A DNA stretch of 64,000 bases from Bacteroidota bacterium (GTDB taxonomy: Bacteria; Bacteroidota; Bacteroidia; Bacteroidales; GCA-2748055): NCBI GenBank assembly GCA_024640885.1, contig JAHEEC010000002.1, positions 1-64,000 of the forward strand, written 5' to 3'. Position numbers and translations under genes: made by a program. The notes beneath the pieces were generated by a model. That model saw only the letters and a program-made list of their open reading frames with translations, was not told the origin of the DNA and did not search any database. Shown in pieces: positions 1 through 64,000 of this stretch (position 1 is the first letter of the stretch; each line of letters opens with the position of its first letter).

Positions 1-1080
1 GGTGTGACACTCCATGCAGGCGGTGGAAAACCCGGCGGCAAGATGGCCGGGGTTGGTGGTGCCATTGTAGTCGGGCTGATGGCAGGCGACACATTCGGTG
101 GGCACATTCGAGTAGTCATTGATATCGTGACATTCATTGCAGTCAAACACCGCATGGCCCTGGGTCAGGGGAAAACCCGAATGTTCAAAAATGGCCGGTT
201 TCCATCCCGGCATGGTGGTATGACACTCCATGCACACATTGGAAATATTGGCGGCCAGGTGATCGGGATTGGTGGTTGCATCGTATTCGGGCTGGTGGCA
301 GGAGAAGCAATCCTGCGAGACATTTGAATAATTCGTCTCATCATGACAAAGATTGCAGTCATTGACTGCGTGTCCAAAGGTAAGGGGAAACTCCACATGG
401 TCAAATTGCGCCGGCTTCCATCCCGGCATGGTGGTATGGCACTCCATGCATACATTGGAAATACCGGCGGCCAGGTGATTGGGATTGGTGGTCACATCGT
501 AATCAGGCTGGTGGCAGGAGAAACATTCAGGAGAAACATATGAATAATTAGAGGCATCGTGGCAAAGGTTGCAGTCGTTGACTGCGTGCCCAAACGTCAG
601 GGGAAACTCCACATGGTCAAATTGCGCTGGCTTCCATCCCGGCATAGTGGTATGGCATTCCATGCATTCGGTGGAAATATCGGCAACGGTGTGATTGGGA
701 TTTGTGGTTGCATTGTAGTCCGTCAAATGGCACGAGAGGCACTCTGTGGAAATATTGGAATAATCATTCAGATCATGGCATTGATTGCAATTATTGATTG
801 CATGGCCCTGTGTGAGCGAGAAGAAGGAGTGATCAAACCGGGCCGGTTTCCATCCGGGCAGGGTCGTATGGCACTCCATACAATCTGTGGAAAGGTCAGC
901 GGTCAAATGACCGGGATTGGCAGTCGCATTGTAATCTGCCTGGTGGCAGGAATAGCACTCCGCGGAGGTCTCGGTATAATCTGTTCCAGTATGGCATTTG
1001 TTGCAATCAAAGATGGCATGACCCTGGGTAAGGGGAAAAAAGGAGTGGTTATACCCGGTTCCACCCCAGGTAAAAGCGTT
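1..1080 (-). repeat. Tandem 216-bp (72-aa) coding repeats, each carrying three CXXCH heme motifs
   Basis: 'ttccatcccggcatggtggtatg(g/a)cactccatgca' and variants recur near 197, 413, 629 and 845 (period 216); the window start matches position 217 in phase. Protein unit approx. CMECHTTMPGWKPAxFDHxxFPLTxGHAVxDCNxCHDxxxYSxVSxxCxSCHQPDYxxTTNPNHxAAxIS. Confidence 0.9.
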
Positions 1081-1632
1081 CATGGAATGGCAGTCCAGGC
1101 ACTGGGTTGAGAAGTTCCCCAGCAAATGATTGGGATTGGCGGCTGCCTGGTAATCCTGAAGGTGGCAGTCCACACACTCCACTCCGAGCGGTTCAAAACG
1201 GAGCCGGGATGATGAAGGGTGGCAGTCCAGGCAACCAGCCGTCAAGTGAGGCCCCTGGAGCGGGAAACGGCTTTGCCTGTGCAGATCCGTTACATCCTCA
1301 ACAATCCATGATCTCGGGGTATGGCACCGGGCACAATCCATACCTAAGGTCTGCTGGTGCATATCTGTATGGCAGGAGAAGCAATCTGTACCTGCATCGG
1401 AAAAGACCAGGGTGGGGTGACACAATTTGCAATTGATTGAGTTGTGCTGTCCCTCCAGGGGAAGTAGAGTGGAGTTGTGATCGAAGGAATAGATCTCCCG
1501 GTCCAGTTCCCATCCGTTGGGACTGTGGCAAACGTTGCAGGCAATTTTAAAATCCCCCCCGTGGGGAGAATCCTGAATACGGCCGGCCAGTGCCAGGATC
1601 AGAACTGGAAAAGCTAATGACAGGACTCGCAT
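1..1632 (-). CDS. Multiheme c-type cytochrome, 3'-partial (runs off the left edge of the window)
   Basis: Not in the ORF track because no stop lies in the window. The reverse complement from the ATG at 1632 reads MRVLSLAFPVLILALAGRIQDSPHGGDFKIACNVCHSPNGWELDREIYSFDHNSTLLPLEGQHNSINCKLCH... and stays open to base 1, with about 22 CXXCH motifs. Start overlaps the stop of the upstream gene (1614-1632). Confidence 0.9.
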   Translation of the reverse strand, partial: MRVLSLAFPVLILALAGRIQDSPHGGDFKIACNVCHSPNGWELDREIYSFDHNSTLLPLEGQHNSINCKLCHPTLVFSDAGTDCFSCHTDMHQQTLGMDCARCHTPRSWIVEDVTDLHRQSRFPLQGPHLTAGCLDCHPSSSRLRFEPLGVECVDCHLQDYQAAANPNHLLGNFSTQCLDCHSMNAFTWGGTGYNHSFFPLTQGHAIFDCNKCHTGTDYTETSAECYSCHQADYNATANPGHLTADLSTDCMECHTTLPGWKPARFDHSFFSLTQGHAINNCNQCHDLNDYSNISTECLSCHLTDYNATTNPNHTVADISTECMECHTTMPGWKPAQFDHVEFPLTFGHAVNDCNLCHDASNYSYVSPECFSCHQPDYDVTTNPNHLAAGISNVCMECHTTMPGWKPAQFDHVEFPLTFGHAVNDCNLCHDETNYSNVSQDCFSCHQPEYDATTNPDHLAANISNVCMECHTTMPGWKPAIFEHSGFPLTQGHAVFDCNECHDINDYSNVPTECVACHQPDYNGTTNPGHLAAGFSTACMECHT

Positions 1633-3218
1633 TTGACACTTTTTAGTTTATACTGAATGCTTGTGACCTGCGCTATGACCTGCGGTTTATGGCATTTTGC
1701 ACAGGCTACATCCTTGTGCTTTCCATCAAGAGGGAATTTGGTTTGATTGTGATCAAACAATCCTGCCTTCCAGTTGAAATAATCATGGCACTTTGCGCAC
1801 CTGGTACCGGAGCCCTCATTAAATTGATCCTGATGTACATCTTTGTGGCATTCCGTACAGTTGGAAGATAGCCGGGAAAACCGCTGTACCGTCTCTCCCT
1901 GCTCATCCGATTTAAAATGGCAGGACCTGCAGGACTGCCGGAGATGGGCCCCTTCCAGGGCGTAGCCTGTTTTGGTGTGATCGAATTCAATGTCATTCCA
2001 CCTGCTGCTTTTATGGCAATTGAGACAGGTAGTCTCAGGGTCATATTTTTTGTCAAGGACAGACTCGTGGACATTCTTATGGCAATCGTTGCATTTTTGC
2101 CCGATCTCCCTGAAACTCCACCTGTCATTTTTTTTGTGGCATTCAAAACAGGGTGTCGCCAGGTGTGCACCGGTCAAGACGAAAGGACTTTCATTGTGCC
2201 GTTCGATGGTGAAGTTTGAACGGTCAAAGCCAAGGATTGAATGGCATTCGGAGCAGTCAGGGGATTTGTCCTGGACCACGAACTCCCGGCGATGGTAGTC
2301 CGCATGGCAATTGGTGCAACGGCCAAAATAGAGTTTTTTGGTATAACCAGTTTTGTGGCAGCTTGCACATTTTACATCCTGGTGTTTCCCTTCAAGCGGA
2401 TAGCGGGTGAGTGAGTGGTTGAAAGTCGACATTCCCTTGACCTGGTGAAAGGATACCTCCGAGTGGCATTTGGTGCAGTTCTGTCCGAATTTATTCTCAT
2501 GGACATCCCTGTGGCAATCGGTGCATTTTCCGGAAGCGATCCCTTTGAATTGCCGAATCTCTTTTCCATTGCGCTCGGCTATTTTGTGGCATTTCGCGCA
2601 ATCCACTTCTGCATGTTTTCCAATTAATTTGAACCCAGCCCTGTTGTGATCGAATTTTGGTGCAGGTTTGAATGCATTAAAGTCATGACATGATGCACAA
2701 TCGGTCGCGAGGGTCCCCTGGTGGTAATCGGTATGGCATGAAAGGCATTTCTGGTCCAGGCCCAGGTAGGTGGAGGTTTTTTTCTTGATTTCCTGATCGG
2801 TGATGAACTCATTCTTATGGCATTTGCTGCAGTTTATGGTGGAATGCGCCCCGTGCAGGTCGTAACCTGAGAGGGAATGATCAAATTGATCCGTATCGAA
2901 GCGGATCATTTGAAAATTCTTGCCATGGTGATCACTGTGGCATGCGATACACTCTTTCCCCGCCACTTCCGAAGAGGAATGATACCCCCTTTTTTCAGAA
3001 ATCCTGACCCCGATTTCCAGGTGACATTCCAGACACTTTTCGCTGGAAACTTTTTCCCCCAGGATATGGCATTTGGTGCAATTTGAGAGGCCGGCCAGGT
3101 GGGCATGGGGCTGGGAGAGATCTCCCGGTGAAATCTGTCCAATGAGTTTCAATGCAAAGATTAAGAGCACCAGGCTGACCCCGGTCGCACGTGCATATTT
3201 CTGAACAGAGGGATTCAT
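1614..3218 (-). CDS. Multiheme c-type cytochrome with 20 CXXCH motifs
   Basis: 534-aa ORF; 20 CXXCH counted; repeated FDHxxxxxxLxGxHxxxxCxxCH blocks; N-terminal hydrophobic signal/anchor; ends directly in CESCH-stop. Confidence 0.93.
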   Translation of the reverse strand: MNPSVQKYARATGVSLVLLIFALKLIGQISPGDLSQPHAHLAGLSNCTKCHILGEKVSSEKCLECHLEIGVRISEKRGYHSSSEVAGKECIACHSDHHGKNFQMIRFDTDQFDHSLSGYDLHGAHSTINCSKCHKNEFITDQEIKKKTSTYLGLDQKCLSCHTDYHQGTLATDCASCHDFNAFKPAPKFDHNRAGFKLIGKHAEVDCAKCHKIAERNGKEIRQFKGIASGKCTDCHRDVHENKFGQNCTKCHSEVSFHQVKGMSTFNHSLTRYPLEGKHQDVKCASCHKTGYTKKLYFGRCTNCHADYHRREFVVQDKSPDCSECHSILGFDRSNFTIERHNESPFVLTGAHLATPCFECHKKNDRWSFREIGQKCNDCHKNVHESVLDKKYDPETTCLNCHKSSRWNDIEFDHTKTGYALEGAHLRQSCRSCHFKSDEQGETVQRFSRLSSNCTECHKDVHQDQFNEGSGTRCAKCHDYFNWKAGLFDHNQTKFPLDGKHKDVACAKCHKPQVIAQVTSIQYKLKSVKCESCH

Positions 3219-3228
3219 GGATGTCTAA

Positions 3229-4566
3229 TCAGTTATGCTTTAGCACTGCCTCTCCAAATTTCTTGGTGATTTGTATGCCGATTTTGTCCAAAAATTGCGT
3301 GGGCAATTCCCCTCCGGCAAATATGTAAATCCGGTCGTTCTTCAGAGTGGTTTTCTGCCTATCGCCACTTTCACTGGATATGGCCACTTCATACCGGTCG
3401 ATGATCTCCACATTCGTGTTGAACATCACATTGATTTTACCCTGATCCATGGCATTCTTTATATGTTCACCATTTTTAGGTTTAATCCGCTGGAATGCTT
3501 CTTTGCGATAAGAGAGTGTGACATTGTTTTGATCAGCAAGCAAGAGCGCAGCTTCCACAGCCGAGTCCCCTCCACCTACAACCACAATGTTTTCATTCTT
3601 GATGTGCTCGGGTTCAAGCAACCTGTAAGCCACTTTCTCCATGGATTCTCCCGGGACATTCAGTTTTCTTGGCGTTCCACGGCGACCGATGGCCAGCAAT
3701 ACGTGTTTGGTCAGGTATTCCTCCCCACCTAAAGTTACCACTTTATGAACATCATTTACGAAAGATATGGACTCAACTTTTGAATTTTCCCTGACCACAA
3801 TACCGTTTTTGTCAAGCACCCCGTTCCACAGGTTGAGTAACTCGGTTTTGCTTGTTTCATACAGTTTCACCTTGCCATGGAGCGGCAGGTCCATGGGTGA
3901 GGTCATGACGACTTTTTTCCTGGGGAAGGTGAAGACAGTTCCCCCCAGGGTATCCTGTTCAAGTGTCAGGCATTTAAGCCCATGTTTTTTTGCAGCAAGT
4001 GAGGCTGATATTCCTGCGGGCCCCGCTCCAATTACGATGAGATCGAAGGGAGCCTTGTGATTTCTGTCAATGGTTTTAGCAATATGATCCACCGCCTGCC
4101 GTCCCTGCTCCACGGCATTCTTGATCAAACCCATGCCGCCCAGCTCTCCGGCAATGGATATCCCTGGAACATTTGTTTCAAAATGTTGATTGACATGGGG
4201 TAAATCCACCCCTCTTTTTTCTGTGCCGATGCAGAGTGAGATGGCCTGGGTGGGGCATGCATGAAAGCAGGCTCCATGACCAATACACTGTGAAGTATTG
4301 ATTGTGGTGGCCTTCCCGTTCAAGATGCCCAGAATATCTTTTTCCGGACACGCAATGATGCAGGCACCGGTCATGATGCAGCTATTGGGATCTACTACGG
4401 GATGCAGGGAGACCGGTTCGTGGATTCCGGCTTTTTTTGCATCCACAATTTTTGCTGCCACCTTGCGCGATCCCCTCTTCAGCTTTAACAGGTAAATCAT
4501 CACCACGATGAGGCAAAGCAGGAAGACTGAGCCATACACAACCAGGTTTTCGATCTGTGTCTCCAT
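3229..4566 (-). CDS. Membrane-anchored ferredoxin-domain/FAD-NAD(P) oxidoreductase (thioredoxin-reductase-like fold)
   Basis: N-terminal TM segment; two ferredoxin-like motifs (CIMTGACIIACP, CIGHGACFHACP); FAD motif DLIVIGAGPAGISAS and second dinucleotide motif VVVGGGDSAVEAA. Confidence 0.85.
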   Translation of the reverse strand: METQIENLVVYGSVFLLCLIVVMIYLLKLKRGSRKVAAKIVDAKKAGIHEPVSLHPVVDPNSCIMTGACIIACPEKDILGILNGKATTINTSQCIGHGACFHACPTQAISLCIGTEKRGVDLPHVNQHFETNVPGISIAGELGGMGLIKNAVEQGRQAVDHIAKTIDRNHKAPFDLIVIGAGPAGISASLAAKKHGLKCLTLEQDTLGGTVFTFPRKKVVMTSPMDLPLHGKVKLYETSKTELLNLWNGVLDKNGIVVRENSKVESISFVNDVHKVVTLGGEEYLTKHVLLAIGRRGTPRKLNVPGESMEKVAYRLLEPEHIKNENIVVVGGGDSAVEAALLLADQNNVTLSYRKEAFQRIKPKNGEHIKNAMDQGKINVMFNTNVEIIDRYEVAISSESGDRQKTTLKNDRIYIFAGGELPTQFLDKIGIQITKKFGEAVLKHN

Positions 4567-4697
4567 AGTCTATCTAATCTTAATGGTAGGATCAATAGAA
4601 ATCATTGGCAATGAAATTTAATAATATTAATTCGCAAGAATGTTGAAGGGATGACTGATTGCATGCTTCAGCGAGGGAACTGATTGGCACATGCGGA

Positions 4698-4727
4698 TTT
4701 GATTTGTTGTTTAAACGCCTTATCAAA
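4698..4727. promoter_or_regulatory. Symmetric dyad TTTGAT-N5-GTTTAAAC-N5-ATCAAA, candidate operator
   Basis: Perfectly centred arms and core in the 264-bp gap upstream of the 3229..4566 gene. Confidence 0.35.
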
Positions 4728-4830
4728 GACGGTTATTGTACGTTTAAATACCCTCAAAGTTGCCGGAATACCCTATTTAAAATTAGTACAAATTGAGCTG
4801 TAATCCTCCTGGGTTGCGCTCCCCGTTAGA

Positions 4831-5652
4831 TCAGAAAACCCACCTGTAGCCGAACACAATAGATACCGCCACATGAATGACCATGATAATCAGCATAATA
4901 AGTGCAAATGGCAGGTGCGCCACATGCCAGTATCTGAACAGGTTTTGCATGGTCTCCAGCCTTTCGATCCTGCGGTTCATTGATATTTCATTCTTTACCA
5001 GCGAAAGTACCTGTGACCGCTGTAATCGTGAGAGTTGGTTCTCCTTTAAAGCTTTTTTGATTCGCTTAATGGCTGTTCGATTGTTCCTGCTTCCCATGGT
5101 CGATTGGACAATCACATCAAGGTTGTCCTTGTCAAGGTTATATTTGGTGACAAGTACATCCCTGATATCTGTTTTCATTCCTCTGATCTCATTCAGGCTC
5201 AGCGCCCGGCCTTCGATGGTCCTCGGGATCTGGATATAAATGAACCTGCCAATCACCCCGCTGAGGACCACGGCCAACATGCTCCAGAAACTGATGGCAA
5301 CCACTCCTCCAATTTTAAAAGAAGTATGAAAAACCACCAGCATGGGACCCAGGGTGCAAAGGAAAATATGGAACTCCAGCCAGTGTTTCAATTTCCCCAT
5401 CCGTCCCAGCGATCTGGACCTTTTACGCAACATATATATTGATACGCCGGACACCATCAGAAATGACCCGAGTATTCCCATTCCATGCCCCAGCAGACCA
5501 TTTGGTTTGAGCAACTCATGATTGGGGTGATAGAATCTCTCTTCCAGGCTGGTATTGTAATAGGAGTATCCACTGTATACGATGGCCACAGTCGCTGCGA
5601 TCAGTATAAATATCATTGAACCGATATATAATTTGTGGATGGATGGTTTCAT
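4831..5652 (-). CDS. Membrane b-type cytochrome-like protein
   Basis: Multiple TM helices with candidate heme-ligand His residues (KHWLEFHIFLCTLGPMLVVFHTSF; HVAHLPFALIMLIIMVIHVAVS); located in the cytochrome gene cluster. Confidence 0.6.
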   Translation of the reverse strand: MKPSIHKLYIGSMIFILIAATVAIVYSGYSYYNTSLEERFYHPNHELLKPNGLLGHGMGILGSFLMVSGVSIYMLRKRSRSLGRMGKLKHWLEFHIFLCTLGPMLVVFHTSFKIGGVVAISFWSMLAVVLSGVIGRFIYIQIPRTIEGRALSLNEIRGMKTDIRDVLVTKYNLDKDNLDVIVQSTMGSRNNRTAIKRIKKALKENQLSRLQRSQVLSLVKNEISMNRRIERLETMQNLFRYWHVAHLPFALIMLIIMVIHVAVSIVFGYRWVF

Positions 5653-5760
5653 ATCTGTAAAGAGATTACTTAAAATATAATGCCAAATTTAATATGATCG
5701 GAGCAAAGGTATCTTACTGGATACCAATTTGTATGAACAATCCGGAAAAAGCTGGGGAGC

Positions 5761-7431
5761 TTATGTTGAATCGTGATCTTCCTTTTTACTCTTCAGGCGT
5801 CGGGTATAAAAAACCGAGATCCCGAGGGAGATCACGGCAATGAACATCAGGGCCACGATCCTGTATCCAAGGCTGATATTCTTCAGGTCAATGATGAAGA
5901 GGTACAGCACAGTGGCAATCATGGTCATGATGGCCAGCCATCGGTATTTTATGTTATGGATCAATACACTGAGCACGAAGAATAGAAGTGCGGCAAGGGT
6001 CCAGGACAGGGTTACAAAATGAGGTGGCACGGCCCGCTGAAGGCTGTAAAGGACCATGACAGAACCAATGAAAAGATAGATGTTTCTGATCCATTCAGTC
6101 TTGATCTCCAGTCGCTTCTTCTTCCAGTTCATAATCCTGGCGGTTATAAGTGCAACCAGCGCAAAGGAGAAATTGATGGAGGCCATTGAATCGCCCACGA
6201 CCAAATATGCGATCAGCAGGCTGACGAATAATATGGTGTTCATGATCACGATGAAGCGGGACCGGAACCACAGTGCCATTGAAACCACCAGGAGGCTCTG
6301 GACAGACAACAGGAAGAAGGCAAGGGGGAATTTATAGATCCCTGCAATGGCAATACTCAGGGCCACAAAACTGTAAATGGCATAGAGTGATGCGATTGAT
6401 CGCCATGTACCACGCCACTGCAGGAAAATGGAATAGCCCATGCAGAATGCAGCAATCAGGCCAAAATAAATATAATAGTTATGCGTAAAAAATGCCATGA
6501 CAGCCAGCCCCAGGATGAATGAGAAGCCGAGTCCGTTCAACACAATAGAGGCATTCAAAAAGCGTTCCCTGGTCCCATCTGACTTGGGAAACAAGGCCAG
6601 GGAAGAATATAACAAAGCACAGATAAAGAGATAAATGTGCCCATAATGATGCGCAGAAATAATCTTGAATGTTCCGGTCACAATGGGATCACCTGCGATC
6701 CAGATCAGGAACGTGAAATATACCAGGCCAATGGATATAATCAACCCGGTCCACCAGTTGTTCCTGGATGCAAAAAATATAGCGGTCAATGCAACTCCAA
6801 CCATTGGCAAAAGCATGAGGCTGGTGGAGTTGCTCGCAATGGCGGTGATCACAGCCATGATCCAGACGATCACCACATGAACCTGGGATTTGTTCCTGAA
6901 TGCCAGGTAAATAAGGACTATGAGTACCAGGAGTACCACTCCCTCTCCGACCAGGTGGTTTTCAATGATCCTGCTTCCGGGAAGTACGTGGATCCGCATG
7001 GCGGTGATGAAGAGCAGAATATGCCCGTTATAGTTAAATAGCCGGGACATATAGGGGAATGATTTTCTGGAGTAATATCCAGCTGCATATACACCTGCAA
7101 TTGAAGCCAGCCCGAAGATTACAGATGTGACCTGATGACCACCTTTGTGAAGGAGCTGGGTCAGGTACATGATCCCGAACAGCAGGACGATGTTGCCTAG
7201 CCACGCCATACCATATTCCCCTATGCGGGATTCAATGGATTCATTTTCCCCGGATGGCTGTTGTGCGGGAGCCACATCCCGGGGTCCGGCAGATCTGGAA
7301 GTGATGATCCTTGGACCTGTCGCGGCAGGGGCCCTGTGCTCCTCAAGCAGGATCAGTCTTCTCTCAAGCTCCTCTACGCGTTTTTGGAGTTGTTCAAGAT
7401 CCGAAGGTTGACTTCCCGGTTGATCTGCCAT
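5761..7431 (-). CDS. Polytopic membrane protein, DUF2339-like
   Basis: 556 aa; N-terminal coiled coil (LEQLQKRVEELERRL), then ESRIGEYGMAWLGNIVLLFGIMYL and many TM helices. Confidence 0.6.
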   Translation of the reverse strand: MADQPGSQPSDLEQLQKRVEELERRLILLEEHRAPAATGPRIITSRSAGPRDVAPAQQPSGENESIESRIGEYGMAWLGNIVLLFGIMYLTQLLHKGGHQVTSVIFGLASIAGVYAAGYYSRKSFPYMSRLFNYNGHILLFITAMRIHVLPGSRIIENHLVGEGVVLLVLIVLIYLAFRNKSQVHVVIVWIMAVITAIASNSTSLMLLPMVGVALTAIFFASRNNWWTGLIISIGLVYFTFLIWIAGDPIVTGTFKIISAHHYGHIYLFICALLYSSLALFPKSDGTRERFLNASIVLNGLGFSFILGLAVMAFFTHNYYIYFGLIAAFCMGYSIFLQWRGTWRSIASLYAIYSFVALSIAIAGIYKFPLAFFLLSVQSLLVVSMALWFRSRFIVIMNTILFVSLLIAYLVVGDSMASINFSFALVALITARIMNWKKKRLEIKTEWIRNIYLFIGSVMVLYSLQRAVPPHFVTLSWTLAALLFFVLSVLIHNIKYRWLAIMTMIATVLYLFIIDLKNISLGYRIVALMFIAVISLGISVFYTRRLKSKKEDHDST

Positions 7432-7447
7432 GACATATGAATTTGGT

Positions 7448-8644
7448 TCACACTTCTTCTACCTTTTTCCATGGAGGCATCAGCCAGAGGAAAAATGTGA
7501 GCAATGCAAATGGAAGCAATAACCAGATGATGGCCATGAATAGCCCTTCGGTACCCACAAGTCCAAGTTTGAAGTCGGTGAACCCGTGAAAACTCTTGGA
7601 AAAAAGCTGCCCGCCAATAACCACGTTCCACCTCATGAAAAAGATACCCGTAAGTACCATCAGACCCGCAGCAAGATAGATGGTCTTTCTGACCTGTTCC
7701 TTTACCCTGGAGGTCACCTGCAGGATCCCCAGTCCAACCATGGGCATGAGCATCCCCAGGATGATCTGAAAGCCAAACATGGTATAGATCAGTTTGCCGT
7801 TTACCAGCACGTGGAGTATATCGAAGGATTCTTCGGCTTCATAGATCCGGTGTACCTGATCCAGGGATTCCAGTGAGAAGTCGAGGATCAGCATATAAAA
7901 GAGGTACTTCCCGATGGTATCCAGGGCAGCCATATCGATCTTGACTTTTCGCAGGTAGGACACTGCCATGTAGATCACCATCACCAGGGCGATGCCCGAT
8001 ACCATGGCTGAGAAAAGGAAGATCACTGGCATGATCACAGTGGACCACCAGGGATTGGCCTTGATGGAACCAAAAATGAAGCCCACATATCCATGCAGTA
8101 GGAAAGCCGAGGGGATTCCCACCAGTGTAATGATATAGCCGATCCGGTCGTCCCACTTCAGCGCTTTTGGGGAAATATCGGTAACACCCAGGGTCAGCAT
8201 TTTATAGATCCTCCTCATGATCCCGGTCTTTTCCTGGGACCATATCACGAAATCACGCCGGTAATCGAACCAGATTTCCAACAGGAGGACCACCGCCAGG
8301 TACCAGAGATAGACAAAGCCAAAAATGGCCATGGCCGAGGCGCTGTTGGGGGTGATCAGGATTTCATAAAACCGCCCCGGTTTGCCAAGATGTGCAATCA
8401 GGGGCAGGGGGGCGCAGATCAGGAAGGCAAGGGCAGTGATCAGTGCAAGCTGGTAGGTGGGCCTGAGGACCTTTACCTTGAAGACCCTTTCCAGGGATGC
8501 CAGGATGAAAGCTCCTGCTACCAACCCGGTCAGATAAGGGTACAGTACCACGAGGACTCCCCATTGCAATTCCAGTTCATTGGGGTAGATGTAACCATCC
8601 ACCTTCGAGAGCATTTCAAATAGATGCTGATAGTGTTGTTCCAT
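7448..8644 (-). CDS. NrfD/PsrC-family polytopic membrane subunit
   Basis: 398-aa polytopic membrane protein; adjacent to the Tat-type Fe-S subunit as in NrfCD/PsrBC-type modules; overall NrfD-like pattern. Confidence 0.8.
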   Translation of the reverse strand: MEQHYQHLFEMLSKVDGYIYPNELELQWGVLVVLYPYLTGLVAGAFILASLERVFKVKVLRPTYQLALITALAFLICAPLPLIAHLGKPGRFYEILITPNSASAMAIFGFVYLWYLAVVLLLEIWFDYRRDFVIWSQEKTGIMRRIYKMLTLGVTDISPKALKWDDRIGYIITLVGIPSAFLLHGYVGFIFGSIKANPWWSTVIMPVIFLFSAMVSGIALVMVIYMAVSYLRKVKIDMAALDTIGKYLFYMLILDFSLESLDQVHRIYEAEESFDILHVLVNGKLIYTMFGFQIILGMLMPMVGLGILQVTSRVKEQVRKTIYLAAGLMVLTGIFFMRWNVVIGGQLFSKSFHGFTDFKLGLVGTEGLFMAIIWLLLPFALLTFFLWLMPPWKKVEEV

Positions 8645-8645
8645 A

Positions 8646-9413
8646 TTATCTGACTTCGGCGCGAAGCGCGTTGTAAAAAAGTTTGGACCCGGTATTCATA
8701 TTCGGTTTGAGTACCTGCCAGTTTTTATCCTTGAGAAATTTGACCAGTTCACTCTCCTTGTCATTCAGATCGCCGTAGATCCTTGCCTGAGTTGGACATA
8801 TCTCCATGCAGGCCGGGGCAAGGCCCTCTTTGATCCTGTGGTAACAGAGTGTACATTTATCAGCGGTCCTCTTTTCCGGATGGAGGTACCGGCAGCCATA
8901 GGGACAGGCCTGGACACAATAGGAGCATCCGATGCAGTAAGTCTCATCCACCAGTGCTACGCCATCCGGACTTTCAAAGGTAGCTCCCACCGGGCAGACC
9001 TGAGTGCAGGGTGATTTTGCACAATGGTTGCACATCTTGGGCACAAAAAAGGTCTTGAAGATATCCTCGTCGTCCACCGACTGTTTCAGGCCGTCTATGC
9101 CCCCGTTTGGAGATTCCACTTTGATGGTTCCGTCATTGAGGACCGTATACTGTTCCACCCAGGTTCGGAAGTAAAATGGTTCCTGTGGTACATTGTTCTC
9201 CACCTTGCACGCTTTGGCACACATTCCGCAGCCAATGCACTTGCTGATATCGATCCCTACGCCCCACCAGGGTCCGCCATCTTTCGGGGGATCTGTAGCA
9301 AAAACAAGGATATTAATAGGTTCTATTAAGGAAGAGATAGCCAGGGTTCCAGCCGCAGCTACCGATTTTCTGATGAAATTCCTCCGTGATGATGTTACTC
9401 TATTCCCGCCCAT
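8646..9413 (-). CDS. Tat-exported 4Fe-4S ferredoxin-type subunit (NrfC/HybA/DsrO-like)
   Basis: SSRRNFIRKSVAAAGTLAISSL Tat-like leader; CIGCGMCAKACKVEN, CNHCAKSPCTQVCPVGA, CIGCSYCVQACPYGCR, CTLCYHRIKEGLAPACMEICP. Confidence 0.9.
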   Translation of the reverse strand: MGGNRVTSSRRNFIRKSVAAAGTLAISSLIEPINILVFATDPPKDGGPWWGVGIDISKCIGCGMCAKACKVENNVPQEPFYFRTWVEQYTVLNDGTIKVESPNGGIDGLKQSVDDEDIFKTFFVPKMCNHCAKSPCTQVCPVGATFESPDGVALVDETYCIGCSYCVQACPYGCRYLHPEKRTADKCTLCYHRIKEGLAPACMEICPTQARIYGDLNDKESELVKFLKDKNWQVLKPNMNTGSKLFYNALRAEVR

Positions 9414-9850
9414 ACCTCGTGTGGATTATGACAATCAATGCAATCGTTGGTTTCTATATTATGTTCGCTAAGGTCAATCTGGGTGATCACATCCGCAGGT
9501 CTTGCAGCATTGATCTCGTGGCATTTTCCGCAGAAATCGCGGGTACCCTGCTTTAAGATATTCTCTGGAGTTGGATCGTTTACATGCGCTAAACCCGGTC
9601 CGTGGCATATTACACAGGATAGACCAGCATGGACATCATTTTCAATGATCGCCTGTATATCATCATGGCAATCGACGCACATCGATTTGCTGGCATGCAC
9701 CAACTCTTTTGAACTGATGTCAATGAGTGCATTCCCCCGATAATGCCCGTACTCCCCGAAAGTATCAGGAACCAGGAAATGGCGGATTAGCAGGAAAAGT
9801 CCTATAAAGACTATGAAAATGGGGATGAGTCTCTTTAATTGTGGAGGCAT
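9395..9850 (-). CDS. Small membrane-anchored tetraheme c-type cytochrome
   Basis: 151 aa; N-terminal TM segment; four motifs CVDCH, CVICH, CGKCH, CIDCH; 19-nt overlap with the Fe-S gene. Confidence 0.88.
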   Translation of the reverse strand: MPPQLKRLIPIFIVFIGLFLLIRHFLVPDTFGEYGHYRGNALIDISSKELVHASKSMCVDCHDDIQAIIENDVHAGLSCVICHGPGLAHVNDPTPENILKQGTRDFCGKCHEINAARPADVITQIDLSEHNIETNDCIDCHNPHEVWAGIE

Positions 9851-9991
9851 GTTATCATCTGCATTAAATAATACATCTTAGAAAGTGAATAATGATACAG
9901 AAAAAATCGTAATTTCAATCCGTGGAACTTCATATTTGCTTCACAACCAGACTATTTAAAATAAAATCAAATAAACATAAGATATCAGTAC

Positions 9992-10441
9992 ATGGCGATT
10001 GAAAAGCAGCCGGTAGATCCAAACCTACCTGTATATACCCTGGGTATAGCCTCGCAACTTTCAGACATACCCGCCCACTCCATCCGGCAATACATTGATA
10101 AAGGGTTGTTGATCCCCTATAAGCTCGATTCCAGCAGGCACCTTTTTTCGGCAAATGATATCCAGAGGCTGAGGCACATCCATATGCTCATCCAGGAAAA
10201 AGGCCTGAATTTTGCGGGGATCAAGGCCCTGATGGCCATGATCCCGTGTTGGGAAATCCGGCCCTGCGGTAAAAGTGACAGGGAGAATTGTAATGCCTAT
10301 GCCTCGGATTCTATCCCTTGCTGGGAAGCCTCAGAAAAGGGAAGGAAATGCAAGAATGAGAACTGCAGGGACTGTGATGTCTACAAGGTCCTGAGCGAGG
10401 GATCTGATTTTAAGGAGGTGATCAGGGGACTCTGCGGGTGA
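9992..10441 (+). CDS. MerR-family transcriptional regulator with Cys-rich C-terminus (two-CW-like)
   Basis: MerR-type HTH (YTLGIASQLSDIPAHSIRQYIDKGLLIPYKLDSSRHLFSANDIQRL) then PCWEIRPCGKSDRENCNAY...IPCWEASEKGRKCKNENCRDCDVYK. Confidence 0.85.
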   Translation: MAIEKQPVDPNLPVYTLGIASQLSDIPAHSIRQYIDKGLLIPYKLDSSRHLFSANDIQRLRHIHMLIQEKGLNFAGIKALMAMIPCWEIRPCGKSDRENCNAYASDSIPCWEASEKGRKCKNENCRDCDVYKVLSEGSDFKEVIRGLCG

Positions 10442-11422
10442 TTATTCTTCAAGGCTTGCGATGGCATCTTCCACCATCCGGATGTGATTATCCAGTTCGA
10501 AACTGTATTGCTGGTATAGTTCCCGTGCATTGTAAAGGTTAAATATGGCATCCTGGTAGTTGCCCATCATAAAGAAACCATACCCCTGCTGGTGAATATA
10601 GATGGCATTGCCGGGGTCGGCTTCAATGGCCTTTTCAATGAGTTGCATCCCCTCGTCAATTTTAAGGGCATTCTGAATTAGGACCCATGCCAGGGCTCCC
10701 AGTTTCTCCACATTCTCCTGATCGTATTGTAGGGCAATCCGGAAATACTCTTCAGCTTTAAGGTAGTCTGTATTAAGGTAGAGGCGGCCCAGGTAATAGG
10801 CGATGTCCGATTCATTCAGACCCTGTGATCTCAGGATCAGGACAAGTTTATCCTGGTAGTATGCAGCCTCATTATACCGCACCCTGGAATGAGCGCAGAT
10901 GATGTAGCGCCCGATGATCCCCGGATGATCGGGCGAACTACTGGCGGAAAAGTCAAGGATCTCGTTCTCCAGCTGGTGCTTGTTTGTTTTATGATAGCAG
11001 AAGCTAAGGCTGATATAGATCTGAAGAAGGGATGAATTGTCGTTGGAGGGATAAAGTCCCAACCCGTAGTTTATTGCATTGATGGCCTTATCGTACTCGT
11101 GGATCTTAATGTATTCCATCCCCAGGTTGAACCAGTGGTTTGAAAGGGCGGAATCCAGTCTAAGGATCTCCTCGATGATGGAGATTAGCTCGAAAGGGGT
11201 GCTGTTGTCATTGACCCCGTTCAGGTACTTCAGGTTTAACGCAAAGAGCATGGAATCCCTTTGCTGGGCCAAGACAGAATCAGCAACAGGCTCATCCATG
11301 ACCCACCCTATATCCCTTGCCTCCAGGGTAAATGGAATGGTCAAATGAAGAACGATGGCCATAAAAATAATGGTCATTGCGTCCTGTGAAAATTTAAATC
11401 GGCTCATGCAGCTGGCTTTCAA
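10442..11422 (-). CDS. TPR-repeat protein
   Basis: 326 aa; signal-like N-terminus; TPR-like units (HWFNLGMEYIKIHEYDKAINAINYGLGLYPSN and others). Start may be a few codons downstream. Confidence 0.65.
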   Translation of the reverse strand: MKASCMSRFKFSQDAMTIIFMAIVLHLTIPFTLEARDIGWVMDEPVADSVLAQQRDSMLFALNLKYLNGVNDNSTPFELISIIEEILRLDSALSNHWFNLGMEYIKIHEYDKAINAINYGLGLYPSNDNSSLLQIYISLSFCYHKTNKHQLENEILDFSASSSPDHPGIIGRYIICAHSRVRYNEAAYYQDKLVLILRSQGLNESDIAYYLGRLYLNTDYLKAEEYFRIALQYDQENVEKLGALAWVLIQNALKIDEGMQLIEKAIEADPGNAIYIHQQGYGFFMMGNYQDAIFNLYNARELYQQYSFELDNHIRMVEDAIASLEE

Positions 11423-11466
11423 GTGCTCTTCTGCAAGTTACGAACTGAACAGGTGCAAGTCAATGC

Positions 11467-14337
11467 TTATTCCCTATAAGATTCCATGGGTTCACACGAA
11501 CATACCAGGTTCCTGTCACCGAAACCGTCATTGATACGGCTCACCGGGGGCCAGAACTTGTTCTCCCTCACCCAGGGAAGCGGAAATGCTGCTTTGCTCC
11601 TTGAATATTTGTGATCCCAGGGTTCGGACAAAAGGACCTCCGCGGTGTGCGGAGCGTTCCTGAGCACGCTTTCCGGAGCCTCCAGCTTGCCCTCAGCGAT
11701 CTCCATGATATCCTTATAAATATCGATCATGGCTTGAATGAAACGGTCCAGTTCAGCTTTGGATTCACTTTCGGTGGGTTCCATCATGAGCGTGCCATGT
11801 ACGGGAAAGGATACGGTGGGTGCATGAAAGCCATAATCCATCAGCCGTTTGGCAATGTCCGCTTCGGTAATTTCTGCCATGGCTTTGAACTTCCTGCAAT
11901 CGATGATCATCTCGTGTGCCACTAATCCATTGGAACCAGCGTAAAGGACATCATAGAAATCCTTCAGTGAAGCAGCCACGTAGTTGGCGTTCAGGATGGC
12001 AATGCGGGTCGATTCGGTGAGCCCTTCACCGCCCAGCAACTGGATATAGGCATGAGAGATGGGCAGAACTCCGGCACTTCCATAGGGGGCCGCAGATACG
12101 CTGCTGATCCCTTTGATGCCACCGGTCTCTACCACTGGATGGGTGGGCAGGTATTCCACCAGGTGGTTGGCCACACCGATGGGACCCACACCCGGGCCAC
12201 CGCCACCGTGAGGAATGGCAAAGGTTTTATGGAGGTTGAGGTGGCATACATCTGCCCCGATGCGGGCCGGACTCGTGAGCCCGACCTGGGCGTTCATATT
12301 GGCACCGTCCATGTACACGAGCCCGCCGCTGGCATGCACTATATCGATGATCTCCCTGATGTTCTCTTCAAAAACTCCATGGGTGGAGGGATAGGTGATC
12401 ATAATCGAGGAGAGCACCCTGCCAAATTCCCCGGCAAGCTCTTTCAAGTGGTCGGTCTCGATGTTTCCCTGCCCATCGCACCGCACCACCTTCACTTCCA
12501 ATCCTGCCATTACTGCGCTGGCAGGATTGGTGCCATGGGCAGAAGCAGGGATCAACACCACATTGCGCTGTGATTCGCCCCTGTCCCGGTGATAAGCCTG
12601 GATCACCATCAGTCCGGTATATTCCCCCGCTGCTCCCGAGTTGGGTTGAAAGGAGATGGTTTCAAAACCTGTGATCTCCTTAAGGGCATGCTCCAGTTCA
12701 TTGATCAGCTGGTGGTAACCTTCGGTCTGGTTTATCGGGACAAACGGATGGATTGATGCGAATTCGGGCCAGCTTACCGGCATCAGCTGGGAGGCTGCAT
12801 TCAGTTTCATTGTACAGGATCCCAGGGAAATCATCGATTGGGTGAGTGATATGTCCCGCCGTTCCAGCTTCCTGATGTAGCGCATCATTTCAGTTTCCGA
12901 CTGGTATCTTTTGAAAGTCTCCTGGTGAAGGATGGCGGATTTCCGTGCAAAACGCTTGTCAAATGCAATTGAGTCTTCAATGATCTCATGAAAATGGATC
13001 CCTTTTTTCACTGCCAGGGAAAAGATCTCCAGGATCTCATTCAGTTGCTCCACCCCGGTTGTTTCGTCGGTGGTGAACTGCACGGTGGAGTTACCCGGGT
13101 AGTGGAAGTTGATCTCCTTCTCTTCGGCAAGTGTTTTCAGCGATCCGCTTGAAATACCCCCGGGTAATTCAACCAGGAGTGTATCGAAGAAATCATGGTG
13201 AACCACATGATAACCCAGCTCACGAAGCCGGGATGACAGGTAGGCTGCACCTGAATGGATATTGGAGGCGATCCTTTTCAGACCCTCGGCACCGTGATAG
13301 GCTGCATACATGCCCGCCATGCTTGCTAGAAGGGCCTGCGCGGTGCAGATGTTTGAGGTGGCGCGTTCCCGTTTTATATGCTGTTCCCTGGTTTGAAGGG
13401 CCATCCTGAGGGCGGGTTTTTCATTTACATCAATAGAGATGCCGATAATCCTTCCCGGGATATGTCTTTTATAGCTCTCCCTGGTGGCAAAATATGCGGC
13501 ATGGGGCCCCCCGAAGAACAGCGGTATTCCGAATCGTTGCGTGGATCCAACCACCACGTCGGCACCCCATTCACCCGGGGGATTGATCAATACCAGGCTC
13601 ATGAGGTCAGCTGCCACAGCCACTGCGATCTCCTTTTCGTGTGCCAATCGGGTGAAGGAGCTGTAATCCCTGAGAGCCCCGTCACCGGCAGGGTACTGGA
13701 TAAGGCACCCGAACATATTTTGTTCAAGGGAGACCGACTCATAAGCGCCAAAAACAAGTTCGATGCCCAGGGGTTCGGCCCTGGTAACCATCACTGCCCT
13801 GGTCTGTGGAAAAATGTTCTCGTCCACAAAAAATTTGCACCGTTCTTCCCTGACCGCTTCCCTGGAGCGGGCGTTGAAGAGCATGATCATGGCCTCTGCG
13901 GCAGCAGTGGCCTCGTCAAGGAGTGATGCGTTGGCAATCTCCATCCCGGTGAGCTCCATGACCATGGTCTGGAAATTAAGAAGCGCTTCAAGCCTCCCCT
14001 GGGAGATCTCAGCCTGGTAAGGGGTATAGGAGGTATACCAGTTGGGATTTTCCAGGATGTTTCGCTGGATCACAGCGGGCAGGATGGTGTTGTAGTAGCC
14101 AAGTCCGATGTATGACTTATACAGCTTGTTCCTGGCTGCGATCCCACGCATCCTTTTCATATAGGTGTGCTCGTCAACTCCCTGGGGAAGGTTGAGGGGC
14201 TCATGCTGGAAGATGGATGAAGGAATGGTCCTGGCAACAAGCTCTTCCAACGATCCGGCCCCGATTTTCTCAAGCATCTCGTTTATCTCAGGTTGCCTGG
14301 GCCCCAAATGACGTTGGCTAAAAAGATCAGATTTCAT
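11467..14337 (-). CDS. gcvP: Glycine dehydrogenase (decarboxylating), P-protein
   Basis: 956 aa; RHLGPRQPEINEML N-terminus; PLP-lysine region DVCHLNLHKTFAIPHGGGGPGVGPIGV. Confidence 0.97.
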   Translation of the reverse strand: MKSDLFSQRHLGPRQPEINEMLEKIGAGSLEELVARTIPSSIFQHEPLNLPQGVDEHTYMKRMRGIAARNKLYKSYIGLGYYNTILPAVIQRNILENPNWYTSYTPYQAEISQGRLEALLNFQTMVMELTGMEIANASLLDEATAAAEAMIMLFNARSREAVREERCKFFVDENIFPQTRAVMVTRAEPLGIELVFGAYESVSLEQNMFGCLIQYPAGDGALRDYSSFTRLAHEKEIAVAVAADLMSLVLINPPGEWGADVVVGSTQRFGIPLFFGGPHAAYFATRESYKRHIPGRIIGISIDVNEKPALRMALQTREQHIKRERATSNICTAQALLASMAGMYAAYHGAEGLKRIASNIHSGAAYLSSRLRELGYHVVHHDFFDTLLVELPGGISSGSLKTLAEEKEINFHYPGNSTVQFTTDETTGVEQLNEILEIFSLAVKKGIHFHEIIEDSIAFDKRFARKSAILHQETFKRYQSETEMMRYIRKLERRDISLTQSMISLGSCTMKLNAASQLMPVSWPEFASIHPFVPINQTEGYHQLINELEHALKEITGFETISFQPNSGAAGEYTGLMVIQAYHRDRGESQRNVVLIPASAHGTNPASAVMAGLEVKVVRCDGQGNIETDHLKELAGEFGRVLSSIMITYPSTHGVFEENIREIIDIVHASGGLVYMDGANMNAQVGLTSPARIGADVCHLNLHKTFAIPHGGGGPGVGPIGVANHLVEYLPTHPVVETGGIKGISSVSAAPYGSAGVLPISHAYIQLLGGEGLTESTRIAILNANYVAASLKDFYDVLYAGSNGLVAHEMIIDCRKFKAMAEITEADIAKRLMDYGFHAPTVSFPVHGTLMMEPTESESKAELDRFIQAMIDIYKDIMEIAEGKLEAPESVLRNAPHTAEVLLSEPWDHKYSRSKAAFPLPWVRENKFWPPVSRINDGFGDRNLVCSCEPMESYRE

Positions 14338-14429
14338 TGTCTAATAACAGATAAGGTATGCGGATTTATTTTTTTCTGAAAGCCCAAAGATATGGAAAGC
14401 CTTGGTGAAATTTCATGTTGAAGGTCATC

Positions 14430-15077
14430 TTATTGATCCATGGAAATGAAAGGATTCTCAGTGGTCTCTTCAAGCACGGATGAAGAAGCACCATGTCCGG
14501 GGTATACAATGGTCCCGGCCGGTAGGGTCAGGAGCCTTGATTTGATGGATCGAATTAACTGGTCATAGTCACCTCCGGGGAGGTCGGTGCGTCCGATGCT
14601 TCGCCGGAACAATGCATCCCCTGTGATTACAAACCCTCCTTCTGCAGAGTAATACGCCAGACTGCCCGGGGAATGACCCGGAACATGGATCGAGAGCAGG
14701 GATTGATTTCCGATGGGAACGGAATCGTTGTCTTCCAGGGTCTCATCGATACCTTCGAGAGGTTCTACACTCAATCCGAACACATCACCCATAAGCGGGG
14801 CATTGGCGGCCAGGTTGGAATCAGCCATATGGGCCCTGAAAGGGCAGTCATATTTCTGTCGCATGTGCCTTACCCCCAGCACGTGATCGATATGGCAGTG
14901 GGTGTTGATCTGCCCCGCCACCTTGAAACCCTTTTCCCTGATATGTGCATCGAAATCAGCAACCTCCCGGGGGGAATAAAAAGCGGGATCCACCACCAGG
15001 CAGTTCCCGGATTCATCCCGGACCAGGTAGGTATTTACCTGGAAGGCATTATAAACCAGTGATTCAACGTATAACAT
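14430..15077 (-). CDS. MBL-fold metallo-hydrolase (glyoxalase II-like)
   Basis: THCHIDHVLG, HVPGHSPGS, GDALF and YPGHG motifs. Confidence 0.9.
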   Translation of the reverse strand: MLYVESLVYNAFQVNTYLVRDESGNCLVVDPAFYSPREVADFDAHIREKGFKVAGQINTHCHIDHVLGVRHMRQKYDCPFRAHMADSNLAANAPLMGDVFGLSVEPLEGIDETLEDNDSVPIGNQSLLSIHVPGHSPGSLAYYSAEGGFVITGDALFRRSIGRTDLPGGDYDQLIRSIKSRLLTLPAGTIVYPGHGASSSVLEETTENPFISMDQ

Positions 15078-15078
15078 A

Positions 15079-15729
15079 CTAGCTGTTTTTACCCCTCAGA
15101 AGGGGAACGAATGAAAAATGGCCATGCTCACTCCGCATGAAATCATCCTCGGATTCCCGGATAACCCGGATCATCTTCTGCCCGAAACGATCCCCTTCAG
15201 GAATTACCAGTATCCCACCCACCGACAACTGATCCAGCAGGCGCTGGGGGATCTCCGGGGCTGCTGCGGTGACAAGGATCCGGTCAAAGGGGGCGTAAGC
15301 AGGCAATCCCTCGTAACCGTCACCGTAAAAATAGATCGGCTTATAGTTAAGAGGAGCCAGGGTTTTCTGTGCTTCAAGAAAGAGCTGGCGTTGCCTTTCT
15401 ATTGTGTAGACCCGTGCACCCAGTTCCAGGAGTACCGCGGTCTGATAGCCCGACCCGGTCCCTACCTCAAGCACTTTAAGATGACTTTTCACATCCAGCA
15501 GTTCAGTCTGAAATGCCACGGTATAAGGTTGCGATATGGTCTGGCCGGCGGAGATTGGGAAGGCCTTGTCGGTATAGGAGAAGTTTACGAAGCTGCTATC
15601 CATGAACAGGTGCCTGGGTACACGTCCCATGGCTTCAAGCACATTCTCATTTTTGATCCCTTTGGAGCGGATATCTTCTATCAGCTTATTTCTTAATCCT
15701 TTATGTCGATAACTATCCAAATCCCCCAA
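15079..15729 (-). CDS. pcm: Protein-L-isoaspartate O-methyltransferase
   Basis: RHLFM, ISAGQTISQPYTVA, VLEVGTGSGYQTAVLL, RILVTAAAPEIPQRLLDQL. Confidence 0.93.
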   Translation of the reverse strand: MGDLDSYRHKGLRNKLIEDIRSKGIKNENVLEAMGRVPRHLFMDSSFVNFSYTDKAFPISAGQTISQPYTVAFQTELLDVKSHLKVLEVGTGSGYQTAVLLELGARVYTIERQRQLFLEAQKTLAPLNYKPIYFYGDGYEGLPAYAPFDRILVTAAAPEIPQRLLDQLSVGGILVIPEGDRFGQKMIRVIRESEDDFMRSEHGHFSFVPLLRGKNS

Positions 15730-15842
15730 TTAAGTGGATAAATATAGTTTATATTCTTGAACATATATGGCCAATTTTTTTGTGTTTAATGCAATTATTT
15801 AACTGCCTTTGGAGTTATAATGTGAAGAGGTCGACCTATTGA

Positions 15843-17261
15843 ATGAAGAACTACCGGAATCAACGAATTCTCTACATCGTCTTTGACTTCCTTGCTGCTT
15901 CTGTGGCCTGGATTCTGTTTTACCTTTTTCGCAAGGTTCAGATCGAACCCATGGTCTTTGGCATCAATATTCCCATTACCCTTGGTACGCGATTCTGGGC
16001 CGGAGTGATCGGACTTCCCTTTGTCTGGATCATGTTCTATTTTTTCACGGGTTTTTACAATGACGTCTTCCGCCGTTCAAGGCTGAATGATTTCGTTCGT
16101 ACATTTATGACCGCATTGCTTGGGGTTATTGTGATTTTCTTCCTTCTGATCCTGGACGATACCATTGTGGATTATACCAATTATTACAGCCTCTTTCTTA
16201 CCCTGTTCGTACTCCATTTTACCATGACGCTGATCCCGCGGATGGTCATCACCGGAATTACAGTCAGTCGGGTGCACCGGAGGCGGATCGGATTCAAAAC
16301 AGTAATGATCGGAAGCAACGAAAATGCGGTGGATGTTTACAAGGATATCCTGGACCAAAAGAAATCCAGTGGCAATGAGATCCTTGGTTTTATCAATGTC
16401 CGCATGAAGGAGCATTATCAGCTCCAGGATCATATTGCGCATCTTGGAGGTCATGAAAACATGGAGCAGATCCTCAGGGACCTGAGGGTGGAGGAGGTGA
16501 TCATTGCACTGGAACCCTACGAAAACAATGAGATCAGTGATATTGTGAACCGCCTCTCCCTGATGGATGTAAGGGTCAGTGCCATCCCAAGCATGACAGA
16601 TATTCTCACCGGTAAAGTAAGGAGCACCACAATCTTTGGGACGCCCCTGCTGGAGGTTACCCACGGCCTGATGCCCCCCTGGCAGCAGAATGTGAAACAA
16701 TTGCTGGACATCGTGCTGGCTTGTGCAGCCCTGATCCTTCTGATGCCCCTGAACCTGTTCCTGATCATCGGGGTAAAATTCTCCTCCCCGGGCCCCATCC
16801 TCTATAAACAGGAGAGGGTCGGGAGATTTGGGCGGCAGTTTAAAATCTACAAATTTCGTTCAATGTATCACAATGCGGAGGAAAACGGGCCTGAACTCTC
16901 TTCGAAACATGATCCCAGGGTCACCAGTTTCGGGCAGTTTATGCGCAAGCACCGACTGGATGAGATCCCCAATTTTCTGAACGTGCTCAAAGGTGATATG
17001 TCGCTGGTGGGACCCAGGCCCGAAAGGGAGTACTTCATAAAAAAGATTACCCAGGAAGCACCCCATTATATCCACCTCCATAAAGTGAAACCGGGCATTA
17101 CATCATGGGGACAGGTGAAGTACGGGTATGCTGAAAATGTCCAGGAGATGATCAAAAGGCTTCGGTACGATATCCTCTATATCGAAAATATGTCACTTTT
17201 CGTGGATCTGAAGATTCTCTTTTATACGGCCATTACCATTGTCAGGGGTAGGGGCGTCTGA
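15843..17261 (+). CDS. Polyprenyl-phosphate sugar transferase (exopolysaccharide initiating glycosyltransferase)
   Basis: N-terminal TM helices; C-terminal bacterial sugar transferase domain (GPILYKQERVGRFGRQFKIYKFRSM...HRLDEIPNFLNVLKGDMSLVGPRPER). Confidence 0.93.
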   Translation: MKNYRNQRILYIVFDFLAASVAWILFYLFRKVQIEPMVFGINIPITLGTRFWAGVIGLPFVWIMFYFFTGFYNDVFRRSRLNDFVRTFMTALLGVIVIFFLLILDDTIVDYTNYYSLFLTLFVLHFTMTLIPRMVITGITVSRVHRRRIGFKTVMIGSNENAVDVYKDILDQKKSSGNEILGFINVRMKEHYQLQDHIAHLGGHENMEQILRDLRVEEVIIALEPYENNEISDIVNRLSLMDVRVSAIPSMTDILTGKVRSTTIFGTPLLEVTHGLMPPWQQNVKQLLDIVLACAALILLMPLNLFLIIGVKFSSPGPILYKQERVGRFGRQFKIYKFRSMYHNAEENGPELSSKHDPRVTSFGQFMRKHRLDEIPNFLNVLKGDMSLVGPRPEREYFIKKITQEAPHYIHLHKVKPGITSWGQVKYGYAENVQEMIKRLRYDILYIENMSLFVDLKILFYTAITIVRGRGV

Positions 17262-17268
17262 TCCGCTT

Positions 17269-19371
17269 TTATAGCAGGCCCCTCCCTTTCAGCAAAGGTT
17301 CGATGCTGGCCTCTTTACCCCTGAACCGGGTGTACATCTCCATCTCATCCCTGGATCCTCCCCGTTCAAGGATCTCACTCCTGAAAGCAGCAGCTGTGGC
17401 CGCGTCGAAGATGCCATTTTCAAGGAACGCATTGAACGCGTCCTTGTCCAGCACCTCGGCCCAGATATAGCTGTAGTAACCGGCGGAATAACCTCCTGAA
17501 AAGACATGCTGAAAGTAGCCTGAGCGGTACCTTGGCAGGATCTGGTCAATCAATCCGATCCTGTCCATGGAGGCAGATTCAAACTGGTTGACATCCAGGC
17601 CTTCAGTATCTGTGAGGGTGTGGTAATCCATGTCAAGGATGGATGCCGCGAGATATTCGGTGGTCATAAAGCCCTGGTTGAATTTGCTGGCGGCCTCCAG
17701 CCTGGCCAGGAGCTCATCAGAGATCGTTTCGCCTGTTTCATAATTCTTCGCATAGCTTTTCATCACATCGGGATGCGCGGCCCAGTTCTCCATGATCTGG
17801 GAGGGGAGTTCAACGAAGTCCCTTGCCACGGAGGAACCTGACGTGGTCAGGTATTCACACCTGGTCAGCATGGAATGCAGGGCATGGCCAAACTCATGGT
17901 AAAAGGTGAGTGTCTCATCGAAGCTCAACAGGGCCGGTTTTCCGGCGGTGGGCCTGGTGAAGTTCATCACGATCAAATGAACGGGAGTGATGCGTGCTCC
18001 ATTGATGGTGTGGGCCTGGCGGATGCTGGTGCTCCAGGCACCACCCTTCTTCCCGGGTCTTGGATGAAAATCCATATAGAGGATCCCCAGGTGCGATCCG
18101 TCCTTCTCCTTCACCTCGTAGGCCACTACCTCCGGGTTATAGGCAGGCAGGTCACTGCGCAGTTCGAAGGTGAGGCCATAAAGCCTGTTGACCACATTAA
18201 AGAGTCCCTCTTTTACAGTTTCCAGGCTCAGGTAGGCCCTGACCTCCTCTTCTTCAAGATCATATTTTTCCTTTCTGATCTTCTCAGCGTAGTACCACCA
18301 GTCCCAGGATTCAAGTTTAAAATCACCACCTTCGCTCTTAATCATGTCCTGCATCATGGCCGCCTCTTCCTTTGCTTTTTCAAGGGCCGGTTCCCATATT
18401 TTATAGAGCAGATCGTAGACATTTCCGGGTTCCTTGGCCATCCGGTCAGCGAGCATATACTGGGCGTGGTTTTCATATCCAAGCAGCTGTGCCCTTTCAA
18501 TGCGAAGGCCAACGATCTCCTTGATAATCTCCCCGTTGTCATACTGATTCCCGTTATCGCTCACCATGAACACGGCTTTGTAGATCTCTTCACGCAGTTG
18601 GCGGTTTTCCGCATACTGAAGGAAGGGGATCCAGCTGGGTTTCTTCAGGGTGAAGAGCCACTTCCCGGGATATCCGGCGGCAGCTGCAGCTTCTGAAGCA
18701 GTTGAGCGCACGGACTGGGGCAACCCCGCCAGATTCTCCTCATCCTCAATGATGAGTTTGTATGCATTGGTTTCATCCAGCACATTCTTCCCAAACTGGA
18801 GTGAGAGCAACGAAAGTTTTTCATCGATTTCCCGGATCCTTGACTTGCCCTGCTCATCCAGGTTCGCGCCTCCCCTTACAAAACGCTGATAGGTTTTTTC
18901 AAGGACCCTGGATTGTTCTTCGCTCAGATCAAGAGATTCCCGGTTCGCATAGATTTTTTTTACTTTTTCAAACAGGTCGGGATTCAGCATCATGTTGCTG
19001 CTGTGGGCGGAGGTCAGGGGTACCAGGACCCGGGCGATGGAATCGATTTCCTCGCTGGTCTCGGCCGACTTCAGCTTTTCGAAAACACCGCTTACCTTTC
19101 GAAGCAGCTCCCCGCTAAAATCAAAGGCGGCAATGGTATTTTCAAAGGAGGGTTCGCTTGTATTATTCACAATTGCTGCGATTTCAGATTCCTGCTGACT
19201 GATGCCGGCCTTGTAAGCCGGAATAAAATGTTCGTTTTTAATCTCATCGAACGGGGGCACCTCGAAAGGGGTGGTATATGCACTGAAAAAAGGATTCATC
19301 TTCTGTTCGTCTTTTGTATTGCAACCTGAGAGTACGGTCACTACAACAACAATGGGAATAATATGTTTCAT
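17269..19371 (-). CDS. M3-family metallopeptidase (peptidyl-dipeptidase Dcp-like lipoprotein)
   Basis: FYHEFGHALHSML zinc motif; probable start at MKHIIPIVVVVTVLSGC (lipobox); ORF track start is at 19404. Confidence 0.92.
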   Translation of the reverse strand: MKHIIPIVVVVTVLSGCNTKDEQKMNPFFSAYTTPFEVPPFDEIKNEHFIPAYKAGISQQESEIAAIVNNTSEPSFENTIAAFDFSGELLRKVSGVFEKLKSAETSEEIDSIARVLVPLTSAHSSNMMLNPDLFEKVKKIYANRESLDLSEEQSRVLEKTYQRFVRGGANLDEQGKSRIREIDEKLSLLSLQFGKNVLDETNAYKLIIEDEENLAGLPQSVRSTASEAAAAAGYPGKWLFTLKKPSWIPFLQYAENRQLREEIYKAVFMVSDNGNQYDNGEIIKEIVGLRIERAQLLGYENHAQYMLADRMAKEPGNVYDLLYKIWEPALEKAKEEAAMMQDMIKSEGGDFKLESWDWWYYAEKIRKEKYDLEEEEVRAYLSLETVKEGLFNVVNRLYGLTFELRSDLPAYNPEVVAYEVKEKDGSHLGILYMDFHPRPGKKGGAWSTSIRQAHTINGARITPVHLIVMNFTRPTAGKPALLSFDETLTFYHEFGHALHSMLTRCEYLTTSGSSVARDFVELPSQIMENWAAHPDVMKSYAKNYETGETISDELLARLEAASKFNQGFMTTEYLAASILDMDYHTLTDTEGLDVNQFESASMDRIGLIDQILPRYRSGYFQHVFSGGYSAGYYSYIWAEVLDKDAFNAFLENGIFDAATAAAFRSEILERGGSRDEMEMYTRFRGKEASIEPLLKGRGLL

Positions 19372-19450
19372 CGAAATGCTGATATTGGTTAGATGAGGGA
19401 TCAAAAGTAATGCAATTACAGCTTCTGTAGCATGAATATTATCATATACT

Positions 19451-19490
19451 TAAAAAAATGAGGGGTTGCCATGTCGAGTGACAACCCCCC
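19451..19490 (-). terminator. Intrinsic terminator downstream of groES
   Basis: Minus strand: GGGGTTG-TCACTCGACATGG-CAACCCC followed by TCATTTTTTT. Confidence 0.75.
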
Positions 19491-19548
19491 GGGCAGAAAC
19501 CTAAAGATTTTGATAATGATGAAATTGCCTTCAGCCGGTCAGGCAGGA

Positions 19549-19830
19549 TTAGATCTTGTCTGTGTCAACAATCCTTCCGAGAATATCGGCGTAGGGCATC
19601 ATCAGGTACTCCTTACCGTCAAACTCCAGTTCTGTGCCTGAAAAATTCTTGTAGAAAACCACGTCTCCCACTGAAATCTCAGGATCTTCAATGCCGCTGA
19701 GGGCAAGCACTCTTGCGAACAGCGGTTTCTCCTTGGCGGTATCGGGAATGATGATCCCCGAAGCTGTCTTCTCTTCTGTGGCTTCAACCTCCAGAAGGAC
19801 ATGTTGATTGATTGGCTGTAACTCTTTCAT
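19549..19830 (-). CDS. groES: GroES-type co-chaperonin (no groEL adjacent)
   Basis: 93 aa; EEKTASGIIIPDTAKEKP mobile loop, GDVVFYKNFSGTELEFDGKEYLMMPYADILGRI. Confidence 0.88.
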   Translation of the reverse strand: MKELQPINQHVLLEVEATEEKTASGIIIPDTAKEKPLFARVLALSGIEDPEISVGDVVFYKNFSGTELEFDGKEYLMMPYADILGRIVDTDKI

Positions 19831-19866
19831 TTTTAATTGATTTTAGGTTTACTAATTGAGACTGAC

Positions 19867-20448
19867 TCAATTTAATTCCAACAGCTGATTGATCCGGGTT
19901 TTATCAAAACCCACAATCATCTGTCCGTTTATCTCTGTCTGCGGAACCCCCTGCTGTCCGCTCATCCGGACCATCCTCTCAGCGGCGGAACTGTCCGCTG
20001 CCACATTGATCTCCCGGAAAGTTACATTTTGCTGTTTCAGATAGGTTTTCAACGTGGTACACCAGGAGCAGGTAGGTGTGGTATAGACAGTAACCTGTTT
20101 TTGCTTTTGGCCGGCGGCCCCTTTGAGGGTTCCAATTTCGCGGCCCGCCAGGATGGACCCGTAGGCCGATTCGGTCTGACACCCTTTGATGACATTGGTT
20201 ACCCGGCCCTGCTTAAATACCACGAGGCTGGGCGCACTTGTTACCCGGAGCTCCTGATGAATGTCACGGACCTCGTTGACATCGGCTGCACAAACGGGAT
20301 TCTCCGTCCGGTTGAGCACGTTTCCGAAGCGCTCAAGGGCACATTCGCTCTGGGCTGAACCTGCCTTATAAAGTAGCAGAAATGCTCTCTCTGCACCTGA
20401 GATGGTCTCCTGGAGGTCAGAGAAGGATTTTACAGTTGTTATTTTCAT
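19867..20448 (-). CDS. Thioredoxin-like domain fused to glutaredoxin-like domain
   Basis: N-terminal Trx-like region lacking CXXC (VTSAPSLVVFKQGR); C-terminal YTTPTCSWCTTLKTYLKQQNVTFREINV...GVPQTEINGQMIVGFD. Probable start MKITTVKSF. Confidence 0.8.
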   Translation of the reverse strand: MKITTVKSFSDLQETISGAERAFLLLYKAGSAQSECALERFGNVLNRTENPVCAADVNEVRDIHQELRVTSAPSLVVFKQGRVTNVIKGCQTESAYGSILAGREIGTLKGAAGQKQKQVTVYTTPTCSWCTTLKTYLKQQNVTFREINVAADSSAAERMVRMSGQQGVPQTEINGQMIVGFDKTRINQLLELN

Positions 20449-20504
20449 AGCCGGATTACCCTTGTGTTTTAAGGGCACAAAATAACAACAGGATAAGGGG
20501 AATT

Positions 20505-21152
20505 TCAGTAACTTTTGTCACACAAGGGAGAATAATCGATGCGTCCCCGGTAGAGGCTGATCATCCCCTTTTTTTCCATCTGCTTCAACAACCTTGAAAT
20601 GACCTCCCTGGAGCTGTTCAGGGCGAGTGCCACATCCTGGTGAGAGCCTTCATAAATCTTTGAACCGGAGGAGCGGTACCGGTCCCTGAAGAATCGCTCC
20701 AGCCGTTCATCCATTTTTAAAAAGGCGATGCTGTCCAGGGCGTTTAGCAATTCATCAAACCTCCGCTGCATAGAGCGCATGACATACTCCTTCCATGTCT
20801 GGAATTGTGTCATCCAGCTGTCCAGCAGTTCCACCGGGATCAGGACCACGGTGGTTGGCTCCTCTGCGATGGCCTTCACCCTGCTTCTGGTTCGGTCCAT
20901 ACAGCAGATGAGGGAAACAGTGCATACCTCCCCGGGCCTCATGTAATAAAGCAGCAGCTCATTGCCTGCCTCATCGGTCCTGCATACCTTGATCAGGCCC
21001 GAAAGTACGATGGGGAATGCCCTGATATACTGGTCCTCACGAATGAGCTCCTGGTCCTGTTCGAATTCTTTAAAAGTACCCACCTCACTGATGGCAGACC
21101 TTAGCCCCGATTCGAAGAACGGGAACTGGGACCTGACTAACTCTTCAATCAT
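20505..21152 (-). CDS. Crp/Fnr-family transcriptional regulator
   Basis: cNMP-binding-like N-terminal domain and HTH (SHQDVALALNSSREVISRLLKQMEKKGMI). Confidence 0.9.
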   Translation of the reverse strand: MIEELVRSQFPFFESGLRSAISEVGTFKEFEQDQELIREDQYIRAFPIVLSGLIKVCRTDEAGNELLLYYMRPGEVCTVSLICCMDRTRSRVKAIAEEPTTVVLIPVELLDSWMTQFQTWKEYVMRSMQRRFDELLNALDSIAFLKMDERLERFFRDRYRSSGSKIYEGSHQDVALALNSSREVISRLLKQMEKKGMISLYRGRIDYSPLCDKSY

Positions 21153-21158
21153 ATCTCA

Positions 21159-21569
21159 CTATTTATAGGGTCTTTTTCCCCTGATCCTGCCCCTCCCGGT
21201 CTTGATGGGATCGGGTGGTTTCTTTCGCAGCCATTTCCCGTAGTAGATCAGCAGGATCCCAGCGAAAAATGGGGCATAAACAATCCAGCGGGGAATTCCT
21301 TTCAGGATCCAGCCTGCATTTGATCCCAGGGTAAGCAGCAATCCGATCACCGCCAGGGCCATGCCGGCCCGGTACCAGGTTTTTCCCCGTTCCAGGGCCC
21401 CCTGTTCAATTTCACCCTTCAGCACCCTTTCATCCACTTGCCTGATGAGGTTCCGGATCTCGTTTTCGGTAAATCCCTTTTCAGCAAGCTCTTCCCTGAT
21501 CAGGGAGTAACTTTCACCATTGAGCTTTCTTTGAACCAGCTCTTCTATGTGGTGATCAGGAAGGATCAA
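21159..21569 (-). CDS. Small membrane protein of unknown function
   Basis: 136-aa ORF with two TM segments; start overlaps the stop of the upstream gene. Confidence 0.6.
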   Translation of the reverse strand: MILPDHHIEELVQRKLNGESYSLIREELAEKGFTENEIRNLIRQVDERVLKGEIEQGALERGKTWYRAGMALAVIGLLLTLGSNAGWILKGIPRWIVYAPFFAGILLIYYGKWLRKKPPDPIKTGRGRIRGKRPYK

Positions 21570-23442
21570 GCCCTTTTAAGTATTTATCCAGGAATTGGAG
21601 GATTTTTCCATACCCTTCGATCTCGTTCTCTTTCTTAAGGAATCCATGTCCCTCATCCCCGAAAATCACGTACTCTACCGGCACCCCGTTCTCTCTGACA
21701 GCTGCTACCATCTCATCCGATTCTACCTGGAGCACCCGAGGATCATTGGCCCCCTGGAGTACCATCACCGGCTTAGTCACATTCTCGGCATGGAAAAGGG
21801 GACTTATCCTGTAGAGACGTATGGAATCCTCTGTATAGGGATCGCCCAGCTCCTCATAAAGGGCTTTTCTTGCGGATTCCCACCATGCAGGAATAGATTT
21901 GAGGGTTCTTAACCAGTTGGTGACCCCGAAAACATTTACTCCCACAGCAAACGCCTCTGGTTGAAACGCCAGGGCAGCCATCACCATGTATCCTCCGTAA
22001 GATCCCCCAAAGATCCCCACTTTTTCCATATCCACGTATCCCAGCTGCTCCAGAAAATCTTTCGCCCTCACGCAATCCAGCAGGTCATCCTCTCCATGAC
22101 GCTGGTTATCAAGGTTGTAAAAAGTTTTCCCATAACCGGAGCTACCCCGGTTATTCACAGCAAGTACTGCATAACCATGATTGACAAAATACTGGATCAG
22201 GTTACTGAATCCCAACCTGCTCTGGCCCCCGGGGCCTCCATGGATCCAGAGAAGGGCCGGGACCTTGTTTTTCCTGGAGGCCTGATGAGGTGTGTACAAA
22301 ATGGCCGGGATCTCCAAACCATCGAACGAGGGATACCTGATAACCTGGCCGGCCACAAGGTCCTCTTCCTTAATTTCCGGATTAAGGCTATTGGTTAGCC
22401 TGATAAGTTTTTTATCCTGAAAATTGTAAGTATAGATATCTCCAGGTGAAGTCGAACTTCCTGCAGAAAGGCGGATCAGGTTCTCTTTCCTGGATATGGA
22501 TACGCTGGAAATATCGCCACCCTCGAATTGAGGCATTTTGACCTCCGATCCACTTTCCACATCAATCACCCTGATCACTGTTTTAGCATCCTGATTGATC
22601 CCGATCACCTGGAATTTATAGTTATAAGAGAAATAGGAATACATCACATCCCAATCGGTTTGAAAAATGATCTCCTTTTCCCCTGAATCCAACTTGTAGG
22701 AAGAGAGGTATGTAAATTCACCGCCTTCATCGGTCAGAAAGTAGAGAATGTCGTCATCAAGGGAGAAATCGGCTGGAGCATAGGTGGCATCTCCCTCGTG
22801 TTGAGAGATGTGTTTCATAGCTCCTGTCTCAAAATCGAGCAGGTACATCTCATTATTGGATGTGGTGATAGGCCGGGTCAGCACCAGGTACCTTCCCGTG
22901 GTGGAAACCAGCACAGGATCAAATCCTTCGTTGTTCTCAAAGATCATAACGGGTTCCAGGGTTTGAATATCCATTCTGAATTGGTCGAAATAGCGTGGAT
23001 CTCTCTGGTTTGACATGAAATAAAAACTACCCAGATCGTGTGCCCAACCTCCAAACTCAGAAACGGCACCTTCCCAGGGAGTGAGGTCAGTCACCTTCCC
23101 TTCGGGATCCTGCATATAGATATGGTTGATTTCGTTTCCGCCCTGGTCACTGGAAAAGAGAAACCGGTCGTCCTCAGGAAAAAATGAGATCGCAAACCGG
23201 GATTCATTCTTTGAGTCAGTAAGTTGTTCTTCACCTGATCCATCCACCTGGAGGGCGTATAGATTGTAAATTCCTGTTTTGTTACTGGTTACCAGTAACC
23301 GGGAGTCATCCGAAGAGAAACTTCCTCCGAATACAGAGAGGTTATCATAGAACTGTTCTATGGTATACCGGGTGACCTCCCGGGATGACTGCGTACAGGC
23401 AGCCAGAAATGCGAGCGCAATGATTCCTGACAGTTTTTTCAT
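21556..23442 (-). CDS. S9-family serine peptidase (prolyl-oligopeptidase-like)
   Basis: Beta-propeller N-terminal half; GIFGGSYGGYMVMAAL nucleophile; HGGPGGQ; GDEGHGF. Start set to MKKLSGIIALAFLAAC (lipobox). Confidence 0.92.
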   Translation of the reverse strand: MKKLSGIIALAFLAACTQSSREVTRYTIEQFYDNLSVFGGSFSSDDSRLLVTSNKTGIYNLYALQVDGSGEEQLTDSKNESRFAISFFPEDDRFLFSSDQGGNEINHIYMQDPEGKVTDLTPWEGAVSEFGGWAHDLGSFYFMSNQRDPRYFDQFRMDIQTLEPVMIFENNEGFDPVLVSTTGRYLVLTRPITTSNNEMYLLDFETGAMKHISQHEGDATYAPADFSLDDDILYFLTDEGGEFTYLSSYKLDSGEKEIIFQTDWDVMYSYFSYNYKFQVIGINQDAKTVIRVIDVESGSEVKMPQFEGGDISSVSISRKENLIRLSAGSSTSPGDIYTYNFQDKKLIRLTNSLNPEIKEEDLVAGQVIRYPSFDGLEIPAILYTPHQASRKNKVPALLWIHGGPGGQSRLGFSNLIQYFVNHGYAVLAVNNRGSSGYGKTFYNLDNQRHGEDDLLDCVRAKDFLEQLGYVDMEKVGIFGGSYGGYMVMAALAFQPEAFAVGVNVFGVTNWLRTLKSIPAWWESARKALYEELGDPYTEDSIRLYRISPLFHAENVTKPVMVLQGANDPRVLQVESDEMVAAVRENGVPVEYVIFGDEGHGFLKKENEIEGYGKILQFLDKYLKGLDPS

Positions 23443-23502
23443 GATGGCACTTATTGGTAAGTGGTCAAAGTTAACATTTGCCTGCAAGAAAATCAATCTC
23501 AT

Positions 23503-23859
23503 CTACCTCCCAAGAAATTTCCTTTTTGTTCCTCTCTTAGCCTCACTGGCTTTGATGTTGCCTCCGCCCCAGGTGAGTCCTGATTTGCGCTCCCTGAAGG
23601 CAAATGATTGTCCGGATCTTTTCTGCCCACCTGCTTCGGGCGGGGAGCTGCTTTGAGAAGGAGATTCTCTTTGATCCCTTTGTTTTCTCTGTTCCCGGTG
23701 ATCAAGCAGGTTAATGACCAGGAATGCAGCCAGGCTGGTTGCCACCAGGAGCGCAATCAACAGTTGAATTCTCGGGGTTCCAAGCTGATGGGTGATCCAT
23801 GCAAAGACAATAACCGTGATGGTAATCAGTACCAGGAAAAGTTTGATGGTCGATTTCAT
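23503..23859 (-). CDS. Small two-TM hypothetical protein with basic C-terminus
   Basis: ORF from internal start MKSTIKLFLVLITITVIVFAWI; the longer ORF-track start at 24039 overlaps the adjacent gene and is less likely. Confidence 0.5.
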   Translation of the reverse strand: MKSTIKLFLVLITITVIVFAWITHQLGTPRIQLLIALLVATSLAAFLVINLLDHREQRKQRDQRESPSQSSSPPEAGGQKRSGQSFAFRERKSGLTWGGGNIKASEAKRGTKRKFLGR

Positions 23860-23896
23860 TGGATCGCCGCTTTTGTATTCCCAAGATAATAATAAT

Positions 23897-25423
23897 TTAC
23901 TGTCCGGGCTCCTGAAGAATATGTTGAAGTCTCTCAATGGACTCCTTAAGGGAAGCCTCTGGTTCGATGCTATTATAGATGCCCCAGAATAAAGGATCAA
24001 ACTTGAAGGGCTCATCGGATAGTACAATATTGGGATCAACCCTCTCGGAAGCAGATATCCGAAGCCGTTGGCCGGGTATCACATCGGTGACAGCCATCTC
24101 AATGGCGATCCGGTATTTTGCACCCATCCATTTTCTCCGCTTCCGGATCTTCATTTCGAGCTCGGCCCGTACCTGGCTCACATGGTAATTTCCTTCCGAC
24201 CCCCTGTACTCCACATGATACCTGGCAGTTACCGGTCTGATCCGGATATTGGGGGAGCGGCTTACCAGGAATAACTCTGGCTCCCGGTGAATCAATTCCG
24301 GGTTGAATTCGAAATCAGCTGCCAGAATCGCCAGGTTCTCCTGATCCAGGTAAAGTTGTCCCCGGAAAAGCAATTCAGGGATCTGGGTTTTCTGCTGAAA
24401 GCTAATCACATACACCAGCCTCTCCCCATAGGCGATCAGATCAGTGAATTCCAGGTCATACCTCTCAAGTAGATCATCGCTTAGGAAATCAGGCCGGTTC
24501 TTGATCACATCGAGGCTGAATGAGGTATAGATTCCCGACCGGAGTTTGATAAGCACCGTATCCTCCGTTGTAACGTCAGCTATTTTCCTGCCCTGCCTGA
24601 TCCTCACGCGGTCAGGAGCCGAATTCGGGGTGTAAGCTCCTTTGGCCACATCCAGAATGGCTTCAGAATAGACCATGCAATGTTCATTCCGTTTGACCGA
24701 TTCCCGGTAAAAGGCCGTCATGGTGGAATTATCATCCAGGTAATTGGAGGGGATCCTGTTCAGGGCTTCCCTCAATAATATTCCCGGATCTGCGAACCGG
24801 ATGATCACCTCCTGGAGTGGAATGGTCTCCCTCTCAAGAAAGATCGTCAACTCCCCTTCCAAAGGGTAGGTTACAGGGTGGAGGATGCGCTGGTAACCCA
24901 TGTAGGAGACCACCAGCAGGGGATCGGAAAGGGTGCCGGGGATCTTGAATGAAAATTCCCCCTCCTGGTTGGAAATGGAACCAAGGCTGGTCCCATAAAG
25001 TGCAATGGTGGCATATGGAAGCGGTTTCCCGGATCGACTGTCCAGCACCCTGCCCCGAACAATGGAGCGATTGGTCTCCAGGTTTATGGGAACGGGTGCG
25101 GATTCATTTTTAGGAAAAATGACAATATTCCGGTCAATGAGCCGGTAAGCGAACCTCGGGTTGTGAAGGAGTGAATCAAGGGTTTCTTCAAGTGTCAGAT
25201 CGTTCACCTCGAACTGGACCCTCTCTTTCCCTGAGATCTGATCCGCATTGAAGGTGAAGTGGTACCCGGTCTGAATGGTAATCTCGTCCAGGACCTGGTT
25301 GACAGTCATGTTCTTTGATGAAAGGGTCACCCTGATCCCTGGAATGGAATCCTGGCCGTGAAGAGAGGACGAAAGCAGGAAAGCCAATATTAAAAGGGGC
25401 GTCAGCCAGAGACGATCTTCCAT
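23897..25423 (-). CDS. STN-domain/CarboxypepD_reg-like protein without a TonB barrel
   Basis: STN-like region (LSSKNMTVNQVLDEITIQTGYHFTF), carboxypeptidase regulatory-like domain (RGRVLDSRSGKPLPYATIALYGTSLGSISNQEGEFSFKIP); C-terminus paralogous to 27083..28369. Confidence 0.8.
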   Translation of the reverse strand: MEDRLWLTPLLILAFLLSSSLHGQDSIPGIRVTLSSKNMTVNQVLDEITIQTGYHFTFNADQISGKERVQFEVNDLTLEETLDSLLHNPRFAYRLIDRNIVIFPKNESAPVPINLETNRSIVRGRVLDSRSGKPLPYATIALYGTSLGSISNQEGEFSFKIPGTLSDPLLVVSYMGYQRILHPVTYPLEGELTIFLERETIPLQEVIIRFADPGILLREALNRIPSNYLDDNSTMTAFYRESVKRNEHCMVYSEAILDVAKGAYTPNSAPDRVRIRQGRKIADVTTEDTVLIKLRSGIYTSFSLDVIKNRPDFLSDDLLERYDLEFTDLIAYGERLVYVISFQQKTQIPELLFRGQLYLDQENLAILAADFEFNPELIHREPELFLVSRSPNIRIRPVTARYHVEYRGSEGNYHVSQVRAELEMKIRKRRKWMGAKYRIAIEMAVTDVIPGQRLRISASERVDPNIVLSDEPFKFDPLFWGIYNSIEPEASLKESIERLQHILQEPGQ

Positions 25424-25454
25424 ATTTCCCCTTATACCACTTCCCATCCGCTTT

Positions 25455-26441
25455 TTAATTGGTCAGGTAATAGCCGTTCTCATTGTGACTGACCGTCAAA
25501 CTGAATGCAGTGCCAATGGTTTCAAGAATGGCATCTATGGATTGTTCGCTGTATGAAGTGGTGATCCTCAAATCCTTCAATTCATCCTGGTTGGTGTGGA
25601 TCTTCACATGGTAGGATTCTTCCAGTTCCCTGAGCACATCCAACAGTTCCTCATCTACAAATTTAAACTCTTTTGTCTTCCATGAGATATAGTTGGGATC
25701 GGACTGGGCCGATGCAGTCAGCTTTTGCTTTACTGTTTTCCCCAACTCTCCCGGTTCCAGTGTAATAAACTCACCCGTTTGATCAATGGCCATTCTGACT
25801 TTTCCGGATTCAACGTAAACTTCCACTTCCGGGGAACGCTCCGAGCGTTTTACATTGAAGGAGGTTCCCAGTACCGAGATCACCACTTTTCCCGATGTAA
25901 CTGAGAAAGGGTTCACAGGATCCGACATCACCTCAAAAAATGCTTCACCTTCCAGCTCCACCTTCCTTTCATGGCTAAAAGATTCCGGATAGGTGATGGC
26001 GGCCCCCTCATTGAGGTAGACCCTGCTGCCGTCAGGTAAGTGGATGGTGGTAACCCCGCTTTCGGATAATCGTTTCAGCAGGGACTCATCGTTGTGGGTT
26101 TTGAGGTAGCCGAAATAGAACGCCGGGACCCCGATGGCCAGGATCAGTAAAATGGATGCAGCTACCCTGAGGAGAGGCAGCATATTTCTTCGGCCCGCGG
26201 CGGACTCCTTTAGAAGCCCGTCATCTTCTAGCCTCCGATGCAGTTTGTCCCAGGCCTTGCCAGAATCCACGCCTCCCCGGGAGGAACTCTCATCGAAATA
26301 TTTCCAGGTCTTTTCCATGTTTTTTAATTCAATCAGTTTTTTTGGATCTCCTTCAAACTGTTCCCTGAAGGCAATCTCTTCCTTCGCACTCATTTCACCG
26401 GCGAAGAACCGGGCCATATTTATGTGTTTACTGGTGCTCAT
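25455..26441 (-). CDS. FecR-family anti-sigma factor
   Basis: Single TM; VTTIHLPDGSRVYLNEGAAITYPESF; GEAFFEV; GTSFNVK; C-terminal FVDEELLDVLRELEESYHVKI. Confidence 0.93.
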   Translation of the reverse strand: MSTSKHINMARFFAGEMSAKEEIAFREQFEGDPKKLIELKNMEKTWKYFDESSSRGGVDSGKAWDKLHRRLEDDGLLKESAAGRRNMLPLLRVAASILLILAIGVPAFYFGYLKTHNDESLLKRLSESGVTTIHLPDGSRVYLNEGAAITYPESFSHERKVELEGEAFFEVMSDPVNPFSVTSGKVVISVLGTSFNVKRSERSPEVEVYVESGKVRMAIDQTGEFITLEPGELGKTVKQKLTASAQSDPNYISWKTKEFKFVDEELLDVLRELEESYHVKIHTNQDELKDLRITTSYSEQSIDAILETIGTAFSLTVSHNENGYYLTN

Positions 26442-26976
26442 ATTTCTCCATGCTGTTTCGCAATGCTTTCAATGCTTTCCCCATATTTGCTTCAACGGTC
26501 TTTACCGAAATGGAGAGCCTGTCGGCAATTTCCGTGTATTTTAACCCTTCCTGCCGGTTCAAACGAAAGATCTCCCTGGTTCTTTCGGGCAGCGCTTCAA
26601 GCGTTCTTGAGACCAGTTCCGACAGCTCATTGTACTGCATCAGCTGTGATGGATCCGCGGTCTCCATTTCATGCTCCGGGGTGATCCCAAACTCAAAGGG
26701 GAATTCCCGGCGCGACTTTCTCAGGAACATCATAGAATTGTTATAAACAGCACGGTAGAGGTAGCTCTGCCAGCTCTTTGTAATCTTCAGTGATTCCCTG
26801 TTCTTCCATACATTATAGAACACATCCTGAACAATCTCCTCTGCGATCTCTCCTTTGCCAACCAGGCTTTGGGCATAGCCAAAAAGCCCGGAATAAAAGC
26901 GGTGAAAGAGCTTCTCAAAGGAGGTGATATCCCCGCTTTGGATCTTTCTCAATTGATATTGTTCGTTCAGGACCAT
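26428..26976 (-). CDS. ECF RNA polymerase sigma factor (Bacteroidetes FecI-like)
   Basis: FEKLFHRFYSGLFGYAQSLVG...AEEIVQDVFYNVWKNRESL...LPERTREIFRLNRQEGLKYTEIADRLSISVKTVEANM. Confidence 0.94.
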   Translation of the reverse strand: MVLNEQYQLRKIQSGDITSFEKLFHRFYSGLFGYAQSLVGKGEIAEEIVQDVFYNVWKNRESLKITKSWQSYLYRAVYNNSMMFLRKSRREFPFEFGITPEHEMETADPSQLMQYNELSELVSRTLEALPERTREIFRLNRQEGLKYTEIADRLSISVKTVEANMGKALKALRNSMEKYEHQ

Positions 26977-26988
26977 TGTGAAGTTTGA

Positions 26989-27055
26989 AAAGCGTTGCCT
27001 TCATGTGGCTTCATCCGGGACGGCAAAGTTACACATTTCCTGAAGACAACGCTTT
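26989..27055. promoter_or_regulatory. 15-bp inverted repeat (14/15) flanking the likely ECF sigma promoter
   Basis: AAAGCGTTGCCTTCA (26989-27003) versus TGAAGACAACGCTTT (27041-27055); the loop contains TAACTTTG on the minus strand (TAnnTTTG-type -7 element). Confidence 0.55.
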
Positions 27056-27082
27056 GAGATATAGTGATTGGATGCTATGTCA

Positions 27083-28369
27083 TTATGTACGCCTCAGGTA
27101 TTTCCTGTTCAACCTTCGAATGGCGCTTTCAATGGACTGGTCCGGTTCGATCACATTGTAACCCTCCCAGAATCCCTGGTCAAAGAATATGTAAACCTTC
27201 TCGTCCATGATGTCGTTTCTCTTGAACCTATCCTTAGAAGCAAACTTTTCAATTCCTTCGTATGAGCGGTCAGTGATCGCCACTTCAGACATGGTGGTAT
27301 ATGTGGTATTGAACAGTTTCTTCTGCCAGTCCACCTTGAATTTCACTTCCGCACGTGCATAGCTGAAGTACCAGCGGTCCTCCTCAATGGTGTATTTTGC
27401 CCTGTAGGCAGCTCTTTCGGGTATAATGACCATTCCCATTGGTTTTCTCTGGATAAACAACCTGGCAGCTTCCTCCTGGTTTTCTGTATTGAGCTCAAAT
27501 TCAGCTTCTGAAATAGCAAGCTTATCCATATCGATATAGAGCTTCCCGCGGTAGAAAGGTTCATCCACATATGATTTCTGATCGAATGAGACCACATAGT
27601 GAAGCCTGTCATCAATGCTGATCACATCGGTCAGGTCGAAATTATAGATTTCGCGGTATTCGGCTGAAAGAAGCACATAGGGATTTTTTACCACATCCAG
27701 GAGGATGGTGGTGTTGGGACCTCCCTGGACCTTGAACAGTACGGTATCCATTTTTTCCACATCGGCGCTCTTTCTCCCTTTGAAGAGCTTCACCTGGTCC
27801 ACCTGGAATTCATTGGTATATCCGCCCTTGAAAATGTCGATTACCGCTTCAGAGATGGATACGTAATTGCGCCCCCTCTGGATGGTCTCCCTGTAAAAAC
27901 CACGCATCATCATGGGTTGGGGACTGTAGTTCGCATTCACATTGGAGAGTACATCATTGATCAGTGCCATGGCATCCTTGGGCCTGACGGTGATCTCCTT
28001 CAGTTGAACGGATGTGGGTTCAAGCTGAACAATCACATTATTGCCCTCGAAATCGCTGAGAGGCACGATCTTATTGCTGAAGCCTATGTAGGAAATCTTT
28101 AACATGGAGACATCTGAATCCCTGGCAATTTTAATCACAAATACTCCGTCAATGTTCGTCACAGTGGCAGCATTGCTGCCTTCTGCTTCAATGGTTGCAA
28201 AAGGAAGGGTCCTGCTGCTTTGTGCATCGATAACCTTCCCGTAGTAGGCCTTGAAGTTGACGGTGTCGGCCAACTCTTCGTCCCCACCGGGCATGGCATA
28301 AAGCGATGCACTTATTAAAATGGATATGACCATCAGCAAGGACATTCTGTACTTGATAGTTGTTTTCAT
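27083..28369 (-). CDS. CarboxypepD_reg-like domain exported protein
   Basis: GKVIDAQSSRTLPFATIEAEGSNAATVTNIDGVFVIKI; MRGFYRETIQRGRNYVSISEAVIDIFKGGYT matches the paralog at 23897..25423. Confidence 0.8.
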   Translation of the reverse strand: MKTTIKYRMSLLMVISILISASLYAMPGGDEELADTVNFKAYYGKVIDAQSSRTLPFATIEAEGSNAATVTNIDGVFVIKIARDSDVSMLKISYIGFSNKIVPLSDFEGNNVIVQLEPTSVQLKEITVRPKDAMALINDVLSNVNANYSPQPMMMRGFYRETIQRGRNYVSISEAVIDIFKGGYTNEFQVDQVKLFKGRKSADVEKMDTVLFKVQGGPNTTILLDVVKNPYVLLSAEYREIYNFDLTDVISIDDRLHYVVSFDQKSYVDEPFYRGKLYIDMDKLAISEAEFELNTENQEEAARLFIQRKPMGMVIIPERAAYRAKYTIEEDRWYFSYARAEVKFKVDWQKKLFNTTYTTMSEVAITDRSYEGIEKFASKDRFKRNDIMDEKVYIFFDQGFWEGYNVIEPDQSIESAIRRLNRKYLRRT

Positions 28370-28466
28370 TTCTGTATGGATTTAAATGTTAATTTCGCGG
28401 TCTTTAACTAAAAGATGCCTGAAAGGGGAAATACCCTACGGGCAAACCACTTTTTTTTCGTGAAAT

Positions 28467-29408
28467 GTGAATATGAATTCAATTATGAAATGGGGCATTG
28501 AAAATATACCTGATCAGCAGGGCAGGGTGGCCATAGTTACCGGTGCCAACAGCGGACTTGGATTTTATACAGCAAGGGCCCTGGCTCTGAAAGGGTGCAC
28601 GGTGATCATGGCCTGCAGGGATCCCCAGAAAGGGGAGGAGGCCAGGCAAAGGTTGCTGAAGGAGAAACCTGCCTCAGAACCGGTATTATTGAACCTGGAT
28701 CTGGGCGACCTCTCTTCCATAAAAGCGTTCTCAGAGCAATACGGCAATACCATCGAACGGTTGGACCTTTTGATCAATAATGCCGGACTCATGGCCATCC
28801 CTTACCGGAAGACCAGGGATGGTTTTGAAATGCAGTTTGGAGTGAATCACCTGGGCCATTTTGCATTGACCGCGCAGCTTTGGCCCTTGCTGAAGGATAC
28901 AGAAGGTTCGAGGATCGTGAATGTGAGCAGTGTCGCACATCGTTTTGGCCATATTCATTTTGAGGATCCCAACTGGGAAAAAAGATACAGGAAATGGGGA
29001 GCCTATGGAATGAGCAAGCTGTCCAACCTGCTTTTTACCAGTGAACTGGAAAGGAGAATATCTGCATCCGGAGACCGGGTAGTGGCAGCCTCCTCCCATC
29101 CGGGTTATGCCGACACAGAATTGCAGGCAAAAGGAGCCCTGATGAAGGGATCCAGAATATCTGCGCGGTCATTCAACCTGGCAAACCGGCTTGTGGCCCA
29201 GTCGGCTGAGATGGGTGCCCTTCCTTCTTTGTATGCTGCCACGGCAGAAGGGGTGGAACCGGGCTCCTTTTATGGTCCGGGGGGATTCATGCGGATGAAA
29301 GGATGGCCTGCCCCGGATGTGCCAGATCCAAAACGTGTTACAAGGAAGGTAGCAGAAAATCTATGGGTCCTCTCGGAATCGATGACAGGGTTGAAATTTA
29401 CCATCTGA
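28467..29408 (+). CDS. SDR-family oxidoreductase
   Basis: VAIVTGANSGLGFYTARALA, LLINNAG, NVSSVAH, YGMSKLSN. Confidence 0.92.
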   Translation: MNMNSIMKWGIENIPDQQGRVAIVTGANSGLGFYTARALALKGCTVIMACRDPQKGEEARQRLLKEKPASEPVLLNLDLGDLSSIKAFSEQYGNTIERLDLLINNAGLMAIPYRKTRDGFEMQFGVNHLGHFALTAQLWPLLKDTEGSRIVNVSSVAHRFGHIHFEDPNWEKRYRKWGAYGMSKLSNLLFTSELERRISASGDRVVAASSHPGYADTELQAKGALMKGSRISARSFNLANRLVAQSAEMGALPSLYAATAEGVEPGSFYGPGGFMRMKGWPAPDVPDPKRVTRKVAENLWVLSESMTGLKFTI

Positions 29409-29495
29409 CACCCATTGCCTGACCAGGATCCTTCATCTTCCGTTGTGGCATAGAATTTGCAATTCATGATGTGATAATTCTAATGGAAAGAGATC

Positions 29496-29993
29496 ATGAA
29501 AAAAAGTGTCTTACCTTATGTGATGCTGGTGTCTGTGATCCTGACCGGTTGCGGATCCTCAATGAGGGTCTATTCGGACCTGGATGACCAGGGCAGGTTC
29601 GGGGAGTACGCCACCTATAGTTTCATGGAGTTTACGGATGGCAACAAAAAGACCATCCCGGGAATGGAGCTTGAACGGATCAGGGTGGCCGTTGCAAGGG
29701 AACTTGAGCAACGGGGATTGCATTTTGTGGAGAAAGAGGGCGATGTTTCCGTGCAGGTTACGGTCTATCATCGCCAGGCCATGGACAGATATTATGGTCA
29801 TCCCTGGAGATACACATACATGGAAAGGGCCATCTCGGTAGATATGTACGACAACCTGACCAGGAAACATGTGTGGCATTGTGCTGCTGTGGATGAACTG
29901 GAATATGATTCGGAGAGACGGGCAGAAGGGTTTCCGGAAGTGGTCGCAGAGATTTTCCGGAAATACCCGGTGCAGCCTGCAGCTGCGGGCTAG
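29496..29993 (+). CDS. DUF4136-like lipoprotein
   Basis: Lipobox MLVSVILTGCGSS; YSDLDDQGRFGEYATYSFMEF and C-terminal ISVDMYDNLTRKHVWHCAAVDEL typical of this family. Confidence 0.75.
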   Translation: MKKSVLPYVMLVSVILTGCGSSMRVYSDLDDQGRFGEYATYSFMEFTDGNKKTIPGMELERIRVAVARELEQRGLHFVEKEGDVSVQVTVYHRQAMDRYYGHPWRYTYMERAISVDMYDNLTRKHVWHCAAVDELEYDSERRAEGFPEVVAEIFRKYPVQPAAAG

Positions 29994-30138
29994 TACCTGT
30001 CAGCAGGTATTTTTGTCTAAATTGTAATTCATAAAAATTCACAAAGAACTGACAGGAAGGCCTTTGGTCCCGGCCATTATTTAGAATGACGCTCCCGAAT
30101 TCCATTTCCTTGGATTTTAATCCTGATTAACAATATTT

Positions 30139-31359
30139 TTGCAGCTATTAATTAGACTTAAACGGCTAGCGAAAATGAAGGAGATGAAGGGGAAATTCTT
30201 TATGTGGATAATTGGACTGGCACTTACTTTAACATCCGCGACCGGCCAGGAAACCCTGAACACTGCGGGCACAATGATGGAAAATGAGGAGGCACTTTCC
30301 ATTGGAGGTTACGGACAGATCGACTACAATCAACCTGTTGGATCGGGCGCTTATCAGAACGGCGGATTGGATGTGCACAGAATGGTCCTGATGTTCGGTT
30401 ATAAGTTTAATTCCAGAACACAGTTTGTTTCAGAAATAGAGTTTGAACATGTAAGGGAGGTATTTGTGGAGCAGGCCTTTCTTCAATATCAAATTTCTCC
30501 ATGGTTGAAATTCCGGGGAGGTTTGATGCTAATTCCCATGGGGATCATCAACGAATACCACGAACCCTCCACTTTTAATGGCGTCGAGCGTCCCAACCTG
30601 GACAATATAATTGTTCCTACCACCTGGCGTGAAATTGGAGCCGGCTTTACAGGCACCTTCCCGGTTGCGGCACTCTCTTACCAGGTCTATCTTGTAAATG
30701 GTTTTAACGGGTACGACGGGGCACCGAGACTGAGTGGAGCCAGCGGGTTCAGGAAGGGGCGCCAGAGGGGGGCGGAATCCTTTATAAGTACACCCAATGT
30801 GGCCATGAGGGTGAATTATTTTGGGATCCGGGGATTGCAGCTCGGGCTCTCAGGCTATGCCGGCAACACCCAGTCAACCCTCTATGATGGCGTCGACAAG
30901 GATGATGCCGCACTCATTGCCACAGCGGATTCCTCAGTGGTGGGCCTTGCCATGTTGGGAGCTGATGCCAGGTATCTCCATGGAGGACTTCAGCTGAGGG
31001 CCCAGTTCAATTACGGATTGGTCTCAAACAGCTCTGCATACAACGAATTCACTGGCAGTGACATGGGAAGTGCCATTGCAGGATGGTATGGCGAGGTGGC
31101 CTACAATTTACTCTATTCCCTGGAACAGTTCAATTCCGAACTGATCCCGTTCGTCAGGTTTGAACAATACAATACCCATGCATCGGTGGAGGCGGGTCTC
31201 GCAGCCGATCCCTCTTTCCAGCGATCCGATCTGACCATTGGCCTGGGATGGAAAATGGCAAAAGGGGCTATGCTGAAAGCGGATTACCAGATCTTCAACA
31301 GCAAGGGTTCTGATGATGCCCTTCGGCAATTCAATGCAGGTATAGCGGTTTGGTTTTAA
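30139..31359 (+). CDS. Outer-membrane porin-like beta-barrel
   Basis: Signal peptide from about MKGKFFMWIIGLALTLTSATGQ (true start probably 30175 or 30184); FNSRTQFVSEIEFEHVREVFVEQAFLQYQISPWLKFRGGLMLIPMGIINEYHEP; C-terminal aromatic VWF. Confidence 0.8.
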   Translation: MQLLIRLKRLAKMKEMKGKFFMWIIGLALTLTSATGQETLNTAGTMMENEEALSIGGYGQIDYNQPVGSGAYQNGGLDVHRMVLMFGYKFNSRTQFVSEIEFEHVREVFVEQAFLQYQISPWLKFRGGLMLIPMGIINEYHEPSTFNGVERPNLDNIIVPTTWREIGAGFTGTFPVAALSYQVYLVNGFNGYDGAPRLSGASGFRKGRQRGAESFISTPNVAMRVNYFGIRGLQLGLSGYAGNTQSTLYDGVDKDDAALIATADSSVVGLAMLGADARYLHGGLQLRAQFNYGLVSNSSAYNEFTGSDMGSAIAGWYGEVAYNLLYSLEQFNSELIPFVRFEQYNTHASVEAGLAADPSFQRSDLTIGLGWKMAKGAMLKADYQIFNSKGSDDALRQFNAGIAVWF

Positions 31360-31378
31360 CCTTTTATCTTCCGGCGAA

Positions 31379-31903
31379 GTGAAAATAGTCCTGATCGTTG
31401 CTGCACTCTTCACCATCTCAATGACAAGCTCAGATGAGCCCTGTTCATTAAAGAAAAGGGAGGGCAAAGAACTGGCCACCCTGTTTGGGGATGATCATCA
31501 TGTGGAAATCCTCCCTTTCACGGGGGATTTGACGTTGCAAACAGATCTGATCAGGAAGAATGATTGCCTTCATCTGGTATACAGGGATGAAGATGTGGCC
31601 GGGTATCTTCTTTCAACCAGTGCAAAAGGAAGATTTGATTATTTTGATTACAGCGTGATCTATTCAAAGGAGCTCAAGGTGCTTTACGTGATGGTCACAG
31701 TCTATCGGTCAGACCATGGTGCAGGAATATGCCAGAAGAAATGGCTGGAACAATTCGTGGGGTATCAGGGTGGAGCAATGTCCATCGGGAAGGAGATAGA
31801 CGCAGTATCGGGGGGTACAATTTCATCCGCCTCCATGGTTGATGATATACAACGCTGCCAGCAACTGATGCTCAGGTTAAGGGAGACCGGGCTGATCGGT
31901 TAA
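31379..31903 (+). CDS. Exported FMN-binding-domain-like protein
   Basis: Signal peptide; DAVSGGTISSASMVDDI resembles the DxxSGAT(S/T) covalent-FMN motif of RnfG/NqrC-type domains. Confidence 0.65.
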   Translation: MKIVLIVAALFTISMTSSDEPCSLKKREGKELATLFGDDHHVEILPFTGDLTLQTDLIRKNDCLHLVYRDEDVAGYLLSTSAKGRFDYFDYSVIYSKELKVLYVMVTVYRSDHGAGICQKKWLEQFVGYQGGAMSIGKEIDAVSGGTISSASMVDDIQRCQQLMLRLRETGLIG

Positions 31904-31918
31904 CAGTTCACGGTGTGA

Positions 31919-32698
31919 TCAACTCCCTTCTCCATGATCCCGGTGATCATCCTTTTTTCGCCCGAGCCTGAAATCACTTCTGACGAAATTTATAAAGTCC
32001 CGGTTCAATCTTCTGCTCTCCTCCCGGGGCATGCTCAGAAAGCGCCTGAGTAACCGGTTGTCGATCAGTTCCGTTACCAGGAACAGCTCACATAATGTAA
32101 TGAACAGATCCTTCAGGTCAAAAGTATAGAATGGTTTGATGGTTATGTAATCCAGTGACCCTCCCCAAACGGCATTGTCAATAAGGTTGGCTGCGAGTCC
32201 GGCCATGAACAGGTGGATAAAACCATTGATCCAGAAGCTGTTTCTTTTCCGTTGTACATAGAAACGCCACATCTCGATAAAAAGCACACCGATCAAACTG
32301 AAAAGGATAATGTTCACAAGGTGGGATCCCTTATTAAAGCCCAGCAGCACCCAGAGGTATGAACCCAGTGTATTTTGAGTGGGCTCTATATAGAATACCG
32401 GTTCGATCAAAGGAACAGAGATGGATTCCCACTGCAGGGAGAAGAGGTAGATCTTGATCGCCTGGTCAATGGCCACTGCAACAAACAGGAAGATCCAGTT
32501 GATCCCTTTCTTTACCCTGAAAAGGCGGTCCAGGGTGGTAGCCACAGCGGCTATCAAACCGAGGAAAAGGGCGGGCAACAGAAAAAATTTCCAGAGGTAT
32601 TCCATGTCTGTCACCTTATGCGCCAGGGCATAAATCACCATCACGACCAGCCAGATCAAAAAAAAGATAGATATATTCCTGAAGTATTTTCGGGCCAT
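31919..32698 (-). CDS. LspA (signal peptidase II)-like membrane protein
   Basis: Start set to MARKYFRN; VAIDQAIKIYLF, AANLIDNAVWGGSLDYI, TFDLKDLFIT resemble LspA blocks with both Asp positions present. Confidence 0.6.
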   Translation of the reverse strand: MARKYFRNISIFFLIWLVVMVIYALAHKVTDMEYLWKFFLLPALFLGLIAAVATTLDRLFRVKKGINWIFLFVAVAIDQAIKIYLFSLQWESISVPLIEPVFYIEPTQNTLGSYLWVLLGFNKGSHLVNIILFSLIGVLFIEMWRFYVQRKRNSFWINGFIHLFMAGLAANLIDNAVWGGSLDYITIKPFYTFDLKDLFITLCELFLVTELIDNRLLRRFLSMPREESRRLNRDFINFVRSDFRLGRKKDDHRDHGEGS

Positions 32699-32785
32699 GG
32701 GAGCAAGGAATCTGTGGGGCGAAAATAGTGAAATTTGGATTAATAAAAATCTTTGCTTTAATTTGATCTTCATTAAGATTGGAGA

Positions 32786-32845
32786 ATGACAACGATTCGC
32801 ACATACTGGTGGTGGCAACTTAATTTCCGAATAGCCGGAGAATAG
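32786..32845 (+). CDS. trpL: Putative trp leader peptide MTTIRTYWWWQLNFRIAGE
   Basis: ATG at 32786, three consecutive TGG codons at 32807-32815, TAG at 32843-32845; lies just upstream of a terminator and trpE. Confidence 0.8.
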   Translation: MTTIRTYWWWQLNFRIAGE

Positions 32846-32872
32846 GTTCAGCCCCATTGTGCGATATGATAC

Positions 32873-32908
32873 AAAAGGCTTCCACTTCGGCGGAAGCCTT
32901 TTTTTTAT
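32873..32908 (+). terminator. Intrinsic terminator/attenuator in the trpE leader
   Basis: AAAAGGCTTCC-acttcggc-GGAAGCCTTTTTTTT. Confidence 0.88.
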
Positions 32909-32958
32909 GCCAATGATGGTAATGTAAGAATTGGAATTGATCATTAAAACCCGGGAAG

Positions 32959-34377
32959 ATGGAAAAAGTACCTGTCACCATTGAACGAAGAAAGATCCTG
33001 GCGGATATCATCACGCCGGTTAGCATCTATTTAAAAGTGAGGGATGTATTCCCAAACGCGCTTTTGCTTGAGAGTTCTGATTATCATAGCAAGGAGAACT
33101 CATTTTCCTTCATATGCATGGATCCAAGGGCCGAGTTCATGGTCTCAGAAGGAGAGGCTACCCTTCAATTGCCGGGTCGTCAACCGGTAAAAACCGCGGT
33201 GACAAAGGAAAATGATGTGGTTCGCCAGTTAAATGAATTCATCTCCGCTTTTGAGATTGACCAGGGGGGTGAAGCAATGATGGTGGATGGGGTTTTCGGA
33301 TACTGCACCTACGATGCGGTCCGGTATTTTGAAGAGATCAGGTTGCACTCAGTGCTTCCGGAAAAAGAGGTGATCCCCGAGGTGCGCTATAATTTTTTCA
33401 GGTTTGTGCTGGCCATCAACCACCTTACCAATGAGCTGACCTTATTCGAAAACATCATCAATGGTGCCGAGAGCGGGATAGACCGGGTAACCACCCTGCT
33501 TCACAACAGAAATATCGCCACCTATGGGTTTGACGTTTCCAGGGATGAGACCTCCAACCTGACCGATGAAGATTTCAGGCAGATGGTGACCAGGGGCAAA
33601 GCACATTGCTTCAGGGGAGACGTGTTCCAGATCGTCCTCTCAAGGCAGTTTAAACAGGAATTTACGGGCGATGAATTTAACGTCTACAGGGCATTGCGAT
33701 CCATTAATCCATCCCCATACCTTTTCTATTTCGATTATGGGAGCTACAGGCTCTTCGGATCGTCTCCCGAATCCCAGATCGAGGTGAAGGGGGGAAAGGC
33801 CTATATCAACCCCATCGCAGGAACCTTCAAGCGTACCGGAAACGATCGAGAGGACCAGGAACTGGCCATGAAGCTTTCCAAGGACGAAAAGGAGAATGCG
33901 GAACATGTGATGCTGGTGGACCTGGCCAGGAATGACCTGAGCCGGACCACACAGAAGGTAACCGTGGAGGATTACAGGGAGATCCATTTTTACTCCCACG
34001 TGATCCATATGGTATCCAAGGTGTCGGGCGAGCTTCCCGAAGATGCGGATACAATCAGGATCATGGCCGAATCATTCCCGGCCGGCACACTTTCAGGTGC
34101 GCCCAAGTACAGGGCCATGGAATTGATCGACCAGTATGAAGGAAAGAGACGGGGCTATTACGGGGGGACCATCGGATTTATCAGGTTCAACGGGGATATT
34201 AACCATGCCATCATGATCCGCTCATTTCTTTCCCGTGACCATACACTCTACTATCAGGCCGGTGCCGGTATTGTATCCGAGTCGACCGAGGAGGGTGAAT
34301 TGCAGGAGGTAAACAACAAGCTTGCGGCATTAAAGTCGGCCATATCAATGGCCAGGAAAATGAACAAAGTTAATTAG
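32959..34377 (+). CDS. trpE: Anthranilate synthase component I
   Basis: Chorismate-binding domain: QIVLSRQF, LFGSSPESQIEV, INPIAGTFKRTG, HVMLVDLARNDL, FPAGTLSGAPKYRAMELI. Confidence 0.96.
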   Translation: MEKVPVTIERRKILADIITPVSIYLKVRDVFPNALLLESSDYHSKENSFSFICMDPRAEFMVSEGEATLQLPGRQPVKTAVTKENDVVRQLNEFISAFEIDQGGEAMMVDGVFGYCTYDAVRYFEEIRLHSVLPEKEVIPEVRYNFFRFVLAINHLTNELTLFENIINGAESGIDRVTTLLHNRNIATYGFDVSRDETSNLTDEDFRQMVTRGKAHCFRGDVFQIVLSRQFKQEFTGDEFNVYRALRSINPSPYLFYFDYGSYRLFGSSPESQIEVKGGKAYINPIAGTFKRTGNDREDQELAMKLSKDEKENAEHVMLVDLARNDLSRTTQKVTVEDYREIHFYSHVIHMVSKVSGELPEDADTIRIMAESFPAGTLSGAPKYRAMELIDQYEGKRRGYYGGTIGFIRFNGDINHAIMIRSFLSRDHTLYYQAGAGIVSESTEEGELQEVNNKLAALKSAISMARKMNKVN

Positions 34378-34378
34378 C

Positions 34379-34957
34379 ATGCAAATGAAAATACTGGTGC
34401 TGGATAATTACGATTCTTTCACATACAACCTGGTTCAGTACATCGAGCGGGTGACGGGCACACCGGTGGATGTCAGGCGGAATGACCAGATTCCCCTGGC
34501 GGATGTGAAAGCCTACGATAAGATACTGATCAGCCCGGGCCCTGGAATTCCCATCGAGGCCGGGATTTCCCTGGACCTGATCAGGGCCTACGGGGCAACC
34601 AAAAGCATCCTGGGTGTTTGCCTCGGCCACCAGGCCATCGCCGAGGCTTATGGTGGATCCATTGTGAACCTGGAAAGGGTCTACCACGGGGTAACGGGAC
34701 AGATGCGGCAGGTAATTCCGGGCGATTACCTTTTTGAGGGGGTCCCGGTGGAATTTGATGCCGGGCGATATCACTCCTGGGTGGTCCAGCGCCATACCCT
34801 TCCTGGCGATCTGGAAGTCACCGTGGAGAATGATGAGGGTTTCATTATGGCCATCAGGCACCGGGCCCATGATGTAAGGGGGGTGCAGTTTCACCCCGAA
34901 TCGGTACTTACAGAATATGGGGGGAAGATGATCCTGAACTGGATTAAAGACCATTAG
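34379..34957 (+). CDS. trpG: Anthranilate synthase component II (glutamine amidotransferase)
   Basis: LDNYDSFTYNLVQY, ISPGPGIP, GVCLGHQAIAEAYGG, VQFHPESVLTEYG. Confidence 0.95.
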   Translation: MQMKILVLDNYDSFTYNLVQYIERVTGTPVDVRRNDQIPLADVKAYDKILISPGPGIPIEAGISLDLIRAYGATKSILGVCLGHQAIAEAYGGSIVNLERVYHGVTGQMRQVIPGDYLFEGVPVEFDAGRYHSWVVQRHTLPGDLEVTVENDEGFIMAIRHRAHDVRGVQFHPESVLTEYGGKMILNWIKDH

Positions 34958-35014
34958 TGGATCACAAAATTTGAATTGGATCACAGGTTGATTTACGCCT
35001 GTAAAAAATAGCTT

Positions 35015-36007
35015 ATGAAAGAGACACTGCAATATTTATTTGACCATAAGACCCTTGGAAAGGAGGATGCCAAACTGATCCTTAGAAATATGGCCGAGGG
35101 CAGGTACAATGATTCTGAGATGGCCGCATTTATCTCTGTCTACCTGATGCGAAGCATCACCGTGGAGGAGTTGACGGGTTTCAGGGATGCCCTGCTGGAA
35201 CTGTGCACACCCGTAGATCTTTCAGAATTTAATGCCATTGATGTATGCGGTACCGGTGGTGATGAAAAGAATACCTTCAATATATCCACACTCACCTCTT
35301 TTGTGGTGGCCGGGGCAGGGGAGAAGGTGGCCAAACATGGCAACTACAGTGTCTCTTCGGCCTGCGGATCATCCAATGTGCTGGAATATTTCGGTTACTC
35401 CTTTTCAAGTGATACAGCGCGGTTAAAAAAAGAGATGGACCGGTATAATATTTGTTTCTTGCATGCCCCCCTATTTAACCCGGCCATGAAAAATGTGGCA
35501 CCTGTTCGCAGGAGCCTCCGGATCAAGACATTTTTCAATATGCTTGGCCCAATGGTAAATCCCTCCAACCCTGCCAATCAACTTGTAGGCGTGTTCAGCC
35601 TTGATGTGGCCAGGTTGTATCACTACCTTTACCAGGAATCGGACAAACAATATTGTATTATCCACTCGCTGGACGGGTATGACGAGATTTCACTCACCGG
35701 GGGATTCAGGGCCCTTACCCGTCAGACCGAAAGAACCTATATGCCGTCTGACATGGGACTTGACCGGGTATCTCCCCGGGAGATTTTTGGCGGCAACACC
35801 GTGGAGGAGGCTTCGGATGTCTTCCTGAAGATCCTGGAAGGGAAGGGGACCCGGGCCCAGAATGATGTGGTGGTGGCAAACGCAGCCATGGCCCTCAATT
35901 GTATGGATGAAACCAGGGGGATCGAAACGTGCATGGACCGTGCCAGGCAATCCCTGGTCTCGGGATCTGCGTTGAAAAAATTTAAAAACCTGGTAAGCAA
36001 TAAGTAG
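35015..36007 (+). CDS. trpD: Anthranilate phosphoribosyltransferase
   Basis: DVCGTGGDEKNTFNIST, KHGNYSVSSACGSSNVLEYFG, LGPMVNPSNPANQLVGVF. Confidence 0.96.
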   Translation: MKETLQYLFDHKTLGKEDAKLILRNMAEGRYNDSEMAAFISVYLMRSITVEELTGFRDALLELCTPVDLSEFNAIDVCGTGGDEKNTFNISTLTSFVVAGAGEKVAKHGNYSVSSACGSSNVLEYFGYSFSSDTARLKKEMDRYNICFLHAPLFNPAMKNVAPVRRSLRIKTFFNMLGPMVNPSNPANQLVGVFSLDVARLYHYLYQESDKQYCIIHSLDGYDEISLTGGFRALTRQTERTYMPSDMGLDRVSPREIFGGNTVEEASDVFLKILEGKGTRAQNDVVVANAAMALNCMDETRGIETCMDRARQSLVSGSALKKFKNLVSNK

Positions 36008-36008
36008 G

Positions 36009-36788
36009 ATGAATATACTGGATACCATTGTGGAACACAAGCGGGTAGAGGTGCTGAAACGAAAGCAGAAAAGACCCATTACAAACCTTGAAACATTCCC
36101 CTTTTATGGAAGAAAGAGCAATGTGGTTGACCGGGGGATCCTGAATGAGAGGCCTGGGATCATTGCTGAATTCAAGCGAAAATCTCCATCCCGTGGAGAG
36201 ATAAATATGAATGCAGACCCTGTGCAGGTGGCCGGTGCATACCAGCAGGCCGGGGTCTCGGCTATGAGCATTCTTACCGACCGGGATTTTTTTGGAGGAT
36301 CGTTTACCGACCTGCAACGGGTGAGGGAATCTTATCCCGGCCTGGTCCTGTTGAGAAAGGATTTTATTATAGAGGCATACCAGCTTCATGAAGCAAGGGC
36401 TTACGGGGCCGACATGGTCCTGTTGATCGCAGCAATCCTGGAAAAGAGTGAGGTCGCCGAGCTGGCGCTGGAAGCAGAATCACTGGGCCTGGGAGTGCTA
36501 TTCGAGGTCCACAGCGAGGAGGAACTTGAAAAATTCCACCCCTCCATTGGATTTGTCGGTGTTAACAACAGGGATCTGAAAACCTTTCAGGTGGATACTG
36601 AACGGAGCATGGCCCTTGTTGGCCGGATGCCCGGGGGGATTATTCCTGTATCTGAAAGCGGGCTGGGTAACGCCCGGGAAATTAGAAGGTTGTGGAAAGC
36701 AGGTTTCAGGCTTTTCCTGATGGGAGAATCATTTATGAAGGAGGAGGATCCCGGCAGGGCCTGTGGAAAATTCATGGAGAAGCTGTAA
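36009..36788 (+). CDS. trpC: Indole-3-glycerol phosphate synthase
   Basis: IIAEFKRKSPSRG, SILTDRDFFGGS, LLRKDFIIEAYQ, VGVNNRDLKTFQVD, SESGL. Confidence 0.96.
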   Translation: MNILDTIVEHKRVEVLKRKQKRPITNLETFPFYGRKSNVVDRGILNERPGIIAEFKRKSPSRGEINMNADPVQVAGAYQQAGVSAMSILTDRDFFGGSFTDLQRVRESYPGLVLLRKDFIIEAYQLHEARAYGADMVLLIAAILEKSEVAELALEAESLGLGVLFEVHSEEELEKFHPSIGFVGVNNRDLKTFQVDTERSMALVGRMPGGIIPVSESGLGNAREIRRLWKAGFRLFLMGESFMKEEDPGRACGKFMEKL

Positions 36789-36812
36789 TGGCTGCTGGAA
36801 AATGAAATAGAA

Positions 36813-37475
36813 GTGGAGCAATCATTGAAAATAAAGGTGTGCGGCCTGCTTTTTCCGGGAAACATTGAAGAGGTGTGTGCCCTTGAGCCCGATTTTGCCG
36901 GATATATATTTTACCCCGGCTCCGGGCGGTATGTGGGAAAGAGGCCCGATCCCTCCATTTTCAGCATCCCCGGAAAGTCCACCCTGAAGGTGGGTGTCTT
37001 TGTCAATGAGGAGATCGGAAGCCTGATAAAGATCTTTGAAATGTTCCGGCTGGACCTGGTGCAATTGCATGGTTCAGAATCCCCGGGATATTGCATGGCC
37101 CTGAAAGAGGCAGGAATACGGGTGATCAGGTCCGTTAATCCTGAGACCGCGGGACATGACCCTGGACCCGGGGACCATTGGGATGGGGTAAATTACCTTC
37201 TTTTTGATACTCCCGGGCCCGGATTCGGGGGCACGGGCCGCAAGTTTGAGTGGAAATTGCTGGAGGGGCTCCACATTCCGATTCCATTTCTGCTTGGAGG
37301 AGGGATTGGCCCGGGTGATGCGGAGGCCATCCGGCAGGTGAGTCACGGAAAATTATTGGGGGTGGACGTAAACAGCAGGTTTGAGTTGTCACCGGGTCTT
37401 AAAGATGCGGGCCTGCTTGGGAAATTTATTGCTGAAATAAGGAGATCACACATAGGATTAATCGAAGAGACATGA
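36813..37475 (+). CDS. trpF: Phosphoribosylanthranilate isomerase
   Basis: [52 protein letters not shown] start at 36813. Confidence 0.93.
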
Positions 37476-38653
37476 GTTTTGAAGTCGATCAGAAAGGATT
37501 TTACGGGGAATTTGGAGGGGCATATGTCCCGGAAATGCTCTATCCTAACATCAAAGAACTGGAAGAGAATTACCTGAAAATCATTGAATCGGAACAGTTC
37601 AATAATGATTTCAGGATGCTGCTGAAGGATTATGCAGGCCGGCCCACCCCTTTGTTCAGGGCCCAACGCCTGTCGGAGCATTTTGGAACGAACATCTACC
37701 TCAAGAGGGAGGACCTGAATCACACCGGGGCCCATAAAATCAACAACACCATCGGGCAGATCCTGGTGGCCAGACACCTGGGAAAGAGAAGGATCATTGC
37801 AGAAACGGGAGCCGGGCAGCATGGCGTGGCCACTGCCACAGTATGTGCCCTGATGGGGCTGGAATGCATCGTTTACATGGGTGCGTTGGATGTGGAACGG
37901 CAATCGCCCAATGTGAAAAAGATGAAAATGCTGGGGGCCGAGGTGATTGCCGTTCACAGCGGTAACAAAACCCTGAAGGATGCCACCAATGAAGCAATCC
38001 GCGACTGGATCAATCATCCTGTGGAGACCCATTATATCATCGGCTCTGTGGTGGGCCCGCACCCCTATCCTGATATGGTGACCCGTTTTCAGTCGGTGAT
38101 CTCCGAGGAGATCAAGGTCCAGCTTGCCGAAAGGACGGGACGGGACTATCCCGATTACCTGGTCGCATGTGTGGGGGGCGGAAGCAACGCTGCCGGGGCC
38201 TATTATCATTACCTGGCCGATGAAAGGGTACGCCTTATCTCTGCAGAGGCAGCAGGAAAGGGCCTTGAGAGCGGCATGACCGCTGCCACTTCCCTGCTGG
38301 GAAGATCCGGGATCATCCATGGAAGCAGGACCCTGTTGATGCAGGATGAGGACGGACAGATCACTGAACCCTATTCAATTTCAGCAGGGCTGGATTATCC
38401 CGGGGTGGGGCCGCTCCATGCATGGCTTGCAAAGACGGGCCGGGCAACTGTGTATGCTGCCACCGATGAGGAAGCCCTGCAGGCCGCATTGCTCTGCACC
38501 CGGAAAGAGGGTATCATCCCTGCCCTTGAGACGGCCCATGCCCTGGCCGTCCTCGAAAAAATCGAACCGGGGAGGGAGGAAAATGTGGTGGTCAATCTTT
38601 CGGGAAGGGGTGACAAGGATATGGAAACCTATATCGATAAACTTGGTTTATAG
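37472..38653 (+). CDS. trpB: Tryptophan synthase beta subunit
   Basis: [57 protein letters not shown]. Confidence 0.97.
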
Positions 38654-38664
38654 GAGGCACAGCA

Positions 38665-39441
38665 ATGAACAGAATTGATCAGTTATTCATTGAGAATTCA
38701 AAGGAGATCCTCTCCGTCTATCTCACGGCCGGTTTCCCTGGCCTGAATGATACCCCCGCCCTGTTGAGGGCCTTGCAGGACAACGGATGCGATATGGTTG
38801 AGATCGGGATCCCATTTTCAGACCCACTGGCCGATGGGCCTGTCATTCAGCAAAGCAGCCACCAGGCCCTGGAGAACGGGATGAATCTGAAACTGCTTTT
38901 CAGCCAGCTTGCAGGGATCCGGGCCACGGTCAGGATTCCCCTGGTGATGATGGGTTACCTCAATCCGGTGCTGCAGATGGGGATGGAACCATTCCTGGAG
39001 AATTGCCGCAACGTAGGGGTCGATGGTGTGATCATTCCGGATTTGCCTCCCGATGAATATGAGACCCGTTACCATGGAATGTTCCGGGAATACGGGATAT
39101 TCAATATCCTTTTAATTACCCCGCAAACCGGAGACCAGCGCATCCGCAAGATCGCCGGGCTCTCACAGGGTTTCATATATATGGTGGCCGATGCATCAAC
39201 TACAGGAACGAAATCGGCTATTGGTCAGCACCAGGTTTCATACTTCCGGCGCATCAAAGAGATGGAACTGCCCAGGCCCGCTTTGATAGGATTCGGTATT
39301 TCCAGCCATGAGACATTCATGACCGCTTGTGGGCATGCCAGGGGGGGGATTATCGGAAGCGCATTTATCAAGGCCATTGGGGGACCCGGGTCACTTGAGA
39401 ATAAAGTTAAGGATTTTATCCGGTCGGTTCGAATGGGGTGA
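38665..39441 (+). CDS. trpA: Tryptophan synthase alpha subunit
   Basis: DMVEIGIPFSDPLADGPVIQQSS, GVIIPDLPPDEY, IGFGISSHE. Confidence 0.96.
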   Translation: MNRIDQLFIENSKEILSVYLTAGFPGLNDTPALLRALQDNGCDMVEIGIPFSDPLADGPVIQQSSHQALENGMNLKLLFSQLAGIRATVRIPLVMMGYLNPVLQMGMEPFLENCRNVGVDGVIIPDLPPDEYETRYHGMFREYGIFNILLITPQTGDQRIRKIAGLSQGFIYMVADASTTGTKSAIGQHQVSYFRRIKEMELPRPALIGFGISSHETFMTACGHARGGIIGSAFIKAIGGPGSLENKVKDFIRSVRMG

Positions 39442-39464
39442 GGGTCGGATGGAGTTCCGGGAGG

Positions 39465-40175
39465 CTATTCCTTCAACCAGAAAACTGCCTTCAGGTTCGC
39501 ACGCCAACCGGTCCAGTCGGCCGTTAAAACCCTTCGGCTATCCGCCGGATCAGATAATTCATTGCCATCTTCACTGAGTTCACCCGGCAGGTCCACCAGG
39601 TAACCGGCATCGATCCCAATGGCCAGGTCACTGAACCTGTACATTAGCTCAAGTCCGGCAGATCCGTTGGGACTGACTGACCGGTACTTGTTTATAAGGC
39701 CGTTTGAATAGCCCCCTGCGCTAATGACAGAGGTGATATCCAGGCTCGTGATATTGGCATCCACCCTTCCAAACAGGGAGAAGTCCAGATGGTCGTTCCC
39801 AAACAATGAGTATGAGACAAATACCCCCAGGCGGTGTGAACGTGCAACCATGATTGTATAGATGGTCCCGGAGTAGTCTGAATAGTCCGATTTCCCTCCG
39901 GTGGAGCTATAGGTGTAGCCGGCACCGATCTTCACCATGGGGAACCATTGCCTGAGAAGGCCAAAGGAAGCAGTGGCATAGGGAGGAAATGAACTGACAA
40001 TTGATCCTTCAACCGGATAGGATTCCAGGATATATCCCTGAAGATATTTCAAATCGTCCATCCGGTAGGTGGCTCCCCCCAGGGAAGCCGTGATTCCATT
40101 TTGTTGTGCACTTACAAGGGTCAGTGACGCCGGTGCACACATGAGCATGAGGGTCAGTATGATTGCTTTTCTCAT
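39465..40175 (-). CDS. Outer-membrane beta-barrel-like hypothetical protein
   Basis: Signal peptide; alternating aromatic/hydrophobic strands. Confidence 0.55.
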   Translation of the reverse strand: MRKAIILTLMLMCAPASLTLVSAQQNGITASLGGATYRMDDLKYLQGYILESYPVEGSIVSSFPPYATASFGLLRQWFPMVKIGAGYTYSSTGGKSDYSDYSGTIYTIMVARSHRLGVFVSYSLFGNDHLDFSLFGRVDANITSLDITSVISAGGYSNGLINKYRSVSPNGSAGLELMYRFSDLAIGIDAGYLVDLPGELSEDGNELSDPADSRRVLTADWTGWRANLKAVFWLKE

Positions 40176-40609
40176 GGCAAACCTCCGGTATCAAAACTGA
40201 TGGCATATCCCAGTTTTTCCATGTTCCATTCCAGATGCACAATATCGGCCAGGCTGTTGGAATTGGTACTGTAAAAGAAATATATGAACAGGGAATCATC
40301 AACGGATTCGCGCAAGGTGTCCCCGATGATCCAGAATGAGCCCCTGATCGTGTCGGAATTATATAGCAGATCCTCATTCAGATAGGCTTCAGCCTGGTAA
40401 AACTCCCCGTTTTCGATCACCACATTATAAATAACCTCCAGGCTGTCAGTCACCCTGGGATCATAGATGGTATCCAGATTCGTGCCCACAGTAATGAGGG
40501 GGGGATCCCCCGGAATGGGTTCCACGAAAAAGATATCCGAATCTGAGTAGGTGCATGCATTTATCAAGACGATAATTGCTGCACCTAAAAAGGTGTAAAT
40601 TTTCTTCAT
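40172..40609 (-). CDS. Hypothetical lipoprotein
   Basis: Lipobox-like AAIIVLINACTYSD; 4-nt overlap with the downstream barrel gene. Confidence 0.55.
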   Translation of the reverse strand: MKKIYTFLGAAIIVLINACTYSDSDIFFVEPIPGDPPLITVGTNLDTIYDPRVTDSLEVIYNVVIENGEFYQAEAYLNEDLLYNSDTIRGSFWIIGDTLRESVDDSLFIYFFYSTNSNSLADIVHLEWNMEKLGYAISFDTGGLP

Positions 40610-40652
40610 ACTGAAGCAGCAAAAATAACAAAAAATGCGGGAATAATGTGAT

Positions 40653-41642
40653 CTATCTCAAAGAGACCCTATGCATTTCGAGGGCGTGGTCAATGACCTT
40701 CTGAAGGACATCCTCCATGTTCAAACCCAGGCTTTTTACCTGCTTGGGGATAATGCTTTCCCTTGACATGCCCGGGATCGAATTGAGTTCCAGGAAATAG
40801 AGCTGGTTGCCTTTGATGATAAAATCCACCCTGATGATCCCTGCCGAATCGGTGAGGTCGTAGATCTTCATGGCCAGCTCCTGGCATTTGCGTGCCAGTT
40901 CCGCGTCGATCCGAGCGGGGGTGATCTCCTCCGCTTTGCCTTCCGTGTATTTTGCTTCGTAATCGAAGAATTCGTTTTTTGATATAATCTCCGTGACCGG
41001 GAAAACCGTAAATCCCTCTCCGGTTTTCATCAATCCGCAGGTCACTTCGGTACCCTTGATGTACCGCTCCACAATGGCCTCATTGTCCTCTTTTTGGGCG
41101 TCCTCCAGTGCCTGTTGGAGCTCTTCGAACTTGACCACCTTGGCTATTCCGAAACTGGATCCCCCGCTGTTGGGTTTTACAAAACATGGAAGGCCCACCA
41201 TTTCGGCAATCGCCTCCAGGTCTGTCTCCACATTCTTCTTGACCAGGCTCGCCTCAGGGGTAAGCACATGGTGTTGCTTCAGGAAGCTCTTGCAGGTATA
41301 TTTATTGAAGGTCAGCGCAGAGGAGAGGTGGTTGGAGCTGTTGTAAGGGATCCCCAGCATATCAAAACAACCCTGGAGTTTCCCATCCTCTCCGGGGGTT
41401 CCGTGAATAATATTCCATGCGAAATCAAAAACCACCCGACCCTCGCCGGATTCAAAACCCATGTTGTTTTTATCCATAGGAATCCGCGCTTCACCGTGGT
41501 GAATGGTCCATGCACTTCCCTTCACCTCCACAAGAAAACAGGTATGCCCCGCTTTATCAAGCCAGTGCCGGATCTGTTCGGCGCTCCTCATGGAAACAAT
41601 ATATTCAGAGGAATCCCCTCCTGCAAATATGGCGATGTTCAT
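40653..41642 (-). CDS. ddl: D-alanine--D-alanine ligase
   Basis: ATP-grasp: HGTPGEDGKLQG, PCFVKPNSGGSSFGIAKV, IIRVDFIIKGNQLYFLELNSIPGM. Confidence 0.93.
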   Translation of the reverse strand: MNIAIFAGGDSSEYIVSMRSAEQIRHWLDKAGHTCFLVEVKGSAWTIHHGEARIPMDKNNMGFESGEGRVVFDFAWNIIHGTPGEDGKLQGCFDMLGIPYNSSNHLSSALTFNKYTCKSFLKQHHVLTPEASLVKKNVETDLEAIAEMVGLPCFVKPNSGGSSFGIAKVVKFEELQQALEDAQKEDNEAIVERYIKGTEVTCGLMKTGEGFTVFPVTEIISKNEFFDYEAKYTEGKAEEITPARIDAELARKCQELAMKIYDLTDSAGIIRVDFIIKGNQLYFLELNSIPGMSRESIIPKQVKSLGLNMEDVLQKVIDHALEMHRVSLR

Positions 41643-41777
41643 TTCTGCTTTGAATTGAGCGTATGTAAATAATAAATTTACAACCTTTTATACGAAAGAT
41701 TCATGGTGCTGTGGTACCTAATTTGACGAATGCGCCCATACCTCCACAAACATACCTAAATGATTGATCATTAACTT

Positions 41778-42806
41778 CTATTCTTCGCTGCGTCCCTGGA
41801 GGTAGCTGTGCCATTTCTGCAATACCTGGCTAAAGCCCTCTGGCAGGGGGGCTTCATAATGCACCTCCTCTCCTGAAGCAGGGTGCCTGAACCCGAGGGT
41901 TTGGGCATGCAAAGCCTGGCCAGGTAAAAGGTTAAAGCAATTTTGTACAAATTGTTTATACCTGGTGAAAGTGGTACCCCTGAGGATGCGGTCTCCCCCG
42001 TACTCGGGGTCATTGAATAGCGGGTGGGAAATATATTGGAAATGGACCCGGATCTGGTGTGTGCGTCCCGTCTCAAGCCTGCACTCCACGAGGTTCACAT
42101 AACCCAGTCTCTCAAGCACGCGGTAGTGGGTTATAGCGGTCTTGCCGTGATCGCCTGCGGGGAAGACATACATCTGTTTCCGCTCTTTTGGGTTGCGGCC
42201 AATGTGACCTTCAATAACTCCTTCTTCGTCCTCCATATCCCCCCATACCAGCGCCTGGTAGGTGCGCCTGGAGGTTTTATGGAAAAACTGGCTGGCCAGT
42301 TTGCTGAGCGCCAGCTCGTTTTTGGCAACCACAAGCAATCCCGATGTGTTTTTATCGATGCGGTGCACAAGCCCGGGTCGCTCTTCCCCGCCAGTGAACA
42401 GGGGATTGTCCTTCATGTGGAACATCAGTGCATTCACCAGGGTACCCGTATAGTTGCCGTGTCCCGGATGCACCACCATCCCGGGAGCCTTGTTCACCAC
42501 GATCACATCATCATCTTCATGCACGATATTAAGGGGGATATTTTCTGGCAGCAGTTCAAGGTTTCTTTTGGGATGCGGGAGCATAATGCTAATCTCATCC
42601 CCCGGTTTCACACGATAGTTGGGTTTTTCAGGTGTCCCGTTGACCAGGATGTTGCCGGCATTGGCGGCAGCCTGGATCCGGCTCCTGGAGGTTCCTTCCA
42701 GCCTGTTGAACAGGAACTTGTCAATTCTCAGGAGGGCCTGGCCCGGATCGGCCGAAAACCGAAAATGTTCAAATAACTCGCTGTTATCGGGGGAATCGGT
42801 GCCCAT
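41778..42806 (-). CDS. RluA-family 23S rRNA pseudouridine synthase
   Basis: S4 domain then VVNKAPGMVVHPGHGN, RPGLVHRIDKNTSGLLVVAK, ETGRTHQIRVH. Confidence 0.94.
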   Translation of the reverse strand: MGTDSPDNSELFEHFRFSADPGQALLRIDKFLFNRLEGTSRSRIQAAANAGNILVNGTPEKPNYRVKPGDEISIMLPHPKRNLELLPENIPLNIVHEDDDVIVVNKAPGMVVHPGHGNYTGTLVNALMFHMKDNPLFTGGEERPGLVHRIDKNTSGLLVVAKNELALSKLASQFFHKTSRRTYQALVWGDMEDEEGVIEGHIGRNPKERKQMYVFPAGDHGKTAITHYRVLERLGYVNLVECRLETGRTHQIRVHFQYISHPLFNDPEYGGDRILRGTTFTRYKQFVQNCFNLLPGQALHAQTLGFRHPASGEEVHYEAPLPEGFSQVLQKWHSYLQGRSEE

Positions 42807-42809
42807 GAC

Positions 42810-44678
42810 CTACTGATTGATCAGGAGTTTTGCATGGAAGACACGATTTCCGGCCAGGGCCCGGATGTAATAGATGCCTGCAGGATAGCCCGATACGTCC
42901 AGGCTGTTTGAGCGGGAAGTAGTATTGAATACCAACCGGCCCGATGCATCAAAGAGTTCAAGTTTTAAGTCCTCCCCCCGGGAATCAGCGGGGAGGTCGA
43001 GGAATACCAGGTCCGAGGCTGGATTTGGGTAGACATGCAGGGTCGAAAACTCAGCGTTCTTCCCTTGCAGCCCGGTGGTCTCATCATAAAGAAACGGTCT
43101 GAAGAGGATGACGCCAGGGGCATTTGAGGATTGCCAGAAACCCTGAAAATTGTAGAACATGACTGAAGGGACCGGTTTATTGTTCAGGTCCAGGCCCACA
43201 TTAAGAAGGTACTGGTTGTATTGCCGCCAACCGATATAAAAGGTTCCGTTCACAGCAACCGGTTCTGAAAAGGTATACTTTACAAATCCTGGATAGGATG
43301 AGGCATACAGGGGTTTATATTCATTGGGGTCCTCCCAGATGATTGCACCGGGCTTGCCATCCAGATCAGACCATACCACCAGGTTGAAATAGTATTTAAG
43401 GTTCAGCGAATCGTAGACATGGTTAAAATAGATATAGGCACCCCCCAGACGATCCGGTTGGAAGGAACGATACTTCATGGCCACGACACCATCACCGGTT
43501 CCGCCTCCACGCAACCCATAACCAGCCTCAGCGGTGCCATCGTCGCGCGCATAATAATCGCGAAATAGCTGGTCATTGATCACGGTGTCATTCACCTTTG
43601 GATCGTATTCATCGGTTCGCAGGGCTGCTTTGAACCGGAGAATGGCAGAATCACCCCGTTGAAAGTCAAAGGGGTAGATATAAGGGAAATTGACCACCGT
43701 GTCTTCCAGTGCAGGAAGGTCCTGGGCGGTAGGGACCCCCGGGGTATAGGTGATGTGGTAAATGGGTTCCTGGATGGTAAGCGAACGGGTCACATTCCTG
43801 GTGATGGTATCGTTGTTCCTGTACCTTGCAGATACCAGGGGATTCAGCACAGTGTTATAAGCCTTTTCGAAATGTGCCCATGGCAGGGAGGTAAGATCTT
43901 TCAGGATGGAGGTAAGGGGTGTATTGAATGCCACATCCCTGATTACCGTATCTGCAGCAAACCTCTGGCGGTCAAGCTTCACGTAATCCAAATGCCAGAA
44001 ATCCACATTGCTGCGCATGTCCGGGTAATCATTGCTGCGTGAAAGGCTGGCCCTGTTTCTGAACCGGAACCTGAATCCACTGGTCAGGAAGCGCTCATCG
44101 GTGACAGGGATCATTGCCTGCCTGAAGGGCTGGTAGTCTCCCCCTGTAATGCTCCACACATTGATCCACAGGCCGGAGTCGGGTGCGAAAAAATCCACCA
44201 TCAATGAGTCCTCCTCTTCCGGCAGGTCGCACAATCCTCCGGGCTGGTAAAGAAAACTGAGGTAAATGCTATCAGATGAGGGATATTCCAACCCGATGGG
44301 GTGGCTGGTCAGGTGATCCGCCACAAATGTGGTGGGGGAGATGGTTGCATTGGAGTAGATGCTTCCATCTGAATCCAGCGCATCCATTGTGGCCACTCCG
44401 TTGGTTACCGGATCTTTGCAAAAATTGTTGTTTACAAAAGCATAGGCATCGCTCCAGATCCCGGTATCAGGAACCACCGAAGCTGAGGAGAAATCATCAA
44501 AAACAGGCAACCCCAGCATGACCGATGATGCTGATTTTCTTACCTGTGGGTGCTCCTGGTAGTGCCTGGCAGCCAGCGGATTATCATACAGCGGGATCAC
44601 CACCTCCTGGCCATGGAGATCGAACAGCCCATGCAGGCCAATCAGAATCAATGTTAAAGCTTTGAGAGATCTAGTCAT
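42810..44678 (-). CDS. Secreted protein with C-terminal T9SS type A sorting domain
   Basis: C-terminus STLHVYPNPASDLVFLDLP...LKLELFDASGRLVFNTTSRSNSLDVSGYPAGIYYIRALAGNRVFHAKLLI. Probable start MTRSLKALT. Confidence 0.88.
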   Translation of the reverse strand: MTRSLKALTLILIGLHGLFDLHGQEVVIPLYDNPLAARHYQEHPQVRKSASSVMLGLPVFDDFSSASVVPDTGIWSDAYAFVNNNFCKDPVTNGVATMDALDSDGSIYSNATISPTTFVADHLTSHPIGLEYPSSDSIYLSFLYQPGGLCDLPEEEDSLMVDFFAPDSGLWINVWSITGGDYQPFRQAMIPVTDERFLTSGFRFRFRNRASLSRSNDYPDMRSNVDFWHLDYVKLDRQRFAADTVIRDVAFNTPLTSILKDLTSLPWAHFEKAYNTVLNPLVSARYRNNDTITRNVTRSLTIQEPIYHITYTPGVPTAQDLPALEDTVVNFPYIYPFDFQRGDSAILRFKAALRTDEYDPKVNDTVINDQLFRDYYARDDGTAEAGYGLRGGGTGDGVVAMKYRSFQPDRLGGAYIYFNHVYDSLNLKYYFNLVVWSDLDGKPGAIIWEDPNEYKPLYASSYPGFVKYTFSEPVAVNGTFYIGWRQYNQYLLNVGLDLNNKPVPSVMFYNFQGFWQSSNAPGVILFRPFLYDETTGLQGKNAEFSTLHVYPNPASDLVFLDLPADSRGEDLKLELFDASGRLVFNTTSRSNSLDVSGYPAGIYYIRALAGNRVFHAKLLINQ

Positions 44679-45504
44679 GCACCATTTCTGTGTCTTCACC
44701 AAAGAGTATGGAATCGGGCACAGGTAACAGGGTTGAATCGACGGTCAGCCAGATATCCACTTCCATGCCCATATTCAACCTCCTGAACTCATCGAACTCG
44801 GGATACTGCCTCCAGATGAATGCCTGAGCGCTATCCTTTGCATTTTCAATGCTTTGATCATAAGTGATGGCTCCAATATTCAAATAGTAATCCGCGATCA
44901 TGTCCACTGCTGCAATCAATGAAACTCCAACCAGATCAGGCACCCTGGTTGTTTCCTGACTCAGACCCATTCCCAGCACCAGATTGATTACCGCCCCTTT
45001 GGTTATTTCGGTTCCTTCATTAATAACGGTGTCATGGTGCATTTGTTGTAGCACGTTATTGATGGCGTAATCGGGCCTGTACTCGATATCGCCCAGTACC
45101 AGGCCGGCATTTTGCAAAGCGAGCCGTGCCTGGCGGATGGACAATCCAACCAGTTTTGGCATGGGTACCGTTTCCAGGTTCAGGGCATTCATGGTGAGGA
45201 ATATCCGCCGGTTCTTTTTTACACGGGAATCTGCTTCTGGATTCTGCTTCAATACAGTACCCCTTGGCATCTCCATCGAGAAAACCGAATCCACCACTTC
45301 AAACCTCAACCTTCGGGAGGATGTTACATCCTCTACCTCCTCAACTGTCAGCCCTGCCAGGTTGGGGACAGTAATGGACTGCCCATGGTGGGTATAAATC
45401 CTTAGCCAGCCAAGGGTCCCTATCAATAATAGGATTGCAATGGCAGCTGCGAGCCCGAGGTGCCGAAGGAATAACTTTGTGGTGAGAAACCTTAAAAAAT
45501 CCAT
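44671..45504 (-). CDS. PASTA-domain membrane protein (no kinase domain)
   Basis: One TM segment then three PASTA-like units (VPNLAGLTVEEVEDV, MPKLVGLSIRQARLALQNAGL, VPDLVGVSLIAAVDMI). Confidence 0.85.
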   Translation of the reverse strand: MDFLRFLTTKLFLRHLGLAAAIAILLLIGTLGWLRIYTHHGQSITVPNLAGLTVEEVEDVTSSRRLRFEVVDSVFSMEMPRGTVLKQNPEADSRVKKNRRIFLTMNALNLETVPMPKLVGLSIRQARLALQNAGLVLGDIEYRPDYAINNVLQQMHHDTVINEGTEITKGAVINLVLGMGLSQETTRVPDLVGVSLIAAVDMIADYYLNIGAITYDQSIENAKDSAQAFIWRQYPEFDEFRRLNMGMEVDIWLTVDSTLLPVPDSILFGEDTEMVHD

Positions 45505-45545
45505 TTTAAGAGCTTTGTATAAAGGTATAGTTTATTCTATGAAAT

Positions 45546-46982
45546 CTATGCCCCACTGGTGACGAGCCCGGTCTTTGTGATCATAGACGATTCCTGGTAA
45601 ACCTCATAATCGGTATTGATGGACCAGAGATCGTGGCCAGCATTATCCAGGATATTCTCGGAAACGCGCATCCCCATCAGGATGCTGTGATCCTGGTTGT
45701 TGTATTTATACGCGCCATACCTGCCAATGACATGAAGCCCCTCCACACTACCCAGATGGGATTCAACCGTCTTCATGATCTCCCTGTATCCCTTGAAATA
45801 TACCGGGTAACACCTGGGGAGCCTCACCACATGCCCCGCGCTGACCTCACCAACCATTACCAGGCCAGTTTTTTCGATCTCTTCGGTGGCCTGCCTGATT
45901 AACATGTCGGGGTCCAGGCCCCACAAAGGATCCTCAAAATAACACCAGTATTCCATGCAAAGGATCGTGGATCCTGAATCGCCATAGACGGAAGGCAACC
46001 AGTTCCTGAAATTGGTTACCCTGCCTACATTTACCGCGGGCTCATGGATGTAAAGCCACTGGTCGGGGAAAAGGTCTGTCCGGTCCACCCTTAGATATAC
46101 CAGGATGGTATTCCTGAAGGTGAGCTTTTTTGCCTGTTCAAGCACCTTCCCGGGGACCTCGGGCAACCTTTGGACCAGCAAAGAGAGGGGCATCGTGGAG
46201 ATGATGTGGTCATAGTCCCTGATCTCCCCGTTCTCAAGCTGGAGGGATCGGGCTGTGCCCCCTGAACAGATCACTCTCTCCACTCCCGTGTTCAAATGGA
46301 TCCGGCCGCCCCTGGAGGTGATCTTCTCCTGCATGGACTCATACACACTCCCGGTCCCCCCAATGGGATAGGCAAACTGGTCCACAAGGGTGGCGTGTTT
46401 GTTTCCTTTTCCGGAGAGGATGGCATTTTTTATGGCTTCGAACAGTGAAAGCTTTTTAATGCGCTGGGCTGCAAAGTCAGAATCCAGCTCACTGCAGGAT
46501 ATCCCCCATAATTTCTCGGAATAGGTCTTAAAAAAAATGGTATACAGCCTTTTCCCAAACCTGCTGGTGACCCATCCTTCAAAAGTTGAAGTATCCCTGG
46601 TGGGAAACATGCGTTCAACCAGGTAGCTTGTAAAACAGCGGATTGCTTCAAAAATGCCGAGTCCGGCCAGGGCATTGAAGGCACGGATGGGGTAATCAAA
46701 AAACCGTTTCTTGTAGTAGATCCTGGTCTGCCGGTTTACAATATCGTAGCGCTCCTTTACCACCTCAAGCCAGAGGGCATTGATTTTTGAATCCTGACTG
46801 AAAAAGCGGTGGGGACCAAGGTCTACCCTTTGTTCCCAGAGATCGATTGATTTGGAGAGCCCCCCTACCTGTTCACTTTTTTCAAACACATCGAGAAGGG
46901 AAACTTTATCAACCAGGTGTTTTGAAATTTCATATGCTGCCGTCATTCCTGCCGGTCCTGCTCCGATCACTGCGATCCTCAT
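45546..46982 (-). CDS. FAD-dependent amine-oxidase/protoporphyrinogen-oxidase-like protein
   Basis: MRIAVIGAGPAGMTAAYEI, EQVGGLSKSI, C-terminal GLHVIGRYGAYKYNNQDHSILMGM. Confidence 0.82.
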   Translation of the reverse strand: MRIAVIGAGPAGMTAAYEISKHLVDKVSLLDVFEKSEQVGGLSKSIDLWEQRVDLGPHRFFSQDSKINALWLEVVKERYDIVNRQTRIYYKKRFFDYPIRAFNALAGLGIFEAIRCFTSYLVERMFPTRDTSTFEGWVTSRFGKRLYTIFFKTYSEKLWGISCSELDSDFAAQRIKKLSLFEAIKNAILSGKGNKHATLVDQFAYPIGGTGSVYESMQEKITSRGGRIHLNTGVERVICSGGTARSLQLENGEIRDYDHIISTMPLSLLVQRLPEVPGKVLEQAKKLTFRNTILVYLRVDRTDLFPDQWLYIHEPAVNVGRVTNFRNWLPSVYGDSGSTILCMEYWCYFEDPLWGLDPDMLIRQATEEIEKTGLVMVGEVSAGHVVRLPRCYPVYFKGYREIMKTVESHLGSVEGLHVIGRYGAYKYNNQDHSILMGMRVSENILDNAGHDLWSINTDYEVYQESSMITKTGLVTSGA

Positions 46983-47022
46983 ACATTATTATCTAGAAGG
47001 CCCAAAAATAGAAAAAAATACG

Positions 47023-49848
47023 TCACCGGATCCTGTTTAATTGCTCTCTGACGGTGTTGGCCATTCCTGAATCCCCGTAATATTCATATACCTCGGCCAA
47101 TTTTTCATAGGCGGCAGTAAATTTGCCATTGTACCGGATGGCCTGCTTGAAATTATATATTGCATTGTCCTTGTCGTTTCTCATGGCATAACACAATCCC
47201 AGGTTGTAATACCCTGAATAGAACTTAAAGTTGGATTGAATGGCCATATTAATGATCCGGATGGCTTCGTCCAGCAAGGCCTCATTTTTGGTCACATCCG
47301 CTTCAATGAAGTATGAATAGCCCTTCAGATTCAATGCTTTGTCATAATCGGGATAGATCTCAAGCAATCGGTCCATGGCGCTCCGCGCTTCTTCAAAACG
47401 GAGGAAGGTGGCATTCACATTTCCAAGCTCAAGGTAGGCCACTTCATTGTTTTCATCATAATGAACGGCGCTCTCAAGATACTCCAGGGCCTGGTTCAAT
47501 TTTACAGGATCCTGTTCCCTGATCCCTTCCGCCAGAAGCGTGGATCCGTAATAATCATCTTTGTTCTTTCTCTCCACGATGGCAGCCACCACCACATTAT
47601 CCACCTTGATCTCATGAATGACATTCTTGGGAGGCCAGAGCCCGTGGTTCAACTGGTATGGATGGATGTAATTGCAATAGAGGATGGCATAATCCCAGTC
47701 ATACTTTCCGCGGTCGTAATACCTGCTGTAAAAAGGATTCACGTTGTCAAGGTGGTCCTTGAAATAATAAGCCAGATTGGAGTTGCTGACCACCCGGATC
47801 GGTTTTTCCGGTGTGGCCTCAATCCCTGGCAGAATCTCACTGAGGAAATAGTCTGAGGCAGGTTTCAGGCTGTTGGCATAATAATCTGTTTCAAACCTTC
47901 CGAAGGTATTGTTGATGCCCCCTGACCATTCGTTGAAATAGATATAGGTATTGGGATGGTTGCGGATGGTATGAACCAGGGGATGGGCAAGTCCGGCGGC
48001 CAGCACCAGGAGGGCAACGTATCTGCCCCACCCCCTCCTGATCTTCCTGATAAGGCTGGTCAGGGCAATTGCTGCAAGGGCAAGCATGGAAGGATAAATG
48101 AACATCATATGCCTCCACCCTCCATACACGTTTGATTCACGGTAGATGATAAAGATCACCGGGAAGAGGATCGTAAACCACAGCAGGAAATACCAGTATC
48201 CCTGTCGCTCCTTACGGTCCATGTACCATGTAGAAGCAGAAGCGATCCAGCCAAGCAGGATGATCACCGGTACGCTGATGATCACATTGAGCGGAATATA
48301 GTGCCAGGGAAGGTTGTCCGACCAGTATATCATCCCATTATAAAGCACCCTGATGGAGACCTGGATATTGGTCATCACCTTGAAGGCCTGGATGGGGTGA
48401 TTGATCATGTCCTGCAGTGCATAGGGCCAGGTAAGAAGGCTCAGGACATATCCGCCCGCAGAGATCAGGATGAGCGTCAGGAGCCCTTTGATGGCAAACC
48501 GCCACCACCCCGCAGAAAAAATTTTCCAGGGCCATTTATGAATGATCAGATAGAGACCCGCAAACATGAAAAGATATGGGACCAGCAGCATCCCGCCAAT
48601 CCTGATCCCGTTGCTCCACCCTATGCCCAGCGCAATCCAGAGGGCCGACCGGGTACTGATGCGGGGGAGTTTTTTCAGGAAAAGAATGATGTGGTAAAGG
48701 GTAAAAATGTTTCCCAGTGCAAATGGCACATCCATGGGATTATTGAAGGAATGCCCCAGAAATCTGGGCGACAAAAACATAAGGATGAGGGCCAGCAGTC
48801 CCCCCGAATATCCTGCAAATAACTTCACCAGCAACCCGGTTACAAGGATTGCAGCTGCCCCTGAAATGGCGATCATTGCATGCCTGGCTTCATAGGGGTG
48901 ATCTTCAAGGTGAAAGAGCCGGATGAGCAGATAGGTGAAAAAATCGAATGATTGGCCGTAGAAATTGAGTTTATACTGGGGGTCGTTCAGGGCTGAGGGA
49001 TCATCTTCTGTGAAATACTTGTACACTTTGATGGCGTGTTCATAGTGCTTTTCATCATCCCCCGAGAGCCCTGCATCAAGGCTCAGGATGGGAAGGATAA
49101 TGAAGATCGCCAGGGCCACGGATAGAAAAGCCAACCTGAACAGCGGGTGTTCCTTGATAAAAAACAGGTTTCTCAGGGAGGGCTGCTGCATCTCCTTCAG
49201 TGGAAGTGAAGTGTTCCAGGCCAGGTTTAGCTTCAGCCTCTCAAGGAGCGGTAAGTTTGCCGGGGCATCATCGGCTGCCGGATCATCCTGGTGTATGACC
49301 ACCTCGCTGCACTCAAATCCACGTTTTTCAAGGACCCATCTGGCCCACCGGTGACCGGGGGGAGTTTTTTCACCGCCGATGGCAAGCAGGTATGGCATCG
49401 CTTCTGCAGGAATGATCACCCCTGCCTTTTCCCGGCTGGTTTTTCCTTTAAAGGTAATATCGTAGAAGTGAAGGGTTCTTGAGTCACCGGGAAGCGGCAA
49501 ACGGAAAAATTCATTTGGATTGACCTGCCTGTCAGGCATTGGGGGTTCCATAATAACCACATATCCCTCTCGGAACAGTTCAGAGTCCAGCTCCGCTTCC
49601 GGTCGGTCACTGGCAAGATACTGGATGAGCCTGTGCTCCGCCATGGGAGGAGGGTTTCCCCGGTAGAGGCAGAGGATCCTTGAATTTGACAGGTGTTCGG
49701 ATTTGATTTTTCCGGCAAACTCCAGGAGGTATTCGGCAAAGTTCTGTGGCTCTTCGGGGCAGGTAAACAGAAAAAGGGCAGAGAAGCTGTCTTTGGAGGA
49801 TTCTCCCTCTTTCTGCCTTTGTTTGCGATGTGTACCCTTTTTTGCCAT
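47023..49848 (-). CDS. GT39-like polytopic glycosyltransferase fused to C-terminal TPR repeats
   Basis: 941 aa; DAGLSGDDEKHYEHAIKVYKYF luminal Asp motif, many TM helices, TPR-like C-terminus (YSGYYNLGLCYAMRNDKDNAIYNFKQAIRYNGKFTAAYEKLAEVYEYYGD). Confidence 0.75.
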   Translation of the reverse strand: MAKKGTHRKQRQKEGESSKDSFSALFLFTCPEEPQNFAEYLLEFAGKIKSEHLSNSRILCLYRGNPPPMAEHRLIQYLASDRPEAELDSELFREGYVVIMEPPMPDRQVNPNEFFRLPLPGDSRTLHFYDITFKGKTSREKAGVIIPAEAMPYLLAIGGEKTPPGHRWARWVLEKRGFECSEVVIHQDDPAADDAPANLPLLERLKLNLAWNTSLPLKEMQQPSLRNLFFIKEHPLFRLAFLSVALAIFIILPILSLDAGLSGDDEKHYEHAIKVYKYFTEDDPSALNDPQYKLNFYGQSFDFFTYLLIRLFHLEDHPYEARHAMIAISGAAAILVTGLLVKLFAGYSGGLLALILMFLSPRFLGHSFNNPMDVPFALGNIFTLYHIILFLKKLPRISTRSALWIALGIGWSNGIRIGGMLLVPYLFMFAGLYLIIHKWPWKIFSAGWWRFAIKGLLTLILISAGGYVLSLLTWPYALQDMINHPIQAFKVMTNIQVSIRVLYNGMIYWSDNLPWHYIPLNVIISVPVIILLGWIASASTWYMDRKERQGYWYFLLWFTILFPVIFIIYRESNVYGGWRHMMFIYPSMLALAAIALTSLIRKIRRGWGRYVALLVLAAGLAHPLVHTIRNHPNTYIYFNEWSGGINNTFGRFETDYYANSLKPASDYFLSEILPGIEATPEKPIRVVSNSNLAYYFKDHLDNVNPFYSRYYDRGKYDWDYAILYCNYIHPYQLNHGLWPPKNVIHEIKVDNVVVAAIVERKNKDDYYGSTLLAEGIREQDPVKLNQALEYLESAVHYDENNEVAYLELGNVNATFLRFEEARSAMDRLLEIYPDYDKALNLKGYSYFIEADVTKNEALLDEAIRIINMAIQSNFKFYSGYYNLGLCYAMRNDKDNAIYNFKQAIRYNGKFTAAYEKLAEVYEYYGDSGMANTVREQLNRIR

Positions 49849-49901
49849 TAAAACCGATTGAAGCGAGTTCGAAAATACGAATAATCAGCAAAAGAAAGGG
49901 C

Positions 49902-49933
49902 AAAAAAATAACCAACCGGGATCCGGTCGGTTA
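49902..49933 (-). terminator. Intrinsic terminator downstream of rpmH
   Basis: Minus strand: AACCGACCGGATCCCGGTTGGTTATTTTTTT. Confidence 0.8.
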
Positions 49934-49960
49934 TAGGGGGTAAATTTTATAAGCGTAATA

Positions 49961-50119
49961 TTATGCCTTATGCCGGGGTTCGTCAGAGACAGTGAGTTTC
50001 TTCCGCCCTTTCTTCCTCCTACCGGAAATAATACCGCGGCCGCTGGCGGAGGACATCCTCTCCCTGAAACCGTGCTTGTTCTTTCTTTTCCTGTTGGATG
50101 GTTGAAATGTTCGCTTCAT
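49961..50119 (-). CDS. rpmH: 50S ribosomal protein L34
   Basis: [55 protein letters not shown]-track start at 50143 is upstream of the canonical start. Confidence 0.95.
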
Positions 50120-50149
50120 GACAATGATTGTTTGAGCGTGCAAAAGTAG

Positions 50150-50770
50150 TTATTTTTTTAGAAAAACAATCATTTTTGTGTAAAAAAACGGTTCTTCGAA
50201 TAGGGCTGAAATTGGGTACAGTTCCACGCGTTTCCCGAATGGCTTAAGCTCCTCATCCAGGTCACCACCTTTCAGCGAAATCAATCCGCTGGCCATGTTG
50301 CCGGGCTTAGACGGTCGAATCAGATGCTGGGTCCAGGCGGATAATTTTGGGAGAGAGGATACCGCGCGCGAAACCACATAATCGACCTTCTGATCAAGGT
50401 TTTCCATCCTGGCCCTGATCACTGTTACATTGGACAAACCCAGTGTTTGGGAGATCTCCTGTACAAGTTGCACTTTCTTACCGATGGAATCGACCAGCAA
50501 AAAGCGGGCCCCGGGAAATACAATGGCCAGGGGGATGCCAGGAAATCCTCCGCCCGTGCCCACATCCATGATGGAGGAATCCTTCTGGAAATTGAATTTT
50601 TTAGCAATGGCTAGGGAATGGAGGATATGGCGTTCCTCCAGGAATTTCACATCATTCCTGGAAATCACATTGATCCTTTGGTTGAGCGCAGGAACGATGC
50701 TGAGCAATTTCTCGAACTGCCTGTACTGTGTTTGGTCAAGATCAGGAAAGTATTTTCGGAGCAGCTGCAT
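50150..50770 (-). CDS. rsmG: 16S rRNA (guanine(527)-N(7))-methyltransferase
   Basis: MDVGTGGGFPGIPLAIVFP, DSIGKKVQLVQEIS, VVSRAVSSLPKL. Confidence 0.95.
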   Translation of the reverse strand: MQLLRKYFPDLDQTQYRQFEKLLSIVPALNQRINVISRNDVKFLEERHILHSLAIAKKFNFQKDSSIMDVGTGGGFPGIPLAIVFPGARFLLVDSIGKKVQLVQEISQTLGLSNVTVIRARMENLDQKVDYVVSRAVSSLPKLSAWTQHLIRPSKPGNMASGLISLKGGDLDEELKPFGKRVELYPISALFEEPFFYTKMIVFLKK

Positions 50771-50773
50771 GCA

Positions 50774-51379
50774 TTATGGCCGTTCCTTGGAACGGTTGAG
50801 TATGTTGAGCAGAAGCTCACGGGCCCTGAAAAGCTGTGCTTTTACTGTTCCGATTGGAATATCCAGCTCTTCGGCGATCTCATCGTAGGAGTATTCTTTG
50901 AAATACCTGAGTTCAACAAGCATCCTGTACCTGGGTTTCAACCGTGAAACCACATTTCTCATATGTTTTATCTTCTGCTTGTTGATCAGGGTGGATTCAG
51001 GATCGAGGGAATCGGACTGGATCAAAGCCGATGGGGAGAGTGAATCCTCCCCGTCCATGGTCTGGTCAAGGGAGACGTGACTGGCCCTTTTCTTTCTTAT
51101 GAAATCGATGCAATTGTTGGTGGCAATCTTAAAGAGCCAGGTGGAGAATGCGAAGTTGGGAGTATACTGGTCGATATTCTTAAAGGCCTTTCCAAAAGCT
51201 TCAATGGTAAGGTCCTCCGCATCGACCGGGCTGTTCACCATTTTTAGCAACATGAAGTAGATGGCATCCCGGTAACGGCCAAGCAATTCACCATAGGCGA
51301 GCTGATCCCCTTTACGGGCTTTTTCCACCAGTTCGATATCCTGCTGGGCCTTCAGTGAAAGATTGGAATTCAACGCCAT
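50774..51379 (-). CDS. Sigma-70 family RNA polymerase sigma factor (ECF-like)
   Basis: YGELLGRYRDAIYFMLLKMVNSPVDAEDLTIEAFGKAFKNI; LVELRYFKEYSYDEIAEELDIPIGTVKAQLFRARELL. Confidence 0.93.
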   Translation of the reverse strand: MALNSNLSLKAQQDIELVEKARKGDQLAYGELLGRYRDAIYFMLLKMVNSPVDAEDLTIEAFGKAFKNIDQYTPNFAFSTWLFKIATNNCIDFIRKKRASHVSLDQTMDGEDSLSPSALIQSDSLDPESTLINKQKIKHMRNVVSRLKPRYRMLVELRYFKEYSYDEIAEELDIPIGTVKAQLFRARELLLNILNRSKERP

Positions 51380-52512
51380 GGCTGATACTTAGGTTCAAAT
51401 TTACTGCTTAACCAGATGATCCCTAGAAGAAGGGGCATGAATGGATCAAACAGCAGCGAAGGTAGCAATAAATATTTCTCGTCCAAACGGCGCATTCCCA
51501 ATCTGAATATGATCATCTTTGAAGTTATCAAGACCCCAAAAAGTACCAGCACGTACCACTTCCAGGGAGACAAAATAGACAACAAAACCAGGCAGGAATA
51601 GTTCACCAAACGACTGATCACCTCTCCCGCCAGCCTGAGCCTGGTTCCCTTGTCATACCGCCCCCCTGCCGACAGGTGCCTTTTTTTCTGTTTGAACCAG
51701 GATCTGAATGTTTTCTTCGGGATCGAGACCGTGTGGCTTTCCCTGCTGATCTCCACAGCAGTATTATCCCTCCCGGCAATTTCATTGACCAGCAGGTCAT
51801 CATCTCCCGAGGAGAGATGGTAATGGCTTGCAAATCCTTTATTCTGAAAGAAAAGAGCCTTTTCATAGGCAAGGTTCCGTCCAACGCCCATATACGGCCT
51901 TCCATTAATGGCATATGAAAGGTACTGTATCGCAGTGAACACAGTTTCGTACCGGATCAACAGGTTCAGGATCCCCCTCCCGCTTTCATAACGGCCATAT
52001 CCAAGGACAATCTTCCGCTCCCCTGAGAGATTTGACGCCATCCTCTGCAGCCACTGGTCGCTGACCGGGTAACAATCTGCATCAGTCAGGAGCACATGAT
52101 CGAACCGCGCGGATTTCAGGCCAATGGTCACAGCCAGTTTCTTTCCGTGCAGAAATTTTTCATTGGCAGGGATGGAGGTATACCTTAACCTTTTGTACCG
52201 GACCGATAACTCTGACAACAAATCCTCCGTCCCGTCGGTGGAACAGTCGTTGACCACCACCACCTCAAATTCGGGATAATCCTGCTCCAGGATCCTGGGC
52301 AGGAAGGTTCCCAGGTTCTGTTCTTCATTTTTAGCGCAAATGATCACGGAAATGCCCTTCCCGGAGGCGACCATGGATTCCCCTTTATAATGTGGCAGCT
52401 TCAGGAACACGAGAAGATAGTATCCCATCTGAACAAGGAAAGTGGCAAAAAACAGCGACAGCAAGATCCAATCCTGCACCCTTGAATGTTCGATCAATTC
52501 CCATAGTTCCAT
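51370..52512 (-). CDS. Family 2-type membrane glycosyltransferase
   Basis: GISVIICAKNEEQNLGTFLPRIL, VVVVNDCSTDGTEDLL, LTDADCYPV; TM segments at both ends. Confidence 0.88.
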   Translation of the reverse strand: MELWELIEHSRVQDWILLSLFFATFLVQMGYYLLVFLKLPHYKGESMVASGKGISVIICAKNEEQNLGTFLPRILEQDYPEFEVVVVNDCSTDGTEDLLSELSVRYKRLRYTSIPANEKFLHGKKLAVTIGLKSARFDHVLLTDADCYPVSDQWLQRMASNLSGERKIVLGYGRYESGRGILNLLIRYETVFTAIQYLSYAINGRPYMGVGRNLAYEKALFFQNKGFASHYHLSSGDDDLLVNEIAGRDNTAVEISRESHTVSIPKKTFRSWFKQKKRHLSAGGRYDKGTRLRLAGEVISRLVNYSCLVLLSILSPWKWYVLVLFGVLITSKMIIFRLGMRRLDEKYLLLPSLLFDPFMPLLLGIIWLSSKFEPKYQPWR

Positions 52513-52596
52513 GGGGTGTAAATTTAGCTGGCAATATCAGAAAAGAAAAAGCAGGTTTTCAACAATTGTTTATCTTTGGCTGATCCGGTACATTCT

Positions 52597-53727
52597 ATGA
52601 AATTTAAAGTCACAAAGCGGGACGGGGCCAGCGGCGCAAGGGCCGGCATTATCACTACAGATCACTCGGAGATCCAAACACCGGTTTTTATGCCGGTGGG
52701 GACTGCAGGAAGTGTGAAGGGTATCCACCAGCATGAATTGCGGGATGATATTGACGCACCTGTTATTCTCGGGAATACTTATCACCTGTACCTGAGACCT
52801 GGTCTGGATACCATCAGGGGCGCAGGGGGATTGCACAGGTTTATGAACTGGGATCGCTCCATCCTGACCGATAGCGGTGGGTACCAGGTATTCTCCCTGG
52901 CAGCCAATCGAAAACTGACTCCGGAAGGTGCCTGGTTCAGCTCCCATATTGATGGGTCCAAGCACCTCTTTACCCCCGAGAACATCGTGGATATCCAGCG
53001 GATCATCGGAGCCGATATTATCATGGCTTTCGATGAATGCACCCCCTGGCCCTGCGACCTGGAATATGCCAAAAACTCACTGGACCTCACCCACGACTGG
53101 CTTGACAGGGGCCTGGAGCGTTTTGCCACCACGGAACCGCTTTACGGACATCAACAGGCTTTTTTTCCCATCGTTCAAGGAAGTGTGTTTAAAGATCTGA
53201 GGGGGGCCTCAGCAGAATATGTGGCCCGGAAAGGTGCAGCTGGCAATGCCATCGGGGGGCTTTCGGTGGGAGAACCGGCAGAAGAGATGTATGCAATGCT
53301 GGAAGTGGTGAACGGGATCCTGCCCGAGGATAAACCCCGTTACCTGATGGGGGTGGGGACCCCTGTGAATATTCTTGAAGCCATTTCCCTGGGTGTGGAT
53401 ATGTTCGATTGCGTGATGCCCACCAGGAACGGGCGAAACGGGATGTTATTTACAAGGGAGGGGATCATCAATATTAAAAACAGGAAATGGATGGACGACT
53501 ATTCCCCCCTTGATCCCGATGGACACAGCAGAGTGGACACGCAATATTCGAAAGCATACCTCCGTCATTTAATCATATCCGGTGAAATGCTGGGGGCCCA
53601 GATTGCCAGTCTGCATAACCTGGCCTTCTACCTATGGCTTGTCCGGAAAGCGCATGAGCAAATCAATAGCGGAACATTCACCACATGGAAGGAAAGAATT
53701 CTACCGGCCTTAAGTACAAGATTGTAA
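52597..53727 (+). CDS. tgt: tRNA-guanine transglycosylase (queuine tRNA-ribosyltransferase)
   Basis: VFMPVGTAGSVKGI, LGNTYHLYLRPG, ILTDSGGYQVFSL, MGVGTPVNILEAISLGVDMFDCVMPTRNGRNG. Start MKFKVTKRDG. Confidence 0.96.
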   Translation: MKFKVTKRDGASGARAGIITTDHSEIQTPVFMPVGTAGSVKGIHQHELRDDIDAPVILGNTYHLYLRPGLDTIRGAGGLHRFMNWDRSILTDSGGYQVFSLAANRKLTPEGAWFSSHIDGSKHLFTPENIVDIQRIIGADIIMAFDECTPWPCDLEYAKNSLDLTHDWLDRGLERFATTEPLYGHQQAFFPIVQGSVFKDLRGASAEYVARKGAAGNAIGGLSVGEPAEEMYAMLEVVNGILPEDKPRYLMGVGTPVNILEAISLGVDMFDCVMPTRNGRNGMLFTREGIINIKNRKWMDDYSPLDPDGHSRVDTQYSKAYLRHLIISGEMLGAQIASLHNLAFYLWLVRKAHEQINSGTFTTWKERILPALSTRL

Positions 53728-54818
53728 GGTTTTTTGGCCTTAAAATGCTTGATGCATATGTGATCCGGAAGTTCCTGGGATCATTTTTCCTGTCCATCGT
53801 CCTGATCCTCTCTATCGTGGTGATCTTTGACCTTTCCGAAAAGATCGACGATTTCATCGAAAGCGGCGCACGCTTGAAAGCGATCCTCTTCGATTATTAC
53901 CTCAATTTCATCCCTTATTTTGCGGTCCTGTTCAGTTCCCTTTTTGCATTTATCGCGGTGATCTATTTCACCTCCAGGATGGCCTATAACACTGAGATCA
54001 TAGCCATTCTCAACTGTGGCATGAGCTTTCGCCGGCTGTTGCTTCCCTACATGATATCTGCCATTTTTATAGCACTCATTTCTTTTTATTTAAGCGACAA
54101 GGTGATCCCCCGGGCCAACAAGGTGAAGCTTGCTTTTGAAGAAGAATATATCAAGGGAGGACCCATTAGGTTCAAAACAAGGGATTTCCATCGCCAGATT
54201 GAACCGGGGGTCTATGTTTATCTCCAGAGTTACAGCAATGTCTCCAAAGTGGGTTACCAGTTTACCATAGAAAGATTCGAGGATGGGGAACTGGTTTCGA
54301 AAATGTTTGCAGACCAGATCAGGTGGGATACCACGGTGAATAAGTGGGAAGCAAGGAGGTACTACATCCGTACCATTGACGGACTGTATGAGACCCTGGA
54401 GGAGGGAAGGGTCATCGACACCACCCTGAACATGCATCCCGATGACTTCAAAGTACGCCTGAACATTGTGGAGACCATGAGCCTGAAAGAACTGGATGAG
54501 TTCATAAAAAAGCAGTTGATGCAGGGTGAGACAAATGTGACCGCATATCAGATAGAGCGGCACAACCGGATTGCCTTTCCTTTCACCACATTGATCCTGA
54601 CACTCATCGGGGTAGCGGTTTCCTCCCGGAAATTAAGGGGGGGGATCGGATTTCAGATCGCCATTGGTGTGGTGATCAGTTTTACCTATATCCTCTTTAC
54701 CCAATTCTCAAAGCAATTTGCCATAGGGGGCCTGTTGCCGGTCATGGCAGCAGTCTGGCTGCCCAACATCACCTTTCTGATCATTGCCCTCTTCCTGATG
54801 CGGCTGGCTCCCAAATAG
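53685..54818 (+). CDS. LptF/LptG-family LPS export permease
   Basis: MLDAYVIRKFLGSFFLSIVLILSIVVIFDLSEKIDDF; C-terminal TM block AFPFTTLILTLIGVAVSSRKLRGGIG. Start may be at the internal Met at 53745. Confidence 0.9.
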   Translation: MEGKNSTGLKYKIVRFFGLKMLDAYVIRKFLGSFFLSIVLILSIVVIFDLSEKIDDFIESGARLKAILFDYYLNFIPYFAVLFSSLFAFIAVIYFTSRMAYNTEIIAILNCGMSFRRLLLPYMISAIFIALISFYLSDKVIPRANKVKLAFEEEYIKGGPIRFKTRDFHRQIEPGVYVYLQSYSNVSKVGYQFTIERFEDGELVSKMFADQIRWDTTVNKWEARRYYIRTIDGLYETLEEGRVIDTTLNMHPDDFKVRLNIVETMSLKELDEFIKKQLMQGETNVTAYQIERHNRIAFPFTTLILTLIGVAVSSRKLRGGIGFQIAIGVVISFTYILFTQFSKQFAIGGLLPVMAAVWLPNITFLIIALFLMRLAPK

Positions 54819-54890
54819 GAAATTGTGCCTAATGAACCATTCCACCATCTTTTTTTCGTAAGATTGTAGCCTCAATCAAAATAATTTAAA

Positions 54891-56435
54891 ATGGCCTCTT
54901 TAAAAAAGGTGCAGGAGCTCCAGAAAAGGAGGGAAGAAGTGCAGCAGGGCGGAGGTGAGCAGGCGATCCAGAAACAGGTTGCCATGGGGAAAATGACCGC
55001 CAGGGAACGGATCATAAAGCTCCTGGATGCAGCATCTTTCAACGAGTATGATCTATTTGTGGAACACGAAGCCAGGGATTTCGGAATGGATCAGAAAACC
55101 CTGCACGGAGATGGTGTGATTACAGGGACCGGAACCATAGGGGGAAGGCCGGTCTGTATTTTTGCACAGGATTTTACGGTGGCAGGAGGTTCTCTCGGCA
55201 ACATGCATGCCAGGAAGATTACCAAGATCATGGACCATTCATTGAAAATGAGAATGCCCCTGATCGGGATCAACGATTCGGGAGGGGCACGCATTCAGGA
55301 AGGCGTGAATTCGCTGGCAGGTTACGGGGAGATCTTTTTCAGAAACACCCTCGCATCAGGAGTGATCCCCCAGATCTCTGTGATCCTTGGGCCCTGTGCC
55401 GGGGGGGCAGTTTATTCCCCTGCGCTGACCGATTTTGTATTCGTGGTGGAGAATATTTCCAAGATGTTTATCACAGGACCCGAAGTGATAAAAACTGTGC
55501 TGGGTGAAGACATCACCATGGAGGAACTGGGTGGTGCCAGGGTGCACAGTGAAATTACCGGGAATGCCCACTTTTTCTCGGAGACAGAAGATGAGTGTTT
55601 TGAACAGATAAAAATCCTGCTAAGTTACCTCCCATGGTCCAACACGGATGTGCCTGCCAGAAAGGAGATCAAAGAGCCCAATGCGGATTTCATCATTGCG
55701 AAAATCGTTCCGGCTGAGAAAAAGCTTCCATATGATGTGCGCAACGTGATCAGGGCTGTAACCGATGGATCGGATTTCTTTGAAATCCAGGAGCTCTGGG
55801 CTTCCAATATTATCATCGGTTTTGGGACCATGGGTGGGCGCACGGTGGGTTTTGTGGCCAACCAGCCGCTGGTACTGGCCGGGGTCCTGGATGTGGATTC
55901 GTCAGATAAGGCTGCCAGGTTCATCAGGTACTGCGATGCGTTCAATATCCCCATCGTCACTTTAGTGGACCTTCCGGGTTACCTTCCTGGAGTCGACCAG
56001 GAACATGCCGGAGTGATCCGGCATGGCGCCAAGTTGCTTTACGCCTACAGCGAAGCTACGGTGCCCAAGATCACAGTGATTATCAGAAAAGCATACGGAG
56101 GAGGGTATATCGCCATGAACTCCAGGCACCTCAGGGCAGATTTCGTCTTTGCGTGGCCCGATGCGGAAGTGGCCGTGATGGGCCCTGAGGGTGCAGCCAA
56201 CATTATCTTCAGGAAGGAGATTGCCTCCGCCGAGGATCCCGAGGAGATGAGAAAAAAAATGGTCCAGGAGTACAAGGAGAAGTTCGCCAATCCCTATGTG
56301 GCTGCCTCCAAGGGCTACATCGACTCGGTCATCGAACCACAGGAGACCCGAAAATCACTTTTACATGCACTTGAGGTATCCGGCGGGAAAAGCGTGGGGA
56401 TGCCTGCCAAGAAACATGGGATACCTCCATTTTAA
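54891..56435 (+). CDS. Acyl-CoA carboxylase carboxyltransferase (beta) subunit, propionyl-CoA carboxylase type
   Basis: GKMTARERI, INDSGGARIQEGVNSLAGYGEIF, GPCAGGAVYSPALTDF, DLPGYLPGVDQEH, AYGGGYIAMNS. Confidence 0.94.
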   Translation: MASLKKVQELQKRREEVQQGGGEQAIQKQVAMGKMTARERIIKLLDAASFNEYDLFVEHEARDFGMDQKTLHGDGVITGTGTIGGRPVCIFAQDFTVAGGSLGNMHARKITKIMDHSLKMRMPLIGINDSGGARIQEGVNSLAGYGEIFFRNTLASGVIPQISVILGPCAGGAVYSPALTDFVFVVENISKMFITGPEVIKTVLGEDITMEELGGARVHSEITGNAHFFSETEDECFEQIKILLSYLPWSNTDVPARKEIKEPNADFIIAKIVPAEKKLPYDVRNVIRAVTDGSDFFEIQELWASNIIIGFGTMGGRTVGFVANQPLVLAGVLDVDSSDKAARFIRYCDAFNIPIVTLVDLPGYLPGVDQEHAGVIRHGAKLLYAYSEATVPKITVIIRKAYGGGYIAMNSRHLRADFVFAWPDAEVAVMGPEGAANIIFRKEIASAEDPEEMRKKMVQEYKEKFANPYVAASKGYIDSVIEPQETRKSLLHALEVSGGKSVGMPAKKHGIPPF

Positions 56436-56444
56436 AACCATCAC

Positions 56445-56795
56445 ATGGGAAACGTTAAAAACAACTCGGGACCCGGCTCCCTGAAAGCACAATTCATGGA
56501 GGAACTGGTCATTGGTGGTGCGGTCTACAGGACCAGGCTTACCACCAAGTTCCGCAACAGGAAACAGTGGACCAGACCAGATGAAAGAAAGGTGGTGGCC
56601 TTTATTCCGGGGACGATCCAGGACATCATGGTTGAGGAGGGCATGGAAATTAAGCAGGGAACACCATTGCTGATCCTTGAAGCCATGAAAATGAGAAACA
56701 ATCTGCTTGCACCCATCACGGGGGTAATAGAAAAAATCCATGTATCGGTTGGGGACCAGGTACCCAAGTCGCACCTTCTGATGGAATTTAAATAG
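56445..56795 (+). CDS. Biotinyl/lipoyl-binding carrier protein
   Basis: LLILEAMKMRNNLLAPITGVIEKIHVSVGDQVPK. Confidence 0.92.
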   Translation: MGNVKNNSGPGSLKAQFMEELVIGGAVYRTRLTTKFRNRKQWTRPDERKVVAFIPGTIQDIMVEEGMEIKQGTPLLILEAMKMRNNLLAPITGVIEKIHVSVGDQVPKSHLLMEFK

Positions 56796-57627
56796 GTACA
56801 GGGTGGCTGATTGCTCTCCCCTTCCAGATCGAAAACACCTCCAGATCTGGAGAAAGCTCAGGGGTCTCTTTGAACAACCCGTAGAGGGCGGACCCACTTC
56901 CACTCAATGAGGCATAAATGGCGCCGGCACGGTAAAGCTCTTTTTTCAACCGGTTCAATTCGGGATGCAATGCGAATGCGGTATTCTCGAAGTCGTTGCT
57001 TACCGTGCGGCTCCAGTTTTCCATGGGTTCCCGGATCAAATGGCGAAGGTGCCTGGCAGGAATGGCAGGCTCAATTCCTGCATAGGCGTCTGCGGTTGAG
57101 ATATGGATCCCCGGGAAAAGCAATACCAGGTACCATTGTTCAAGGTCAATGGAGATCGGGCTCAGAAGCTCACCCCTGCCTTCCATCATCATGGGATCCT
57201 CCTGGAGGAAAAATGGACAATCACTCCCGAGCCGGGCAGCCAGTTCCATCAGTTTTTCCCCGGAAAGAGGATTCCCTGCCAGCATGTTCAAACCCTTCAG
57301 TGTGGTGGAAGCATTGGATGAACCGCCACCGAGGCCTGCCCCCACGGGGATTTGCTTGTGGAGGTGCAATTCAACAGGTGGCAGGGGTATCTCCATGTTA
57401 AAAAGTTCCCAGGCCCTGACGCAGAGGTTTAGAGCTCCTGAAACATCCGGCAGGATCCCAGACTGGCCGAACCGGATGGGGCCGGCATTGTTTGTAGACC
57501 TTCTGATCTCGAGGATATCACATAATCCCACCGGGTACATGACCGATTGAAGGTCGTGAAAACCATCCTTCCTGCGTGCAATGACCTGCAGGCCGATATT
57601 GATCTTGGCAGGTGAATAAAGTATCAT
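56788..57627 (-). CDS. ispE: 4-diphosphocytidyl-2-C-methyl-D-erythritol kinase
   Basis: SPAKINIGLQVIARRKDGFHDLQSVMYPV; IPVGAGLGGGSSNASTTLKGLN; SGSGSALYGLF. Start moved to MILYSPAKIN. Confidence 0.94.
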   Translation of the reverse strand: MILYSPAKINIGLQVIARRKDGFHDLQSVMYPVGLCDILEIRRSTNNAGPIRFGQSGILPDVSGALNLCVRAWELFNMEIPLPPVELHLHKQIPVGAGLGGGSSNASTTLKGLNMLAGNPLSGEKLMELAARLGSDCPFFLQEDPMMMEGRGELLSPISIDLEQWYLVLLFPGIHISTADAYAGIEPAIPARHLRHLIREPMENWSRTVSNDFENTAFALHPELNRLKKELYRAGAIYASLSGSGSALYGLFKETPELSPDLEVFSIWKGRAISHPVPI

Positions 57628-57762
57628 GGAACATAAAGATATCGGATTTTTCAACATTTGTTAATTAAAACTTTGACCGCAGTGTGTATAAGAAACCGGG
57701 GGCTACAAATTCCGGGTAGTTGGGGATGTTTAACTTTGGGGACCCCAAAAAAATAAATATTC

Positions 57763-59280
57763 ATGGCAAAGCAACAGGTGAATACACTCAAAAAGAATCC
57801 GGCCATCGCCCTAGATTATGGAAAGATCCCGCCCCAGGCACTGGACCTGGAGGAAGCGGTTCTGGGGGCCATCATGCTTGAGAAGGATGCCCTCCTTTCC
57901 GTGCTGGATATTCTTGAACCAGGGAGTTTTTATAAGGAGGCTCATCAACAAATCTTTGAGGTGGCCCAGACCCTTTCCCAGCAGGAGAAACCCATAGACC
58001 TTCTGACGGTCACCGAAGCGCTCAGGAAACTTGAAAAACTTGAAGCGGTAGGGGGGGCGGTCTACATTGCCCAGCTTACCTCCCGGGTGGGTTCGGCGGC
58101 CCACCTGGAGTACCATGCCCGGATCGTGGCCCAGAAATATATCCAGCGGGAACTCATCAGGGTCTCTTCTGATATCCAGGAGCGGGCTTTTGATGAGGGC
58201 ACCGATGTGGATGATTTGCTGGATTATTCTGAAAGGGAGTTGCTTAATATAGCCGAAGGGCATATTAAGAAGGAGACAGTAAAGTTGAACAACCTTTTAA
58301 AAACAGCCATTGAACAGATCGAGGAAGCAGGGAAAAGAAAGGATAGCCTGAGCGGGGTGCCATCGGGGTATACGCGGCTTGACCGCCTCACTTCAGGATG
58401 GCAAAAATCGGATCTGATCATCCTGGCAGCCCGCCCTTCCATGGGAAAAACCGCTTTTGTGCTTTCTATGGCCAGGAACATGGCAGTGGACCATAACCGG
58501 CCGGTGGCCTTCTTCTCATTGGAGATGTCTTCCATTCAGCTTGTGAACAGGCTGATCATCGGCGAGACCCACCTCTCATCGGACAAGATCCGGACCGGGA
58601 GGCTTGAAAATTATGAGTGGGAACAACTGGAGTATAAGATCAAGGACCTGGAAAAAGCCCCCATTTACGTGGACGATACACCGGCCATCTCGATCTTCGA
58701 ATTCAGGGCGAAAACCAGGCGGCTGAAACAAAAATATGATATACAGGCTGTGGTCATTGATTACCTTCAGCTCATGACCGGTTCCAAGGATTCGGGGAGC
58801 CGGGAGCAGGAGGTCAGTAACATTTCAAGATCCCTGAAGAGTGTGGCTAAAGAGTTGGATATTCCGGTCATTGCCCTGTCCCAGCTCAACCGGAGTGTGG
58901 AAATGCGTTCCGGAAACAAAAGGCCCCAGTTGTCTGACCTGAGGGAGTCGGGGGCCATTGAACAGGATGCCGACCTGGTATTGTTCATTCACCGACCTGA
59001 ATATTATGGAATTGATGTGGATGAAGACGGGAATTCGCTGAAGGGGATCGCGGAGATCATCGTCTCCAAGCACAGGAACGGACCTGTGGGAGATGTGCAA
59101 TTGAAATTTATCCGGGAGTATGCCAAGTTTGTGGACCTGGATGACACCCTTGCGATGGTGGAAGAGGATGAGAACGGATTTATTGTAGGATCCAAAATGA
59201 ATCACGATGGAGGGGGCGGATCGGTGCTGAACGATGATATTGGCATGAACAACGGATTCGATGAACCGGCCCCGTTCTAG
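57763..59280 (+). CDS. dnaB: Replicative DNA helicase DnaB
   Basis: PPQALDLEEAVLGAIMLEKDAL; LIILAARPSMGKTAFVLSMARN; VVIDYLQLMTGS; ALSQLNRSVEMR. Confidence 0.97.
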   Translation: MAKQQVNTLKKNPAIALDYGKIPPQALDLEEAVLGAIMLEKDALLSVLDILEPGSFYKEAHQQIFEVAQTLSQQEKPIDLLTVTEALRKLEKLEAVGGAVYIAQLTSRVGSAAHLEYHARIVAQKYIQRELIRVSSDIQERAFDEGTDVDDLLDYSERELLNIAEGHIKKETVKLNNLLKTAIEQIEEAGKRKDSLSGVPSGYTRLDRLTSGWQKSDLIILAARPSMGKTAFVLSMARNMAVDHNRPVAFFSLEMSSIQLVNRLIIGETHLSSDKIRTGRLENYEWEQLEYKIKDLEKAPIYVDDTPAISIFEFRAKTRRLKQKYDIQAVVIDYLQLMTGSKDSGSREQEVSNISRSLKSVAKELDIPVIALSQLNRSVEMRSGNKRPQLSDLRESGAIEQDADLVLFIHRPEYYGIDVDEDGNSLKGIAEIIVSKHRNGPVGDVQLKFIREYAKFVDLDDTLAMVEEDENGFIVGSKMNHDGGGGSVLNDDIGMNNGFDEPAPF

Positions 59281-59711
59281 CACCTGGCGGCTTGTGTAAA
59301 TGAAGGTGCACCAGGGATTTCATGGGAATTGAACGGAAGGGTCATCCACTGTTCCAGTGAATATTCTTCCTCCATCTGGTCAAACTCGAAAGGAGCGGTC
59401 ATCCAATTCTCCAGGGCATATTCTTTCTCCATCTGGTCAAACTCGAAAGGAGCGGTCATCCAGGATTCAATTTGAAAATCCGATTCCGACAAACCGGTTT
59501 CAAATGTACTCACCATCCATGTTTCAAGCATGATCTCCTCTTCCTGTAATCCCGTGCTTGAGGGGGCAGTTTTCAAATTTTCACCAACATAGGGTTCATT
59601 ATTCTCACCAGCGCTGGCAACCATGGTGAAAATTCCCAGGAAAGATACAATGATATATAACCTTAATATCTGGCCTGAACGTTTCCTGTAATTTTTGATT
59701 TCAGTTTTCAT
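59277..59711 (-). CDS. Secreted WM-x-x-PFE 19-residue repeat protein, paralog A
   Basis: Start MKTEIKNYRKRSG; repeats WMVSTFETGLSESDFQIES / WMTAPFEFDQMEKEYALEN / WMTAPFEFDQMEEEYSLEQ / WMTLPF. Confidence 0.75.
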   Translation of the reverse strand: MKTEIKNYRKRSGQILRLYIIVSFLGIFTMVASAGENNEPYVGENLKTAPSSTGLQEEEIMLETWMVSTFETGLSESDFQIESWMTAPFEFDQMEKEYALENWMTAPFEFDQMEEEYSLEQWMTLPFNSHEIPGAPSFTQAARC

Positions 59712-59837
59712 GGTATTTTGTTTAAAGTTTATGTTCGATAGTTTAAACAGAAAATACTGTATTTTGTTTAATGAAAATAGTAAAAAAATTAAACAAAAAA
59801 TATAAAACACTTGAAATCAGTGAAATAAAACACAAAA

Positions 59838-59866
59838 AAAACGCCCCTTAAGAGGCGCTTTTTTAT
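59838..59866 (-). terminator. Intrinsic terminator downstream of paralog B
   Basis: Minus strand: AAAAAAGCGCCTCTTAAGGGGCGTTTTTTTT. Confidence 0.8.
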
Positions 59867-59892
59867 CTTATAAAGCAAAGTCATGATTGAAA

Positions 59893-60372
59893 CTAGATCC
59901 AGGAGGTAGCCATCCAGCCCTCCATTTCGATGATTTCATCGTTTGTAAAAGGGGTGGTCATCCATAATTCAAGGGGAAGGTCCATCCCTGTCATGCCTGT
60001 TTCAAAGGGTGTTTTCATCCAGGATTCGACCTCCTGATTCTCTTCAAGATCCCTGTATTCAAATGGAGCAGTCATCCAATTTTCAAGGGTCATCTGCTGT
60101 TCATAAATGACTTCCACACGGTTTGTTCTAATGGTTCTGATGATCACGGGATTTTCATTGGTTTCTTCTGAATCCCTGATGGTCCAGCCCTGAAGATCAT
60201 ACATCCAGTTTTCTACCCTGCTCTTTTCTTTGTAGTTATGATTCACGGTTATCATTTCAACCTGGGGGTTTCTCTTCTGGAAAAACCTCTCTTTTATCAA
60301 GCGGAGTTGTCCGAAGGAACTGGTGCCAAGTGCGACCAGTGCGATGCTCAAGATAATTTTTGTTGTTTTCAT
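59893..60372 (-). CDS. Secreted WM-x-x-PFE 19-residue repeat protein, paralog B
   Basis: Signal MKTTKIILSIALVALGTSSFGQ; repeats WMTAPFEYRDLEENQEVES / WMKTPFETGMTGMDLPLEL / WMTTPFTNDEIIEMEG / WMATSWI. Confidence 0.8.
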   Translation of the reverse strand: MKTTKIILSIALVALGTSSFGQLRLIKERFFQKRNPQVEMITVNHNYKEKSRVENWMYDLQGWTIRDSEETNENPVIIRTIRTNRVEVIYEQQMTLENWMTAPFEYRDLEENQEVESWMKTPFETGMTGMDLPLELWMTTPFTNDEIIEMEGWMATSWI

Positions 60373-60420
60373 GACCCTTGCTTTTTCAGGTTATTGCGTC
60401 CGGTTTCGATTTTCCATATT

Positions 60421-60485
60421 TCGTGCCAAAGTTTGTAAAAAGCATAAAATCAGACAGTAAGGGTAATATCAAGCGAATGTCAATG
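60421..60485 (-). promoter_or_regulatory. Two-part upstream element of paralog B (TTTGGCAC box plus ATATCA-box)
   Basis: GTGCCAAAGTTTGTAAA from 60423 and ATATCAAGCGAATGTCAAT from 60466 (plus-strand reading); matched at the same 43-nt offset upstream of paralog C. Confidence 0.5.
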
Positions 60486-60613
60486 GAGATTAATTCTGAA
60501 CGTTAGTATGACATAGGCGTTCGAAATCGTACACCTGAAATGGCCGTATGTACCCTGGACAGGACATGGGCTCTGGCACTCACCGGTATGGAGTTGGTAA
60601 ATTTGTAATGGAA

Positions 60614-61093
60614 TCAGTACCAGGTACTGGTCATCCAATCCTCAATTTCTATGACCTCGGCACTCTCGAAAGGGCTTGTCATCCAGGATTCCACGACCAG
60701 GTCAGTCTCAATCTTACTGGTTTCAAACGGGGCAGCCATCCATGGTTCCAGTGCGAGTTCCGCTTCATTCAATTCTTTTTCAAAGGGTACAATCATCCAT
60801 CCCTCTAATTCCAGGTTGCCTTCATAAACCACATCTGCTTCTTCTACAAAAATGGTTCTGGCCACCATGGGGGATTCATATACATTCCAGGATGTTTTAA
60901 GACTGGATCTCCCATCTGGGTTATGCTTCCAGATATCGATGCGGCTATTTTCTGTATGATTTTCAGCCAGGAAGGACTGAACCTGCTGGGTATGACTGGG
61001 GAAAAACCTCTCCATGGAAAAGGTCTGTTGACCATATACTGCAGTTGCCAAGGCAACCAGAACGATGCTTAAAATCAATTTTGTTGTTTTCAT
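60614..61093 (-). CDS. Secreted WM-x-x-PFE 19-residue repeat protein, paralog C
   Basis: Signal MKTTKLILSIVLVALATAVYGQ; repeats WMIVPFEKELNEAELALEP / WMAAPFETSKIETDLVVES / WMTSPFESAEVIEIED / WMTSTWY. Confidence 0.8.
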   Translation of the reverse strand: MKTTKLILSIVLVALATAVYGQQTFSMERFFPSHTQQVQSFLAENHTENSRIDIWKHNPDGRSSLKTSWNVYESPMVARTIFVEEADVVYEGNLELEGWMIVPFEKELNEAELALEPWMAAPFETSKIETDLVVESWMTSPFESAEVIEIEDWMTSTWY

Positions 61094-61130
61094 GATCTTG
61101 TGTATTCAACCAGATATTAATGTTTCACAA

Positions 61131-61196
61131 CTTGTGCCAAACTATGTAAAGGTCAATATAACAATAACTTGGATGCATATCAGGCAAATGTTAATT
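61131..61196 (-). promoter_or_regulatory. Two-part upstream element of paralog C
   Basis: GTGCCAAACTATGTAAA from 61134 and ATATCAGGCAAATGTTAAT from 61177 (plus-strand reading). Confidence 0.5.
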
Positions 61197-61376
61197 TGTG
61201 ATAAATCTGCCCGGAACCGGGACAGTGATGTTCGCCTGCGAACAACGGGTTTATCTCCTTGTTTGACCTGGTGAAGAGGCTCGGTCTTTTTTCATCCTGG
61301 CGGTGCATCTTTTACATTTTAGTGTTGTCCTTTAGATCAAGGAAAGAGAGTTTGGTTTAATTAAAGGTCAACAGAG

Positions 61377-62276
61377 ATGAAAAAATTCATGATCATTGGA
61401 GTCATTGTATGGATGGGAGCAATGACGGGGTGTTATTATAACGGTCCTTGCCTGGACGGCAATGGTCCCTCGGTTGCAGAGACCCGTGCCACCGGTAATT
61501 TTACCGGGATAAACAATACGGGCTCCTTTAGCGTATTTGTTTCCAGGTCCGATGAATTTAGCGTTGAGGTGGTGGCCCAGGAGAACCTGCTTCCAATCAT
61601 CGAAACCTACGTATCGGGATATACCCTGATCATAGAGACGAAAAACGGTACCTGTTTCAGGTCAGATCTGCCTGTTGAAGTCTATGTGACCCTGCCAGAA
61701 CTGGAAGTATTGAAGCTCTCCGGATCAGGTAAGCTGATCGCTGATATTGCGGAGAATCCGGTTTTCGAGTGTTCTAACTCGGGCTCGGGTTTTGTTGGCG
61801 TAGATACGGTTTATGCGGCAATCCTATCCATCGGGAATTCTGGATCGGGAACGGTAAATGTGCTGGAATCGCATGTGAGTGATATGAACCTGGTTCAGTC
61901 CGGTTCAGGCACCATTGAGTCGGGAATCGCTTATGGAACTGAAGAGGTTACCATTCGTCACAGCTCATCGGGCCGTGTAAAAGCAAACCTGGTCGATGGC
62001 AGCCTGATAAGTGCAACCATGAGCGGATCCGGAAGTATTGTCCTTGCGGGGGATTTAAACAGGGCGGATTATACCCTGAATTCATCCGGCAGGATCGATG
62101 CGCTCGAACTTGTGGCTGCGGATGTGAAAGCAAAAAACACCGGTTCAGGGACGATCTTTCTCTGGGCCACAGAGCTCCTTCATGCCACCATTACCGGTTC
62201 GGGAAATATTTTGTACCGCGGACAACCTACCATTAGCTTCCAGATCACCGGGTCAGGGAGCCTGAGGCCCTATTAG
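61377..62276 (+). CDS. Head-GIN/DUF2807-like lipoprotein
   Basis: Lipobox WMGAMTGCYYN; repeated LKLSGSGKL / NSGSGFVGV / NSGSGTVNV / QSGSGTIES / ITGSGNI beta-helix-like units. Confidence 0.85.
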   Translation: MKKFMIIGVIVWMGAMTGCYYNGPCLDGNGPSVAETRATGNFTGINNTGSFSVFVSRSDEFSVEVVAQENLLPIIETYVSGYTLIIETKNGTCFRSDLPVEVYVTLPELEVLKLSGSGKLIADIAENPVFECSNSGSGFVGVDTVYAAILSIGNSGSGTVNVLESHVSDMNLVQSGSGTIESGIAYGTEEVTIRHSSSGRVKANLVDGSLISATMSGSGSIVLAGDLNRADYTLNSSGRIDALELVAADVKAKNTGSGTIFLWATELLHATITGSGNILYRGQPTISFQITGSGSLRPY

Positions 62277-62294
62277 GTCCGTGATAAACAGGGA

Positions 62295-62966
62295 TTATTT
62301 GAATCCGTCAACGATCAGAACGATCTCACCCTTCACCACGCCCTGGCTGAAGTGTTCCGCCAGCCAGCCCAGGGTACCTCTTACGGTCTCCTCGTGAATC
62401 TTGGTTAGTTCCCGGGAGACCGAAGCTTTTCTCTCAGGACCAAAATATTCGGATAATTGCACCAGCGTCTTGACAAGCCTGAAGGGCGATTCATAGAGGA
62501 TGATGGTCCGGGGTTCCGATGACAGTTCCTTGAGTTTCGTCTGCCTTCCTTTTTTCTGGGGTAAAAAACCCTCAAAAATGAACCGGTCTGACGGCAGGCC
62601 GGAATTGACAAGCGCAGGGATAAATGCTGTAGCCCCGGGAAGGGTTTCCACTGCCACACCCTTTTCAATGCATTCCCTAACAAGGAGGAATCCCGGATCG
62701 GAGATACCCGGTGTGCCGGCATCTGTGATAAGCGCCATGGAGACACCACCCTGGATCCTCTGCACGAGCGATTCCAGTGTTCGATGTTCATTGAACTTGT
62801 GATGGGATTGAACCGGTTTACTGATTTGAAAATGTTTCAGGAGTATCCCTGATTTCCTTGTATCTTCCGCCAGCACAAGATCCACCTGCTTCAAAACCTC
62901 CAGGGCCCTCAGGGTGATGTCCCCCAGGTTTCCGATGGGGGTGGGTACCAGGTAGAGTTTTGACAT
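62295..62966 (-). CDS. rsmI: 16S rRNA (cytidine(1402)-2'-O)-methyltransferase
   Basis: LYLVPTPIGNLGDITLRALEVL, LAEDTRKSGILLKHF, LITDAGTPGISDPGFLLV, LPGATAFIPALVNSGL. Confidence 0.96.
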   Translation of the reverse strand: MSKLYLVPTPIGNLGDITLRALEVLKQVDLVLAEDTRKSGILLKHFQISKPVQSHHKFNEHRTLESLVQRIQGGVSMALITDAGTPGISDPGFLLVRECIEKGVAVETLPGATAFIPALVNSGLPSDRFIFEGFLPQKKGRQTKLKELSSEPRTIILYESPFRLVKTLVQLSEYFGPERKASVSRELTKIHEETVRGTLGWLAEHFSQGVVKGEIVLIVDGFK

Positions 62967-62967
62967 T

Positions 62968-63699
62968 TTATTGCTTTACATACCTCCGCTTGATCAATCC
63001 CGAAAGGATCTCAACGCCGCCATGGTCCATGGAACCGCTGAAATGCGACTCAAGCAGGCCATGTGCCTTATGATAATCACCAGCAGTTTCCAGGCTGGTG
63101 AGCAGGAAGCTGAATTTTTCCGTGTCACCGTTAAATAATTCCCTGATGATCAGGAACCGATCGTTGATTCCCATATTCCGTGCGATGTTATCGATAGGTG
63201 GTCCCGTCAGTTTTGAATCCAGGAGTTTGACCCTTTGTCCGGCCAGGTTTTCATTAATGCTTGATTCGGCAGAGAATTTTTCGGCAAGTATTTCGGCCTC
63301 TTTTCTGGTCGCCTGTCGGGGAGAGCTCTTCACTTCATCGGGCTGCCTGACCTCCTCTTCCAGGTTTTCCTCAGGGACCTGTTTTACCTCTTTCTGCGAT
63401 TGCTCCTCAGCAACTTGTTTGACCTCAGGTGCCGGTTTAATCTCCTGCCTGGGATCTGCCTCCGGGACAGGGTCAGGATCCATCACTGGAGCAGGTATTT
63501 CGGGTTTTTCGGGAGCAAATAACTCATTTAATCTGTCGGCCTTGATCATGGTTAAAATCTCATAGACATTTCTCAGCTTTGAGAGCGCCAGGTCAAGTTC
63601 AATGGCAGATCCATCCCTAGAATTTTGAAGGTTCCCGACCAATTTTTCTATATCTTGTATATCTTTAGTCAGGATTTCTATGGTGTATCTTATTTCCAT
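62968..63699 (-). CDS. Hypothetical protein with acidic/Pro-rich linker
   Basis: ORF from MEIRYTIEILTKDIQDIEKLVGNLQ; central PEIPAPVMDPDPVPEADPRQEIKPAPEVKQ linker; globular C-terminus. Confidence 0.6.
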   Translation of the reverse strand: MEIRYTIEILTKDIQDIEKLVGNLQNSRDGSAIELDLALSKLRNVYEILTMIKADRLNELFAPEKPEIPAPVMDPDPVPEADPRQEIKPAPEVKQVAEEQSQKEVKQVPEENLEEEVRQPDEVKSSPRQATRKEAEILAEKFSAESSINENLAGQRVKLLDSKLTGPPIDNIARNMGINDRFLIIRELFNGDTEKFSFLLTSLETAGDYHKAHGLLESHFSGSMDHGGVEILSGLIKRRYVKQ

Positions 63700-63767
63700 A
63701 ATATTTCTGCACTTTAGGTAATGGGGTCCATACAAAACTAACGATAATCTTCATATAATCTTATATC

Positions 63768-64000
63768 ATGTTTCTTGAAAACACGGCAGGGAATGCTAAT
63801 GGACAGGGTTGGATCGAGGTGATCACCGGCTCCATGTTTTCAGGAAAGACCGAAGAGCTGATCCGTCGATTGAAAAGGGCCAGGATTGCCAGGCAAAAAG
63901 TGGAGATTTTCAAGCCCAGGATCGAGGTGAGGTATTCAGTGGAGCAGGTGGTTTCCCATGATGACAATGCCATCCACAGCACCCCTGTGGATTCCTCGGC
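63768..64000 (+). CDS. tdk: Thymidine kinase, 3'-partial (runs off the right edge)
   Basis: [57 protein letters not shown] with no stop before the window end. Confidence 0.92.

Follow-up and report, generated by a model that had tools for sequence, protein, structure and literature searches.

The trp operon in the window, the 64,000-nucleotide stretch of DNA analysed here, is preceded by an intergenic region with a tryptophan-rich open reading frame (ORF) and a hairpin. This raises the question of whether the region controls transcription of the operon and by what means the supply of tryptophan would be sensed. The best explanation, which we hold to be highly probable, is a ribosome-mediated transcription attenuator of trpEGDCFBA of the E. 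coli trp type. The features on which this model is built are the following.

31919..32698, minus strand: divergent gene, a relative of signal peptidase II (Peptidase_A8)
32734..32765, plus strand: candidate Bacteroidota-type promoter found by pattern match, with TTTG at 32734-32737, a 20-nt spacer and TTAATTTG at 32758-32765 (one base off TAnnTTTG)
32786..32845, plus strand: leader peptide ORF of 19 codons, ATG at 32786, stop codon TAG at 32843-32845, translation MTTIRTYWWWQLNFRIAGE
32807..32815, plus strand: three consecutive Trp codons (TGG), the putative sensor, read from the sequence and invariant in 13 distinct genus-level leaders
32873..32883, plus strand: segment 3, the 5' arm of the terminator
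32892..32908, plus strand: segment 4, the 3' arm of the terminator (32892-32902) and the T-run (T to 32906)
32959..39441, plus strand: controlled operon, assigned by family profiles, with trpE (32959), trpG (34379), trpD (35015), trpC (36009), trpF (36813), trpB (37472) and trpA (38665-39441)

The 19-codon ORF with three Trp codons in a row matches the preliminary description base for base, and the terminator arms at 32873-32883 and 32892-32902, followed by a T-run, are borne out by sequence and folding. This intrinsic terminator is a strong hairpin with C(UUCG)G inside its loop and the T-run directly next to it. It starts 27 nt past the leader stop codon and ends about 50 nt before trpE. Leader and terminator together sit between the divergent signal-peptidase-II-like gene and trpE, and the leader RNA of 136 nt has a folding z of -4.9 relative to shuffles. 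The gene order trpEGDCFBA, which had been read from the sequence alone, is confirmed by family profiles. Here, trpE, trpG and trpF were recognised by their best families while the strict equivalog cut-offs were not reached for every model, as is common in a distant lineage. The mechanically derived ORF of the divergent gene reaches 32944 on the minus strand and would thus run antisense through the attenuator; this is probably not the real start of that gene.

By chance, 1.7 occurrences of the promoter pattern would be expected per window, and the match taken by itself does not exceed this level. For this reason, the candidate promoter rests on its position and on similar sequence at this position in members of the genus, one of which (L010) carries a perfect TATCTTTG. 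A sigma-70 promoter was left aside because Bacteroidota promoters differ. Taking the spacing of 4-5 nt between promoter and transcription start site in F. johnsoniae (PMC6847099), transcription is predicted to start near 32770.

In addition to the terminator arms, three regions take part in the proposed switch, all of them placed with the help of folding or complementarity.

32797..32816, plus strand: segment 1, the Trp-codon region that pairs with 32851-32864 in ribosome-free RNA according to folding, corresponding to a helix in the RF01692 model
32824..32840, plus strand: upstream strand of the antiterminator extension, 32824-32828 with 32892-32896 and 32834-32840 (GCCGGAG) with 32885-32891 (CUUCGGC)
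32845..32864, plus strand: segment 2, of which, according to folding, 32850-32853 pairs with 32877-32880 (antiterminator) or 32851-32857 with the Trp codons

In the proposed mechanism, the polymerase would make the leader RNA with a ribosome trailing on the 19-codon ORF. If charged tRNA-Trp is scarce, the ribosome would stall on the Trp codons at 32807-32815, and segment 2 (32850-32853) would be freed. It could then pair with 32877-32880 in the 5' arm of the terminator the moment that arm has been transcribed and before the 3' arm exists. The helix would subsequently zip up through GCCGGAG:CUUCGGC and UUUCC:GGAAG, and the polymerase would continue into trpE. If tryptophan is plentiful, a ribosome at the stop codon would cover segment 2 and GCCGGAG, allowing the terminator to form. 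The terminator would also form on an untranslated leader, with segment 2 held by the Trp-codon region. The switch should therefore allow the trp genes to be read only under tryptophan scarcity. We infer the transcription start, the translation of the leader, the coupling of ribosome and polymerase and the dependence on tryptophan; coupling in Bacteroidota enters the model as an assumption.

Folding was calculated for successive lengths of the nascent transcript, with the ribosome fixed at a given position and assumed to cover about 15 nt to each side. In the calculated free RNA, 32797-32816 pairs with 32851-32864, the antiterminator has a probability of 0.00 at every step, and the terminator forms. 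With a ribosome placed at the stop codon, where it covers 32828-32857, the calculated probability is likewise 0.00 at every step and the terminator again forms. With the ribosome on the Trp codons, the calculated pairing of 32850-32853 with 32877-32880 reaches a probability of 1.00 from the point at which the polymerase is at 32884, and the loop pairing GCCGGAG:CUUCGGC reaches 0.95-0.99 from 32891 through 32897. In these calculations, the antiterminator is thus exclusive with the terminator and forms only with a ribosome stalled at the Trp codons. The terminator is predicted to become the better structure only once 32900 has been transcribed, and in the full-length RNA at equilibrium it is always the favoured structure. 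Therefore, antitermination must be kinetic, a matter of timing, as in E. coli.

The folding with masked ribosome positions supports a four-segment switch and with it the logic of classical trp attenuation put forward in the preliminary description. The antiterminator given there needs to be amended. Its pairings of 32824-32828 with 32892-32896 and of 32834-32840 with 32885-32891 are real, with 94-95% of cells over the 13 genus-level leaders retaining them, but they make up only part of the antiterminator. The decisive and earlier-forming part, 32850-32853 with 32877-32880, had been missed, and the pairing of the loop and the 3' arm is an extension of that helix.

All distinct leaders found among genus members with upstream DNA (13) keep the three Trp codons, the stop codon and the terminator at nearly fixed spacing, and the CGGAG segment, the stop region and the terminator have invariant cores. 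Loss of the Trp codons or of the pairings in relatives had been named beforehand as an argument against attenuation; both are conserved. In per-member folding, all 13 leaders show the same switch direction at the first step, with the polymerase at the loop. The margins are small in L013 and L048, the direction is lost at later steps in L010 and L013, and the genus member L013/L049 shows no switch in a simple test. Within the genus, the antiterminator shows only weak covariation in the alignment, with three pairs changed on both sides, a number reached by 52 of 500 shuffles, and the Trp-codon helix likewise shows only weak covariation. This is due to the similarity of the sequences. Covariation within the genus was therefore dropped as a proof of the antiterminator since there is too little divergence, and complementarity and switch tests over dereplicated leaders were used instead.

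The conservation of the RNA also bears on the possibility that the leader acts on the translation of trpE, or encodes a tryptophan-induced arrest peptide similar to TnaC, with the hairpin being only secondary. The strong structure of the leader RNA would fit such a role, but the hairpin, together with its T-run, makes up a canonical terminator that lies about 50 nt clear of trpE. Furthermore, the peptide shows little conservation apart from the Trp run. Two genus members, L010 and L012, have each lost one base at different alignment columns. The altered frames give the peptide ends ...RPEHR and ...NPEYR, but both leaders retain the pairing segment CCGGAG intact. These deletions suggest that selection acts on the RNA and not on the end of the peptide, which is contrary to a specific nascent-peptide signal. 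We consider control through translation or peptide arrest very improbable.

A further alternative is attenuation by a protein similar to TRAP or directly by uncharged tRNA in the manner of a T-box, without a translating ribosome. Such mechanisms control trp operons in Firmicutes. Neither TRAP (PF02081) nor TrpR (PF01371) was found in the genome, which is 98% complete in 276 contigs with an estimated contamination of 7%, its operon and leader matching genus relatives throughout. No T-box or other Rfam family reached its cut-off in the window, and the T-box is absent from the permissive list of matches as well. What is conserved is an ORF that can be translated, carries Trp codons in frame and has a rightly placed stop codon, and this argues for a translating ribosome, leaving only a slight probability, smaller still than that of an arrest peptide, to a TRAP- or T-box-like control. 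The permissive Rfam scan also listed RsaE and ctRNA_p42d, which were rejected as their scores are driven by the terminator hairpin and lie far under the cut-offs.

The ribosome-mediated model can also be judged by how often its layout recurs. For this, a strict automatic test required a short ORF with TGGTGG and a terminator 8-65 nt past its stop codon. Applied to both strands of the whole window, it returned a single site, the leader before trpE. The arrangement was found in none of 1,260 shuffled trpE upstream regions and in none of 63 reverse strands of these regions. A separate pattern search for further Trp leaders in the same genome yielded nothing beyond chance matches that look like coding sequence; as its spacing limits excluded even the known site, its outcome is uninformative. 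In the phylum sample, an even draw of trpE upstream regions, 39 of the 44 other regions from Bacteroidia passed the strict test. Inspection by eye shows a Trp leader in the remaining five as well, with Trp-Leu-Trp in two and, in the other three, Trp-Trp-Trp and a terminator that the detector did not accept, which brings the count to 44 of 44. From other classes of the phylum, 14 of 20 regions pass, and the rest are without a clear leader. In some members of the order (L141-L143), the leader precedes trpB instead of trpE. That the hairpin is a plain intrinsic terminator ending some other transcript, next to a chance Trp-rich ORF, is very unlikely and as improbable as control by TRAP or a T-box: terminators are indeed frequent between genes and a 19-codon ORF is short, but the upstream gene (31919-32698, minus strand) points away and leaves no upstream transcript to end, and conservation already tells against it since shuffles never yield the combination of ORF and terminator that recurs throughout the phylum before trpE or trpB.

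The 100 distinct leaders were dereplicated to 59 clusters. The end of the leader is complementary to its own terminator above the level of shuffled leaders (Fisher p = 2.7e-11), and this complementarity ranks high in comparison with the terminators of other leaders (p = 1e-9), both over the 59 dereplicated leaders, which still share deep ancestry, so these p-values and the one given next serve as guides. The switch score counts the pairs of the unfinished terminator with upstream RNA when the ribosome is on the Trp codons, minus the larger of the values for the stop-codon and the free states. Its mean over the 59 leaders was +2.5 bp compared to -1.3 bp for shuffles (Wilcoxon p = 2e-10). The leader of the window scored +3.4 compared to -1.2 and was matched by none of 25 shuffles. 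No switch is shown by L049 from the genus and by several leaders from other classes, some of them GC-rich.

Several variants were observed among the sampled loci. Among the loci L118-L136 from classes outside Bacteroidia, the leaders with Trp codons and terminators have longer peptides and hairpins that are often GC-rich. The two Trp-Leu-Trp leaders, L059 and L077, have their Trp codons split by Leu (about MINNIHTWLWQGN...) ahead of a terminator; they are near-identical and come from two genomes of one family. Tandem Trp leaders precede a single trpE in L117 (the same site as L097; G231 contig C131, minus strand, about 1130-900), where MNTNRLNNYWWWQFTYSFYREEGKLS with its own terminator is followed by MNNSNLHIWWWHNSGIKP with a second terminator. 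Such attenuators in series would give a sharper response. In L138 (G022 contig C232) and L145 (G237 contig C9), a Trp leader and a terminator stand before a TrpB-like gene (TrpB2, NF009057) that is not part of a trp operon, which suggests that a second tryptophan synthase beta gene is under attenuation there.

These results resolve the predicted switch of a whole biosynthetic operon down to single base pairs. Classical attenuation requires a ribosome close behind the RNA polymerase, and the near-universal Trp leaders make the coupling of the two directly testable in Bacteroidota. The mRNAs of this phylum lack Shine-Dalgarno sequences (PMC6847099). On balance, we give an even chance to the wider proposition that ribosome-mediated trp attenuation is ancestral and near-universal in Bacteroidota and that its RNA changes too rapidly for current RNA-family models to detect the majority of copies. 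If so, ribosome and polymerase would have to be closely coupled in a phylum whose translation makes no use of Shine-Dalgarno signals.

In Flavobacterium psychrophilum, attenuators with leader peptides have been predicted for amino-acid operons from transcriptome data (PMC9723704; PMC6414381), with Bacteroid-trp noted upstream of its trp operon (PMC6414381). The proposal of leader-peptide attenuation and the phylum are shared with the locus described here, and the mechanism is predicted in both, whereas lineage and operon context differ. A search of the open-access literature, with subscription papers outside its range, found no experimental test of trp attenuation in Bacteroidota.

The E. coli trp leader (TrpL, RF00513) likewise has a Trp-codon segment, a segment common to the pause helix and the antiterminator, and a terminator, and there too the shared segment is masked once the ribosome has moved on to the stop codon. 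It differs in having two Trp codons instead of three, and the genome of the window has no detected TrpR. Rfam scans of the window, both at the cut-off and permissive, gave no RF00513 match. The attenuator of the window would work like that of E. coli, which does not imply shared ancestry.

The closest known system is Bacteroid-trp (RF01692), a leader in Bacteroidetes published in 2010 by Weinberg et al. (PMC2864571). The leader is not of an undescribed kind; RF01692 covers it, and the copy in the window simply scores below the cut-off. The model matches the window with 26.5 bits (E-value 0.39), short of the cut-off of 49 bits, in an end-to-end and in-register alignment to 32763-32884. In the relatives G008, G013, G021 and G023, the site that the model picks out is the one before trpE. 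Of the loci tested, the cut-off is reached by none of 16 from the window's family and by 15 of the 40 sampled elsewhere in Bacteroidia. At the homologous site, scores are graded from 26-38 bits in the window's family up to 88 in other families, a gradation that supports a possible common descent with accepted Bacteroid-trp members. With a Trp leader in every sampled Bacteroidia region before trpE, the Bacteroid-trp family is far wider than the Rfam cut-off suggests. The leader of the window and Bacteroid-trp occur in the same phylum upstream of trp genes, here directly before trpE of trpEGDCFBA, and both have a short ORF with Trp codons and a helix between the Trp-codon region and downstream sequence, of which most pairs are conserved and part of the inner helix is not. 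The RF01692 model is without the 3' arm of the terminator; the antiterminator is described here. The leader of the window is therefore a real, divergent member of the already known Bacteroid-trp kind.
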